A stretch of 48,789 bases of DNA from Opitutales bacterium (GCA_007130045.1 SLTG01000045.1:1-48789), one strand, 5' to 3'. Positions 1-48,789 are shown, counted from the first letter of the stretch. A program made the numbers and translations. Notes: generated by a model from the letters alone, not told the origin.

Positions 1-3000
1 ATGAAAAACAAAATCCTGACCGTGACGGCCATCCTGGCCGGGAGTCTCGGGGGCGGCCTGATGTTCGACCTGTTCGGCCGGTTGGCGGGAGACCCATGGC
101 ACGGAGCGCTCTGGGGAGCGGTCGTGTTGTCCGCCGCGTCTATTCTGGCCCTGGGCGTCTTTCAGGGGGTGGGCCAAACCCCCGCACAGATGAACGAGCG
201 TTACGAACACCGCATCTGGTGGCGCCACTTCGGGTATCTGGCCGAACTCTGGCGGGAGCGGCCGCTTTTCCGCGCGGGACTCGGCGGAACCTATTTTTTT
301 ACCCTTGGCGGGATCCTCTACCTGACGCTGGTCCAGGTCGGTCGTGAAGCCTACGACGGCGGAATCGGCAGCGGCGGTTTGACCGCCCTGATGCTCGGTT
401 TGCTCGGGCTGGGTACGGTAGCGGGGCATCTGACCGCAGGAATGATCTCGCGCCGCGGAATCGAGCTGGGCCTCGTGCCGGTCGGCTGCCTGGGAATTGC
501 GGCGGGTCTGGGACTTCTCGCCGTCGCGCCCGGCGCGACTCCTTGGTTTTACGCGGCGCTGGTGGGGCTCGGATTCTCAGGGGGACTTTTCCTGGTCCCT
601 CTGTACGCCTTCCTGCAGGACCGGGCGGGCGACGACCGGCGCGGGAGGATTTTGGCGGCGGTCAACGTGATGGAAGGCATGGGCGGGGTGGCGGCGGCAG
701 TCGCGTACGTCGGCATGGCGCGGTGGCTCGGGCTGAGTTCCTCGGCTCAATTCCTCGTTCTCCTGCTTCCCACCGTGCTGGTCGGATTGTACCTCATCCG
801 GCTGCTGCCGGAGAACTTTGTCCGGACGGTGGTGCGCTGTGCGGCGTATCCATTTTATCGATTCAAAGTGAGCGGGCTGGAAAACGTTCCCGCAGGCGGG
901 GCCGTGATGATCGCCAACCACCTGTCCTACATCGATGCGGTGGTCCTCCAGTTGGCCTGCCCGCGACGATTGCATTTTGTGGGATTCGACGGCCTCCGCC
1001 GGACGCGCTGGCTTCAGTGGGTGTTCCGGATGTTCGGGGTGATTCCCGTTGCGCCCACCCGCGCCCGCGATGCCATGCTGGCGGCGATCGAGCGTTTGAA
1101 GGCGGGAGAACTGGTGTGCATTTTCCCCGAGGGTCACCTCAGCCGGACCGGAAGGCTCATGGAATTGAAGAAGGGCTTTTCCGTGATCGCGGGAAAGGCC
1201 GGGGTGCCGGTTATTCCCGCGTACATGGACGGGCTTTGGGGGTCGGTTTTCTCGTTTCGGGGCGGCCGTTTCTTCTGGAAGATTCCCCGGCGTCTTCGTT
1301 ACCCGGTGGATGTGTCCTTCGGTCCGGCCCTGGCGCCTGAGCGCGCCGACCCGGACCGCGCGCGCCGGGCGCTTCTCGATCTGGGTGAAGCGGCGTTTTC
1401 CCGGAGGCCGGAGTTGCGCCGTCATCTTGGACGCGCCTGCGTGGGGTCGTTGTCCCGTTCGCCCGGGCGAACGGCCTTCGTCGACCGCACGGCGGACCGG
1501 AAAGAGGTTTCCGCAGGGAAGCTCCTGGCGGTTTCCGCGGTGTTGAGTGGTCATATCCGCGACACCGTGCCCGAGCGGCGGGTGGGTATCGTGCTGCCGC
1601 CGGGAGTCGGGGGCGCGATCGCCAACCTGGCTGTGGTCCTGGCGGGCAAGGTGCCGGTGAATCTCAATTTCACTTCCGGGAGGAGCGCGATCGAGTCGAG
1701 TATCGAACAAGCCGGTATCCACACGATCGTTACGGCGTCCGCCATGAAGGCGAAAGCCGGCGACTTTCCCTGGACGGATCGGACGCTCGACCTGGCGGAG
1801 GCAATAGGCGCTTGCGGGAAACCGGCCATCTTCGGCTGGCTCGTCGCGGTGTGGACGATGCCCGCGCCGGTTGTGGCGACTCTGTTGAAGCTGCCGATCA
1901 AGGGCGACCGGGAAGAGGCGGGATTGCTGTTCACCAGCGGCAGTTCGGGACTGCCCAAGGGGGTCGTGCTTTCCCATCGCAATGTCCTGGCTAACGTGAT
2001 GCAGATGGAGGAGACGGGAATGCTTTCCCCGAACGACACCATTCTGGCCTCTCTGCCTCTCTTTCACAGTTTCGGATTTACCGTTACCCTGTGGTGTGCG
2101 TTGCTCAATCGGATGAAAGTGGCGACGGTTCCGTCGCCCCTGGACGCGCGAAGAATCGCCCGAGTGATCGGGGAAGAGAAGGCGACCGTGCACGTCGGGA
2201 CGCCGACTTTCCTGCGCGCATTAATGAAGAAGGCCGAGCCCGGACAGCTCCGTTCTCTGCGCCGGGTGGTGTCGGGCGCCGAGAAGCTTCCGGAAGACCT
2301 TTCGGAAGCATTCCGGGAACGGTTTGGCGTGGGCGTTCTGCAAGGGTACGGATTGACCGAAACCAGTCCCGTCGCGGCCGTGAACGTGGAGGATCCCGCG
2401 ACACCTAAGGGCCTGGCGGGGCCGCAGACCGGGAGCCGCTCCGGGTCGGTGGGACGTCTGCTGCCCGGGATGAGCGCCCGGATCGTGTCGCCTGATGACG
2501 GGCGCGAATTGTCCCTGGAGGAAGAGGGGATGTTGCAACTGAAAGGCGACAATGTGTTCGAGGGGTATTTGAACGATGCGGAAAAGACGGGCATGGCCTT
2601 TGCCGGAGATTGGTTCGTCACGGGAGACCTCGCCCGTTTCGACCGGGACGGGTTTCTGAAGATCGAGGGTCGCCTCTCGCGGTTCTCGAAGATCGGCGGA
2701 GAAATGGTGCCGCACGGCCGGATCGAGGAAGCGGTCGTCGAGGCATTCGAGTGGGAAGGAAGCGAGGAGCCGGCCGCTGCGGTCACCGGCGTTCCCGACG
2801 CCGATAAAGGCGAGGCGTTGGTGCTTTTGTGCACGCGGGATATTTCCGCCGGCGAGCTCCGGCGCCGTCTGAGCGCAATCGGCCTGCCAAATCTATGGAT
2901 TCCGAGGTGCGTGATCCCGGTTCCGCGGATTCCCCTGCTCGGCACGGGAAAACTCGACCTCAAGGGTTGCCGCGATTTGGCTGAAACCTGGAGGGCCGAA

Positions 3001-3033
3001 CTCGGGTCCGAAACGGCAGCGGTTGCCAAGTGA
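1..3033 (+). CDS. aas: LplT-PlsC-acyl-ACP synthetase fusion (Aas-type), N-terminus probably cut by window edge
   Basis: Three-domain inner-membrane protein expected to import lysophospholipid and reacylate it. Residues 1-270 are MFS-like with about eight hydrophobic segments, fewer than the usual twelve, so the real start probably lies upstream and the ATG at base 1 is an internal Met. Residues 280-470 are a PlsC-type acyltransferase with the H-x4-D motif (NHLSYID, H307/D312) and FPEG at 375-378. Residues 490-1010 are an AMP-forming acyl ligase with TSGSSGLPKG at 645-654, GYGLTE at 782-787 and a late TGD motif. In E. coli the transporter LplT and the enzyme Aas are separate adjacent genes; fused forms are known elsewhere. 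The downstream hydrolase starts right after the stop, suggesting an operon. The domain calls are firm; the lysophospholipid substrate is inferred from the family. Confidence 0.88.
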   Translation: MKNKILTVTAILAGSLGGGLMFDLFGRLAGDPWHGALWGAVVLSAASILALGVFQGVGQTPAQMNERYEHRIWWRHFGYLAELWRERPLFRAGLGGTYFFTLGGILYLTLVQVGREAYDGGIGSGGLTALMLGLLGLGTVAGHLTAGMISRRGIELGLVPVGCLGIAAGLGLLAVAPGATPWFYAALVGLGFSGGLFLVPLYAFLQDRAGDDRRGRILAAVNVMEGMGGVAAAVAYVGMARWLGLSSSAQFLVLLLPTVLVGLYLIRLLPENFVRTVVRCAAYPFYRFKVSGLENVPAGGAVMIANHLSYIDAVVLQLACPRRLHFVGFDGLRRTRWLQWVFRMFGVIPVAPTRARDAMLAAIERLKAGELVCIFPEGHLSRTGRLMELKKGFSVIAGKAGVPVIPAYMDGLWGSVFSFRGGRFFWKIPRRLRYPVDVSFGPALAPERADPDRARRALLDLGEAAFSRRPELRRHLGRACVGSLSRSPGRTAFVDRTADRKEVSAGKLLAVSAVLSGHIRDTVPERRVGIVLPPGVGGAIANLAVVLAGKVPVNLNFTSGRSAIESSIEQAGIHTIVTASAMKAKAGDFPWTDRTLDLAEAIGACGKPAIFGWLVAVWTMPAPVVATLLKLPIKGDREEAGLLFTSGSSGLPKGVVLSHRNVLANVMQMEETGMLSPNDTILASLPLFHSFGFTVTLWCALLNRMKVATVPSPLDARRIARVIGEEKATVHVGTPTFLRALMKKAEPGQLRSLRRVVSGAEKLPEDLSEAFRERFGVGVLQGYGLTETSPVAAVNVEDPATPKGLAGPQTGSRSGSVGRLLPGMSARIVSPDDGRELSLEEEGMLQLKGDNVFEGYLNDAEKTGMAFAGDWFVTGDLARFDRDGFLKIEGRLSRFSKIGGEMVPHGRIEEAVVEAFEWEGSEEPAAAVTGVPDADKGEALVLLCTRDISAGELRRRLSAIGLPNLWIPRCVIPVPRIPLLGTGKLDLKGCRDLAETWRAELGSETAAVAK

Positions 3034-3047
3034 AAGGAACCAAGTGT

Positions 3048-3824
3048 ATGTTTTCAGGGAAATGGTTTTGGGCAAAGTTGATCACGGCCGTTTTGGCTGC
3101 GATGCTGATCGCCACAATGTGCCGCGGTCCGGATAAATCGTTGACGTTCGACGGGGCGCCCGACGACGTGGCGGAAGGCCGTGAGCTGGTGATCCTGCTG
3201 CACGGGCTGGCCCGCACTTCCTATTCGATGCGGAAAATGGAGCGCGAACTGCAGGATGCGGGATATCTCACGCTGAACCGCTGGTACCCGTCGCGGCGTC
3301 ATACGGTGGAGGAATTGGTGGAAGAGTTCATGGAGCCGCTGGTGGACGAAGTTGAGGAGAAAAGGGGGCCGGAGCGAATTCACTTCGTCACGCATTCCCT
3401 GGGCAGCATTATGGTCCGGTCATACGCGGAAAAGAACGGGCCGGACCGGATCGGTCGCGTGGTGATGCTCGCGCCGCCGAATCAGGGGAGCGAAATGGCC
3501 GACCGGCTAAAAGGATTTGCGCCTTTCAGGTGGATTTTCGGGAAACCCGCGGCGGAGTTGGGCACCGGCGAGGACGATGTGCCCGCCGGACTTCCGCCGC
3601 CGCGATTCGAGGTGGGGGTGATTGCCGGAACGCACTCCTGGTGGAACCCGCTAGCGTGGGGCTGGATTCCGGGTGAAAGCGACGGCACCGTAAAGGTGGA
3701 ACGCACCCGGGTTGAAGGAATGGCGGATTTCCGGAAGGTCTCGGCGGGCCATAGTCTGCTCATGAGGAAACGTGAAGTGATCGAGTTGACCAAGCGCTTT
3801 CTCGAAACGGGAGAGTTCGATTGA
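3048..3824 (+). CDS. Membrane-anchored alpha/beta hydrolase, lipase-like
   Basis: Predicted serine hydrolase of 258 residues. An N-terminal hydrophobic segment (about residues 7-24) is a signal peptide or anchor, so it acts at the outer face of the inner membrane or in the periplasm. The oxyanion-side HG (H53-G54) and the nucleophile elbow THSLGS (Ser117) fit a lipase or PGAP1-like fold; a late GHS is a candidate for the catalytic His. The elbow begins with Thr rather than the common Gly. The ATG at 3048 is preceded by AAAGGAA nine bases upstream and is preferred over the GTG at 3030, which overlaps the previous stop. Being directly downstream of the Aas-type fusion, it may handle phospholipid or lysophospholipid; that is inference. 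Confidence 0.8.
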   Translation: MFSGKWFWAKLITAVLAAMLIATMCRGPDKSLTFDGAPDDVAEGRELVILLHGLARTSYSMRKMERELQDAGYLTLNRWYPSRRHTVEELVEEFMEPLVDEVEEKRGPERIHFVTHSLGSIMVRSYAEKNGPDRIGRVVMLAPPNQGSEMADRLKGFAPFRWIFGKPAAELGTGEDDVPAGLPPPRFEVGVIAGTHSWWNPLAWGWIPGESDGTVKVERTRVEGMADFRKVSAGHSLLMRKREVIELTKRFLETGEFD

Positions 3825-3830
3825 AAACGC

Positions 3831-4322
3831 TTACAGCCGGTCGAACTCAGGTTCGGGAGGCCGATCGGAATCCATCCCCGAGGGCCAAGCGCTCTCCCAA
3901 ACGGTCCGAAAAACGATTTCCCCATCGCGAATCACCATCAAGCCGAAGTCGTTGTAGTATCGGCGGCGGTATTCGTAAAGGTAGAGCTCGTCGTCCGGAC
4001 GCAACCTCGCGACAAAGTCGGTCCACTCGGGATCCATATCCAGTCGCGAGCGCTCGTTGATTTCCCGGACCGCCAGCAAATAGCGCTCCAGCTCCTCGGG
4101 ATCATCGAGCCTTTCCTCTATCCCCTCAAGAAAAGTCGCAACGGCCGAGTACTGCTCGGCAAGGAAGTATTCCATCGCCTCCACCGAGACCGCCGCGAGA
4201 ATCCTGTAGTCGTCCGGATCGTCTTCACTCCCCTGGGGGAGCAAGCCGGCCTGATTGTCGGGCCGCGGAGTTGTGCACGCCGCCAGCGAAAAAGAAAGGA
4301 GCAGCAAGATAAATAATCTCAT
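3831..4322 (-). CDS. Putative lipoprotein of unknown function
   Basis: A 163-residue protein beginning with a typical lipoprotein signal: hydrophobic stretch followed by LAAC with the acylated Cys at position 16. The mature part is acidic and helical, with a Tyr/Arg-rich segment near residues 125-135. I recognise no family. The ATG at 4322 has GGAG about nine bases upstream and overlaps the stop of a possible small upstream ORF (TAATG arrangement), which suggests translational coupling. It converges on the lipase-like gene with only six bases between the stop codons. A longer in-frame start at 4439 would put the lipoprotein signal in the middle of the protein and is rejected. Confidence 0.72.
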   Translation of the reverse strand: MRLFILLLLSFSLAACTTPRPDNQAGLLPQGSEDDPDDYRILAAVSVEAMEYFLAEQYSAVATFLEGIEERLDDPEELERYLLAVREINERSRLDMDPEWTDFVARLRPDDELYLYEYRRRYYNDFGLMVIRDGEIVFRTVWESAWPSGMDSDRPPEPEFDRL

Positions 4323-4516
4323 TAAGGTTTCTCCGGTCGAATAACGAGTAAAGCGGGAACGCCGGAAAGATACTCCGCCATCGGCAACTTCAGGCGGTCC
4401 ACCCCTGTCGGCAGGTCGGCCCGGAAGGACCGCGCGCAAACCAGTCGACCGGGCGGACGGAAATTCGAAGCTTTCCTGACATGCATAACCAAAGTGCCGG
4501 TCATTGTATCCTTCAT
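4322..4516 (-). CDS. Possible small ORF coupled to the lipoprotein gene; start uncertain
   Basis: A 64-residue open frame whose TAA overlaps the ATG of the lipoprotein gene. No family recognised. No Shine-Dalgarno precedes the ATG at 4516. The in-frame codons just upstream, back to a TAA about 45 bases away, encode a hydrophobic run (ILAVFLIASLLP) that resembles a signal peptide but contains no ATG, GTG or TTG. The gene may therefore use a rare start, be decayed, or be disturbed by a sequence error. It could also be non-coding; the stop/start overlap and plausible codon use are the only support. Confidence 0.35.
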   Translation of the reverse strand: MKDTMTGTLVMHVRKASNFRPPGRLVCARSFRADLPTGVDRLKLPMAEYLSGVPALLVIRPEKP

Positions 4517-4630
4517 CGGGAGGAGGGAGGCAATTAAAAAGACCGCAAGGATTCCGAGTTAAGCGTTGCCTTGATCTTTTCCGGCTCTTTGGATTGAGGG
4601 ACTTTTGTTAGAGCGGGAACGGCGGAACAG

Positions 4631-4993
4631 ATGAACGACAGCAGGGAGAATCTGATTCGGGAACTCAGCGCCCCCTTGCGTGAGGCAGCGGGGTGGATGC
4701 GATTTCTGGGAGTGGTAGCTATCCTTTACGGAATCGCGCTTGGCCTAACGATCATCGGCTTGATCGTCGCGTGGATTCCGATCTGGATCGGGGTCCTCCT
4801 ATTCCAGTCCGCCGGAGCCGCGGAACGCGCCGAGCGGCAGGCCGAACAGGAGAGTCTGATCCGGTCACTCGGCAAGCTCCGCCTCTGTTTCGCGATACTG
4901 GGCGGACTCGTTATTCTCGGGGTGCTTGTTTTCTCGGTATTTCTCGTCGCATATCTCACCGGGGGAGCTCTGGCGGGCAGGGTCGCCGCCTGA
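4631..4993 (+). CDS. DUF5362-like small membrane protein
   Basis: A 120-residue protein with a short amphipathic N-terminus, two closely spaced hydrophobic segments (about residues 24-57), a charged Glu/Arg/Gln-rich cytoplasmic loop, and a last hydrophobic segment (about 88-112). The pattern of a GWMRFLGV start, a WIPIWIGVLLFQ core and an Ala/Glu linker matches what I recall of DUF5362 proteins, whose function is unknown. It stands alone between two minus-strand groups and converges on ccoI. The ATG has a weak GGAA just upstream. Confidence 0.7.
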   Translation: MNDSRENLIRELSAPLREAAGWMRFLGVVAILYGIALGLTIIGLIVAWIPIWIGVLLFQSAGAAERAERQAEQESLIRSLGKLRLCFAILGGLVILGVLVFSVFLVAYLTGGALAGRVAA

Positions 4994-5098
4994 GGCGAAT
5001 CGATCCCGGATCTCACGGATTTTCGGAAAAGTCGGGCTATCAAGGCGAAGGCTCGGTCCGGGCACCGAAATCGATTGCCGCGGAAAACCGGGGCCAAA

Positions 5099-7492
5099 TC
5101 ATCGCGGCCGCTGCACCCAGACGGAGGCGACGGAGATGAGCGAACTCAAGGGCATGACAATCGCGGCGACGAGCGGATTCATTTTCCCGGCGAGGCAGAG
5201 GGAGAGGGTCATGACGTTGTAAACGACGGTAAAAGTAAACACGCGTCTCAATGTGCGGCGACGCCGGCCGGCCATTTCGAACAGACTGCGAATTCCCCCC
5301 AGCCCTTTGCCGAGGAAGAAGAAGTCCGCCTTCTGTTCAAGGAGTCCCTTGTCAACCGCCGGCGTGCCCCGGCACCAGGTCGCGTCAAAGGCCAGGCTGT
5401 CATTCGCGCCGTCCCCGATCATGAGCGTGTCGCGATCGTCGATCCGTCGAATCCAGTCCGCCTTGTCTTCGGGAGACATTTCCCCGATTCCGCGATCGTC
5501 GGGAAGGCCGAGTTGCCGCCCCATCGCCCGGACCTTTTCGCTACGGTCGCCGCTGAGAATAAAGACATCGAATCCGCGCCGGCGCCAACGCGCGACCTCC
5601 TCGCGGGCGTCGTTACGGACCTCTTCCGCAAGCTGAAATTCGGCAAGGCGTTTCCCGTTGAGCGTGAACAGACAGTCCCTTCCTCCTCTCTGACCGGTTG
5701 CATCCGCTCCGGATTCCGCCCAATCCGGCCGCCCGAGCCGCCAGACCCCTTCCTCCGTTCGCGCCTCCAATCCCTGTCCTGCAGCCTCCTCGACGGACGA
5801 GGGACGTCCGGTCCCGCTCGCGGCGCCGTCGATTCCGGTCAGGTACTGGCGCAGGCATCGGCTGACCGGGTGAAGACTTCCCTCGACCATTCGATGGAGA
5901 ACCGCCCGCGGCCCGGATGCCAGCGATTCGAGCGTTTCCGGGTTGCGGAGCCCCAGGTGCTCCAGCGTAAGCGTGCCCGTTTTGTCGAAAAGGATTTTGC
6001 GCACCCGTCCGATCCGGTGCCACAGCCCGGGCTCGCGCAGGAACACGCCGTGTTTACGCAGCGCGGCCGCGGCGAGTTCGTCGTTGAGCGGCCAGGCGAC
6101 GCCGATGGCGCAGGGACAGGAGACGACCAGTACCGAGACGAGAACCTGAAGGGCCATGACGGCATCGCCCGCGAATAGGTACCAGGCGGAAAAACCGACC
6201 GCGCCGATCGCGAAGACGCATCCGATGTAAATGGAAATGATTCGCTCCACCAGCGGATACCTCTCGACACCGCGCGGCTTGACCGCGGTCAAACGCGCGA
6301 GGAATGAATCTTTCCAGTCCTCTTCCGCACGGAATTCATGCGCCATGGAATCCAAAGGAATCGCCCCGGCGGGAACCGCCTGCCCTCGCCGGAAGACTCG
6401 GCCTTCCGATTCTCCGTTGATCCACTCCATTCCGAACGACCCGCTCCCGGAAAGCAACAGCGAACGCACCGGCAGGAACTGTCCGGGCGAAACCGTGAAT
6501 CGGGAACCCAACGACAAATCGGCCAGCGGAACCCGCACCGGCTCCTGCGAAGGTGAATCCGCATCCGGCGGAAGCGTCACTTTCTGCCGGTCGCTTTGGA
6601 GATTGAGCAGGTAATTGCGGTTCTTCTCCACCGCCAGTTGCTGCGTCCATCGGCCGACCAGCATCAGGAAGATGAAGATTGAGACGAAGTCGAAATAGAC
6701 GAACGAATGATCCGCCCGGATCCACGCGAACAGCGATCCGGTGTAAGCGAACACGATGCCCAGGGCGATGGGCAGATCGATGTGGATCATCCGGCGGCGA
6801 AGGCTTTGCCAGCTTCGTTGAATAAAATAACTTCCCCCGTGCATCAAGCTGGCCGTGGCGAAGATCATCGTGAGGAAGCTGAAAAGCCGGGCGTATTCGA
6901 ACGTCTCATCCATCCCGAAATAGGAAGGAAGGGTAAACATCATACAGTTTGCGGCCAGGGCGGCGTTGACTCCCATCTTCCGCACCAACATGCCGCTTTC
7001 CCGGCTCTCCCTTTTTCCCGGGGGAGCCAGGAGGTAGCCAAACGATTGAATCTCCCGGGCGAACGCGACCGGATCGAAAGCTCCGGGCGTCCATTGCATG
7101 CGCAATTGCCCCAGCGCGGAATTGATCTCAACGGACAGTGCTCCGTCGTTTCGATTGAAGACCTCTTCGATCAGCCAGACGCAGCCCAGGCAGGAGATCC
7201 CCTGAATGTCGAGGATAAGCGACGCGGGCCCGGACCCGGCCGCGCGAGCGGCTTCGTCCGCCATTTCCCGGAGCCAGTCGAAATCGCGGGGCTCGAAAAC
7301 GTGCGTCTTGACAGGTTGTCCTTTTCCATCGCGCAGCGAATAGAATCTCTCGAGCCCGTTCTCCCTGAGGAGACCGTGGACGAACCGGCATCCCGAGCAG
7401 CAAAATTCCGGCTCGCGCGCCGTCGGAGGGACGGGCTGGCCGCAATGGAGGCATTCGGCGGTTTCAACGGTTGCGCTCAATGGAATGGGCAC
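5099..7492 (-). CDS. ccoI: Heavy-metal P1B-type ATPase, CcoI/FixI-like copper exporter for cbb3 oxidase
   Basis: A 797-residue copper-transporting P-type ATPase thought to supply copper for maturation of cbb3 oxidase. An N-terminal Cys motif (CCSGC, 31-35) precedes a ferredoxin-like metal-binding domain with CLGC at 101-104. Then come membrane helices, the actuator motif NGES near 359-362 (in place of TGES), the membrane metal site CPC at 459-461, the phosphorylation site DKTGT at 503-507, an HP pair at 541-542 and GDGAND at 693-698. This layout is that of the FixI/CcoI (CopA2) class. The start is a GTG at 7492 overlapping the upstream TauE/SafE gene by 16 bases. It is the last gene of the ccoNO-to-ccoI run, which supports the role. 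Confidence 0.93.
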   Translation of the reverse strand: MPIPLSATVETAECLHCGQPVPPTAREPEFCCSGCRFVHGLLRENGLERFYSLRDGKGQPVKTHVFEPRDFDWLREMADEAARAAGSGPASLILDIQGISCLGCVWLIEEVFNRNDGALSVEINSALGQLRMQWTPGAFDPVAFAREIQSFGYLLAPPGKRESRESGMLVRKMGVNAALAANCMMFTLPSYFGMDETFEYARLFSFLTMIFATASLMHGGSYFIQRSWQSLRRRMIHIDLPIALGIVFAYTGSLFAWIRADHSFVYFDFVSIFIFLMLVGRWTQQLAVEKNRNYLLNLQSDRQKVTLPPDADSPSQEPVRVPLADLSLGSRFTVSPGQFLPVRSLLLSGSGSFGMEWINGESEGRVFRRGQAVPAGAIPLDSMAHEFRAEEDWKDSFLARLTAVKPRGVERYPLVERIISIYIGCVFAIGAVGFSAWYLFAGDAVMALQVLVSVLVVSCPCAIGVAWPLNDELAAAALRKHGVFLREPGLWHRIGRVRKILFDKTGTLTLEHLGLRNPETLESLASGPRAVLHRMVEGSLHPVSRCLRQYLTGIDGAASGTGRPSSVEEAAGQGLEARTEEGVWRLGRPDWAESGADATGQRGGRDCLFTLNGKRLAEFQLAEEVRNDAREEVARWRRRGFDVFILSGDRSEKVRAMGRQLGLPDDRGIGEMSPEDKADWIRRIDDRDTLMIGDGANDSLAFDATWCRGTPAVDKGLLEQKADFFFLGKGLGGIRSLFEMAGRRRRTLRRVFTFTVVYNVMTLSLCLAGKMNPLVAAIVMPLSSLISVASVWVQRPR

Positions 7493-8181
7493 GACAGGGT
7501 GTTCGTGCTTTCAGGGTTGAATCCGTCGCCGACGCTTACCCGCCATGTGACCAGTATCAGCGAGACAACGGCCAGGCTTTTTTGTATCCATCCGAGCGTT
7601 CGTGGCGAGAGGCGGGAGCGAAGGCGGAAAAACTGGGACTGCAGCAGCCACAGAGGCCCGACGGTGCCGATCGCGAAGGCTACAAGCAGGAAAGCTCCGG
7701 AGTAAGCGCAGCCGGAAAAAAGCGCCACACCGAAAAGGATGTAAAGAGGGGCGCAGGGAAGAAGCGGGGTCAGAAGGCCGAGGGTCGCCCCGGCGCTCGT
7801 GCCGCCCCACGTTCCCGTGCGCAAACGGATCCGAAAAACGAACCGCGATACCGCATCCGGCAGAATCGCCCTTTTTTCCCACCCGAATATGAAGACGAGG
7901 AACAGCACGACAAACGCCCATGGGAGAAGAGAAACCACCGGAAAAGAAAGGAAGCGTGCCACCGTGGCTCCCAGCGCACCGGCCAGGGCGCCTGCGAGCC
8001 CATAGGAAAACAGGCGCGACAGGTGGTAGACGCCGAGCGCGAGTTGAGGGGATCCTTTCCCGGGGGCCCTGCCGGGGATCACGGCGCAGGCGAGCGGCCC
8101 GCACATGCCGACGCAGTGTACGCTTGTCACCAGCCCGGCCAGCAGTCCGGCCAGGGGAGTCTGGACGGCGGTCAGGTCCAT
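7477..8181 (-). CDS. TauE/SafE (DsbD_2-type) family membrane protein
   Basis: A 234-residue polytopic inner-membrane protein. The N-terminal helix carries HCVGMCGP and a later segment carries PCAPLY, the paired Cys/Pro signature of the DsbD_2/UreH-like branch labelled sulfite exporter TauE/SafE. Members of this branch are often found next to ccoG and ccoI and are suspected to help copper handling or thiol chemistry during cbb3 assembly. It overlaps both neighbours: the 52-residue membrane protein by 10 bases upstream and ccoI by 16 bases downstream, so it is translated within the same operon. The exact substrate is unknown. Confidence 0.87.
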   Translation of the reverse strand: MDLTAVQTPLAGLLAGLVTSVHCVGMCGPLACAVIPGRAPGKGSPQLALGVYHLSRLFSYGLAGALAGALGATVARFLSFPVVSLLPWAFVVLFLVFIFGWEKRAILPDAVSRFVFRIRLRTGTWGGTSAGATLGLLTPLLPCAPLYILFGVALFSGCAYSGAFLLVAFAIGTVGPLWLLQSQFFRLRSRLSPRTLGWIQKSLAVVSLILVTWRVSVGDGFNPESTNTLSCPFH

Positions 8182-8330
8182 AGGCGAAGGGCCGATTCAA
8201 TGGAAGAGAGCGGAATGCGTTCCGGCTGGTTGTGCATGGCCACCACGAAGAAAAAGACCCATACGCTGATGAGCAGGACGAATCCGAGAATTATCAGGAT
8301 CCAGGGTTTCTCGGCGATAAGTTTGATCAT
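8172..8330 (-). CDS. 52-residue single-span membrane protein in the cbb3 assembly operon
   Basis: Open frame from ATG 8330 to TGA 8172, starting MIKLIAEKPW. One strongly hydrophobic segment spans about residues 10-31, followed by a short polar tail. It lies between ccoG and the TauE/SafE gene and overlaps the latter by 10 bases. It occupies the position where many cbb3 clusters carry ccoH/fixH but is much shorter and shows no clear FixH motif. It could be a reduced CcoH-like factor or a lineage-specific small subunit. Location, overlap and hydrophobicity support coding; the function is not established. Confidence 0.65.
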   Translation of the reverse strand: MIKLIAEKPWILIILGFVLLISVWVFFFVVAMHNQPERIPLSSIESALRLWT

Positions 8331-8380
8331 TGGTTTTGGTTGTGAGTTGTCGTGTTTCGGAATTGGTGCGGCATGTCGCG

Positions 8381-9757
8381 TTATCCCGGATCCGGGCCCA
8401 GGAATGTGACTCTGCGAGTCACGGTCTGCCCGGCCGCCGTGTTCTCTATGTGGATTTCAAACGGGAACGATCCCTCGTAGTCGGCGTGCGAGATGGAAAC
8501 GAACAGCGGCGTGACACGCTCTTGATTGGGTTCGATGTGCAGCGGTGTCTCGGGAGTCGACCACGTCAGCCCCTCGGTGCCGGAAACCGCGCGGATCGCG
8601 AACTCGGCCGGGTCCTTCGACTTGTTGATGACGCGCACATGAAAGTGGTTCCGAACTCCGTCCTGCTGCTGGTAGTACGGGGCGCCGGTCATGCGGGTCA
8701 CACTCCCCGTAAATGAAGATACCTGGCTCAGGGAAAAGAGAAAAACGCCCGCACCGATCAGCAGCAGGACTGTGTACAGAATCGTTCGCGGGCGGGCGAG
8801 CCTGGTTGCCCGTCCTGCAAGCCCGTTCATCGAATCGTAGCGAATGAGGCCGGCGGGACGGTCGATCCGTTTCATGACGTCGTCGCAGGCATCGATACAG
8901 GCGGAACAGCCGATGCACTCCATCTGAAGGCCCTGCCGAATGTCGATGCCGGTCGGACACACGTTGACGCACCGGTAACAGTCGATGCAGTCGCCTGCAT
9001 TCGGATCACTGACACGGCCGCGCGGCTCGCCGCGTTTTTCATCGTATCCGATCACGATGGAGTCGTCATCGATCAGGGCCGACTGCAAACGCCCGTAGGG
9101 ACAGACAATAATGCAGAGTTGCTCCCGGAACCAGGCAAAATTGAAATACAGGATTCCGGCGGTAACGAAGACCCAGAGAAACACGGTCAGGTTTCGAACG
9201 GGCGATTCCCCCATCATCCGATACAGCCCGGGAATCGATACGAAATAGGCGATAAAGAGGTGGGCGATAATCAGTGAGATAAGAACGTACGCAACCTGTT
9301 TGCCGCCCCGGCGAAGGATTTTCTCACCGGTCCAATTCGCCGCATCGAGACGCTGGCGGCGAAAAGCGTCACCCTCCATCCAGCGCTCCACGCGCCGGTA
9401 AACCCCGTCCAGAAAGACGGTTTGCGGGCAGGCGTAGCCGCACCAGATTCGCCCGAACAGAGCGGTGAGATAAAAGAGGAGAAACGCCAGGCCGGTGATG
9501 AGAAAAAAAACGAGCCAGAAATCCTGTGACACGAACGTCTGACCGAAGAGATGGAAGCGCCGGTTTCCGATGTCGAGAAAAACGGCGGGAGCCCCGTTGA
9601 CGGGAATCCACGGGAGAATCGCGTAAATCCCGATCAGGACGGCGAACACGCCCCGCCGCACGAAATTGAACCGCCCCCGCACGTCGTGGGGATGCACGAA
9701 CGCGCGCGAACCGTCGTCATTGATCGTGCCAAGACTTTCACGTGACGGCGCCGCCAT
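8381..9757 (-). CDS. ccoG: Cytochrome cbb3 oxidase accessory protein CcoG (FixG/RdxA), 4Fe-4S
   Basis: A 458-residue membrane ferredoxin of the cbb3 assembly pathway, reported in other bacteria to act as a cupric reductase. Several N-terminal membrane helices precede two ferredoxin clusters: C257/C260/C263/C267 and C281/C284/C287/C291. Further conserved Cys occur in membrane segments (WCGYACPQ near 105-112, CPYG near 219). The C-terminus forms an immunoglobulin-like periplasmic domain typical of the family. The ATG at 9757 is preceded by AAGGAGAG. It starts three bases after ccoP ends, so the two are probably co-translated. Confidence 0.95.
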   Translation of the reverse strand: MAAPSRESLGTINDDGSRAFVHPHDVRGRFNFVRRGVFAVLIGIYAILPWIPVNGAPAVFLDIGNRRFHLFGQTFVSQDFWLVFFLITGLAFLLFYLTALFGRIWCGYACPQTVFLDGVYRRVERWMEGDAFRRQRLDAANWTGEKILRRGGKQVAYVLISLIIAHLFIAYFVSIPGLYRMMGESPVRNLTVFLWVFVTAGILYFNFAWFREQLCIIVCPYGRLQSALIDDDSIVIGYDEKRGEPRGRVSDPNAGDCIDCYRCVNVCPTGIDIRQGLQMECIGCSACIDACDDVMKRIDRPAGLIRYDSMNGLAGRATRLARPRTILYTVLLLIGAGVFLFSLSQVSSFTGSVTRMTGAPYYQQQDGVRNHFHVRVINKSKDPAEFAIRAVSGTEGLTWSTPETPLHIEPNQERVTPLFVSISHADYEGSFPFEIHIENTAAGQTVTRRVTFLGPDPG

Positions 9758-9760
9758 AGC

Positions 9761-10327
9761 TTACTGCTCTCCTTCATCCGGCGCGAGCGAGGGATTCACC
9801 GAGAGGATGAACGCGGTGACCTCATTCACGCTCCGCTCCCCCAACGCCTGCCGCCAGGGCGGCATTCCGGCTTCGGATACACCGTCCAGGATCACGCGGC
9901 GAATTTCCATCGGGTCGCTCCCATGTATCCATTCCCCGTTCCTCAGGGCGGAACCGATTCCTCCTTCAAGGTCGGGCCCGTGGCAGGCGGCGCAACTCGA
10001 CGCGTAGGCGGTTCTCCCGGCAGCCACCAGGGTCTCGTCATTGGCGAGTTCGAAGAGGAGTTCGCTGGTGACCTGTTCCACGCCGGTCGCGCGCGCGTAC
10101 TCGGCGGTCCGCTCCTGTTGCAGCGCGAATTTATCCTCCGGACTCAGACCCACGCCGGAGGTGTGATAGAAAAACCAGTACCCGATCGAAAACACGATCG
10201 TCCCGTAGAAAGTCATCAGCCACCAGTTGGGGAGCTTCTTGTCGTACTCCTGGATACCGTCGAAGACATGGTCCCGAAGGTCTTCGTAATCGATGTCGTC
10301 GGATTGTTTTTCAGGATCGTTCTTCAT
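9761..10327 (-). CDS. ccoP: CcoP-like cytochrome c subunit with a single heme site
   Basis: A 188-residue membrane-anchored cytochrome c of the cbb3 oxidase, passing electrons towards subunits O and N. The N-terminus has the CcoP/FixP signature (FDGIQEYDKKLPNWW, 22-36) leading into one membrane helix (about 37-55). One heme-binding motif CAACH is at 112-116, with a likely distal Met at about 155. Classical CcoP has two CXXCH motifs and about 300 residues; here the second cytochrome domain is absent and the protein ends soon after the first. It overlaps ccoQ by 17 bases. The assignment is firm from the N-terminal motif and the neighbours. Confidence 0.93.
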   Translation of the reverse strand: MKNDPEKQSDDIDYEDLRDHVFDGIQEYDKKLPNWWLMTFYGTIVFSIGYWFFYHTSGVGLSPEDKFALQQERTAEYARATGVEQVTSELLFELANDETLVAAGRTAYASSCAACHGPDLEGGIGSALRNGEWIHGSDPMEIRRVILDGVSEAGMPPWRQALGERSVNEVTAFILSVNPSLAPDEGEQ

Positions 10328-10514
10328 CGGAATCGTTTTTATTCGGCCGCGATTGTTCCTCTTCGTCCAGCGGCATGGAGGCGAGCCGGTCGGCCTTCTT
10401 TTTTTTCATGAACAGGGCCTTTATCACGAAGAAAAGGAATCCTCCGGCGATCAGGACGAAGGCGATCACCGTGAAGATGTTTTGAAAACTGTCGTAAACG
10501 AGACGGCTGAACAT
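10311..10514 (-). CDS. ccoQ: CcoQ-like small subunit of cbb3 oxidase
   Basis: A 67-residue protein with one transmembrane helix (about residues 14-36), then a Lys-rich stretch (MKKKKADRLASMPL) and an acidic tail. The helix followed by a basic turn and a LASMPLDE-like motif is typical of CcoQ/FixQ, which stabilises the oxidase. It lies between ccoNO and ccoP, the expected position, and overlaps ccoP by 17 bases. Confidence 0.85.
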   Translation of the reverse strand: MFSRLVYDSFQNIFTVIAFVLIAGGFLFFVIKALFMKKKKADRLASMPLDEEEQSRPNKNDSDEERS

Positions 10515-10541
10515 GGTTTGTTGTGTATGAAAGTGGAACGC

Positions 10542-12872
10542 TCAACGCGCGCTCACTGCATCCTCCGGGACGGCACCGTCCTCGTCCACCCTCTCGGACG
10601 CGCCGAGTTTCTGGAGGTAGGCGATCAGGGCGATGATTCGTTTGTCGGGATCGGCGTCGACTCCTGCGTCGCGGAGCCCCTCGGCGATTCCAGCAGCCTG
10701 GGTCCGGGCGTCGTCGGGGGATTCCGCCACGAGACTTTCCGGGTACGGAACACCCAGGATACGCATCGCGCGAATCCTCGCCGGGAGCGAGTCGTAGTCG
10801 GTATCCTGCTCGAAAAGCCACGGATAGTTCGGCATGTTCGAGCCGGGTGACGTTGAGCGGGCGTCCATCATGTGCCGGTAGTGCCAGATATCCGGATACT
10901 TGCCTCCCTGCCGATGCAGGTCGGGGCCGGTGCGCTTCGAACCCCACTGGAACGGATAGTCGTAGATGAAATCCCCGAGCCGGGAAAAGTCGCCGTAGCG
11001 CAGCACTTCGCCCTGGAAGGGTCGAACGGACTGGGAATGGCAGTTGTAGCAGCCCTCGCTGACGTAAATGTCCCTTCCGAGCAATTCCAGCGGCGTATAG
11101 GGAATCTGCCGGACGCCTTCCACCGGCTCGGCGCGTTTCATCGTGACCATGGGGACGATCTGGATCACACCGCCCACGAGAATCGCGATCAGGGTCAGGA
11201 CCGTGAACGGCAGGCTGTTCGCCTGGAGTCTTTCGTACCATTTCCCCCATTCGTGACCTTTGGCCTGGAAATGGAGAATCGCTCCCACGCACATGACAAT
11301 GAGGAGGAGCATCGAAACAAACATGACCGCGTCGCCGCCGAAGAGCCAACCCGATCCCAGGATAACGAGGAGAAAGGAATAAACGACCGGGGGATTCGCG
11401 AACGCCCCCCTCAACGAGAGATCGTACTGTTTTTCGATCGCGCGGGTCGCCGGCACTTCCATTACGCCGTTGACCGGCTCTCCCCCGCGGATGGTTTTCC
11501 ACAGGTTGTAGGCCATCAGGCCGAAGCCGACCAGGTAGAGCGCCCCGCCCGCTATCCGCAGGTAGTACATCGGCAGAATGGATTCCAGGCTTTCCACGAA
11601 GGTCGGGTATGCGAGCGAGGTGCCGCCGTCGCTGGTCGCGCTCAACATGAGCCCCTGCGTAATTCCGGACACCCACATGGCGGCCGTGTAGAAAAGAATT
11701 CCGATGAGGGCCATCCAGAAGTGCCAATTGGCCATCGAAACGGAGTGAAGGCGCGTGTTCCAGAGGCGGGGCGCCAGCCAATAGAACATGCCGGCTGTCA
11801 TCAGGCCGTTCCAGCCCAGGGCGGCGCTGTGGACGTGTCCGATGGTCCAGTCGGTGTAATGCGAAAGGGCGTTGACCGTCTTTATCGACAGCATCGGGCC
11901 CTCAAAGGTAGCCATCCCGTAAAACGTGACCCCAGCAACGAAAAACTTGAGCACCGGATCGGTGCGGAGTTTGTGCCAGGCGCCGCGCAAGGTCAGCAGG
12001 CCGTTGAGCATCCCTCCCCACGAAGGCGCCCAGAGCATGAGGCTGAAGAGCATGCCCAGCGACTGAAGCCAATCCGGCAGGCCGGTGTTGAGCAGGTGGT
12101 GCGGTCCAGCCCAGATGTAAAGAAAGATGAGGGACCAGAAGTGGACGATCGAGAGACGATACGAATATACGGGTCGATCGGCGGCCTTCGGGAGGTAGTA
12201 GTACATGATGCCGAGGATCGGCGTGGTCAGAAAGAACGCGACGGCGTTGTGCCCGTACCACCACTGAATCAGGGCGTCCTGCACTCCTCCGAAAAGCGGA
12301 TAGGCGTGGATCAGGCTGGTGGGAATCTGCAGGTTGTTGACGATGTAGAGCACCGGAACGGTCACCAGCGTGGCGATGTAGAACCAAATCGCCACGTAGA
12401 GGGAACGCTCGTTCCTGCGCGCAAGCGTCCAGAAGAAATTGATCATGAACACCACCCAGACGATCGCGACCAGCAGCCCGATCGGCCAGATCAGCTCCGC
12501 GTATTCCTTGCTGCGGGTCAGACCAAAGGGAAGCGTCGCCACCGCGCCGACAATGATTGCCTGCCAACCCCAGAAGTGGAACCATGTCAGGAAGCGGGAC
12601 GCGAGCCGCGCCTTTACCAGGCGCTGCGTCGAATGGTAAATTCCCGCGAACATCATATTGCCGACAAAGGCGAAAACGACCGCGTTGGTGTGCAGGGGCC
12701 GTAAACGTCCGTAAGTGAGCCAGGAAATCTCGAAGTTCAGTTTCCAGAAGGCCAGCTGGGACGCGATGAGGACACCCACGGCCATGCCGATCAACCCCCA
12801 CACCATGGTGGCGACAAGAAAATAGCGGACGACCGAATCGTCGTATTCGATTGTGATTTTATCTGAATTCAT
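10542..12872 (-). CDS. ccoNO: Fused cbb3 cytochrome oxidase subunits I and II (CcoN-CcoO)
   Basis: A 776-residue fusion of the catalytic subunit CcoN with the membrane-bound cytochrome c CcoO. The CcoN part (about 1-480) has a heme-copper oxidase core with histidine candidates H61 (low-spin heme b), H208 in YGHN and H258/H259 (CuB), and H346/H348 in GHVH (heme ligands). The CcoO part (about 490-776) has a membrane anchor and one heme c site CYNCH at 608-612, with M680 in PGSNMP as likely distal ligand. In proteobacteria these are two genes; fused forms are known in Verrucomicrobia and Bacteroidetes. It reduces oxygen to water with high affinity and pumps protons. A promoter-like sequence lies just upstream. 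Confidence 0.96.
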   Translation of the reverse strand: MNSDKITIEYDDSVVRYFLVATMVWGLIGMAVGVLIASQLAFWKLNFEISWLTYGRLRPLHTNAVVFAFVGNMMFAGIYHSTQRLVKARLASRFLTWFHFWGWQAIIVGAVATLPFGLTRSKEYAELIWPIGLLVAIVWVVFMINFFWTLARRNERSLYVAIWFYIATLVTVPVLYIVNNLQIPTSLIHAYPLFGGVQDALIQWWYGHNAVAFFLTTPILGIMYYYLPKAADRPVYSYRLSIVHFWSLIFLYIWAGPHHLLNTGLPDWLQSLGMLFSLMLWAPSWGGMLNGLLTLRGAWHKLRTDPVLKFFVAGVTFYGMATFEGPMLSIKTVNALSHYTDWTIGHVHSAALGWNGLMTAGMFYWLAPRLWNTRLHSVSMANWHFWMALIGILFYTAAMWVSGITQGLMLSATSDGGTSLAYPTFVESLESILPMYYLRIAGGALYLVGFGLMAYNLWKTIRGGEPVNGVMEVPATRAIEKQYDLSLRGAFANPPVVYSFLLVILGSGWLFGGDAVMFVSMLLLIVMCVGAILHFQAKGHEWGKWYERLQANSLPFTVLTLIAILVGGVIQIVPMVTMKRAEPVEGVRQIPYTPLELLGRDIYVSEGCYNCHSQSVRPFQGEVLRYGDFSRLGDFIYDYPFQWGSKRTGPDLHRQGGKYPDIWHYRHMMDARSTSPGSNMPNYPWLFEQDTDYDSLPARIRAMRILGVPYPESLVAESPDDARTQAAGIAEGLRDAGVDADPDKRIIALIAYLQKLGASERVDEDGAVPEDAVSAR

Positions 12873-12899
12873 TGGATCGGGTGATCTCTTTTAAAAAGT

Positions 12900-12928
12900 T
12901 GTATAACAAGTATATAGGAAGACGGCAA
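12900..12928 (-). promoter_or_regulatory. Candidate sigma70 promoter for the ccoNO operon
   Basis: On the minus strand, a TTGCCG -35-like hexamer (12923-12928) and a TATACA -10-like hexamer (12900-12905) are separated by exactly 17 bases in an AT-rich patch, about 28 bases before the ccoNO ATG. Each hexamer matches the consensus at four of six positions. No FNR-type TTGAT-N4-ATCAA site was seen here. Position and spacing are good; activity is untested. Confidence 0.5.
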
Positions 12929-12977
12929 TGAGCGCGGAACGGTGAGCGATCCGCATTCCCCCGCATTCGGCACAATG

Positions 12978-13154
12978 CTATCCCTTCCCCGTGCGGCTTT
13001 TGTTTACGGGCCGCACCCCCTCTTCCTGAAGCGGCATGAGTGATTCGCGTTCGTTGCCGCTGAACCGCCGGGTGCTCACCTGGTACAGAAACATCACCAC
13101 GAAGAGAGCCGCGAAGACCAGGCCGATGAAAACGGTCAGAAGCAGGACGTTCAT
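12978..13154 (-). CDS. ccoS: CcoS-like small membrane protein, cbb3 oxidase assembly
   Basis: A 58-residue protein beginning MNVLLLTVFI, with one transmembrane helix (about residues 2-25) and a polar tail containing SLMPLQEE. It resembles CcoS, needed to insert heme and copper cofactors into cbb3 oxidase, though tails of this kind also occur in CcoQ-like proteins. It lies upstream of ccoNO on the same strand, separated by about 105 bases. The ATG at 13154 is chosen over one at 13214 because the extra 20 residues are polar and would put the signal-like helix inside the protein. Confidence 0.7.
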   Translation of the reverse strand: MNVLLLTVFIGLVFAALFVVMFLYQVSTRRFSGNERESLMPLQEEGVRPVNKSRTGKG

Positions 13155-13453
13155 AGGTTTCTCAGGAACAAACGGTTCGGTCGTTTCAACACACGCATAT
13201 GGATAAAAAACCATGCGAAGGTACCCGATGCACCCACCCGTGACTATGCGGATCTTGTTCAGCCCCGCTTACATCTTGGCCTCATCGGTTCGCGCAATCT
13301 GAAAAAAGTTCGACCGGAACAAAGGTTCCGCCCGCGTTGTCACCCTCAAAATCCGCAGCGACGGGTCCGCTCCGCGGAATGACGGGAGCGGCTCAATGAT
13401 TTGATCACAATGAACCCACTCCCGGAGAGCAATGGCGAATGCGACCGGAGCAA

Positions 13454-13487
13454 ACGTACCCGAAGGAAAAACGTACCCGAAGGAAAA
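13454..13487. repeat. Exact 17-bp tandem duplication
   Basis: The 17-mer ACGTACCCGAAGGAAAA occurs twice back to back (13454-13470 and 13471-13487) about 80 bases upstream of ptsH. It probably arose by replication slippage. No other copies were noticed in the window. Confidence 0.9.
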
Positions 13488-13520
13488 TTTTCCGCGCGCA
13501 TTCGAAATGAGTTTCTCGAC

Positions 13521-13549
13521 TTGCAATCGCTTCCGGGATCAAGTAGAAA
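13521..13549 (+). promoter_or_regulatory. Weak candidate promoter for ptsH
   Basis: TTGCAA (13521-13526) and TAGAAA (13544-13549) are separated by 17 bases, each matching the sigma70 consensus at four of six positions. A transcript would start about ten bases before the ptsH ATG, leaving a very short leader, which fits the missing Shine-Dalgarno. Confidence 0.3.
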
Positions 13550-13564
13550 GAATCGTTTTCTCTA

Positions 13565-13879
13565 ATGATCAGACTGTTAATGGAAGCAGGAAATACCAAA
13601 GCAACGGACTACGACCACGAAACCGTCATCGAGGTCAAAAACAAAATGGGTGTTCACGCGCGTCCCGCCGCAATGATCGTGCGGGTCGCGAATCGGTTCA
13701 AATCGGACATTTATTTTGAAAAGGACCAGGAAGTGGTGGATGGGAAAAGCATCATGGGGCTGATGATGCTTGCCGCCGGCCAGGGTTCGAAGCTTCGGTT
13801 ATCCGCCAGCGGCGACGATGCAACCGATGCGTGCAAGGCCCTCGAAGAACTTTTTGAGGGAAAATTCGAAGAAGACTGA
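13565..13879 (+). CDS. ptsH: HPr-family phosphocarrier protein
   Basis: A 104-residue HPr. The active-site segment GVHARPAAM places the phosphorylatable His at position 31. The regulatory segment GKSIMGLM places the serine equivalent to Ser46 at position 62. HPr relays phosphate from enzyme I in the phosphotransferase system or in a regulatory version of it. The N-terminus is about 15 residues longer than in typical HPr; the ATG at 13580 is an alternative start, and neither has a clear ribosome site. No enzyme I, EIIA or HPr kinase gene lies nearby, so transport versus purely regulatory use cannot be decided. Confidence 0.93.
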   Translation: MIRLLMEAGNTKATDYDHETVIEVKNKMGVHARPAAMIVRVANRFKSDIYFEKDQEVVDGKSIMGLMMLAAGQGSKLRLSASGDDATDACKALEELFEGKFEED

Positions 13880-14220
13880 TGGTCGTTGATTAATTACGTA
13901 TATTCGACTACCGTCTGCGTATGCCGAATTCTCCTGTTCACTGAATAGCTCGTTTTTGTCGCCTTCGATGGCCCCGCTTCATTTAACGGCATACCGCTGA
14001 CGCACGCGCCCCGTGCCAGGCGGTGAAAGTCCCGATTTATTTCCATTTTCTCCTTTCCAAACGGCAGTTTTTCGTTTTTATTCGCTCGAATCATATCCGT
14101 GCAGCGCTTCCCGAACCTGGCGAAGCTCTCGAACGGAAGGAACTTCTTCCCCGCAGAAATGATTCACGTTTAACGCGTTCGGGAATTCTCCTCATGCCAT
14201 GCATGGGGATCTGAAGACAT
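13880..14220. other. Gene-free region between ptsH and the SNF2 helicase gene
   Basis: About 341 bases. A plus-strand frame (14023-14214) and a minus-strand frame (13894-14094) show no family resemblance or ribosome site. No intrinsic terminator follows ptsH. I see nothing identifiable; the stretch presumably holds the helicase promoter. Confidence 0.4.
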
Positions 14221-16821
14221 ATGCCGCAATTCACCGAGGAAATTTCGTCACTCAACTCTCTCATCCTTTCCGAAGGGCAGGGGATTCCTATAAGGTTCCT
14301 GGTTTACCTGCCTCCCAACCTGGAAGACGCCGCCGAGCGCGACGCCATTCCGGTGAAAGTTGAGATCGAATTCGCCGACGGCTCGATCTCTTCCCCTGAG
14401 AAGATCGACCGAAGCCGTCCCTATAATCTTGCTCCTCCGCACCTCTCGGTCGCGAAATATATCGAAACGTGGTGCGGCGGCCGTTTGGCGGGGTTTCTCC
14501 AGCTTCGCCGGTTTCAACTGAAGAAGCTTCTGGAAACACTTCGCGGCGAACCTGTCTTCTACTGGACGGGCAACGGCGACACCCCCATTGATTGGGAGGG
14601 CGCTCTGCTCGCCGGGGTTACCGAATTCCTGGAATCCGAAGCGGAAGACGAAGAGTGGGATCTCGACGGAGTTCAGGACTCGATCGACCATAAGGCGACA
14701 GCCGCCGACAAAGTGGTCGACATCAATGCCGGTCACACCCCGATGGAGGTGGACGGGTCCGGCGATTTCCTGGCGATCAGCCTGCCGTCCAGGGAACACC
14801 CTTACTACGAAGACGCGCTCACTCTTCTCAAGTCGAACGAATTCCTGCTGGATCCGTCCTCCCGTAAGTGGTGGCTGCGCGACCGGCACAAAGTCCTGAA
14901 TTTCCTGGCCGAACACTGGACCAAGCTGGAGAACAAATTTCAGGCGAAATTCACGGAAAACTTCACTAAGAATACCGAACGTATAACCGACGCGAAGATC
15001 ACTTGCATCGCTCGCGAGGAAGACGGGCATTTCATCGTTCAGACTTCCCTCAAGGCCGGCAAATTCAAGTTCCGAGAGATTCAGAATAACATTAATTCCG
15101 GGAAAAACTACGTGGAAACGCCCACCCGCGTGTTCCTCATATCCGAGAAGAAGCTACGGGGCCTCGAACACCTCCAGCGCTCGCTGGCGGGAAACCACAA
15201 CCAGGCGCTCGTCCCCCGCACGAATCACCGCATCGACACCCGGGACATGCCGGACACCGAGCACTTGATGGAGACGATCGCGGACCATTACCAGACTCCC
15301 GGCACATGGAAAAAGCGGAGCGTCGCCATCCGCGACCTTTCGCGCCTGGAACGCCCGCCGATTCCCCGCGACCTTGACGAGGCCCTGCGTGCCTACCAGC
15401 GCCTGGGGGTCGCGTGGATGTACCACCTCTACCGCAACAAACTCGGCGGCATTCTTGCCGACGAAATGGGTCTCGGTAAGACCATTCAGGCCCTTGCTTT
15501 GCTCGCCGCCATTCGCAAATGGCAGATCCGCAAACGCAAATTCAAACAGCGAAGCAAAAAGAAGAACCGCGGGCGAACCTCCAACGTCACGTCCGCTCCC
15601 TTTCTCGTTGTTTGTCCGGCCGGTCTTCTGACCAACTGGAAGCGTGAAACGCAGCGCTTCGTGCCGATGTTCAAGTTTTTCGTCCACCACGGAAACGAAC
15701 GCCTCTCCACAACGGAAGAATTTGAGCAGTACGACCTCGTGATGACCTCGTACACGACGCTGATCCGCGACGCGGAGCTGTTCCAGAGCCTTGTGTTCGA
15801 CTGTATTGTCGCGGATGAAGCCCAGCACATCAAGAACCCGCAGACCCGCAATTTCCGCTCGATCTGCTCGCTTTACAGCCGCGGCCACTTCCTGCTTACC
15901 GGCACTCCGCTCGAGAACAGCCTCAATGATCTGGTCGCCCTTTTCGACTTCATCCTGCCGGGTTACCTGCACAAGCCGCCTGCAAACCCAAAAGCCGAGG
16001 AACGCGAGTGGTACGACAACCGCATTCAGCAGAAAGCGGCTCCGTACATCCTGCGACGCACAAAGCAGCATGTCGCCCCGGAATTGCCGGAGAAAATCGA
16101 ACAGATCATTCACAGTGAACTCGGACCTTCCCAGCGCGAACAATACAAGGAGCTCAAGGAGAACACCCAGAAGGCGATATTCGAACTCGAAATGGCCGGC
16201 GCCTCCGAAGGCCGTCTGAGAATCGCCGCCTTTACCCAACTTCTCCGCCTGCGCCAGTTCTGCTGCGACCCGCGACTTCTCCAGAAAGACGAAGAGAACG
16301 CGATCGCCACCGAATCCGCCAAACGCGATTCGTTCCTCGAACTCGTTCAGGAGTCAATCGACGGCGGCCACCGGATGCTTGTGTTCTCGCAATTCGTCTC
16401 CCTTCTCCAGATTCTGAGAAAGGAACTCGATCAATCCGGAGTGAGTTATTGCTACCTTGACGGCAAGACGCGGGACCGCCTCAAGGAATGCGACCGCTTC
16501 AACGAATCGCCGGAAATACCGGTCTTCCTGATCTCGCTCAAGGCGGGCGGCACCGGTCTCAACCTGACCGGCGCCGATACCGTCATCCATTACGACCCGT
16601 GGTGGAATCCCGCAGTCGAGGCACAGGCCACCGACCGTGCCCACCGTATCGGCCAGAGCAAGGTTGTCACGAGCATCAAACTCATCGCCGCGGATACGAT
16701 TGAGGAAAAAGTGCTTGAACTCCAACGTTCCAAATCGAATCTCCTGAAAGACCTCTTCGCGGCGAGTGAGAGCGCCAACGCGTCGATCAGCTTCGATGAC
16801 ATCAAACAACTGCTGGAATGA
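14221..16821 (+). CDS. SNF2/RapA-family DEAD-like helicase
   Basis: An 866-residue SNF2-type ATPase. Residues 1-370 form a divergent N-terminal region. The motor follows: Walker A DEMGLGKT at 414-421, the DEAQ box at 532-535, the LTGTPLENS motif near 559-567, and a second RecA lobe with LKAGGTGLNL near 773-782 and QATDRAHRIGQ at 802-812. A basic Lys/Arg-rich insert lies just after Walker A (about 433-452). Such proteins translocate on double-stranded DNA and remodel protein-DNA complexes; bacterial members such as RapA recycle RNA polymerase. The exact partner is unknown. A receiver-domain gene follows 67 bases downstream on the same strand. Confidence 0.93.
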   Translation: MPQFTEEISSLNSLILSEGQGIPIRFLVYLPPNLEDAAERDAIPVKVEIEFADGSISSPEKIDRSRPYNLAPPHLSVAKYIETWCGGRLAGFLQLRRFQLKKLLETLRGEPVFYWTGNGDTPIDWEGALLAGVTEFLESEAEDEEWDLDGVQDSIDHKATAADKVVDINAGHTPMEVDGSGDFLAISLPSREHPYYEDALTLLKSNEFLLDPSSRKWWLRDRHKVLNFLAEHWTKLENKFQAKFTENFTKNTERITDAKITCIAREEDGHFIVQTSLKAGKFKFREIQNNINSGKNYVETPTRVFLISEKKLRGLEHLQRSLAGNHNQALVPRTNHRIDTRDMPDTEHLMETIADHYQTPGTWKKRSVAIRDLSRLERPPIPRDLDEALRAYQRLGVAWMYHLYRNKLGGILADEMGLGKTIQALALLAAIRKWQIRKRKFKQRSKKKNRGRTSNVTSAPFLVVCPAGLLTNWKRETQRFVPMFKFFVHHGNERLSTTEEFEQYDLVMTSYTTLIRDAELFQSLVFDCIVADEAQHIKNPQTRNFRSICSLYSRGHFLLTGTPLENSLNDLVALFDFILPGYLHKPPANPKAEEREWYDNRIQQKAAPYILRRTKQHVAPELPEKIEQIIHSELGPSQREQYKELKENTQKAIFELEMAGASEGRLRIAAFTQLLRLRQFCCDPRLLQKDEENAIATESAKRDSFLELVQESIDGGHRMLVFSQFVSLLQILRKELDQSGVSYCYLDGKTRDRLKECDRFNESPEIPVFLISLKAGGTGLNLTGADTVIHYDPWWNPAVEAQATDRAHRIGQSKVVTSIKLIAADTIEEKVLELQRSKSNLLKDLFAASESANASISFDDIKQLLE

Positions 16822-16888
16822 GCCCGGTTTCGGATTTCATGCTCGCAATCGGGCGACCGGTTCCCAAACATTACGGGGCGATTTTCGA

Positions 16889-17299
16889 ATGAGCGCATCT
16901 TCCGTGCAAAACCAATCAAAACAAGAGACCAGAATCCTGTTGGCTGAAGACAACTCCGGCGTCCGGGAGATGGTGAAAGAAATTCTGTCTCGCAACGGAT
17001 ACGAGGTCGTCGCCACCACGGACGGGCGGCAGGCCTATGACTACTACCAGGCCCACTCGGACAGGATCGACCTCGTCCTGACCGACATCGTCATGCCGGA
17101 GATGGACGGGAAGGAACTCAGCCAATTGTGCCGCAAGATGTCGCCTCAGGTCAGTATCCTTTTTATGTCGGGATACCTCGACAGCCAGCTCAACCCCGAA
17201 GAAGACCTTGTCGGCAACGCCGATTTCCTCGCAAAACCGTTCCGTCCGGCGGAGCTGCTTCAAAAAGTCGAAGCGCTTGTCGAGGCGGCGAATTGCTAG
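16889..17299 (+). CDS. Receiver-only response regulator
   Basis: A 136-residue single REC domain with no output domain, so CheY-like. The acidic pair is E20-D21, the phosphoacceptor Asp66 (LVLTDIVMPEMDG), the switch Ser94 and the conserved Lys116 (FLAKPFRP). An ATG at 16889 is preferred over a longer frame beginning inside the helicase gene. No histidine kinase is nearby, so this is an orphan receiver that probably works by protein-protein contact or in a phosphorelay. Confidence 0.9.
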   Translation: MSASSVQNQSKQETRILLAEDNSGVREMVKEILSRNGYEVVATTDGRQAYDYYQAHSDRIDLVLTDIVMPEMDGKELSQLCRKMSPQVSILFMSGYLDSQLNPEEDLVGNADFLAKPFRPAELLQKVEALVEAANC

Positions 17300-17595
17300 T
17301 CGTGCTTCGGCTTTGATTCACACGGCGAGCGTTCGTTCGAGCTTGCGCCCAAACAGACGGGTGCGCCTTCTTGTCCTTGACTGACAGGCGAATTCCAGGC
17401 GGGATGAGGTGCGAATTCGAAGTCGAACGGGGAGAAAATCGCGACTCCGGCGCGCGCCCTGAATCCTGAACGCGCGGGTGGGGTATTTACCGCAAACCGT
17501 GGGGCCAAAGGGGCCGCTCCTAAACGCTTGCAGCATTTTCTGAGAGGGCTAGTTTGGTGTCCTGAGGATAAGGAAAATTCGACGAAATTCTATTT
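17300..17595. other. Intergenic region upstream of the phosphofructokinase gene
   Basis: About 296 bases with no gene. Minus-strand frames here (17296-17536) resemble nothing known and lack ribosome sites. No strong terminator or promoter was found; AAGGAA lies about 20 bases before the downstream ATG, too far for a normal ribosome site. Confidence 0.4.
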
Positions 17596-18801
17596 ATGAG
17601 AGTTAAGAAAGTGGCTATGTTAACGGCGGGAGGGCTGGCACCCTGCCTCTCTTCTTCTGTGGGCGGATTGATTCAGCGCTATTCGGAAACAGCGCCCGAT
17701 GTGGAGATTATTTGTTATCGGGACGGATACAAAGGGCTCTTGCTCGGAGACAGCATCACCGTCACGCGGGAAATTCGGGAGCGGGCGAATCTGCTCCACC
17801 GCTACGGGGGCAGTCCCATTGGGAACAGCCGGGTCAAGCTGACCAATGCGAAGGATTGCGTGAAACGCGGCCTCGTGAAGGAGGGGCAGGATCCCCTCGA
17901 GACGGCGGCCGAACGATTGGCCAGGGACAAGGTCGACGTGCTGCACACCATAGGCGGCGATGACACGAACACAACCGCCGCCGACCTCGCCGCGTTTCTC
18001 GGCAAGCGGGAGTACCAACTTAGGGTCGTCGGGTTGCCGAAGACGGTGGACAACGATGTGATTCCCGTTCGGCAGTCGCTTGGAGCGTTCACTGCGGCGG
18101 AACAGGGCGCGCGGTTTTTCGAGAACGTGGTTCACGAACACGGCGCCAATCCGCGGAAATTGATCGTTCACGAGGTGATGGGGCGGCATTGCGGGTGGCT
18201 GACCGCGGCCACGGCGTTCGAGTACCGGCGCCGGCTCGCGGGCAAGGAGTTTTTGCCCGCTATCGATCTTTCGCGTGAACGGTTCGACGTGCATGCCGTT
18301 TTCCTGCCTGAAATGAAGATCGACCTGCATGCCGAAGCCGAACGGCTGCGCTCACTCATGGACAGATACAATTGCGTGAACATTTTCCTGGGCGAAGGAG
18401 CCGGGGCGGAGAGCATAGTCGCGGAAATGGAATCCAAGGGCGAAGAGGTCCCTCGGGATGCGTTCGGTCATGTGAAGCTGGATGCGGTGAATCCCGGGGC
18501 TTGGTTTGCAAAGCAGTTTGCCGAGATGCTCAACGCCGAGAAGACGCTCGTGCAGAAAAGCGGTTATTTCGCGCGTTCGGCGCCGGCCAATGTCGAAGAT
18601 TTGCGCCTGATCCAGAGTTGCGTGGATACCGCCGTGGAGTGCGCCCTCAAGGGCGAGCAGGGTGTTGTCGGACACGACGAGGATCGGGGCGGGTTGTTGC
18701 GCGCGATCGAATTCAAGCGGATCAAGGGGGGAAAGCCGTTCAATACCGGCTCGCCCTGGTTCGGGCAAATGCTGAAGGAGGTTGGACAGCCTGCGGGATG
18801 A
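17596..18801 (+). CDS. pfp: Pyrophosphate-dependent 6-phosphofructokinase
   Basis: A 401-residue PFK-family enzyme expected to interconvert fructose 6-phosphate and fructose 1,6-bisphosphate using pyrophosphate. The GGDD motif at 120-123 has Asp where ATP-dependent enzymes have Gly, and PKTVDND at 148-154 carries the Lys linked with PPi use. MGRHCGW at 195-201 binds the sugar phosphate. A PPi enzyme works in both directions, so it can serve glycolysis and gluconeogenesis. It stands alone, followed 51 bases later by queF. Confidence 0.93.
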   Translation: MRVKKVAMLTAGGLAPCLSSSVGGLIQRYSETAPDVEIICYRDGYKGLLLGDSITVTREIRERANLLHRYGGSPIGNSRVKLTNAKDCVKRGLVKEGQDPLETAAERLARDKVDVLHTIGGDDTNTTAADLAAFLGKREYQLRVVGLPKTVDNDVIPVRQSLGAFTAAEQGARFFENVVHEHGANPRKLIVHEVMGRHCGWLTAATAFEYRRRLAGKEFLPAIDLSRERFDVHAVFLPEMKIDLHAEAERLRSLMDRYNCVNIFLGEGAGAESIVAEMESKGEEVPRDAFGHVKLDAVNPGAWFAKQFAEMLNAEKTLVQKSGYFARSAPANVEDLRLIQSCVDTAVECALKGEQGVVGHDEDRGGLLRAIEFKRIKGGKPFNTGSPWFGQMLKEVGQPAG

Positions 18802-18852
18802 ACGGGTAACCTCCGGTGACCGTTGGAATTCCGCCGCCCATATTAACAAGTC

Positions 18853-19212
18853 ATGAGCGATACGTCTTTGCTTGAAACATTTCCCAATCCGAAACCGGAG
18901 CGGGATTACGTGATCGAACACACATTCCCGGAGTTCACATCGGTTTGTCCCAAAACTGGCCAGCCCGATTTCGGAACTGTAGTCATTACCTATGTGGCCG
19001 ATGCCTCGTGTCTGGAACTGAAAGCGTTGAAACTCTACCTGAACGGTTACCGGAATGAAGGTGTGTTCTATGAAAAGGTAACCAATATCATTCTCGACGA
19101 CCTCATCACCGCCTGCCAACCGCGCCGGATGAAAGTGCAGACCCGCTGGGCACCCCGCGGTGGAATCAGCTCGGTGCTAACCGCCGAGCATACGGGCGGG
19201 AAGAAGGAGTGA
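18853..19212 (+). CDS. queF: NADPH-dependent 7-cyano-7-deazaguanine (preQ0) reductase QueF
   Basis: A 119-residue type I QueF, which reduces the nitrile of preQ0 to the aminomethyl group of preQ1 in queuosine biosynthesis. The catalytic Cys32 lies in [13 protein letters not shown] with the proton donor Asp39. The QueF signature ELKALKLY is at 55-62. Length matches the unimodular class. No other queuosine genes are in the window. There is no clear ribosome site before the ATG, as for many genes here. Confidence 0.95.
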
Positions 19213-19310
19213 TCGGAATCGCTGTGATTTTCAAACGCCCGACGCTCTGATAGGTCGGTTTCCTGGCTCTATTCCGATACCGCCTCGGTGCGGGGATGCA
19301 GCGCTCTGTC

Positions 19311-19339
19311 AAGTATAAATAGACTGACTATTTATACTT
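19311..19339. terminator. AT-rich perfect inverted repeat between convergent queF and hisN-like genes
   Basis: Arms AAGTATAAATAG (19311-19322) and CTATTTATACTT (19328-19339) are perfect 12-base complements around a 5-base loop. It lies between two convergent stop codons, so a bidirectional terminator or transcription-ending hairpin is the simplest reading. The stem is weak (AT-rich) and no T-run follows, so an operator or protein-binding palindrome is also possible. Confidence 0.5.
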
Positions 19340-19462
19340 CCGGGTGTCGGGGATCAATGGCCGTTCTGAATCAGCCGCTTCAGGTGGAAAAGGGGGGTAA
19401 CCGGATGGGGATGTCTTTGGGGTGCTGGGGCGGGTGCAGTGGTGCGGAACTGTGCTTTGGGG

Positions 19463-20242
19463 TTACATGGACTCCTGGCGTTCGTTGAGAATTTCGATTG
19501 TGCGGCCGTGGATGTATCTGCTGGCGGCGACGATGGATTGGCCGCCCAGGGGATCGTTGCCCTGCCAGGTGGTGATGACGCCGCCGGCGCCCCGGATAAT
19601 CGGCATGAGCGCCATGTAATCCCATGGGTTCAAGATGGGGTCGAGCATGATGTCCGCCCATCCGCCTGCGAGGAGAAGGTAGCCGTAGCAATCGCCCCAG
19701 GTTCGGAAGAGGGCGGTGGATTCGATGAGTTTCTCGAACGGGCGGCCTTGTTGGTGTCTGTAAACATCCCTCAGGTCGGTTGCGAGCAGGATGGCGTCCT
19801 TCAATTGCGGGGTGTAGCGCATCTTGACCTCGCGTCCATTGAGAAGGCTCCGTTGTCCGTCGCCGTAGCAGAATTGTCTGAGGACGGGTTGGTTGATTGC
19901 GCCGGCGATCGGTTGTCCCTCGTGCAGGAGCGCGATGAGGGTTCCGAAAAGGGGGCATCCGGCGGCGAAGGACTTCGTGCCGTCGATCGGATCGAGAACC
20001 CAGACGAACTCGGCGTCAGGATTCTCCTCGCCGTACTCCTCGCCGATTATGCCGTGTTTGGGGAAATGTTTGCGAATATGATCGCGCATCACTTTCTCGG
20101 CGACCCGGTCGGCGTGGGTGACGGGGGTTTCGTCGGCTTTGAACTCGATCTTGAGATCCGGGTTGGCGAAATGGGACACGATAACGGGCTCGGTTTTTTT
20201 CGCGAGAGTCTGCATGAACGGCTGTATTTTTTCCGATAGCAT
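19463..20242 (-). CDS. hisN: Inositol-monophosphatase-family enzyme, histidinol-phosphatase-like
   Basis: A 259-residue magnesium-dependent phosphatase. Metal-site residues are E68 in GEE, D84/D87 in the DPIDGT motif (84-89), and D208 in NPWD. The pattern DETPVTHADR near 37-46, the WGDCYGYLL segment and the length fit the HisN branch, which removes phosphate from histidinol phosphate in histidine synthesis. Substrates vary in this superfamily and no his genes lie nearby, so the specificity is probable rather than shown. The ATG at 20242 is chosen over a TTG at 20299. It is divergent from the exonuclease gene. Confidence 0.85.
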   Translation of the reverse strand: MLSEKIQPFMQTLAKKTEPVIVSHFANPDLKIEFKADETPVTHADRVAEKVMRDHIRKHFPKHGIIGEEYGEENPDAEFVWVLDPIDGTKSFAAGCPLFGTLIALLHEGQPIAGAINQPVLRQFCYGDGQRSLLNGREVKMRYTPQLKDAILLATDLRDVYRHQQGRPFEKLIESTALFRTWGDCYGYLLLAGGWADIMLDPILNPWDYMALMPIIRGAGGVITTWQGNDPLGGQSIVAASRYIHGRTIEILNERQESM

Positions 20243-20356
20243 GGTTGCTGTTTGCGACAAGATGACGGTAGGAATTCCAACCTTAATCGGCGAGATCAAA
20301 ATTTCCAGGTGGCCGTCCGGGTGCGCGGCGGAAGATTGAAGGTTGATCGAGAGCGT

Positions 20357-21049
20357 ATGAATTCAGATGACATTCCTTTACCGATGAACTGGATGGAAGC
20401 AACACTTCATGTAATCGATTTCGAAGGCAGCAGGTCTTCGGGGATTCTCGAATACGGGCTGGTCGTTATGAAGGGAGGAGAGATCGTCGAAACAGCGACC
20501 CGGCTATGTTGTCCGACCGGAGAGATCCGGGAGGAGGACATCCGCACTCATGGGATCCGAAAGGAACACGCGAGCTTGCACGAGCCGTTCACGTGCGAGT
20601 GGGAACTCTTTTCGCGATCGAGGAAAAACGGTCCGCTCGCCGCTCATTTCGCGTCGGTGGAAAACAGTCTGCTCAAATCGGTGTGGCCCTATCCGGGGAT
20701 TTCGCCTGATTTCACGGGGATGAGCGCCCGATCGTTGCAGTGGGGGCCTTGGGTGGATACGGGACGCCTGATTCCCCGGCTGTTCAAACGGATTCCGGGC
20801 GCGGGACTTGCCGAGTTGATCGATGCCTTCGGGTACGAAGGAAAACTTGAAGCACTGGCCCGGGAGCACTGTTCGCCCTCCCGGCGAAAATACCATTGCG
20901 CCCTGTACGACGCCCTGGGCTCGGCGCTGTTGCTGTTGAAGATAGCGGAGTACCCCGAATTCCGGGACCGGTCGCTTCGGTGGCTGCTTGAAATGAGCGC
21001 GGGTTCCGGCGACAAGAGCGAAGAACTGCGGCAGAGCCGGTTTTTTTGA
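20357..21049 (+). CDS. DEDDh-type 3'-5' exonuclease domain protein
   Basis: A 230-residue DnaQ-like nuclease. The acidic residues expected for the fold are visible: D21 and E23 in VIDFEG, D134 in WVDTGRL, and H180 with D185 in HCALYDA, which make up a full DEDDh set. This predicts removal of nucleotides from 3' ends of DNA or RNA; the substrate is not indicated. The ATG at 20357 follows GAGAG; an earlier frame start at 20252 would add a basic extension with no homology. It converges on gyrA with 21 bases between stops. Confidence 0.8.
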   Translation: MNSDDIPLPMNWMEATLHVIDFEGSRSSGILEYGLVVMKGGEIVETATRLCCPTGEIREEDIRTHGIRKEHASLHEPFTCEWELFSRSRKNGPLAAHFASVENSLLKSVWPYPGISPDFTGMSARSLQWGPWVDTGRLIPRLFKRIPGAGLAELIDAFGYEGKLEALAREHCSPSRRKYHCALYDALGSALLLLKIAEYPEFRDRSLRWLLEMSAGSGDKSEELRQSRFF

Positions 21050-21070
21050 GACGAGCGGCCTCCGGCACCC

Positions 21071-23494
21071 TCACGCCTCCTCGGCGTCGACATCGACGAT
21101 GCGGGCGATGCCGATGAGTTTGTCGTCATCGCCAAGATCGACCAGCCTGACGCCCCGGGTGGTGCGCCCGATGACCCGAATATCCTTTACCGGGCAACGG
21201 ACGGTCTGGCCGCTGGAGGTGAGCAGCATGATTTCGTCCTCGTCCTTGACGCTGAGGGCGCCGGCGACGTTCGAAGACCGGATGGCGATGATCCCGCTGC
21301 CGCCGCGGCTCTGCGTCCGGTACTCGTCGAACTGGGTCCGTTTGCCGAGACCGTTCTCACCGGCGATGAGGAGGGTGGCGTCGGGTGCGACGATTTCGAT
21401 GATCTCGACGGAGTCGCCTTTTCTGAGCTTGATTCCACGGACGCCGCGGGTTGCGCGGCCCTGGTCGCGAAGATCGTTTTCATGAAACCGGATCGACATA
21501 CCGTGGTGGGTGATCATGACGATCTCGTTGTCGCCGTGGGTCAGGCGGACGGCGATAAGGCTGTCGCCTTCGTCGATTTTGATCCCGATGATGCCGCCCT
21601 TGCGATAGTTGACGTATCCGCTGAGGTTCGTCTTTTTGACGACGCCCAGTTTCGTCGCCATGACGAGGTGCTGCGATTCTGAGAACTCCTTGACACAGAT
21701 CATGGTGGCGATGCGTTCGTCCTTTTGGAGTGAAAGGACGTTTGCGAGGGAGCGACCCTTGGACGTGCGCGTGCCTTCCGGGATCTCGTAAACCTTTTCG
21801 ACGTAAATCCGGCCGTTGTTCATAAAGAACATGATGTAGTCGTGGGTGCTGGCGGTGAAGAGGTGTTCGACGAAGTCTTCGTCGTAGGAACCGGAACCGA
21901 TGATTCCCTTGCCGCCCCGTTTTTGGGATCGGTAGGAACTGACGGATGTGCGTTTGATAAAGCCCTGGTGGGAGACGGTAATGATGCATCCCTCGTTGGC
22001 GATGACGTCCTCCATCCGGAACTCGCCCTCTTCGGGCACGAGTTCGGACCGGCGGGGGCTCGTGTATTTTTCCTTGAGTTCGAGAAGATCGTTCTTGATG
22101 ACATCCAGGAGCTTCTGCTCGCTTTCGAGGATCGATCGAAGTTCCTGGATGATTTCGAGGAGTTTGTTGTACTCCTCTTCGATCTTCTCGCGTTCCATGC
22201 CGGTGAGCTGATAAAGGCGGAGGTCGAGAATGGCGTTGGTCTGGCGTTCGGAAATGGGGTAGGTCTGCATCAGTCTTTCGCGGGCTTCGTCCCGGTTTGC
22301 GGAGGCGCGGATGATGCGGACGAAGTCGTCGAGGTTGTCGAGGGCGATCTTGTAGCCTTCGAGGATGTGGGCGCGGTCCTCGGCCTTGCGGAGCTGGAAC
22401 TGGGTGCGGCGGAACACCACTTCGCGGCGGTGTTCGATGTAGCACTCGATCATTTCCTTGATGTTCATCTGCTTCGGGCGCCGTTTGTCGAGCGCGAGCA
22501 GGATGACACCGAAGGAGGATTCGAGGGCGGTGTGTTTAAAAAGTTTGTTGACGATAACACGCGGGACTTCGCCTCGTTTGAGTTCGAGGACGATGCGGGT
22601 GTTTTCGTCGGATTCGTCGCGCAGATCGCTGACACCTTCGATGCTTTTGGAGGAGACGAGGTCGGCGATTTTCTTGACGAGGGTGGCGCGGTTGACGTTG
22701 TAGGGAATCTCTGTGACGACGATCTGTTCCTTGCCGTTTTTCAGCTCCTCGGTGTGGATTTTCCCCCGAATCTTAACGATGCCGCGGCCGGTTCGCATGT
22801 AGGATTCGATGCCGCCTCTGCCGACGACCGTGCCACCGGAGGGAAAATCGGGACCGGGGATGTGGCGGATCAGCTCGTCGATGGGCAGGGAGGGATTGTC
22901 AATCAGCGCAACCATGCCGTTCACGAGTTCGTCCAAATTGTGCGGAGGGATATTGGTAGTCATACCGACCGCGATCCCCGTCGAGCCATTGAGGAGCAGG
23001 TTCGGCAGTGCGGCGGGCAGCACGGAGGGTTCGGTGGTGCTTTCCTTGTAATTGGCGACAAAATCAACGGTTTCCTCGTCGATATTGCGCAGCATATCCT
23101 CCGCGATCGACTGAAGGCGGCACTCGGTGTACCGGTAGGCGGCCGGGGGGTCGCCGTCAACCGACCCGAAATTGCCCTGGGGTTCGATCAATGGATAGCG
23201 CATGACCCAGGGCTGAGCCATACGCACGAGCGTGTCGTAAACCGACGTGTCCCCGTGCGGGTGATAGTTTTTCAGGACTTCTCCCACGACCCCGGCGCAC
23301 TTGTCGAATGGACGGTTGCTGGCGAGACCCTCCCGGAGCATTGCGTAAAGGATGCGGCGCTGGACGGGCTTGAATCCGTCGCGTACGTCGGGGAGCGCTC
23401 GGCTGATGATGACCGACATCGAATAATCGATGTAGGCGGTCTGCATGACGTCCGTGATGTTGGCTGTGGAGAGTTTTTCGTTCTGCGTGTACAT
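21071..23494 (-). CDS. gyrA: DNA gyrase subunit A
   Basis: An 807-residue gyrase A subunit, which cuts and rejoins DNA while introducing negative supercoils. The N-terminal winged-helix core begins with the conserved YSMSVIISRALPDVRDG segment; the catalytic Tyr122 is in AAYRYTECRL. The quinolone-determining region reads HPHGDTSVYD, with Thr at the position of E. coli Ser83 and Asp at 87. The C-terminal beta-pinwheel contains the GyrA box QKRGGKG near 523-529, which identifies gyrase rather than topoisomerase IV. It starts 26 bases after gyrB ends, in the same operon. Confidence 0.97.
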   Translation of the reverse strand: MYTQNEKLSTANITDVMQTAYIDYSMSVIISRALPDVRDGFKPVQRRILYAMLREGLASNRPFDKCAGVVGEVLKNYHPHGDTSVYDTLVRMAQPWVMRYPLIEPQGNFGSVDGDPPAAYRYTECRLQSIAEDMLRNIDEETVDFVANYKESTTEPSVLPAALPNLLLNGSTGIAVGMTTNIPPHNLDELVNGMVALIDNPSLPIDELIRHIPGPDFPSGGTVVGRGGIESYMRTGRGIVKIRGKIHTEELKNGKEQIVVTEIPYNVNRATLVKKIADLVSSKSIEGVSDLRDESDENTRIVLELKRGEVPRVIVNKLFKHTALESSFGVILLALDKRRPKQMNIKEMIECYIEHRREVVFRRTQFQLRKAEDRAHILEGYKIALDNLDDFVRIIRASANRDEARERLMQTYPISERQTNAILDLRLYQLTGMEREKIEEEYNKLLEIIQELRSILESEQKLLDVIKNDLLELKEKYTSPRRSELVPEEGEFRMEDVIANEGCIITVSHQGFIKRTSVSSYRSQKRGGKGIIGSGSYDEDFVEHLFTASTHDYIMFFMNNGRIYVEKVYEIPEGTRTSKGRSLANVLSLQKDERIATMICVKEFSESQHLVMATKLGVVKKTNLSGYVNYRKGGIIGIKIDEGDSLIAVRLTHGDNEIVMITHHGMSIRFHENDLRDQGRATRGVRGIKLRKGDSVEIIEIVAPDATLLIAGENGLGKRTQFDEYRTQSRGGSGIIAIRSSNVAGALSVKDEDEIMLLTSSGQTVRCPVKDIRVIGRTTRGVRLVDLGDDDKLIGIARIVDVDAEEA

Positions 23495-23520
23495 TGACTA
23501 AAACTTTTATCGGTGCGGCG

Positions 23521-26055
<2,535 letters not shown>

Positions 26056-26168
26056 TTAAACTTTTGATCTTGTTCGAGCACCGATCTTTTAACAACGATT
26101 TTTTTAGGTTGCAGGGCATTTTAATTTCCAGTTATTGAGTGAAGATAGGCCTTTAAACGATTGATTTT

Positions 26169-26585
26169 GTGAAACTTTCCGTGAAAGTCGAATATGCCTG
26201 CCGGGTTCTGGTGCAATTGGCGCGGAACTACGGGAAACGGGAGTTGGCCCACATCGAGGATCTTGCCGGGGCGGAGAAAATTCCGGCGAACTATCTCGCC
26301 CAGATTCTCACGGATCTCCGAAACGGAGGATTGATCGTTAGCCGGCGGGGTAAACAGGGAGGGTACGCACTGGCCCGGAAGCCGGAGGAAATCACGGTTT
26401 TCGATATCATCAAGACGATCGACGGGGAGCTGCTCGCGATCAATCCGGTCAATGAGGGACAGTCGTCCCGTGCGGTTCACCAGGTTTGGGTGGAAATAAG
26501 AAACGTGCTGGAGGCGAAGACGCGGGAGTATTCTCTGGAGGGTCTGCTGATGCGCGACGGTGACGAGACGATGTACTACATTTAG
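26169..26585 (+). CDS. Rrf2-family transcriptional regulator without cluster cysteines
   Basis: A 138-residue winged-helix regulator. The start KLSVKVEYACRVL and the segment IPANYLAQILTDLRNGGLI are the Rrf2 signature, followed by the wing RRGKQGGY. Iron-sulfur members such as IscR and NsrR carry three Cys in the middle of the protein; here the only Cys is residue 11 in the first helix, so cluster sensing is unlikely. The start is a GTG at 26169 giving the canonical N-terminus. It is divergent from gyrB with a 125-base shared upstream region; no target can be named. Confidence 0.88.
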   Translation: MKLSVKVEYACRVLVQLARNYGKRELAHIEDLAGAEKIPANYLAQILTDLRNGGLIVSRRGKQGGYALARKPEEITVFDIIKTIDGELLAINPVNEGQSSRAVHQVWVEIRNVLEAKTREYSLEGLLMRDGDETMYYI

Positions 26586-26659
26586 GGGGATCCGGGCGGG
26601 GCGGATCGGAATTAGGCTTGATCTGCTGGAAATCCAGCGGGTAAGCTTGCCGACAACCG

Positions 26660-27367
26660 ATGCCGAGCGAGCAAATTGAACACCTCCTCATCCTGCAGGA
26701 CAGGGACAAGGCCAGGATGGATCTCGAATCCCAATTGGCGTCCATACCTGAGGAAATTGAAACGAACCGCAGCCGGATTGCCCAGGAGGAGGAGAAAGCC
26801 AGGGAGGCCCGGGCGGAGTTGCTTAAGCTTGAGAATAGGCACAAAGCGCTCGAGGGCGAATTGGAGGAGCTCAACGCGAAGATCGTTCGCTACAAGAACC
26901 AGCAGCTCGAAGTAAAGAAAAACGAGGAGTACCAAGCGCTGGAGCACGAGATCGAGGCGGTCAGGGAGAAGATTTCCGCCGTGGAGGACGAGGAGATCCA
27001 GATCCTGCTGAACATCGACGAGGGAAGGAAGGCGGTCGAGGAGGCGGGTGAGGCGTGCCGCGAAAAGGTTTCCGCATCCGAGAACCGGATAGCGAAGCTG
27101 GAAGAGAGGGCGGAAGTGTTCCGCGGTCAGCTCGATAACGCCGCTGTGGCTGCCGGCGAAGCCCGGGAGAAGGTCTCTCCTGAATACCTGGACATCTACG
27201 ACCGGTTGCTGAAGCACGTCCGATTTCCGGTGGTGGTGGCTCTTCGCGACAAGAAGTGCCGGGGGTGCCACCTGAAGGTGTCTTCGGGGGTGGAAAGCAA
27301 TGCACGCGCGGCGAAGGAGATTGCGACTTGCGATAGTTGCGGGCGCATCCTATATTATGATGGTTAG
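26660..27367 (+). CDS. Coiled-coil protein with C-terminal C4 zinc ribbon
   Basis: A 235-residue cytoplasmic protein. Residues 1-170 are a long coiled coil rich in Glu, Arg and Lys. The C-terminus has C200, C203, C224 and C227, a C4 zinc-ribbon of the zf-RING_7 type also seen in the chlamydial CT398 family. Its function is not established; CT398-type proteins have been linked to sigma factor 54 and secretion contacts. The stop codon at 27365-27367 falls inside the first helix of the downstream RNase P RNA gene, so the mRNA end and rnpB are physically merged. Confidence 0.88.
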   Translation: MPSEQIEHLLILQDRDKARMDLESQLASIPEEIETNRSRIAQEEEKAREARAELLKLENRHKALEGELEELNAKIVRYKNQQLEVKKNEEYQALEHEIEAVREKISAVEDEEIQILLNIDEGRKAVEEAGEACREKVSASENRIAKLEERAEVFRGQLDNAAVAAGEAREKVSPEYLDIYDRLLKHVRFPVVVALRDKKCRGCHLKVSSGVESNARAAKEIATCDSCGRILYYDG

Positions 27368-27835
27368 TTTTGAGGCCGGGTGTTCGCTCTGTTCCATGGC
27401 GCGGCTGAGAGCGCGTGGCATCCGCGGGCTTCAGAAGCCGTTTCATTGAAATAGACAGAGAGGAAAGTCCGGACACCACAGGGCAGGACTCCCCGGGAAA
27501 CCGGGGGCGCTTCGTCTGAAAGCGGGGCGACGGAAAGTGTCACAGAAAACAAACCGCCTCCGACCGGGATTTGAAATTGTGGATCCCGGGGGGAGGTAAG
27601 GGTGAAAAGGTGGGGTAAGAGCCCACCGCTCCGCGGAGTGATTCGCGGGGGCGGGACAAACCCAGTCCGGTGCAAGACCAAATAGGGAACGCGGCGGCCC
27701 GCCGAAACGTTCCGGGTAGGTCGCATCCCGCACGGCGCGGGAATCCTGCGGAAGCGGGATAGATAAATGAACGCCGTTCCGCCCGCCGGGCGGAACACAG
27801 AATCCGGCTTACAGGCCTCAAAACTAACTTTTTTC
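27363..27835 (+). ncRNA. rnpB: RNase P RNA (bacterial class A)
   Basis: The catalytic RNA of RNase P, which trims 5' leaders from pre-tRNAs. The hallmark conserved region GAGGAAAGTCCGGAC starts at 27460. Further conserved blocks are GGTAAGAGCCCACCG (about 27615-27630), AGATAAATGA near the 3' side, and ACAGAATCCGGCTTAC just before the end. Helix P1 is formed by 27363-27377 and 27814-27828, a perfect 15-base complement. A run of six T follows immediately (27829-27834), so P1 plus this run can act as the transcription end. The 5' strand of P1 overlaps the stop codon of the zinc-ribbon gene. The protein partner RnpA is encoded at 46322-46693. Confidence 0.96.
27814..27835 (+). terminator. Run of T after the P1 helix of rnpB
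   Basis: The 3' strand of P1 (27814-27828) ends directly in TTTTTT. Pairing with 27363-27377 is long-range, so this is not a classic local hairpin terminator, but the arrangement may set the 3' end of the RNase P RNA. Confidence 0.4.
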
Positions 27836-27890
27836 TATAAATCTTTCTTGACGGGACGCGGAATTCTCGGCTTCCTTTTGTTTTTCGATT

Positions 27891-28148
27891 ATGGCGAATA
27901 CGAAGTCAGCAATAAAGAACGCGCGAAAGACGGAACGACGGACCTTCCACAATCAGGGGATCAAGACCCGCCTGAAAACCCTGTCGCGCAAAGTCAAGGC
28001 GGCCGAGGCCGCCGGGAATACGGAACAAGCCAAAAAGACCGCGCGCGAATTTGTTTCGGCTCTTGACAAAGCGGCAAAATCGGGAAATATCCATGCGAAT
28101 GTGGCGCGCAGGCATAAAGCATCCTGCTCCCACTTGATTTTTGGATAG
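27891..28148 (+). CDS. rpsT: 30S ribosomal protein S20
   Basis: An 85-residue basic protein starting MANTKSAIKNARKTERR, the conserved S20 N-terminus, and ending with the ARRHKASCSHLIFG segment. It binds 16S rRNA early in 30S assembly. No strong Shine-Dalgarno precedes the ATG at 27891. It lies 56 bases after rnpB and is closed by a strong intrinsic terminator. Confidence 0.97.
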   Translation: MANTKSAIKNARKTERRTFHNQGIKTRLKTLSRKVKAAEAAGNTEQAKKTAREFVSALDKAAKSGNIHANVARRHKASCSHLIFG

Positions 28149-28179
28149 CAAGAAAAAATTTCCTCCTCCCATCCTACTG

Positions 28180-28214
28180 AACCCTCCGGCGCCTTCGGGT
28201 CCGGAGGGTTTTTT
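28180..28214 (+). terminator. Rho-independent terminator after rpsT
   Basis: Stem AACCCTCCGG (28180-28189) and CCGGAGGGTT (28201-28210), a perfect 10-base match around an 11-base loop, runs straight into a run of T. It closes the rpsT transcript 31 bases after the stop. Confidence 0.93.
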
Positions 28215-28220
28215 GCGCCG

Positions 28221-29018
28221 ATGAGCCGCTCGTTCATCAGTTTTCCGGAGGGCCGGTTGAGCGAAAGACCCCTTCGCATTGGGCTCCTGGCCAATACGGC
28301 GGGGTTCTTTGCACTGGAGAAGCCGGCCGGGGTGGTCGCAACCCGCGACGCATCCGGCGGCGCGCGGGACACCTTGCTCGACGTTCTCAGGCAGGAGCTC
28401 GAAAAAGGAAAAAAGCAGTTGAAGGACAAACGGATCGCGGAGGCGCACGCGGTGAGCTTTCCGTCTCCGGAAATCTCCGGGATCTTTCTCTGCGCAAAGA
28501 CGGAAGAGGCGAAACGTTTGTTGAAGAGCACGATGGGGGCGTACGGTTTTGCGTTCACTCACCGCTTTCTCACGTACGGGCGACGGCCGTCGGACGAATT
28601 CGTTTGCGAACTGCCCCTGGTTCATCCGGCGAAGTCTTCGCGTATGCGCGTTTCGCATGCGACCGGAAAGAAAGCGTCCACGCGCTTTCGCAAGATTCGG
28701 GAATTGGCGGGAGGCTTCGCCTTATGGGAAGCCGAATCGCGGTACAACCGTCGGCACCAGGTTCGACTCCACGCGGCGGAATCCGGATTGCCCGCTCTCG
28801 GGGACCAGCTCTACGCCGGGTCCGGGCCCGTGTACCTGTCGAGCTTGAAGCGGGCGTACCGGGCCAAGGGCAGGGAGCAGCCGCTTTATGGATTTCCGTG
28901 TGTTCACCTGGCAAAGCTTGAATTCACGGATCCGGAATCTGGCGAACCGGTCACCATTGAGGCGCCCCTGCCCGGAAGGTTTGCCGCGCTGATTGCCCGG
29001 ATTGAGCGGTACGGGTAG
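28221..29018 (+). CDS. RluA-family pseudouridine-synthase-like protein lacking the catalytic HRLD motif
   Basis: A 265-residue protein with the RluA fold signatures: [10 protein letters not shown] around 30-39 (motif I) and [11 protein letters not shown] around 176-186 followed by LGDQLYAG (motif III). At motif II, family members read HRLD-x2-TSG with the catalytic Asp; here the aligned stretch is SFPSPEISG at 79-87, so His, Arg, Leu and Asp are all replaced, and only the trailing SG and the LCAKT strand remain. It therefore probably binds RNA without making pseudouridine, or uses another residue. The ATG is seven bases after the rpsT terminator, so expression needs its own promoter or read-through. 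Confidence 0.85.
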
Positions 29019-29139
29019 CTCCTTCGCGATCGCTGGACGGGAGGAGCGCGAGGCGGCACTTTTGTGCAAATCGTGCTTTACAGGGGGGCGGTATCCGGGC
29101 ACGATCACCTTTTTTCGCGAAACGATACAACACTTTATC

Positions 29140-29235
29140 ATGGGTAATCTGAAGAAGAAACGCCGTTTGAAGATCTCCAAACACAAACGCCGCAAGCGTT
29201 CGAAGGCCAACCGGCACAAGAAGCGCACCTGGTAG
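29140..29235 (+). CDS. AURKAIP1/COX24-type tiny basic protein
   Basis: A 31-residue protein, [10 protein letters not shown] onward, almost entirely Lys, Arg and His with a final Trp. The pattern matches the AURKAIP1/COX24 domain (mitochondrial mS38 family), of which short bacterial versions are known and thought to associate with the small ribosomal subunit. The ATG at 29140 lies inside a longer frame from 28993 that has no homology upstream. Neighbouring rpsT and the RNA-related genes fit a ribosomal role, but the function is inferred. Confidence 0.78.
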
Positions 29236-29344
29236 TCGTACGCATCGGCGTGGTAGCATCCCGAATCAGGTTTGCCGAGATTGCCGGCGGTTTCGCGGCA
29301 CGGGGCATGCACCGGGGGAGGATGCCGGAAAGCGGGCGCGCGGG

Positions 29345-30211
29345 TTAATCCGCGGGTATTCTTTCCACTGAATAACCTTGCTCGCGCAGGAGGGCGATAA
29401 TGCCATCGTCGCCAAGAAGGTGAGCGAGCCCGACGGCGATAAACGCTCCGCCTTCGTCCAGATGCGGAAGGGCGCGCTCGGCGATGCGTTTGTTGCGCTC
29501 GTTCAGAAGCGCGTCGTGAAAGGCTTCGGGGATATCCTTCCCGAGTTCGCGCACCAGCGCGTAAACTGCGTCCGCGTCACCCGTGGCGTACGTCTCGATC
29601 AGCTCCCGGAACGAAGGGTAACCCTCTTCAATTTCCTCCAGCGCATTTTCGATCAACCGGACGGTCGTTGCCTCGTCCAGGTCTGCGAAAACGTCGAGCT
29701 GCTCCTCGATTGTTTCCAGCGCCACGACCTCCACGTCGTGCGCCCTCGCCTTTTGATACAATTGGACATCAATAACCTGGGTGAAGTTTTCGCCCGGCGG
29801 TTGCGCCAGCAGAAACGGAAGCATCTCGAAAGAAAGGTTGCGAAGCATCAATTCCGGCAGCCCCAATTGCCGCACGGCGTCCCGAACGCGGACATAGAGT
29901 TCTTCGGGAAGGCGCTCCTCCAGCCGGGAGCCTTCCCAATCGAATGCAGCGGCCAGCATTCGGCCGATGTTCTGAGGCGAAAGCTCCAGTTCCGGCAGGA
30001 ATACGACCGAGTTCCTCAGTGCTTCGAATACGGGATCGGGGATCTCTCGCACCAGGGGGTGGGAGGAATGTACGGTCCCCATGATGTGGCTTGCGCGTCC
30101 GTCCTTTTCTATTTCCCAAAGAAACGGGGCTTTTGCCGCGACGGCGTGCGAGACAATCAGCGCCAATGCGAAAAGTGCGAAGCGGTGCATCGTGAATGAA
30201 AAGGAGCGCAT
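29345..30211 (-). CDS. TraB/GumN family protein, exported
   Basis: A 288-residue protein with an N-terminal signal peptide (hydrophobic about residues 8-25, cleavage near AVAAKA). Motifs GTVHSSHP (45-52) and, near the C-terminus, [10 protein letters not shown] match the TraB/GumN (PrgY/Tiki-like) family, related to metalloproteases with conserved His and Glu. The biological substrate is unknown. The ATG at 30211 is used; 30190 is an alternative that still leaves a signal peptide. It is divergent from the PilM-like gene. Confidence 0.87.
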
Positions 30212-30324
30212 AGCTCAACAAGGATAGCGCGCAACGGAAAAACTGCACGCGAAATCCGGATATCCGCGAAAAAATTGTAAACTTAGTTCAACATGGGATT
30301 TCCGGTTTGCTTTGCATGGGACAA

Positions 30325-30338
30325 TGTTTTGTAAAACA
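30325..30338 (+). promoter_or_regulatory. Palindrome and promoter-like pair upstream of the pilM-like gene
   Basis: TGTTTT-GT-AAAACA (30325-30338) is a perfect six-base inverted repeat. It overlaps a candidate promoter, TTGCTT (30307-30312) and TGTAAA (30330-30335), spaced by 17 bases. A repressor bound here could block the pil operon. Only the sequence pattern supports this. Confidence 0.3.
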
Positions 30339-30350
30339 AAGTCTCGTTTT

Positions 30351-31391
30351 ATGGCATCATCCAAACACAACGGATTTTTTATCGAACTTTCAGACGCCGG
30401 CTTTATCCTTGCCCGCACGACAGGATACGGTCATCCGATGACCGTTGAGGAGATTCGGGAGGCATCGGCCGATGACGATGGCGAAATCACGAGGATACTG
30501 GAGAGGATGGGAAGACCGTCCGGCGCCAGCGGGTATACACGCGCCCGTTGCGGGGTGTATCCCAAAGGCAGGGTGCTCGGGAAATTGACCGTCGACGAGC
30601 CCCGGAAAGCCAGGGACCCTCAATATCTTGAAGAGAAGGTGAAGTCGGATTTCAACATCGACCCTCGCGCCTACACCCTGGCAATCCTCAACTCGCGGAC
30701 AGGAGCGCCGGCGGATGTTGGCAGTCTGATGGAGAAGGAGTTCTTCCTTTGCGGCGCGCCCGCCGAAGCGTTCGAGCAACACCAGCGCGAACTGCTCCAA
30801 CGCGGAATATATCCGGACCGGCTCGAACTTGGAAGCGTCGCGACCCTCGGAGCGCTTGTCGACTACCACCGGTCGGCGGAAATCGAGCACCCGACGCTCG
30901 TTCTGGAAGTGGGCATGACCGACACCCGCCTGGTTGTCATCAACGGAGGCGCCGTCGATACGGTCCGCGCGGTGCCTCACGGCCTCCAATCGATGGTGGC
31001 GGTGGTTCAGAGGGATCTTGGATTGAAAGACAATGCGGCCGCAAAGCGATTGCTCTATTCCGATTCCTTCGATTTTAAGGAAATGGGGCCCAAACTGGTC
31101 GACCGCCTGCTTCGCGAGTTGCAATCCACCATCGGTTACTACGAAGTGCAAACCGGCCTGTCGGTGGGACAGGTCTTCTGCACAAAGAACCCGGAGCAGC
31201 TTTCGTGGCTCAATAAGACTTTTGCAAAGTCCCTTAATGTGGATCCTTTGACAATAAACTATTCCGAATGGCTCGAGCGGAATGAGATCCGTTTGGGCGG
31301 GAAGTTGAGCGCTGACGCTATTCCCTCGCACTGGCTCGGCCTTTTCGGACTCATGATTGAATCAATATCTCCCCAGGATGAAAAAAACTAG
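30351..31391 (+). CDS. pilM: PilM-like protein with degenerate nucleotide-binding loop
   Basis: A 346-residue cytoplasmic protein at the head of a pilM-N-O-P-Q-like run. The second half has the actin-like/SHS2 pattern of PilM: LVLEVGMTDTRLVVINGG near 184-201 resembles the phosphate-2 loop, and RLLRELQSTIGYYEV resembles the conserved helix after it. At the N-terminus, where PilM has GxDIG with the ATP-contacting loop, this protein has FFIELSDAGFILAR, and phosphate 2 has Glu instead of Asp. PilM normally binds the PilN tail and ATP. The start ATG 30351 (MASSKHNGFF) is preferred over a TTG at 30312. The last 14 bases overlap the next gene. Confidence 0.75.
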   Translation: MASSKHNGFFIELSDAGFILARTTGYGHPMTVEEIREASADDDGEITRILERMGRPSGASGYTRARCGVYPKGRVLGKLTVDEPRKARDPQYLEEKVKSDFNIDPRAYTLAILNSRTGAPADVGSLMEKEFFLCGAPAEAFEQHQRELLQRGIYPDRLELGSVATLGALVDYHRSAEIEHPTLVLEVGMTDTRLVVINGGAVDTVRAVPHGLQSMVAVVQRDLGLKDNAAAKRLLYSDSFDFKEMGPKLVDRLLRELQSTIGYYEVQTGLSVGQVFCTKNPEQLSWLNKTFAKSLNVDPLTINYSEWLERNEIRLGGKLSADAIPSHWLGLFGLMIESISPQDEKN

Positions 31392-31989
31392 AAGAGATTC
31401 CAGGCAGCCGCCGTGCTGGCACCCTGATTTCCGTAATCCCGCGGGATTGCCCGATGTCAAGGTTGTGCGGACTTCCTTCTTTTTGAACGCGTGCGCGATC
31501 GTGGTGTTCTGCACGCTTCTCATAGTCTTCCTTTACAGGGGATATGAACTGCGTGGGCTCAACGAGCAAATACAGTCGTGGGAGACGCGCATCGCGGAAA
31601 GGAGCCCCCAGAACGAGGAGGTGGTCGCTCTCAGCCGTGACTTCAGAGCCGAATCGCAGAAGGTGGAGCGTGCTGTCTCTTTTGTGAACTCGCCCGTACG
31701 ATCATCGGAGTTTCTTGCGGAACTCGCGCGGACCCTCCCCGATCGTGTCGTGCTTTCGAGAATCAATTTCCGCAGCGCGGCGGACGGACCCCGGATTGCG
31801 CTTTCCGGACGTATTCTCGGAACTTCTCAGCAGGCGACCGATATCGTATCCGATTATGAATTACAATTCTATGAGTATCCATATTTTGCGGACATTGTGA
31901 GCAGTGTTAACGTTACTTCATTATCCCGTAATCCAGAGACGGATACATTGTCCTTCAGCTTTACGTTGCTGTTGCGCGACCGCAATTGA
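31378..31989 (+). CDS. pilN: PilN-like inner-membrane alignment protein
   Basis: A 203-residue bitopic protein. A short cytoplasmic N-terminus (the PilM-binding side in the family) precedes one transmembrane helix (about residues 32-53), then a coiled coil and a periplasmic ferredoxin-like domain. The arrangement, size and gene order match PilN/GspL-C. The ATG at 31378 overlaps the previous gene by 14 bases; a TTG at 31357 is less likely. Around 31850-31960 the sequence turns more AT-rich than its neighbours, which also holds for the following gene. Confidence 0.75.
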   Translation: MKKTRRDSRQPPCWHPDFRNPAGLPDVKVVRTSFFLNACAIVVFCTLLIVFLYRGYELRGLNEQIQSWETRIAERSPQNEEVVALSRDFRAESQKVERAVSFVNSPVRSSEFLAELARTLPDRVVLSRINFRSAADGPRIALSGRILGTSQQATDIVSDYELQFYEYPYFADIVSSVNVTSLSRNPETDTLSFSFTLLLRDRN

Positions 31990-32003
31990 AAGGAGGTTGG
32001 AAT

Positions 32004-32570
32004 ATGAATCTTAAAGAATTGTTAATCAAGGGGAAGCAGCAACCGACTTTCGTTGCTTGTTTGATCTTATCCATCGTTTTGATCGCCGCCATATATATGC
32101 GCGGAGGCGAATTTTCGAAAGCTGAAGAACGGCTGAATGAGGTCACTAGAGAGGGCACGAGGATCGATGATAACATTAAAAACTCTGTAAATTTGAACAG
32201 TCATCTTGACTCCTTGCGTGGTATCTCCCAAGATATTAAAAGTCGCTTGATCCGACCGTCGGAACTGGCGCGGAACCTTCAATACTTTTATCGCCTGGAA
32301 TCCGAAACCGGCGTAGCCATCGCTTCTCTAAACCAACGCTCATTGCCGCCACGGGACAAAGATGAAAATGACGACAACACATACGTGCCGGTTGGATACG
32401 AGATCGCGGTTCAGGGCGACTATGCCGATCTGCTTGCCTTTATGCACGCGATCGAGAACGGCGTTCATTTCGCCCGCATTAACAGTTTCGAAGCCATCAG
32501 ATCCCAGCGGCAGGACGATGCCACAATGATGAGTTTATCCCTGAACCTGGAGCTTCTCGGACAGCGATGA
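32004..32570 (+). CDS. pilO: PilO-like inner-membrane alignment protein
   Basis: A 188-residue protein with one transmembrane helix (about residues 17-34), a coiled coil (about 38-75) and a ferredoxin-like periplasmic domain (VPVGYEIAVQGDYADLLAFM pattern near 125-145) as in PilO/GspM. It is expected to pair with the PilN-like protein and link the secretin to the inner-membrane machinery. It has one of the best ribosome sites in the window, AAAGGAGG, about eight bases before the ATG. The stop overlaps the next ATG (ATGA), showing translational coupling. Confidence 0.78.
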   Translation: MNLKELLIKGKQQPTFVACLILSIVLIAAIYMRGGEFSKAEERLNEVTREGTRIDDNIKNSVNLNSHLDSLRGISQDIKSRLIRPSELARNLQYFYRLESETGVAIASLNQRSLPPRDKDENDDNTYVPVGYEIAVQGDYADLLAFMHAIENGVHFARINSFEAIRSQRQDDATMMSLSLNLELLGQR

Positions 32571-33007
32571 AAACGATTATCACAACTTTAACGGTTTTAT
32601 TGACAGCGGCCTTTGTCGCGGTCCCGGTGCGGGCGCAGGTCACGCTTCCGGATGATCGAGAGGCGCTTCTTGAAACGGCGCGTAGTATTCTGGAACCTGA
32701 AGCGGCCGACTTGGATGAACTGCTCGACGGAATCGTGCTTCACCCCTTTCTTCCGCGAATGGATGTTGTCGCGGACGAGACGGCTCCAGCGGCGGGCCTG
32801 ACGGAAATTACCCTGAATCTCGTTCCGGACGGGACGATCTCCATGGGCGGGAGAAGCTTTTTGCTTTTTGAAGGACGCCCTGTCGGCGTCGGAGAGTATT
32901 TGTCTGTTGAATACCGAGGACGGACATACCAGGTGGAGGTGACGGGGATTTCAACGTCGTCCTACACGTTGCGGATGAATGATGAGGAAATTGAAAAGAA
33001 CCTTTAA
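32567..33007 (+). CDS. Exported protein in the PilP position
   Basis: A 146-residue protein with a signal peptide (cleavage after AVPVRAQ, about residue 24). The mature part is helical at first, then a small beta-rich domain ending in GRPVGVGEYLSVEYRG. PilP is a lipoprotein with a beta domain that touches secretin; this one lacks a lipobox, so it would be a soluble periplasmic version (as in the GspC homology region). Position between PilO and the secretin, and the ATGA overlap with the PilO-like gene, support the assignment. The family match itself is weak. Confidence 0.6.
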   Translation: MKTIITTLTVLLTAAFVAVPVRAQVTLPDDREALLETARSILEPEAADLDELLDGIVLHPFLPRMDVVADETAPAAGLTEITLNLVPDGTISMGGRSFLLFEGRPVGVGEYLSVEYRGRTYQVEVTGISTSSYTLRMNDEEIEKNL

Positions 33008-33023
33008 CTCAAAAGAAATAAAT

Positions 33024-35297
33024 ATGAAGACCCCCGGTTTGTGGATTGTTTGTTTGTGCGCTTGCGCGGCGTTTGCCTTCCCTGTTTCGGGACAGGAGGA
33101 CGTTGTGGAAGTTGAATCCGTGTCGATTGACGCGCTGTTGGAGGATGTCGCGGTAAGTCCGCGGGATCCTGAAGTTTACGAGTCCGTAAGTGAAGCGGTT
33201 TCATCCGAACCGGAGCGTGCCGGGGAAATTGCCGCCGCGTTAACGGCGGAGTTCCCGGATCACGCGAACGTGATCGTACGCACCGTGATCTTGGCTTTGC
33301 CCGAGGGTGCGGATGTTGCAAGTGTCGTTCGGGCGGCGGTGGGCGGTTCGCCCGATTCGGTCGAACTGATTGTGAGCGGAGCCGCCGAGGCGGCGCCCGA
33401 TCAGGTCGAGATTATCGTGGAGTCCGCCAATGACGCGCTTCGCGAATTTGAACTCGGAGGAGACCACGATACAATGGAGGTGGATGCCGTAAACGGCGAG
33501 AACGACGTCGAGGAAGGCGCTGAAGTTGTCACGCCTGAAGAAAGCGTTGTGGAGGTTGCCGATGAGGAAATGGACACGATTTCGGTGGATTTTCCGAACG
33601 TGGAGATCCGGACGATCCTTCGGAGCGTCGCCGATCTGTACGACCTTAACCTTGTCATTCCCGAGGAATTTACCGGGAGAGCGTCGATAACGCTTCGCGA
33701 CGTGACGTGGCCGCAGGTCTTCGATATTGTGTTGTCGCCGGTTGGATACACATATCGTGAGGATGATGGTATTATAATGATTGTTCGCGACGAGTACGTG
33801 GATCCCAGCATAGCCGACGGCCGGGTGACTGTGCATGAGGACGGCACATTGACCGTGGACTTTCAGGACGTTCCGATCTCCGAGATCGTGAGCCTGGTTT
33901 CGTCGGAGGCGGATCTGAATATTATGATTCCGCAGCACTTCATGGTTATTGCCGCGGAGGAGACGGCGACGATACGCTGGCGAAACGTAGGCTGGCAGCA
34001 GGTCTTTGAGAGGTTGATGTCCGAAGTCGGGTACGGATACATCGAGCGCGATGACATTATCATGATCGAAACGATCGAACGAATTGAAGCGGTTCCGCCT
34101 GCGACACGGGTCGTGCAGGTGAAGTATCCGTCGGCCTCGGTGATCGCGGAATTCGTCCAAAACCTTTCGGGGGTTCAGCAGGTTCAGGTCGATTCCGGAA
34201 CCAATGTGTTGATCGTTACCGCTTCGGAAGGGGCGATGCGTGAAGTGCAGAGCCTCGTGAATCGCCTCGATCAACCGGCGCAACAGGTGATGATTGAAGC
34301 GATGTTTGTCGAAGTCTCGGATACCGACGTCAAGGACCTCGGCATCGATTGGACGTCGCTCACGGGGTACGAATTGGAGGCGGGCCCGGCGATTCACCGA
34401 TGGGAACGCCTACAGGGGCAGGCTGATCCCGATTTCAGCGACTTGATGGATGATATCGGGAACGCGCGCCATACGGAGGCGATCTTCTCCGCGCCGGAAT
34501 TCAATATGATATTGCGGGCGCTGCAGCAGCAGACCGACGCGCGCCTGGTTTCCAATCCGACGATCGTGACGATGAACGCCGAGGAGGCGGAGATCCAGGT
34601 GGTTGACTACCTGTATCGCGACGGCGCGATCAACGTTTTCGGCACCGGTCAGCCGGGCGATCCCGTGCGCCAGTCGTTCGAGGAGCCGATCGAGCTTGAG
34701 CCCCGTCCGGGAGTTGTGCTCAGGGTCACTCCGACGATCAGCGGAGGCGATCTGATAAACCTTCAGGCGCGACCGGAGATCAACAACATCGTCGGCCAGC
34801 AGATCCTCGGTCAGGGCCAGGTGATTCCGACGATTCGCCAGCGTTCCGTTGAGACGAAGGTGATGGTGAAAAGCGGGCAGACTCTTGCGATGAGCGGTCT
34901 GGTTGACGAAGATTCGGTGACAACGGAAAGCAAGGTGCCGTTGCTTGGGGACATGCCGGTGGTGGGACGCCTGTTCCGCAGTGAATCCCGGGATATGCAG
35001 AAGAAGAACCAGATCATATTTATCACCGCGACGATCACCGATCCGAACCGTCACAATTACACGGATTTTATCGACGAACGCCGTATGATGGAAATGGACC
35101 TCACGCACAGACAGGTTCAGGGATCGCAGTATCAGCGAACGGAGGAAGAGGAGGAATACCTGCGTGATCTCGGCCGCTATCGAAGCGAGCAGCAACGGGA
35201 ACAAATCCGGAACATGATGCGCGAGTTGGAGGCCGAGGAGAACGACGACGTTCGTGACTCTCGCGGCGCGCGCACGGGTCCTCGTCAAAGAAGGTAA
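33024..35297 (+). CDS. pilQ: Secretin (PilQ/GspD-type outer-membrane channel)
   Basis: A 757-residue outer-membrane secretin with a signal peptide (cleavage near VSGQED, about residue 24). Residues 52-142 are an Ala/Glu-rich helical module not usual for secretins. Two N0/STN-like domains follow in tandem, about 187-256 and 277-347, both beginning VDF and ending IIMI. An N1/NolW-like domain is at about 362-430. The secretin core, about 435-675, has the LVSNPTIVTMN strand, the GVVLRVTPTI strand and the VPLLGDMPVVGRLFRS motif. The C-terminus is a charged coiled coil. A weak ribosome site precedes ATG 33024. PilQ is the working name; GspD is equally possible because no pilin, PilB or PilC gene is here. 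Confidence 0.92.
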   Translation: MKTPGLWIVCLCACAAFAFPVSGQEDVVEVESVSIDALLEDVAVSPRDPEVYESVSEAVSSEPERAGEIAAALTAEFPDHANVIVRTVILALPEGADVASVVRAAVGGSPDSVELIVSGAAEAAPDQVEIIVESANDALREFELGGDHDTMEVDAVNGENDVEEGAEVVTPEESVVEVADEEMDTISVDFPNVEIRTILRSVADLYDLNLVIPEEFTGRASITLRDVTWPQVFDIVLSPVGYTYREDDGIIMIVRDEYVDPSIADGRVTVHEDGTLTVDFQDVPISEIVSLVSSEADLNIMIPQHFMVIAAEETATIRWRNVGWQQVFERLMSEVGYGYIERDDIIMIETIERIEAVPPATRVVQVKYPSASVIAEFVQNLSGVQQVQVDSGTNVLIVTASEGAMREVQSLVNRLDQPAQQVMIEAMFVEVSDTDVKDLGIDWTSLTGYELEAGPAIHRWERLQGQADPDFSDLMDDIGNARHTEAIFSAPEFNMILRALQQQTDARLVSNPTIVTMNAEEAEIQVVDYLYRDGAINVFGTGQPGDPVRQSFEEPIELEPRPGVVLRVTPTISGGDLINLQARPEINNIVGQQILGQGQVIPTIRQRSVETKVMVKSGQTLAMSGLVDEDSVTTESKVPLLGDMPVVGRLFRSESRDMQKKNQIIFITATITDPNRHNYTDFIDERRMMEMDLTHRQVQGSQYQRTEEEEEYLRDLGRYRSEQQREQIRNMMRELEAEENDDVRDSRGARTGPRQRR
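33183..33437 (+). repeat. N-terminal helical module of the secretin, shared with the next gene
   Basis: Residues about 54-138 of the secretin follow the pattern AVSS-[ED]-PE-x-A-x-EI...L...FPD...LPE...AAPD. The same pattern occurs at residues about 46-119 of the downstream protein (35443-35664). This indicates gene-internal duplication or shared ancestry of an exported helical domain. Confidence 0.75.
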
Positions 35298-35307
35298 GGG
35301 AGGAACC

Positions 35308-36990
35308 ATGAAAATAATCCGATCTATTCATCAATTAGTCGCGGCGGCCGCATTGTTGGTCTGGTGTCCGCTTGTCATCCATGCACAGGAGGATCTCCCG
35401 GGAGCCATCGAAGGAGCGGACGAAGGGGACGCCAGGTTCCAGGCGGTGACCGACGCGGTTTCCTCCGATCCGGAAATGGCCGCTGAGATCGTGGGATCCC
35501 TGGCCCGGAATTTTCCCGATGCCGCGGCGGCGATTGCTGTCAGCGCGATCGAAGGACTTCCGGAACCGAGTTACGAGAACGTGACGGCCATTATGGAGGC
35601 CGCCGTGGAATCGGCGCCGGACCAGCGGGAGGCGATCGAAGCAAACGTTGCGCGGGCGGCGCCCGAATTTTTCGACCGGGAAGAAGAAGCCCCTGAGGCG
35701 TCCGAGACCGAGGTTGCCGATGCCGAAGTTCAAACCGAAACGGAGGAGGCCGGTGACGAGCCGCTGCCGGAGCGTTTGCGGCGCGAGGTGGATCTGGTCA
35801 CGTCACTGATCGCGAGCTATCCGGAAAATACGGCGGCGGTGACGCGTCGATCCTTGGCGCGCGTTGCCGAAGAAGAGGCGTTTTGGAGCGTGACGATCGT
35901 CGAGACCGCTTTGGCGGCCGCGCCGGATCGGGAGGAAGAAATCGTTCGAATGGCGATTTTCGGGGCGCCGCATTACGAAGCGGAGGTTCGCGAAGCGGCG
36001 GGTTGGGATCCTGTTCCCGAGGAAACGGACGAGGAATTGCCGGAGCAACTTCGGCGGGAGCTGGGCCTGGTGAGGTCGCTTGTCGAGACGTATCCCGAGA
36101 ATGCGGCGACGACGACGCGACGCTCGGTCGTGCGTGTTTCCGGGGAAGATGCGTATTGGAGCGTCGCGGTTACGATGGCCGCCCTGGAGTTGGCACCCGA
36201 GTTGGAGGAAGAGATTGTTCGAGAAGCGATCGTGGCGGCGCCGCATTACGAAGCGGAGATTCGCGAAGCGGTTGGATGGGAGCCCGAGGATGTCGCGGTC
36301 GACGAGGAGCCCGATGTCGACGAGCCTTTCCGGATTGACGCTGTTGTCGAGAGGACCGAATTGCGTGACATGACCTATTTCGTCCGCTTCGACATGCGCG
36401 GGACCGAGAGGAGCTTGAGACGCCGGATGCTCGAAAGCCTGGAGCTGCGCGTTGGGCCGGAACGGTATTTCGATCCCTACGAAGGGCGGTATCTGGAACG
36501 CCATCAGGCGGTCATTACGGGCGACGATATTATCGGGCTGCCGTTCAAGATCGTGCCGGGAGATACCGAACAGGTCGATCGTCTGGCTGCGGTATTGAAG
36601 GAATTCGAGACGAGGATCGACGATGCGCGGGAGTTTGTTAAACGGAAGGTGGCCGAAGAGGAAACGGTGCTTCTCGATGATCACCGGCTTACTCTTGGAA
36701 CGGTATATTTATATCCGTCCAGGAAGGAAATCGACGCGGAGATGCGCGTTGATTTCAACGATGATCGTTACCTCCTGATGATCGGCAGCTCGATTACGAT
36801 CAGCCCGGAGACGGTGGCGGGGATCCGTCACCTCGTCGAAAATGTTGCCCGGTACGACCGGGAGTATAAAGAGCATTTGGAAGCAAGGGAACGGCAGAGA
36901 ATTGAGTTTCGCGATTTTACCCGGATGGATCCCGCCGACGTCGAGGATGACGACGAGGAGGTGGAGTTGGAAGTGGAAGAATCGTTGTGA
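35308..36990 (+). CDS. Exported acidic repeat protein of unknown function, secretin-linked
   Basis: A 560-residue protein with a signal peptide (cleavage after VIHAQ, about residue 27). I recognise no family. Domains: a helical module (about 46-119) like the one in the secretin; an acidic linker (about 123-151); two tandem repeats of about 83 residues (153-235 and 244-325), each ending APHYEAE-x-REA-x-GW; an acidic linker; then a mixed alpha/beta domain (about 340-505), a basic helix and a Glu/Asp-rich tail. The ATG has an ideal AAGGGAGG ribosome site, 10 bases after the secretin stop. A strong terminator follows, so it is the last gene of the pil-like operon. A structural partner of the secretin, analogous in placement to FimV or TsaP, is an inference. 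Confidence 0.85.
   Translation: MKIIRSIHQLVAAAALLVWCPLVIHAQEDLPGAIEGADEGDARFQAVTDAVSSDPEMAAEIVGSLARNFPDAAAAIAVSAIEGLPEPSYENVTAIMEAAVESAPDQREAIEANVARAAPEFFDREEEAPEASETEVADAEVQTETEEAGDEPLPERLRREVDLVTSLIASYPENTAAVTRRSLARVAEEEAFWSVTIVETALAAAPDREEEIVRMAIFGAPHYEAEVREAAGWDPVPEETDEELPEQLRRELGLVRSLVETYPENAATTTRRSVVRVSGEDAYWSVAVTMAALELAPELEEEIVREAIVAAPHYEAEIREAVGWEPEDVAVDEEPDVDEPFRIDAVVERTELRDMTYFVRFDMRGTERSLRRRMLESLELRVGPERYFDPYEGRYLERHQAVITGDDIIGLPFKIVPGDTEQVDRLAAVLKEFETRIDDAREFVKRKVAEEETVLLDDHRLTLGTVYLYPSRKEIDAEMRVDFNDDRYLLMIGSSITISPETVAGIRHLVENVARYDREYKEHLEARERQRIEFRDFTRMDPADVEDDDEEVELEVEESL
35764..36282 (+). repeat. Two tandem repeats of about 83 codons
   Basis: Unit 1 (35764-36012) and unit 2 (36037-36282) encode similar helical domains beginning LPE-[RQ]-LRRE and ending in GW-[DE]-P. 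A 35-base block near the end of each (35964-35998 and 36237-36271) differs at a single base, pointing to a recent duplication or gene conversion. Confidence 0.92.
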
Positions 36991-37014
36991 GCTTGGGGTA
37001 CTGGTAGTGAGTCA

Positions 37015-37059
37015 GCCGGCGGTTGACGGTCGTTTCCGTCATCCGCCGGCAACTTTTTT
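37015..37059 (+). terminator. Rho-independent terminator after the secretin operon
   Basis: Outer stem GCCGGCGG (37015-37022) with CCGCCGGC (37043-37050) and inner stem TGACGG (37024-37029) with CCGTCA (37036-37041), one T-T mismatch, followed by a run of seven T (37053-37059). It lies between the convergent stops of the repeat protein and the CPBP gene. Confidence 0.93.
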
Positions 37060-37075
37060 TCTGCTTCGGTGTGAC

Positions 37076-37714
37076 TCACCACCAGCCGGTTACGAAACCC
37101 TGCGCGCCTTTTACCCCGAACACTCCGAGGTTGCTGGCGAAGTGTGCCGCGAAGCAGGGGATGAGCGAGCGGGTCGAATTGAGGGAATAGAATCGCACGG
37201 TGTAGAACCACAGTGAATTGACGAAAACGATCACGGTGCTGAACCAGGCGCTCAGCGACGGATCGAAGGAGAGCGAGCCCTCCCAGACGCGCCATCCCTG
37301 CTCACCGCTTTCGAATTCCCAGAGAAACGGATGGGCGAGAGTGAAAACCACGGAAAAGAAAAAAATGCTGCCGACCAGGAATACCCGTCCCCGGTTCTGG
37401 ACGACAAGGAATCCGCGAAAGATCAGCTCTTCGAAAAACGCTGCGGAAAGCATAAAGATCCCGAAAAGCACAGTGATTTCGGACTGATCCTCCACGATAT
37501 CCAGGGCGTATTCTCCGCCCACTTCCATTCCAAGAATGATCAACGCTCCTCCGATTGCGACCAGGATCGCTTTCGTGCCCGCGGGCGTCGCTCCCGGTAG
37601 CGCGCCGGGCGGGGGATCGCCTTCGGCGGTGCTGCGATAGTCGTCGAGCCAAAGCTTGAAAACGTACGCGGCCGCTCCCAGCGTGAGAAGGATCAATAGA
37701 GGATTGTCAGTCAT
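37076..37714 (-). CDS. CPBP family intramembrane protease (Abi/CAAX-like)
   Basis: A 212-residue polytopic membrane protein. Motif 1 is FFEELIFRGF with the Glu pair at 95-96 and Arg at 100; motif 2 has His128 in FTLAHP; motif 3 is the AHFASN segment near the C-terminus. These are the catalytic motifs of the CPBP glutamic intramembrane proteases, related to Rce1. Its substrate cannot be predicted; no bacteriocin locus is near. The ATG at 37714 stands alone on the minus strand, convergent with the secretin operon. Confidence 0.9.
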   Translation of the reverse strand: MTDNPLLILLTLGAAAYVFKLWLDDYRSTAEGDPPPGALPGATPAGTKAILVAIGGALIILGMEVGGEYALDIVEDQSEITVLFGIFMLSAAFFEELIFRGFLVVQNRGRVFLVGSIFFFSVVFTLAHPFLWEFESGEQGWRVWEGSLSFDPSLSAWFSTVIVFVNSLWFYTVRFYSLNSTRSLIPCFAAHFASNLGVFGVKGAQGFVTGWW

Positions 37715-37822
37715 TATTTTTCTCGCTTATGATAGGTGAAAAGGAAAATTGTATTGCGCCGCGGCGGATGCCGGGGGTTTGATTAAGCCCGCCGGGGCGA
37801 GATATTAGTCCGAAGTTCACTT

Positions 37823-38863
37823 ATGCTAGCCAGCGAAAAATTTGGAAACCCAAAAGGCGTCGTAAACAACAGCGCAACGCTTTTTAACGCGCTGGCGCCC
37901 CATATGCATGCGCTGAACGCCTTTTTGAGATCGGAAGTTTCCCGCTTCGAGCCCGAAATCCGCGACCATGTCCGGTATTGTCTCGGGCGCGGCGGGAAAC
38001 GTTTGCGGCCCGCACTGGTGTTTTTCGCGGGATGGGGGCGTGCCGGCGGGGTGTCGGATGATCTGGTGAGGGTGGCTGCGGTGATCGAGCTGGTCCATCT
38101 GGCGACGCTCGTGCACGACGATATTCTGGATTCCGCCTCGGTCCGTCACGGACGCTCGACAGCAAGCCGGAAATTCGGGCCGGAAACGGCGGTTCTTCTC
38201 GGCGATGCATTATTCGCGCACGCGGTGCATCTCTCCACGGATTTTCCGGGGTCTGAAGTCTGCCGGCTGATCTCCCGTGCCACGAGGCGTGTTTGTGCCG
38301 GTGAGATCGCGCAGACCGCGCGTCGCGGCGCCGCCGACATTACGATTACGGAATATTTTCGCCTGATTGAGCTCAAGACCGCGGAGCTGTTCAAGGTGTC
38401 GTGTTTCCTGGGCGCCCGGCTCGGCGGGTACGGGGACGATTTCTGTGAGGCGGCCAAACGGTTTGGGCTTAACCTCGGAATCGGTTATCAGGTTTACGAC
38501 GACCTTGTTGATTTTTTTGGAAACGAGGAGGAAATCGGCAAGACCCTCGGAACGGACCTTGCCGGAAGGAAGTATACGTTGCCCGTGATTCTCCTTCTGG
38601 CGAAGCTCAGCGCCGTGGAGAAAGAGGAGTTCTTCAACGACGTGCGCGCCGCCCGCGACGAAAAAGTGGAAATGTGGCTCGCGAGAATGGTGGAGCGCGG
38701 GATTCATGCCGAGGTGGTCGAGACGATTTTTGGCAAGGCGAAGGAGGCCGCGAACGCTCTCGAGGTTTTCGGCGACCTGCCGCCGGTTGGGAACTTGCTC
38801 AAACTTAGCGACTTCCTCAAATCCCGAACCATGAATCTCCGGATGGTCGAGGCGAAGTCGTGA
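37823..38863 (+). CDS. Polyprenyl diphosphate synthase (long-chain trans-prenyltransferase)
   Basis: A 346-residue enzyme condensing isopentenyl diphosphate onto an allylic diphosphate. It shows GGKRLRP (57-63), the first Asp-rich motif HDDILD (98-103) and the second YDDLVDFF (225-232). The residues before the first motif are small or medium sized, as in synthases of long chains for quinone side chains (octaprenyl-type). Chain length is not certain. The ATG at 37823 is used. fumC follows on the same strand. Confidence 0.92.
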   Translation: MLASEKFGNPKGVVNNSATLFNALAPHMHALNAFLRSEVSRFEPEIRDHVRYCLGRGGKRLRPALVFFAGWGRAGGVSDDLVRVAAVIELVHLATLVHDDILDSASVRHGRSTASRKFGPETAVLLGDALFAHAVHLSTDFPGSEVCRLISRATRRVCAGEIAQTARRGAADITITEYFRLIELKTAELFKVSCFLGARLGGYGDDFCEAAKRFGLNLGIGYQVYDDLVDFFGNEEEIGKTLGTDLAGRKYTLPVILLLAKLSAVEKEEFFNDVRAARDEKVEMWLARMVERGIHAEVVETIFGKAKEAANALEVFGDLPPVGNLLKLSDFLKSRTMNLRMVEAKS

Positions 38864-38925
38864 ACGTTGATGCCGACAACACACGCCGCGTTACGTGGCC
38901 GACGTTATCCCCGATTGACTGATTT

Positions 38926-40311
38926 ATGAGAACCGAAAAAGACTCAATGGGTGAAATGCAGGTTCCGGACGACGCCCTTTACGGCGCTTCGACGGAACGT
39001 GCCGTATTGAATTTTCCGATTAGCGGCCGTCCGATGCCTGAGACGTTTATCCGCGGCCTCGGCCTGGTGAAAGCCGCCTGCGCCACCGCGAATGAACGAC
39101 TGGGAAAACTTGATAAAAGAAAGGCGGAGTTGATTCGGCAGGCCGCGCAGGAGGTGTTCGAGGGAAAACTGACAAGTCATTTTCCGGTCGACGTTTTCCA
39201 GACCGGCTCGGGAACATCCTCCAATATGAACGTCAACGAAGTGATCTCGAACCGTGCAAGCCAGTTGGCCGGAGAAAAAATCGGATCCCGAAAACCGGTT
39301 CATCCCAACGACGACGTCAACATGGGCCAGTCATCGAATGACATCATTCCCACGGTTCTCCACGTCAGCCTTGCGATCGCGCTGAAGGAACAGCTCGCAC
39401 CCGCCCTGGACGAACTCGCGGGGACGCTCCAGGAAAAGTCGGATGCCTGGAAGGAGGTCGTCAAGATCGGACGCACCCACCTCATGGACGCGACTCCGAT
39501 GACGTTGGGCCAGGAGTTTTCCGGGTACGCCGCGCAGGTAAATAAGGCGGCCGCCCGCGCCCGCCGCGCCTCCGATATGCTCGCTGAACTCGCCGTCGGG
39601 GGAACAGCCGTAGGGACAGGTATCAACTGCAATCCCGAGTTTCCCGGAAGGGTTTGCGAAATCCTTTCCGAAAAGACCGGAATCACTTTCCGCGAGGCCG
39701 ACAATCATTTCGAAGCGCAGGCCGGGCGTGACGACTGCGTGGAAGTCGCCGGAATTCTTGGTACGATCGCCGCGAGCCTGACGAAAGTGGCCAACGACAT
39801 TCGGCTAATGGGGTCGGGACCGCGTTCGGGACTGGGAGAGATCCGGCTTCCGGCAACGCAGCCCGGGTCCTCGATCATGCCGGGCAAAGTGAATCCCGTT
39901 ATGAGCGAGATGCTGGTGCAGGTCGGGATATACGTGACGGGCATGGCCAATGCCGCGGCCATTGCCGGGCGGGACGGCCATTTCGAGCTGAACGTCACGA
40001 TTCCCCTGATCGCCTACGCGCTTCACGATTCCATCAACTGCCTGAGCAACGGAGCCCGGACGTTCAGCCGTGAATGCGTGAAGGGGCTGGAGGCGAACGA
40101 GGAAACCTGCCGCGGGTTGGTTCGCCGGTCGTTGATGCTGGTTACCGCGTTGAATCCGCACATTGGATACGACAAAGCCGCCGAAGTCGCCAAGCAGGCT
40201 TTCGCTGAAGGGAAGACTCTCCGGGAGGTGGTGCTTGAGAAGGGGCTGTTGGATGAGAAAATTCTCGACCAGGTCCTCGACCCGATGAGCATGATCGCGC
40301 CGAAAGCCTGA
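38926..40311 (+). CDS. fumC: Class II fumarate hydratase
   Basis: A 461-residue iron-independent fumarase of the citric acid cycle, interconverting fumarate and malate. Conserved regions are GTSSNMNVNEV (96-106), GRTHLMDA (182-189, His185) and the signature loop GSSIMPGKVNPVM (314-326), which holds the catalytic Ser. Length is normal for FumC. It converges on the aldo/keto reductase gene across about 157 bases. Confidence 0.97.
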   Translation: MRTEKDSMGEMQVPDDALYGASTERAVLNFPISGRPMPETFIRGLGLVKAACATANERLGKLDKRKAELIRQAAQEVFEGKLTSHFPVDVFQTGSGTSSNMNVNEVISNRASQLAGEKIGSRKPVHPNDDVNMGQSSNDIIPTVLHVSLAIALKEQLAPALDELAGTLQEKSDAWKEVVKIGRTHLMDATPMTLGQEFSGYAAQVNKAAARARRASDMLAELAVGGTAVGTGINCNPEFPGRVCEILSEKTGITFREADNHFEAQAGRDDCVEVAGILGTIAASLTKVANDIRLMGSGPRSGLGEIRLPATQPGSSIMPGKVNPVMSEMLVQVGIYVTGMANAAAIAGRDGHFELNVTIPLIAYALHDSINCLSNGARTFSRECVKGLEANEETCRGLVRRSLMLVTALNPHIGYDKAAEVAKQAFAEGKTLREVVLEKGLLDEKILDQVLDPMSMIAPKA

Positions 40312-40373
40312 GGCCCTGTCTCTGCCGACAGGCTAAATTCGTGACATTCCGGCCCCTGTCCTTGCGGACGGAG
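40312..40373. repeat. Two similar short hairpin-like elements after fumC
   Basis: CCTGTC-TCTGCC-GACAGG (40315-40332) is a perfect six-base stem. About 21 bases later a related block CCTGTCCTTGCGGACGG (40355-40371) can form an imperfect version. No T-run follows either one. They lie between convergent genes and may together act as a weak terminator. Confidence 0.5.
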
Positions 40374-40468
40374 ATTCGAATGCAATGGGCTCTTGCGGAT
40401 ATATCCGGTGTCAAGTTTGGGTTTTGATACAGGCCGGCGCGTCAGCACCGGGCCAAAACCGACGTGCC

Positions 40469-41404
40469 TTAATTGTCGGTGCCGGGCGGGAAAACCTCAT
40501 CGATCTCCCGAAGGTCGGATTCGCTGAGTTCGCCGTTGACCGCCGCCACGTTGGACCGGGCCTGATCGGTGTTCTTCATGCCCGGGATCGGACAGGTCAC
40601 CGCCGGATTGGCGAGGGTGAATTGGAGCGCGATATCCAGGAGCGAGCGACCCTGGTTGGAGAGGGGCTTCAGCCTCTCGACCAGTGAGACGCGCTTGACA
40701 AACTTCTCGCGGGCGCCGCCCTCGTTCCATCCCCGGCGGACTTGATCGTCGAAGCGGGTGTCGGGGCTGAATTTCCCGGTCAGAATCCCCATCGCCAGCG
40801 GACTGCGGACGAGCACGCCGATCTCGTTCTCCCGGCAATACGGGAGGAGAGCTTTTTCCGGACTGCGGACAAGAATCGAGTAATTCACCTGACAAGAGGC
40901 GCAGGCGCCGTTGGCGTTCATCGCCTGCAACGCGTCCAGGTGATCGGTCGAAATGGCGTAATGACGGATCTTTCCCTGGGTTTTTAGCGTTTCGAACGCT
41001 TCGAGAAAAATCTCCGGATGTTCCGGCGAACCGATGTGGCATTGGTAAAGGTCGATGAAGTCGGACTTCAGTCGATAGAGGCTTGCGTGGCAGGATTCGT
41101 AGATGCTGTGTACGGTTTTGTAGGGGAGGTGATCGTCCAATCGCCGGCCCCAGTTGCCGACTTTGGTGGCGATGTAAACATCGTCCGGCCGGTTCCCCAG
41201 CGCCTTGCCGACGAGTTCTTCGCTCCGGCCGAGACCGTAGGCGTCCGCCGTATCGAAAAGGTTCACGCCCGCGTCCCGGGCGGCGTGAATCGCTTCGAGC
41301 GCGTCGCGCTCGCTGACCTCGCCCCATTGGCCGCCGATGCCCCAGCAACCCATGGAGACCGCGCTCACCTGCCAATTCGTTTTTCCAAGCTTTCGATATT
41401 TCAT
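40469..41404 (-). CDS. Aldo/keto reductase
   Basis: A 311-residue NADPH-dependent oxidoreductase with a TIM-barrel fold. The catalytic tetrad is visible: D51 and Y56 in FDTADAYG, K81 in ATKVGNWG and H123 in YQCHIG. It resembles the YajO/Tas-like branch acting on small carbonyls; the physiological substrate is unknown. The ATG at 41404 gives the canonical start MKYRKLGKTNW; the open frame extending to 42109 runs antisense through yjbQ and is not coding. Confidence 0.93.
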   Translation of the reverse strand: MKYRKLGKTNWQVSAVSMGCWGIGGQWGEVSERDALEAIHAARDAGVNLFDTADAYGLGRSEELVGKALGNRPDDVYIATKVGNWGRRLDDHLPYKTVHSIYESCHASLYRLKSDFIDLYQCHIGSPEHPEIFLEAFETLKTQGKIRHYAISTDHLDALQAMNANGACASCQVNYSILVRSPEKALLPYCRENEIGVLVRSPLAMGILTGKFSPDTRFDDQVRRGWNEGGAREKFVKRVSLVERLKPLSNQGRSLLDIALQFTLANPAVTCPIPGMKNTDQARSNVAAVNGELSESDLREIDEVFPPGTDN

Positions 41405-41617
41405 ATGCCGATTTCTTAAGGAGATTATCGTGCCGCCGTACCGCTCGACACCCGTCGCGACCCTCGCTGATTCGACCGGTGCTGGCAAGAATATTTTCGC
41501 CCCCGGGAAGCGGACTGGGGAAATTGCACGGTCCGGGAGCGTGAACCGACCGACCTGTGCGCCGTTCGGTTCTTTTCCTTGCTTTTCCCCCTGTCGAAGG
41601 GCTTCCTTGGAAGGATT

Positions 41618-42037
41618 ATGGCTGTCTATCAAGCGACGTTGAGGATCGGGACGCGAGGCAAAGGGACAAGTGAAGTCACCGGGGAGATCGACCGGGAGTT
41701 GAAAAAGAGCGGACTGACCAGCGGGGTGATTACGGTTTTCTGTCGCCATACGAGTTGCAGCCTGGTGATCATGGAGAACGCCGATCCCAGCGCCCGCCGC
41801 GATCTCGAGATGTACTTCGAGAAGCTTGTTCCGGAGAACGATCCGGATTTCGTTCACACCATGGAGGGCCCCGACGACATGCCCAGCCACATTAAAATGG
41901 CGCTCACCCGGACCTCCGAGGCGATTCCTTTCACGGACGGGCGCATGGTGCTCGGAACCTGGCAGGGAGTGTACCTCTGGGAGCACAGGACCGCGGGGCA
42001 TAACCGGACGCTCCAGGTGACGATCCAGGGTGAGTAG
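41618..42037 (+). CDS. YjbQ/UPF0047 family protein
   Basis: A 139-residue protein of the YjbQ family, small beta-rich trimeric proteins associated with a weak thiamine-phosphate synthase activity. Signatures are HTSCSLVIMENADP and the C-terminal GTWQGVYLWEHR with several His that may bind metal. GGAAGGATT precedes the ATG. It is divergent from the aldo/keto reductase. A GC-rich hairpin without a T-run follows the stop (42037-42059). Confidence 0.92.
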   Translation: MAVYQATLRIGTRGKGTSEVTGEIDRELKKSGLTSGVITVFCRHTSCSLVIMENADPSARRDLEMYFEKLVPENDPDFVHTMEGPDDMPSHIKMALTRTSEAIPFTDGRMVLGTWQGVYLWEHRTAGHNRTLQVTIQGE

Positions 42038-42184
42038 CCCGGCGGCTGCGGCGCCGGGCGCGGGGCTGCGATCACGGCGCGGAATCCAGCGGGAAGGAAT
42101 TCCCGGCAAGGAAGGATGCTTTCTCGCAAAATGCGTTGCGCGGCGTCTGAATGGCAGTAGGTTGTTAAGGAATTGACCAAAGCC

Positions 42185-43705
42185 ATGTTATCGCTTGTTC
42201 GTAAAGTGTCGGGGGTTGTGTTCGTAGCCGCGGGCGCCGCCCTGTGGGCCGCGGGTTCGGATGGAGTGCTCGTGCGCAACGGGGAAGACCCCGGCGAGGC
42301 AGCCGCCGAGCGCAGTGAGGCGCGCGCCGAAAACGGCGACAGGCTGAAGACGGTGTACATCCTGCCCGTCAGGGACCAGATCGGACGGCCCATTCAATAC
42401 ATCCTTCGGCGGGGAATGAAGGAAGCGGTCGCCGAAGGGATCGACATGGTGGTGCTGGACATGGATACGCCGGGCGGGGCAGTCAATACGACGCTTGATA
42501 TTATGGAAATGATGGGGCGTTTCGACGGAATCACCGCGACGTTTGTCAATCCGGACGCGATTTCCGCCGGCGCGTTCATTGCGGCGTCCACCAAGGAGAT
42601 CTATTTTTCGCCCCGAGGCGTGATGGGCGCTGCGGCCCCGGTGACCGCGACCGGAGCCGATATTCCGGAGGCGATGCAGCAGAAGCTCCTGAGCTTTCTC
42701 ACCGCCCGGATACGCTCATTCACCGAAGACGTCCCTCATCGCGCGGACGTGCTGACCGCGATGATCGACGCCGGCTTCGAGCTCGTGATCGACGGCGAAG
42801 TGATTTCCCCGGAGGGAAGTCTGCTGACCCTGACCGCGAGCGAGGCGGTCCGCATGTACGGCGATCCGCCCTCTCCGCTCCTTGCGGACGGCATTTACGA
42901 CGACATAACTTCGATGCTCGACGACAAATTCGGCGCCGGAAACTATGAGATCAAGGAGTTTCACGTCACGTGGTCCGAGCGGGTCACGCAGTACCTGTCC
43001 GCAATTGCGCCCCTGCTGATTGCGATTGGATTGGTGACGCTGTACATGGAGGCGCAAAGTCCGGGATTCGGAGTTTTCGGCATCGTCGGGGTCAGTGCTC
43101 TCGCACTCGTTTTTATCGGGAACTATGCGGCGGGGTTGGCCGGGCACGAACCCGTGCTTTTCTTTCTGCTCGGGCTGGTCCTGATCGGGATTGAGGTGTT
43201 TCTGTTCCCTGGGACGTTTGTCTTTGCGATCGCCGGTGTGCTGCTGGTCATCGGGTCCCTGATCTACGGGATGGCCGATATCTGGCCGGACGAGGGATTC
43301 GGGTTTTCGCCGGAGGTCCTGGTCGTCCCCGCCCTGAACGTCTTCGGAGGCATCATTCTGGCGTTCATCCTTGCCATCCTGTTCGCCCGTTACACGCCTC
43401 GCTCCTGGGTGTTGGACCGTTTGATCCTCAGTTCCGCTATCGCCGGGTCCTCGCAGTCAGCCGCCTTTCAGGACGTTTCGGCTTCGGATTCCGGGAGTGA
43501 AGCGCCGAACCCCTCCGTTACTCCCCCGGGCAAGCCCGCGCTGGGCGCTCGCGGACGCGCGGTCAGCGATCTGTACCCGTCCGGGGAGGTGGAGATCGAC
43601 GGAAGACGGTTCCAGGCGCACTCGGAATACGGAAGCACGGAGTCCGGAAGCGAGATTGAGGTTGTCGGGTACGGCGACTTTAATATCGTCGTCCGTGAAG
43701 TTTAG
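42185..43705 (+). CDS. NfeD-type membrane-bound ClpP-class serine protease
   Basis: A 506-residue NfeD1b-like protein. An N-terminal signal or anchor is followed by a ClpP-class protease domain (about 55-260) with LDMDTPGG near 91-98 and the nucleophile Ser127 in DAISAGAF. Then come several transmembrane helices (about 275-410) and a C-terminal OB-fold (about 450-506). Such proteins cleave or regulate flotillin-like partners at the membrane. The ATG at 42185 is chosen over a TTG at 42173. The short NfeD and FloA genes follow, a well-known association. Confidence 0.92.
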   Translation: MLSLVRKVSGVVFVAAGAALWAAGSDGVLVRNGEDPGEAAAERSEARAENGDRLKTVYILPVRDQIGRPIQYILRRGMKEAVAEGIDMVVLDMDTPGGAVNTTLDIMEMMGRFDGITATFVNPDAISAGAFIAASTKEIYFSPRGVMGAAAPVTATGADIPEAMQQKLLSFLTARIRSFTEDVPHRADVLTAMIDAGFELVIDGEVISPEGSLLTLTASEAVRMYGDPPSPLLADGIYDDITSMLDDKFGAGNYEIKEFHVTWSERVTQYLSAIAPLLIAIGLVTLYMEAQSPGFGVFGIVGVSALALVFIGNYAAGLAGHEPVLFFLLGLVLIGIEVFLFPGTFVFAIAGVLLVIGSLIYGMADIWPDEGFGFSPEVLVVPALNVFGGIILAFILAILFARYTPRSWVLDRLILSSAIAGSSQSAAFQDVSASDSGSEAPNPSVTPPGKPALGARGRAVSDLYPSGEVEIDGRRFQAHSEYGSTESGSEIEVVGYGDFNIVVREV

Positions 43706-43746
43706 CCGGAAGCGGTCGCCGGACGGGAAACGGACCGAATTGCGTT

Positions 43747-44214
43747 ATGTTGAGCCTCATCATTGGATTATTCGTTCTGGGCATCGTGCTGATTTTCTTC
43801 GAGTTGATCGTCCTGGGCGGGATATTCGGGATTATTGCGGCGGTTGCGATGCTCGGGGGGTGCGTCCTGGCGTTCTTCGAGTACGGGGCCGCCGGCGGGA
43901 TCCTCACCTTCCTGATTTTTTCAGTTCTCACGGTCGGCTGCCTCGTGATCGAGCTCAAGTTCCTGCCGAAGACCCGTGTGGGCAGGCGTTTTTTCCTGAA
44001 GGGCTCGATCGAAGGTACCAGCCAGAAACCCGTGGGAGAAAAAGATTTGGTCGGCAAGGAATGTGAAACCTTGACTACGCTTTCGCCGACCGGTTTAGTG
44101 AGAATCGACGGCATGCAGTATGAAGCTTTCTCCCAGAGCGGCCTCGTCAACCGGGGTACCAGGATGAAGGTGGTCGATGTCGATAACTTCCGAGTGAAAG
44201 TCAGCAAGCTATGA
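43747..44214 (+). CDS. Short NfeD protein (NfeD2-like)
   Basis: A 155-residue protein with three hydrophobic segments (about 3-70) and a C-terminal OB-fold (about 95-155) containing [20 protein letters not shown]. This is the short NfeD form usually encoded next to flotillins, to whose assembly or quality control it contributes. Its stop overlaps the floA ATG (ATGA), so the two are translationally coupled. Confidence 0.92.
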
Positions 44215-45266
44215 ATCTGAACCCAACGATTGTCATTCTAATCGTCCTCTTTGTCTTCGTCGTCATTGCGGCGGGGATTTTTTTCTCATTCCTGAGCGTT
44301 TGGTTGCGCGCCTGGCTGGCCGGGGCCTACGTCAGCATCGCCAACCTGATCGCGATGCGCCTCCGGCAGGTTCCCTACGGACTGGTGGTTGACGCCCGTA
44401 TTACCGCGAAAAAAGCGGGCATTGAACTGACGACGGATGAGCTGGAAGCCCACTACCTGGCCGGGGGGAATCTCATTCCGACCGTGCAGGCACTGGTCGC
44501 GGCCATGAAGGCGGGCATTTCGCTGGATTTCACCCGCGCCTGCGCCATCGACCTCGCGACCCGCGGCAGCGGCAAGTCGGTCACCGAAGCGGTCCGAACG
44601 TCGGTGGATCCGAAGGTCATCGATTGTCCCAATCCCGCCCAGGGCCGTGCGACGATCGACGGGGTCGCGAAAGACGGAATCCAGGTGAAAGTCCGCGCCC
44701 GGGTCACGGTCAGAACGAACCTCGATCGTTTCGTCGGGGGGGCCAAGGAGGAAACGATCATCGCCCGTGTCGGCGAGGGGATTGTCACGACGATCGGTTC
44801 GGCGGACACCTACAAGACGGTGCTGGAAAGTCCCGACGCGATCTCCAAAGTGGTGCTGCAGCGCGGACTGGACGTGGGAACCGCGTTTGAGATTCTATCG
44901 ATCGACATCGCGGACGTGGACGTCGGCGAGAACGTCGGGGCGCAACTCCAGGTGGCCCAGGCCGAAGCGAACAAGAATATGGCGCAGGCCCAGGCGGAAA
45001 TTCGCCGCGCCGCCGCCGTTGCGCTGGAACACGAAAACAAGGCGAAGGTGCAAGAGATGCAGGCGAAGGTGGTCGAAGCCCAGGCGCAGGTGCCGCTGGC
45101 CATGGCCGAAGCGTTCCGGCAGGGGAATCTGGGGGTAATGGATTACCAGCGATTCATGAACGTTCAGTCGGACACGGACATGCGGAAATCGATCGCTCGT
45201 CCCGATTCGGATGAAACTCCCGGCAGCGGAGGCGTTCCGGGCGGCGGGAAGTTCCCCGCCGGCTGA
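44211..45266 (+). CDS. floA: Flotillin-like protein FloA (SPFH domain)
   Basis: A 351-residue membrane-microdomain scaffold protein. One N-terminal membrane-inserted hairpin (about 8-40) precedes an SPFH/PHB domain (about 60-230), then an Ala/Glu/Gln-rich coiled coil (about 240-305) with the repeated QAQAE/QAEA pattern. A Gly/Pro-rich tail ends the protein. FloA organises functional membrane microdomains. It overlaps the short NfeD gene by four bases and precedes a small conserved-looking gene. Confidence 0.95.
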
Positions 45267-45280
45267 TGCGGTGATTCGCC

Positions 45281-45955
45281 ATGGATAACTGGTTTGAGAT
45301 TCTCATCCCGATCGTCGTCATCCTGCTTTACCTGTTTTCCAGGGGGCGGGGCGGCGATGAAGTTGAGGGGCCGGCTCCAGGCCAATCCGAAACATCGGAG
45401 GAGGCCCGGCGAATCCAGGAGGAAATCCGCCGCAAGATTGTCGCACGGCAGCAGGGACGGGAACTGGAGCCTGCTTCATCCACGCTCCAGGAGGAGTCGG
45501 GATCTGGAACCGGTCTGATGGAGCCCGAGCGCGACTCCGCCCGGGCGGAGACTGGAAGTCAGAGAGCGGGAGGATTTCATGACACCTCTGCGCCGTCGCG
45601 ATTCGAGCGCTACCGCGAGGAAACCCCGCGGACCATTCCCGTGCCCGCCTCGACCGCCCCGGCTCGCGACTACCAGGAAGAACTGCGCGCCCAGCTCCAG
45701 CGGGTGAAGGAATCGAAAGAAGCGCACCGAAGGGCCTTCCGGATTGCTGGAGACAAGAACGCCGCGCTTGGGGCAGCGAAAGGGGGGGCGGATCGGTCCC
45801 GTCGATCGGGAGGGGAGTTTTCGCGTGATGGCCTTCTCGACGAACTTCAAAATCGCGGCGGTCTGCAGAAAGCCTTTGTGCTTAAAGAAATCCTCGGGCG
45901 CCCTGTCGCGACACGTCCGGTCCGGGATTCGTTCGCCGAATTTTCTTCGTATTGA
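45281..45955 (+). CDS. Single-span membrane protein in the NfeD-FloA operon, unknown function
   Basis: A 224-residue protein. Residues 5-20 are a membrane anchor, followed by a long disordered, charged region rich in Glu, Arg, Gln and Pro. The C-terminal 25 residues include QKAFVLKEILGRPVA, a short conserved-looking hydrophobic motif. Proteins with such a C-terminal EILG-P motif next to floA are, as I recall, found in planctomycetes and relatives. It starts 15 bases after floA stops. It may act with FloA at the membrane, which is inference. Confidence 0.75.
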   Translation: MDNWFEILIPIVVILLYLFSRGRGGDEVEGPAPGQSETSEEARRIQEEIRRKIVARQQGRELEPASSTLQEESGSGTGLMEPERDSARAETGSQRAGGFHDTSAPSRFERYREETPRTIPVPASTAPARDYQEELRAQLQRVKESKEAHRRAFRIAGDKNAALGAAKGGADRSRRSGGEFSRDGLLDELQNRGGLQKAFVLKEILGRPVATRPVRDSFAEFSSY

Positions 45956-46160
45956 ACCGGGAAACGGTTGGCCCGGCCCCCGGCCGCGGAAGCCAAACCG
46001 AAAGGGACTTTCGAGCCGCGCGGAATATGCCGCAGCGCGCGTGCGATGACGGGCCGTTTGACCGTCGCCGTTCAGGCGATGGGAGGGGCTTGACAGGTTC
46101 TCGAAAAATGCTGAGGCTTATCTTTTTTCTCTCGTTCCATAACTTGGAAATTTAATTGTA
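45956..46160. other. Upstream region of the rpmH operon
   Basis: About 205 bases without a gene. A perfect TTGACA -35-like hexamer is at 46090-46095, but no good -10 lies at the normal spacing; TATCTT at 46119-46124 is 23 bases away. The final 60 bases are AT-rich. No DnaA-box cluster was seen. A promoter for rpmH is likely here but not pinned down. Confidence 0.4.
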
Positions 46161-46295
46161 ATGCAACCGACTTACAGACCATCAAAACTCAGAAGAGCCC
46201 GAAAATTCGGCTTCCGTGCGCGTATGGCTACGCGCGCCGGCCGCAAAATCCTGGCGGCCCGCCGGCGCAAGGGCCGCAAACGCCTCGCGGCCTGA
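46161..46295 (+). CDS. rpmH: 50S ribosomal protein L34
   Basis: A 44-residue highly basic protein, [22 protein letters not shown] onward in shortened form, matching the L34 consensus of a TxRPS-K-RxRxxGFRxRM start and the GRxxLxxRRxKGR end. It is part of the 50S subunit. The gene opens the conserved rpmH-rnpA-yidD-yidC cluster, often found near the chromosome origin; dnaA is not in the window. Confidence 0.96.
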
Positions 46296-46321
46296 CCGGG
46301 TTTGGCCCATGAAGGTTTCCG

Positions 46322-46693
46322 ATGCGCTTTCTTGCGAGCCAGCATCTGCGAACGGCCACCGAGTTTCGGAGGGTTCGCGAACAGGGGGTGTGCGTGGATT
46401 GCGGCCCTTTCGTTGCTTACTTTTTGCTGGAAGGAAGTGAGGGACCGGTCGGGAATCCTCCTCGCCTCGGGTTGATTGCTTCCCGGCGAGTCGGACCGGC
46501 AGTGGACCGGAATCGCGTCAAACGCCGTTTCCGGGAGGTGTTTCGCCGCCGGCAGGATCATCTGCCGCGCAACTGTTCCGTGGTCCTGATCGCCCGCCGT
46601 TCCTGCCTTCAGCGGAATTTCGGCGAACTCGAGCAGCGATTCCTGAAACTGTGCCGAAAAGCCTCCGCCGCCGATCATGCAACCGCGGGTTAG
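46322..46693 (+). CDS. rnpA: RNase P protein component
   Basis: A 123-residue basic protein that helps the RNase P RNA bind pre-tRNA. The RNR motif region RNRVKRRFREVF is near 63-74, preceded by LGLIASRRVG, both standard for RnpA. GAAGG lies about six bases before the ATG at 46322. It overlaps yidD by 17 bases and follows rpmH by 26 bases. The RNA subunit is encoded about 18.5 kb away (27363-27835). Confidence 0.96.
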   Translation: MRFLASQHLRTATEFRRVREQGVCVDCGPFVAYFLLEGSEGPVGNPPRLGLIASRRVGPAVDRNRVKRRFREVFRRRQDHLPRNCSVVLIARRSCLQRNFGELEQRFLKLCRKASAADHATAG

Positions 46694-47105
46694 ACAATTC
46701 CTGGGTTCGATACTTCGTTTGCCGTCGATGGCGGCGATCGCGCTGATTGTTGTGTACCAGACCGTTTTTTCTCCACTTAAATTCCTCCTCTTCGCGGGCG
46801 CGGGATCCTGCCGTTTTTACCCGACCTGTTCGAGTTACGCCCGGGAGTGCGTCCGGCGCCACGGGTTCGTTCTCGGGCTGGGGCTGTCGGTATGGCGTTT
46901 GTTGAAATGTCACCCGTTTCATCCCGGCGGATTCGACCCGGCGCCGAAAAGGCTCCGGCTTTTCGCCAGGTGCGGGTGCGACGGCGAAACCTCCCGGGAG
47001 GGCGCGCCGGCGGAGGACCTCCTCAAGGCGAATTCGGATAATCCACTTAAACAACCCGCCTTCGGGCGCATTTGGTTCCGGCTGCGCCGGCTATTGCATG
47101 GATAA
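46677..47105 (+). CDS. yidD: Membrane protein insertion efficiency factor YidD
   Basis: A 142-residue protein with an amphipathic/hydrophobic N-terminus and the YidD core: CRFYPTCSSYA near 45-55 and CHPFHPGGFDP near 78-88. It assists YidC-dependent insertion of inner-membrane proteins. The C-terminal extension after about residue 95 is longer than in E. coli and poorly conserved-looking. It overlaps rnpA by 17 bases and yidC by eight bases. Confidence 0.94.
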   Translation: MQPRVRQFLGSILRLPSMAAIALIVVYQTVFSPLKFLLFAGAGSCRFYPTCSSYARECVRRHGFVLGLGLSVWRLLKCHPFHPGGFDPAPKRLRLFARCGCDGETSREGAPAEDLLKANSDNPLKQPAFGRIWFRLRRLLHG

Positions 47106-48789
47106 GAAAAACACTATTATTGGGGTTTCGCTTCTCGTTCTCGCGTTTACTTTGATGTTTATGTATCAGCCTCCCACTCGGGAGGAAGCGCCCGAACGGG
47201 ACGTTGTCGAAGAACGCGATCCGGACATTCCGCGGGATGGGGTTGGCGAAACGGTCCGGCCGGACGACCCGGCGCGGGAGCCCGTCCCTCCGACGGCGGT
47301 TCGTCCGGAAAGGGACGCGCCGGTCGCCGCCATCGAGGAATTTCCCGAAGACGAGGAGCGCGTCTTTCTGGAGAACGACTACATGATCGTGAGCCTGACC
47401 AATTACGGCGGCGCGATCCGGGACGTTTCGTACAAAGGTTTCGCGCGAACGAGAGGCGCCGAGGAGCGCTATATATTCAATCACGAGAGCTACGCGCCGG
47501 CCCTGGCGCTGACAGGATTCTCCGGCGCGGGTCCGGAGGCGCCTTTTCGCCTGGAGGAGCACACCGCCGATCGGGTTGTGTATTCACTCGAGCTCGAAGA
47601 CGGATTGGAGATTCGGCGGATTTACACCATTCAACTGGATCCCGAGCCACGCCGGCCGGACGACTACATGATCCGGCACGAGACGGTCCTGGTCAACCGG
47701 GGCGGCGAGGCGGTTTCAGTGCCGTATTTCGGAATCAACCTGGGTACGGCGATTCCGGACGACACCGAGGCGCGGGCGGTGGGTCCGCAGTTCATGAATT
47801 TCGGGTATTACGACGGAGACGGCGCGAATTTCATCGGGATGAATCGGTTTCGCGGAGGCGGATTCCTGAGCTGGATCGGAATGCGGTCCGGGGAGCCCCG
47901 GAACCTGATTGAAGGCCCGGATCCGGTGGTTTGGGCATCAGTGAGCAACCGGTTCTTTACCACGATCGCGACCCTCGACCGCCCCGGTCGCGGCTATGCG
48001 GCCCGGCCGGTCCAATTGCCGCTGAGGGAGGGGGAGCGGGCGCCGCGCCAGGGGGTTACCGGAAGCGTGCGTTTTGACATCGGTTCGCTCCAGGCCGGCG
48101 ACGAGGAGCTCATCGGAATGGACTACTACTCGGGTCCGAAGGAGTACCGCCGCCTCCAGCATCTTGACGAACGCCAGGACCTCATTATGCAGTTCGGGAT
48201 ATTCGGCTTCCTGAGCAAACTGCTGCTGGTCATGATGAACGGCCTCTATTCCTTCCTTCCGGGATACGGCTGGGCGATCATCGGCACCACGATCATCATC
48301 AAGACCCTGCTCTGGCCCCTTACGGCGAAGGCGGCCCGCTCGTCGAAGCGGATGATGAAGATTTCCGAGCCAATGAAAGAGCTGCGGGAGAAGTACAAGG
48401 ACAATCCGCAGAAGATGCAGCAGGAGACGATGAAGCTCTTTCGTCAGCACAAGGTGAATCCGCTGGGCGGCTGCCTGCCGATCCTGGTGCAGCTTCCGAT
48501 TTTCTTCGCCCTGTTCCGGATGTTGCAGAGCGCTTCGGAATTGCGCTTCGAAGGCTTTCTTTGGGTGGGCGACCTGTCCTCGGCCGATACCGTCGCCGAG
48601 ATACTGGGCTTTCCGATCAACATCATGCCGGTGCTTATGGGCCTGACCATGTTCGTGCAGATGAAGATGATGCCCACCGCGACGGCCAATCCGATGCAGC
48701 AGAAGATCTTCATGTTCATGCCGCCGGTCATTACGGTCATGCTTTACCAGTTTTCGGCGGGGTTGACTCTTTACTGGACGGTGAACAAT
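47098..48789 (+). CDS. yidC: Membrane protein insertase YidC, 3' end cut by window
   Basis: First 564 residues, open to the window end. One N-terminal membrane helix (about 7-23), an acidic Pro-rich linker, a large periplasmic beta-sandwich domain (about 85-350) as in Gram-negative YidC, then the insertase domain with FGIFGFLSKLLLVMMNGLY, TLLWPLTAKAARSSKRM and NPLGGCLPILVQLPIFFALF. The conserved Arg of the hydrophilic groove is represented by Lys (IIIKTLLWPL). It inserts and folds inner-membrane proteins, alone or with SecYEG. The last visible residues, LTLYWTVNN, are in the final conserved helix, so only a short tail is missing. Confidence 0.96.
   Translation, partial: MDKKNTIIGVSLLVLAFTLMFMYQPPTREEAPERDVVEERDPDIPRDGVGETVRPDDPAREPVPPTAVRPERDAPVAAIEEFPEDEERVFLENDYMIVSLTNYGGAIRDVSYKGFARTRGAEERYIFNHESYAPALALTGFSGAGPEAPFRLEEHTADRVVYSLELEDGLEIRRIYTIQLDPEPRRPDDYMIRHETVLVNRGGEAVSVPYFGINLGTAIPDDTEARAVGPQFMNFGYYDGDGANFIGMNRFRGGGFLSWIGMRSGEPRNLIEGPDPVVWASVSNRFFTTIATLDRPGRGYAARPVQLPLREGERAPRQGVTGSVRFDIGSLQAGDEELIGMDYYSGPKEYRRLQHLDERQDLIMQFGIFGFLSKLLLVMMNGLYSFLPGYGWAIIGTTIIIKTLLWPLTAKAARSSKRMMKISEPMKELREKYKDNPQKMQQETMKLFRQHKVNPLGGCLPILVQLPIFFALFRMLQSASELRFEGFLWVGDLSSADTVAEILGFPINIMPVLMGLTMFVQMKMMPTATANPMQQKIFMFMPPVITVMLYQFSAGLTLYWTVNN

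Follow-up and report, generated by a model that had tools for sequence, protein, structure and literature searches.

What does a small helical module do when it is carried both by an outer-membrane secretin and by the protein encoded next to it? The question arises from the window, a 48,789-nucleotide stretch of DNA from an Opitutales bacterium (GCA_007130045.1 SLTG01000045.1:1-48789). The lineage is verrucomicrobial and from soda lakes, and in it a small helix bundle is common to an outer-membrane export channel and the product of the adjoining gene. The operon runs in the order PilM-like protein, PilN-like protein, PilO-like protein, exported protein at the PilP position, secretin and P2, with the genes located as follows:

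30348..31391, + strand, gene of a PilM-like protein, first of the operon (TIGR01175 31.8 bits, below cut-off)
31357..31989, + strand, gene of a PilN/GspL-C-like inner-membrane protein (by position; GspL_C E 9.5e-4 and PilN E 0.011, both below cut-off)
32004..32570, + strand, gene of a PilO/GspM-like inner-membrane protein (PilO E 0.005, below cut-off; T2SS GspM E 9e-4)
32567..33007, + strand, gene of a small exported protein in the pilP position (assigned from position and sequence only)
33024..35297, + strand, secretin gene (ATG at 33024, stop at 35297, 757 aa)
35308..36990, + strand, gene of P2, the secretin companion (ATG at 35308, stop at 36990, 560 aa)

Gene order and weak matches fit a pilM-pilN-pilO set upstream of the secretin, every one of these matches lying below its cut-off, and a Pfam search of the small exported protein (32567..33007) returned no PilP match. 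The genome from which the window derives contains 11 matches to the PF00437 (T2SSE) ATPase family above cut-off, so several such machines are probably encoded in it. We read the operon as specifying a type IV pilus/type II secretion-like machine with P2 as its dedicated secretin companion, and hold this, together with the mechanism proposed below, to be a moderately probable explanation as a whole.

The secretin gave Pfam matches above cut-off to Secretin (4.7e-38), Secretin_N (2.6e-11) and STN (8e-11). It matched the PilQ model TIGR02515 (E 2.6e-63, 214.5 bits, below the curated cut-off of 284.35) and the GspD model TIGR02517 (203 bits, below the cut-off of 351); as it falls under both NCBIfam cut-offs, we call it PilQ/GspD-like without assigning it formally to either family. 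Its layout is a signal peptide, the module, an acidic linker, N0/STN, a second N0-like domain, N1 (Secretin_N), the core and a charged tail. The parts relevant here are:

33114..33458, + strand, helical module of the secretin, residues 31-145 (alignments, AlphaFold helices, indel-free among four orthologues)
33459..33575, + strand, acidic indel-rich linker from module to N0, residues 146-184 (orthologue comparison; pLDDT ~34-45)
34518..35039, + strand, secretin core domain, residues 499-672 (Pfam)

AlphaFold places the module helices at residues 35-44, 53-61, 63-76, 78-90, 98-108, 110-123 and 125-145, with pLDDT mostly 82-96. The module, Ala/Glu/Pro-rich and net acidic, lies between the signal peptide and N0, and 16 of the 39 residues of the following linker are acidic and none is basic. 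Alignment of the four orthologues showed no indel in the module against 57 insertion columns in the linker, indicating that the module is kept as a folded unit. Its sequence is much less conserved than that of N0 (41-48% versus 78-83% among orthologues), and the module could therefore be a weakly constrained spacer.

P2 starts 10 bases past the secretin stop codon behind a strong Shine-Dalgarno sequence (gggagg) and consists of a signal peptide, three helical modules on linkers and a C-terminal domain, which we term P2C:

35425..35661, + strand, P2 module 1 (N), residues 40-118 (alignment and hhalign; helices 40-53, 55-68, 70-83, 89-102 and 104-117)
35764..36000, + strand, P2 module 2 (R1), residues 153-231 (profile E 5.9e-8 and 7.9e-8; same five-helix pattern)
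36040..36276, + strand, P2 module 3 (R2), residues 245-323 (profile E 3e-5; close duplicate of R1)
36334..36942, + strand, P2C, conserved C-terminal companion domain, residues 343-545 (profile A5/A12, secretin adjacency)

A first-pass annotation had aligned a common motif pattern near the N-termini of the secretin and P2, and this alignment is correct, the motifs lying in both proteins where it placed them. The resemblance was true and underestimated: instead of the single copy described for P2 there are three, and the secretin module is longer than proposed, its helices spanning residues 35-145. AlphaFold models P2 as three separate five-helix units, at residues 40-117, 155-230 and 246-322, with pLDDT mostly 83-95; the first unit shows the same break between helices 3 and 4, and units 2 and 3 show a similar one. 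As these two units also match the module profile, P2 carries three modules. The number varies, the P2 orthologue of G004 having two modules with R2 missing.

Local alignment of the two N-termini scored 143, compared with a mean of 36.3 (sd 6.6) for shuffled sequences (Gumbel p ~1.7e-9). The profile comparison that the first-pass annotation had proposed as a check was likewise significant, with hhalign reporting a probability of 99.0 and an E of 2e-18 when the modules of the secretin and those of P2, orthologues included, were compared. Since the modules are Ala/Glu-rich repeats of ~15-residue helices, permutation of the helices was added as an extra control, and in all three comparisons the natural order came out on top of the 120 permutations, by the narrow margin to be expected of a repeat. 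Chance or composition as the source of the similarity is thus ruled out by the shuffles and the profile comparison and, more weakly, by the helix permutation.

No family in Pfam or NCBIfam matched the module consistently, which disposes of AMIN, TPR and LysM as its identity; at E 0.05, Pfam found no TPR in the 24 module members, and no LysM match was obtained for P2. AMIN, an optional feature of PilQ, is absent from the secretin and from the whole genome of the window. Weak hits of the module or P2C to XPC-binding, EAD1, DUF3656 and other families were isolated, confined to one member each and at chance level. Sequence searches gave no convincing solved-structure match for the module or P2 and neither a Pfam nor a PDB match for P2C, for which the AlphaFold model has pLDDT <50 over most of its length (four similar sequences). 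In a fold search the module resembled helical repeats of a generic kind and nothing else, designed repeat proteins foremost (best Z ~10, in a range against which the fold-search tool cautions when models are helical), and Foldseek gave no match at E 0.001 or better. Such generic likeness of a predicted model to helical repeats does not show that the module fold is new. A literature search for the module, or for a domain common to secretin and exopolysaccharide systems, yielded nothing relevant.

To follow the secretin-P2 pair through the order, the P2C profile (A5/A12) was run against 177 genomes and found in 14. In all 13 loci read, from three families, the P2C gene lies immediately downstream of a secretin gene, so the downstream protein was never met without a secretin neighbour. 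In a separate draw of 103 genomes, close orthologues of the secretin (E 1e-60 or better) turned up in nine, and all nine carry P2C. P2C is an obligate secretin companion and the older, secretin-linked part of P2. The P2 proteins of families f4 and f23 consist of a signal peptide and the C-terminal domain (~235-262 aa), and those of genus g2 have 267 aa (G002) or 811 aa with P2C at the C-terminus (G001); in these nine loci the module is missing from both secretin and P2. At each of the four complete loci from genera g1 and g3, secretin and P2 alike carry it, giving four loci with both, nine with neither and none mixed, and in a fifth genome (G005) it is present in a truncated secretin. The secretin-P2 pairing predates the module, and the suggestion that the module brings the two proteins together does not hold as an account of their partnership, which exists without it in f4, f23 and g2. 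Secretins of g1 and g3 are much closer to each other (69-77% identity) than either is to g2 (~42%), so the module was probably gained once, being added to secretin and P2 in one sub-lineage in a single event. This probable single gain means that the both-or-neither distribution argues only weakly for joint function.

The first-pass annotation had also asked whether the module is restricted to secretin loci. The genome survey showed that it is not, and that the module is chiefly one of polysaccharide export loci. Either the secretin or the P2 query recovers a third module protein from the window's genome (G000:C37:15084-15575, 164 aa, with a signal peptide), encoded directly upstream of a BBP2_2 barrel porin, a 202-aa Poly_export/SLBB protein and a Wzc-like kinase. 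We defined a short-OPX locus by an OPX of <=280 aa with Poly_export and nearby genes for an outer-membrane barrel and Wzz/kinase proteins; this locus is of that kind, with a 202-aa OPX (PF02563 9e-22), BBP2_2 (1.5e-24) and Wzz/GNVR/AAA_31. Within family f1 the barrel gene adjoins the module gene in six genomes, and in two more the module gene lies at a contig end. When 384 genomes of the class were searched with a profile built from 24 modules, 78 proved to hold relatives, mostly in frames of ~200 aa, and genes for the BBP2_2 barrel, short OPX and Wzc adjoin related modules in ~30 loci. Outside f1, ~20 of the strong matches with surroundings read stand beside barrel, OPX or Wzc genes and about a dozen do not, an unlinked share of a third to two fifths; several of the unlinked proteins are second copies in genomes that also hold a linked one. 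The loci read outside f1 contained no further secretin. The module also occurs fused to other exported proteins (L044, L211). In a tree of the module core, the secretin, P2 and f1 polysaccharide-locus modules separate from those of f29/f33 (99/99), and the order among the secretin, P2 and f1 polysaccharide copies is weakly supported over the 75 columns. Class-wide, the module is at home in a small exported protein whose gene stands beside barrel, short-OPX and Wzc genes. With related bundles found mainly next to genes for sugar-polymer export, the module looks like a periplasmic docking part reused by unrelated machines.

The interpretation of the first-pass annotation, in which the module lets secretin and P2 assemble as a periplasmic collar or serves as a peptidoglycan-binding partner of the channel, is thus partly supported. 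Our preferred explanation, which taken whole seems to us somewhat better than an even choice, is a shuffled periplasmic alpha-solenoid docking module at the place that AMIN or SPOR anchors occupy in other secretins. P2C would contact the periplasmic part of the secretin, since only P2C is conserved with the secretin. The modules, hanging on flexible acidic linkers, would act as docking beads, either for one another or for a common partner in the periplasm or outer membrane, and this docking may tether the channel or reinforce and stiffen it. Direct assembly of secretin and P2 is possible, and the homology of modules in adjoining genes of one operon, their both-or-neither occurrence and the several copies per P2 chain would suit a joint collar in which the modules pack directly round the channel. 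The pairing, however, is older than the module, the module was probably gained only once, and related modules serve polysaccharide loci of genomes in which no module was found on any secretin. For this last reason we slightly prefer a common partner to direct packing, and regard the collar as somewhat unlikely. The partner could possibly be peptidoglycan, judging from the domain's location: the module sits just before N0, as AMIN and SPOR do, in a genome lacking any AMIN, and is used by two envelope-spanning machines. A net acidic, helical module is nevertheless unlike AMIN, SPOR and LysM and matches no peptidoglycan-binding family, so that its replacing an AMIN/SPOR anchor, with P2 in the role of TsaP, appears rather unlikely.

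There are two further readings of the module. It might be a helical spacer, neutral in function, that recombination has spread among neighbouring or repeated genes, as its simple Ala/Glu/Pro repeat, the varying copy number in P2 and the fusions to other exported proteins (L044, L211) would allow; but the secretin module is free of indels beside a linker full of them, helix order is conserved, and the module is kept in both proteins at all four complete loci, which makes a neutral spacer very doubtful. A pilotin- or chaperone-like solenoid aiding secretin targeting in cis is suggested by Akkermansia PilQ (Amuc_1098), whose N-terminal TPR/BamD-like region was likened to pilotins by its authors (PMC4960237). 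Here, though, the module has no TPR match and its relatives elsewhere are not linked to secretins, and we consider such a role very improbable. Returning to the docking module, its two hosts may have more than a part in common: one module and one partner shared by the secretin machine and the short-OPX translocon could physically couple or co-localise pilus function or protein secretion with exopolysaccharide export, an extension that we think quite unlikely.

Among known systems, PilQ has AMIN N-terminal to N0 (PMC10653833) and LspD has SPOR in the same position (PMC9239104). The operon resembles that of PilQ with AMIN in being of pilMNO type and in carrying one more envelope domain after the signal peptide and ahead of N0, but AMIN is absent and the added domain is a helical repeat found also on the protein of the next gene. 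Amuc_1098 (NF042912), also a PilQ-like secretin and verrucomicrobial, likewise has its N-terminus extended by helices, whereas the secretin of the window scores 122.4 bits against a cut-off of 750 for that family and its module, unlike the extension reported as TPR/BamD-like for Akkermansia, has no TPR match. Like TsaP, P2 is a separate exported protein dedicated to a secretin, with N-terminal modules and a C-terminal domain; it differs in having no LysM match, in being encoded directly after the secretin and in a P2C without family match. GspB/OutB is a companion that tethers its secretin to peptidoglycan (PMC9239104), and P2 could similarly anchor a secretin in the envelope, although OutB is anchored in the inner membrane and has an HR domain, whereas P2 is made up of signal peptide, helical modules and a C-terminal domain that matches no family. 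By analogy, the arrangement appears to resemble PilQ-AMIN/TsaP or secretin/OutB in outline, with the defining domains AMIN and LysM absent. The composite short-OPX/beta-barrel polysaccharide translocon (PMC9601211) corresponds to the module's host locus throughout the class, with OPX, BBP2_2 and Wzc encoded in the window's own genome; here a small exported module protein is added to these components, and a term search of that article for periplasmic or hypothetical accessory proteins returned no mention.

P2C and the helical module extend the known components of secretin machines by two undescribed domains, and in the module a periplasmic part has apparently moved between two unrelated outer-membrane exporters. 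Together they offer a handle on how AMIN-less secretins are anchored in Verrucomicrobiota and on the role of the small accessory protein at verrucomicrobial polysaccharide export loci.

Module proteins were also observed at loci without adjoining polysaccharide or secretin genes (L114, L117, L120, L181, L188, L198 and L218), and several of these are second copies, the linked copy (the small exported protein beside the polysaccharide-export genes) being present in the same genome. On contig C48 of the compared genome G005, the module is fused N-terminally to an exported protein of 564 aa (L044:6703-8397), which gave weak TPR matches and whose gene lies away from both secretin genes and polysaccharide genes. 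Two long frames of 871 and 947 aa on contig C6 of G730 (L211, about 282000-284400) carry several module matches in series. A protein of G416 that appears FecR-like in sequence (L116:4382-6016) continues into Ala/Pro helical repeats of ~16 residues resembling the module; these repeats are possibly of the module's type in a different context.

The P2 homologue of G001 is an 811-aa protein (L086:9094-11529) with a long, unrelated-looking region preceding the companion domain. In G006 (L040:1-4738) and in family f4 (L143, L144 and L147), the protein encoded after P2 is large and exported and carries Ig-like repeats; in the window, no gene for an Ig-repeat protein follows P2, and a CAAX-type protease gene lies there on the opposite strand.

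The window's own genome (G000, 3.4 Mb) gave 11 T2SSE-family ATPase matches above the cut-off, located as follows.

Contigs C92, C68, C109, C113, C2, C72, C26 and C60: T2SSE-family ATPase matches above the cut-off

The number of these matches points to several pilus or secretion machines being encoded in this organism.
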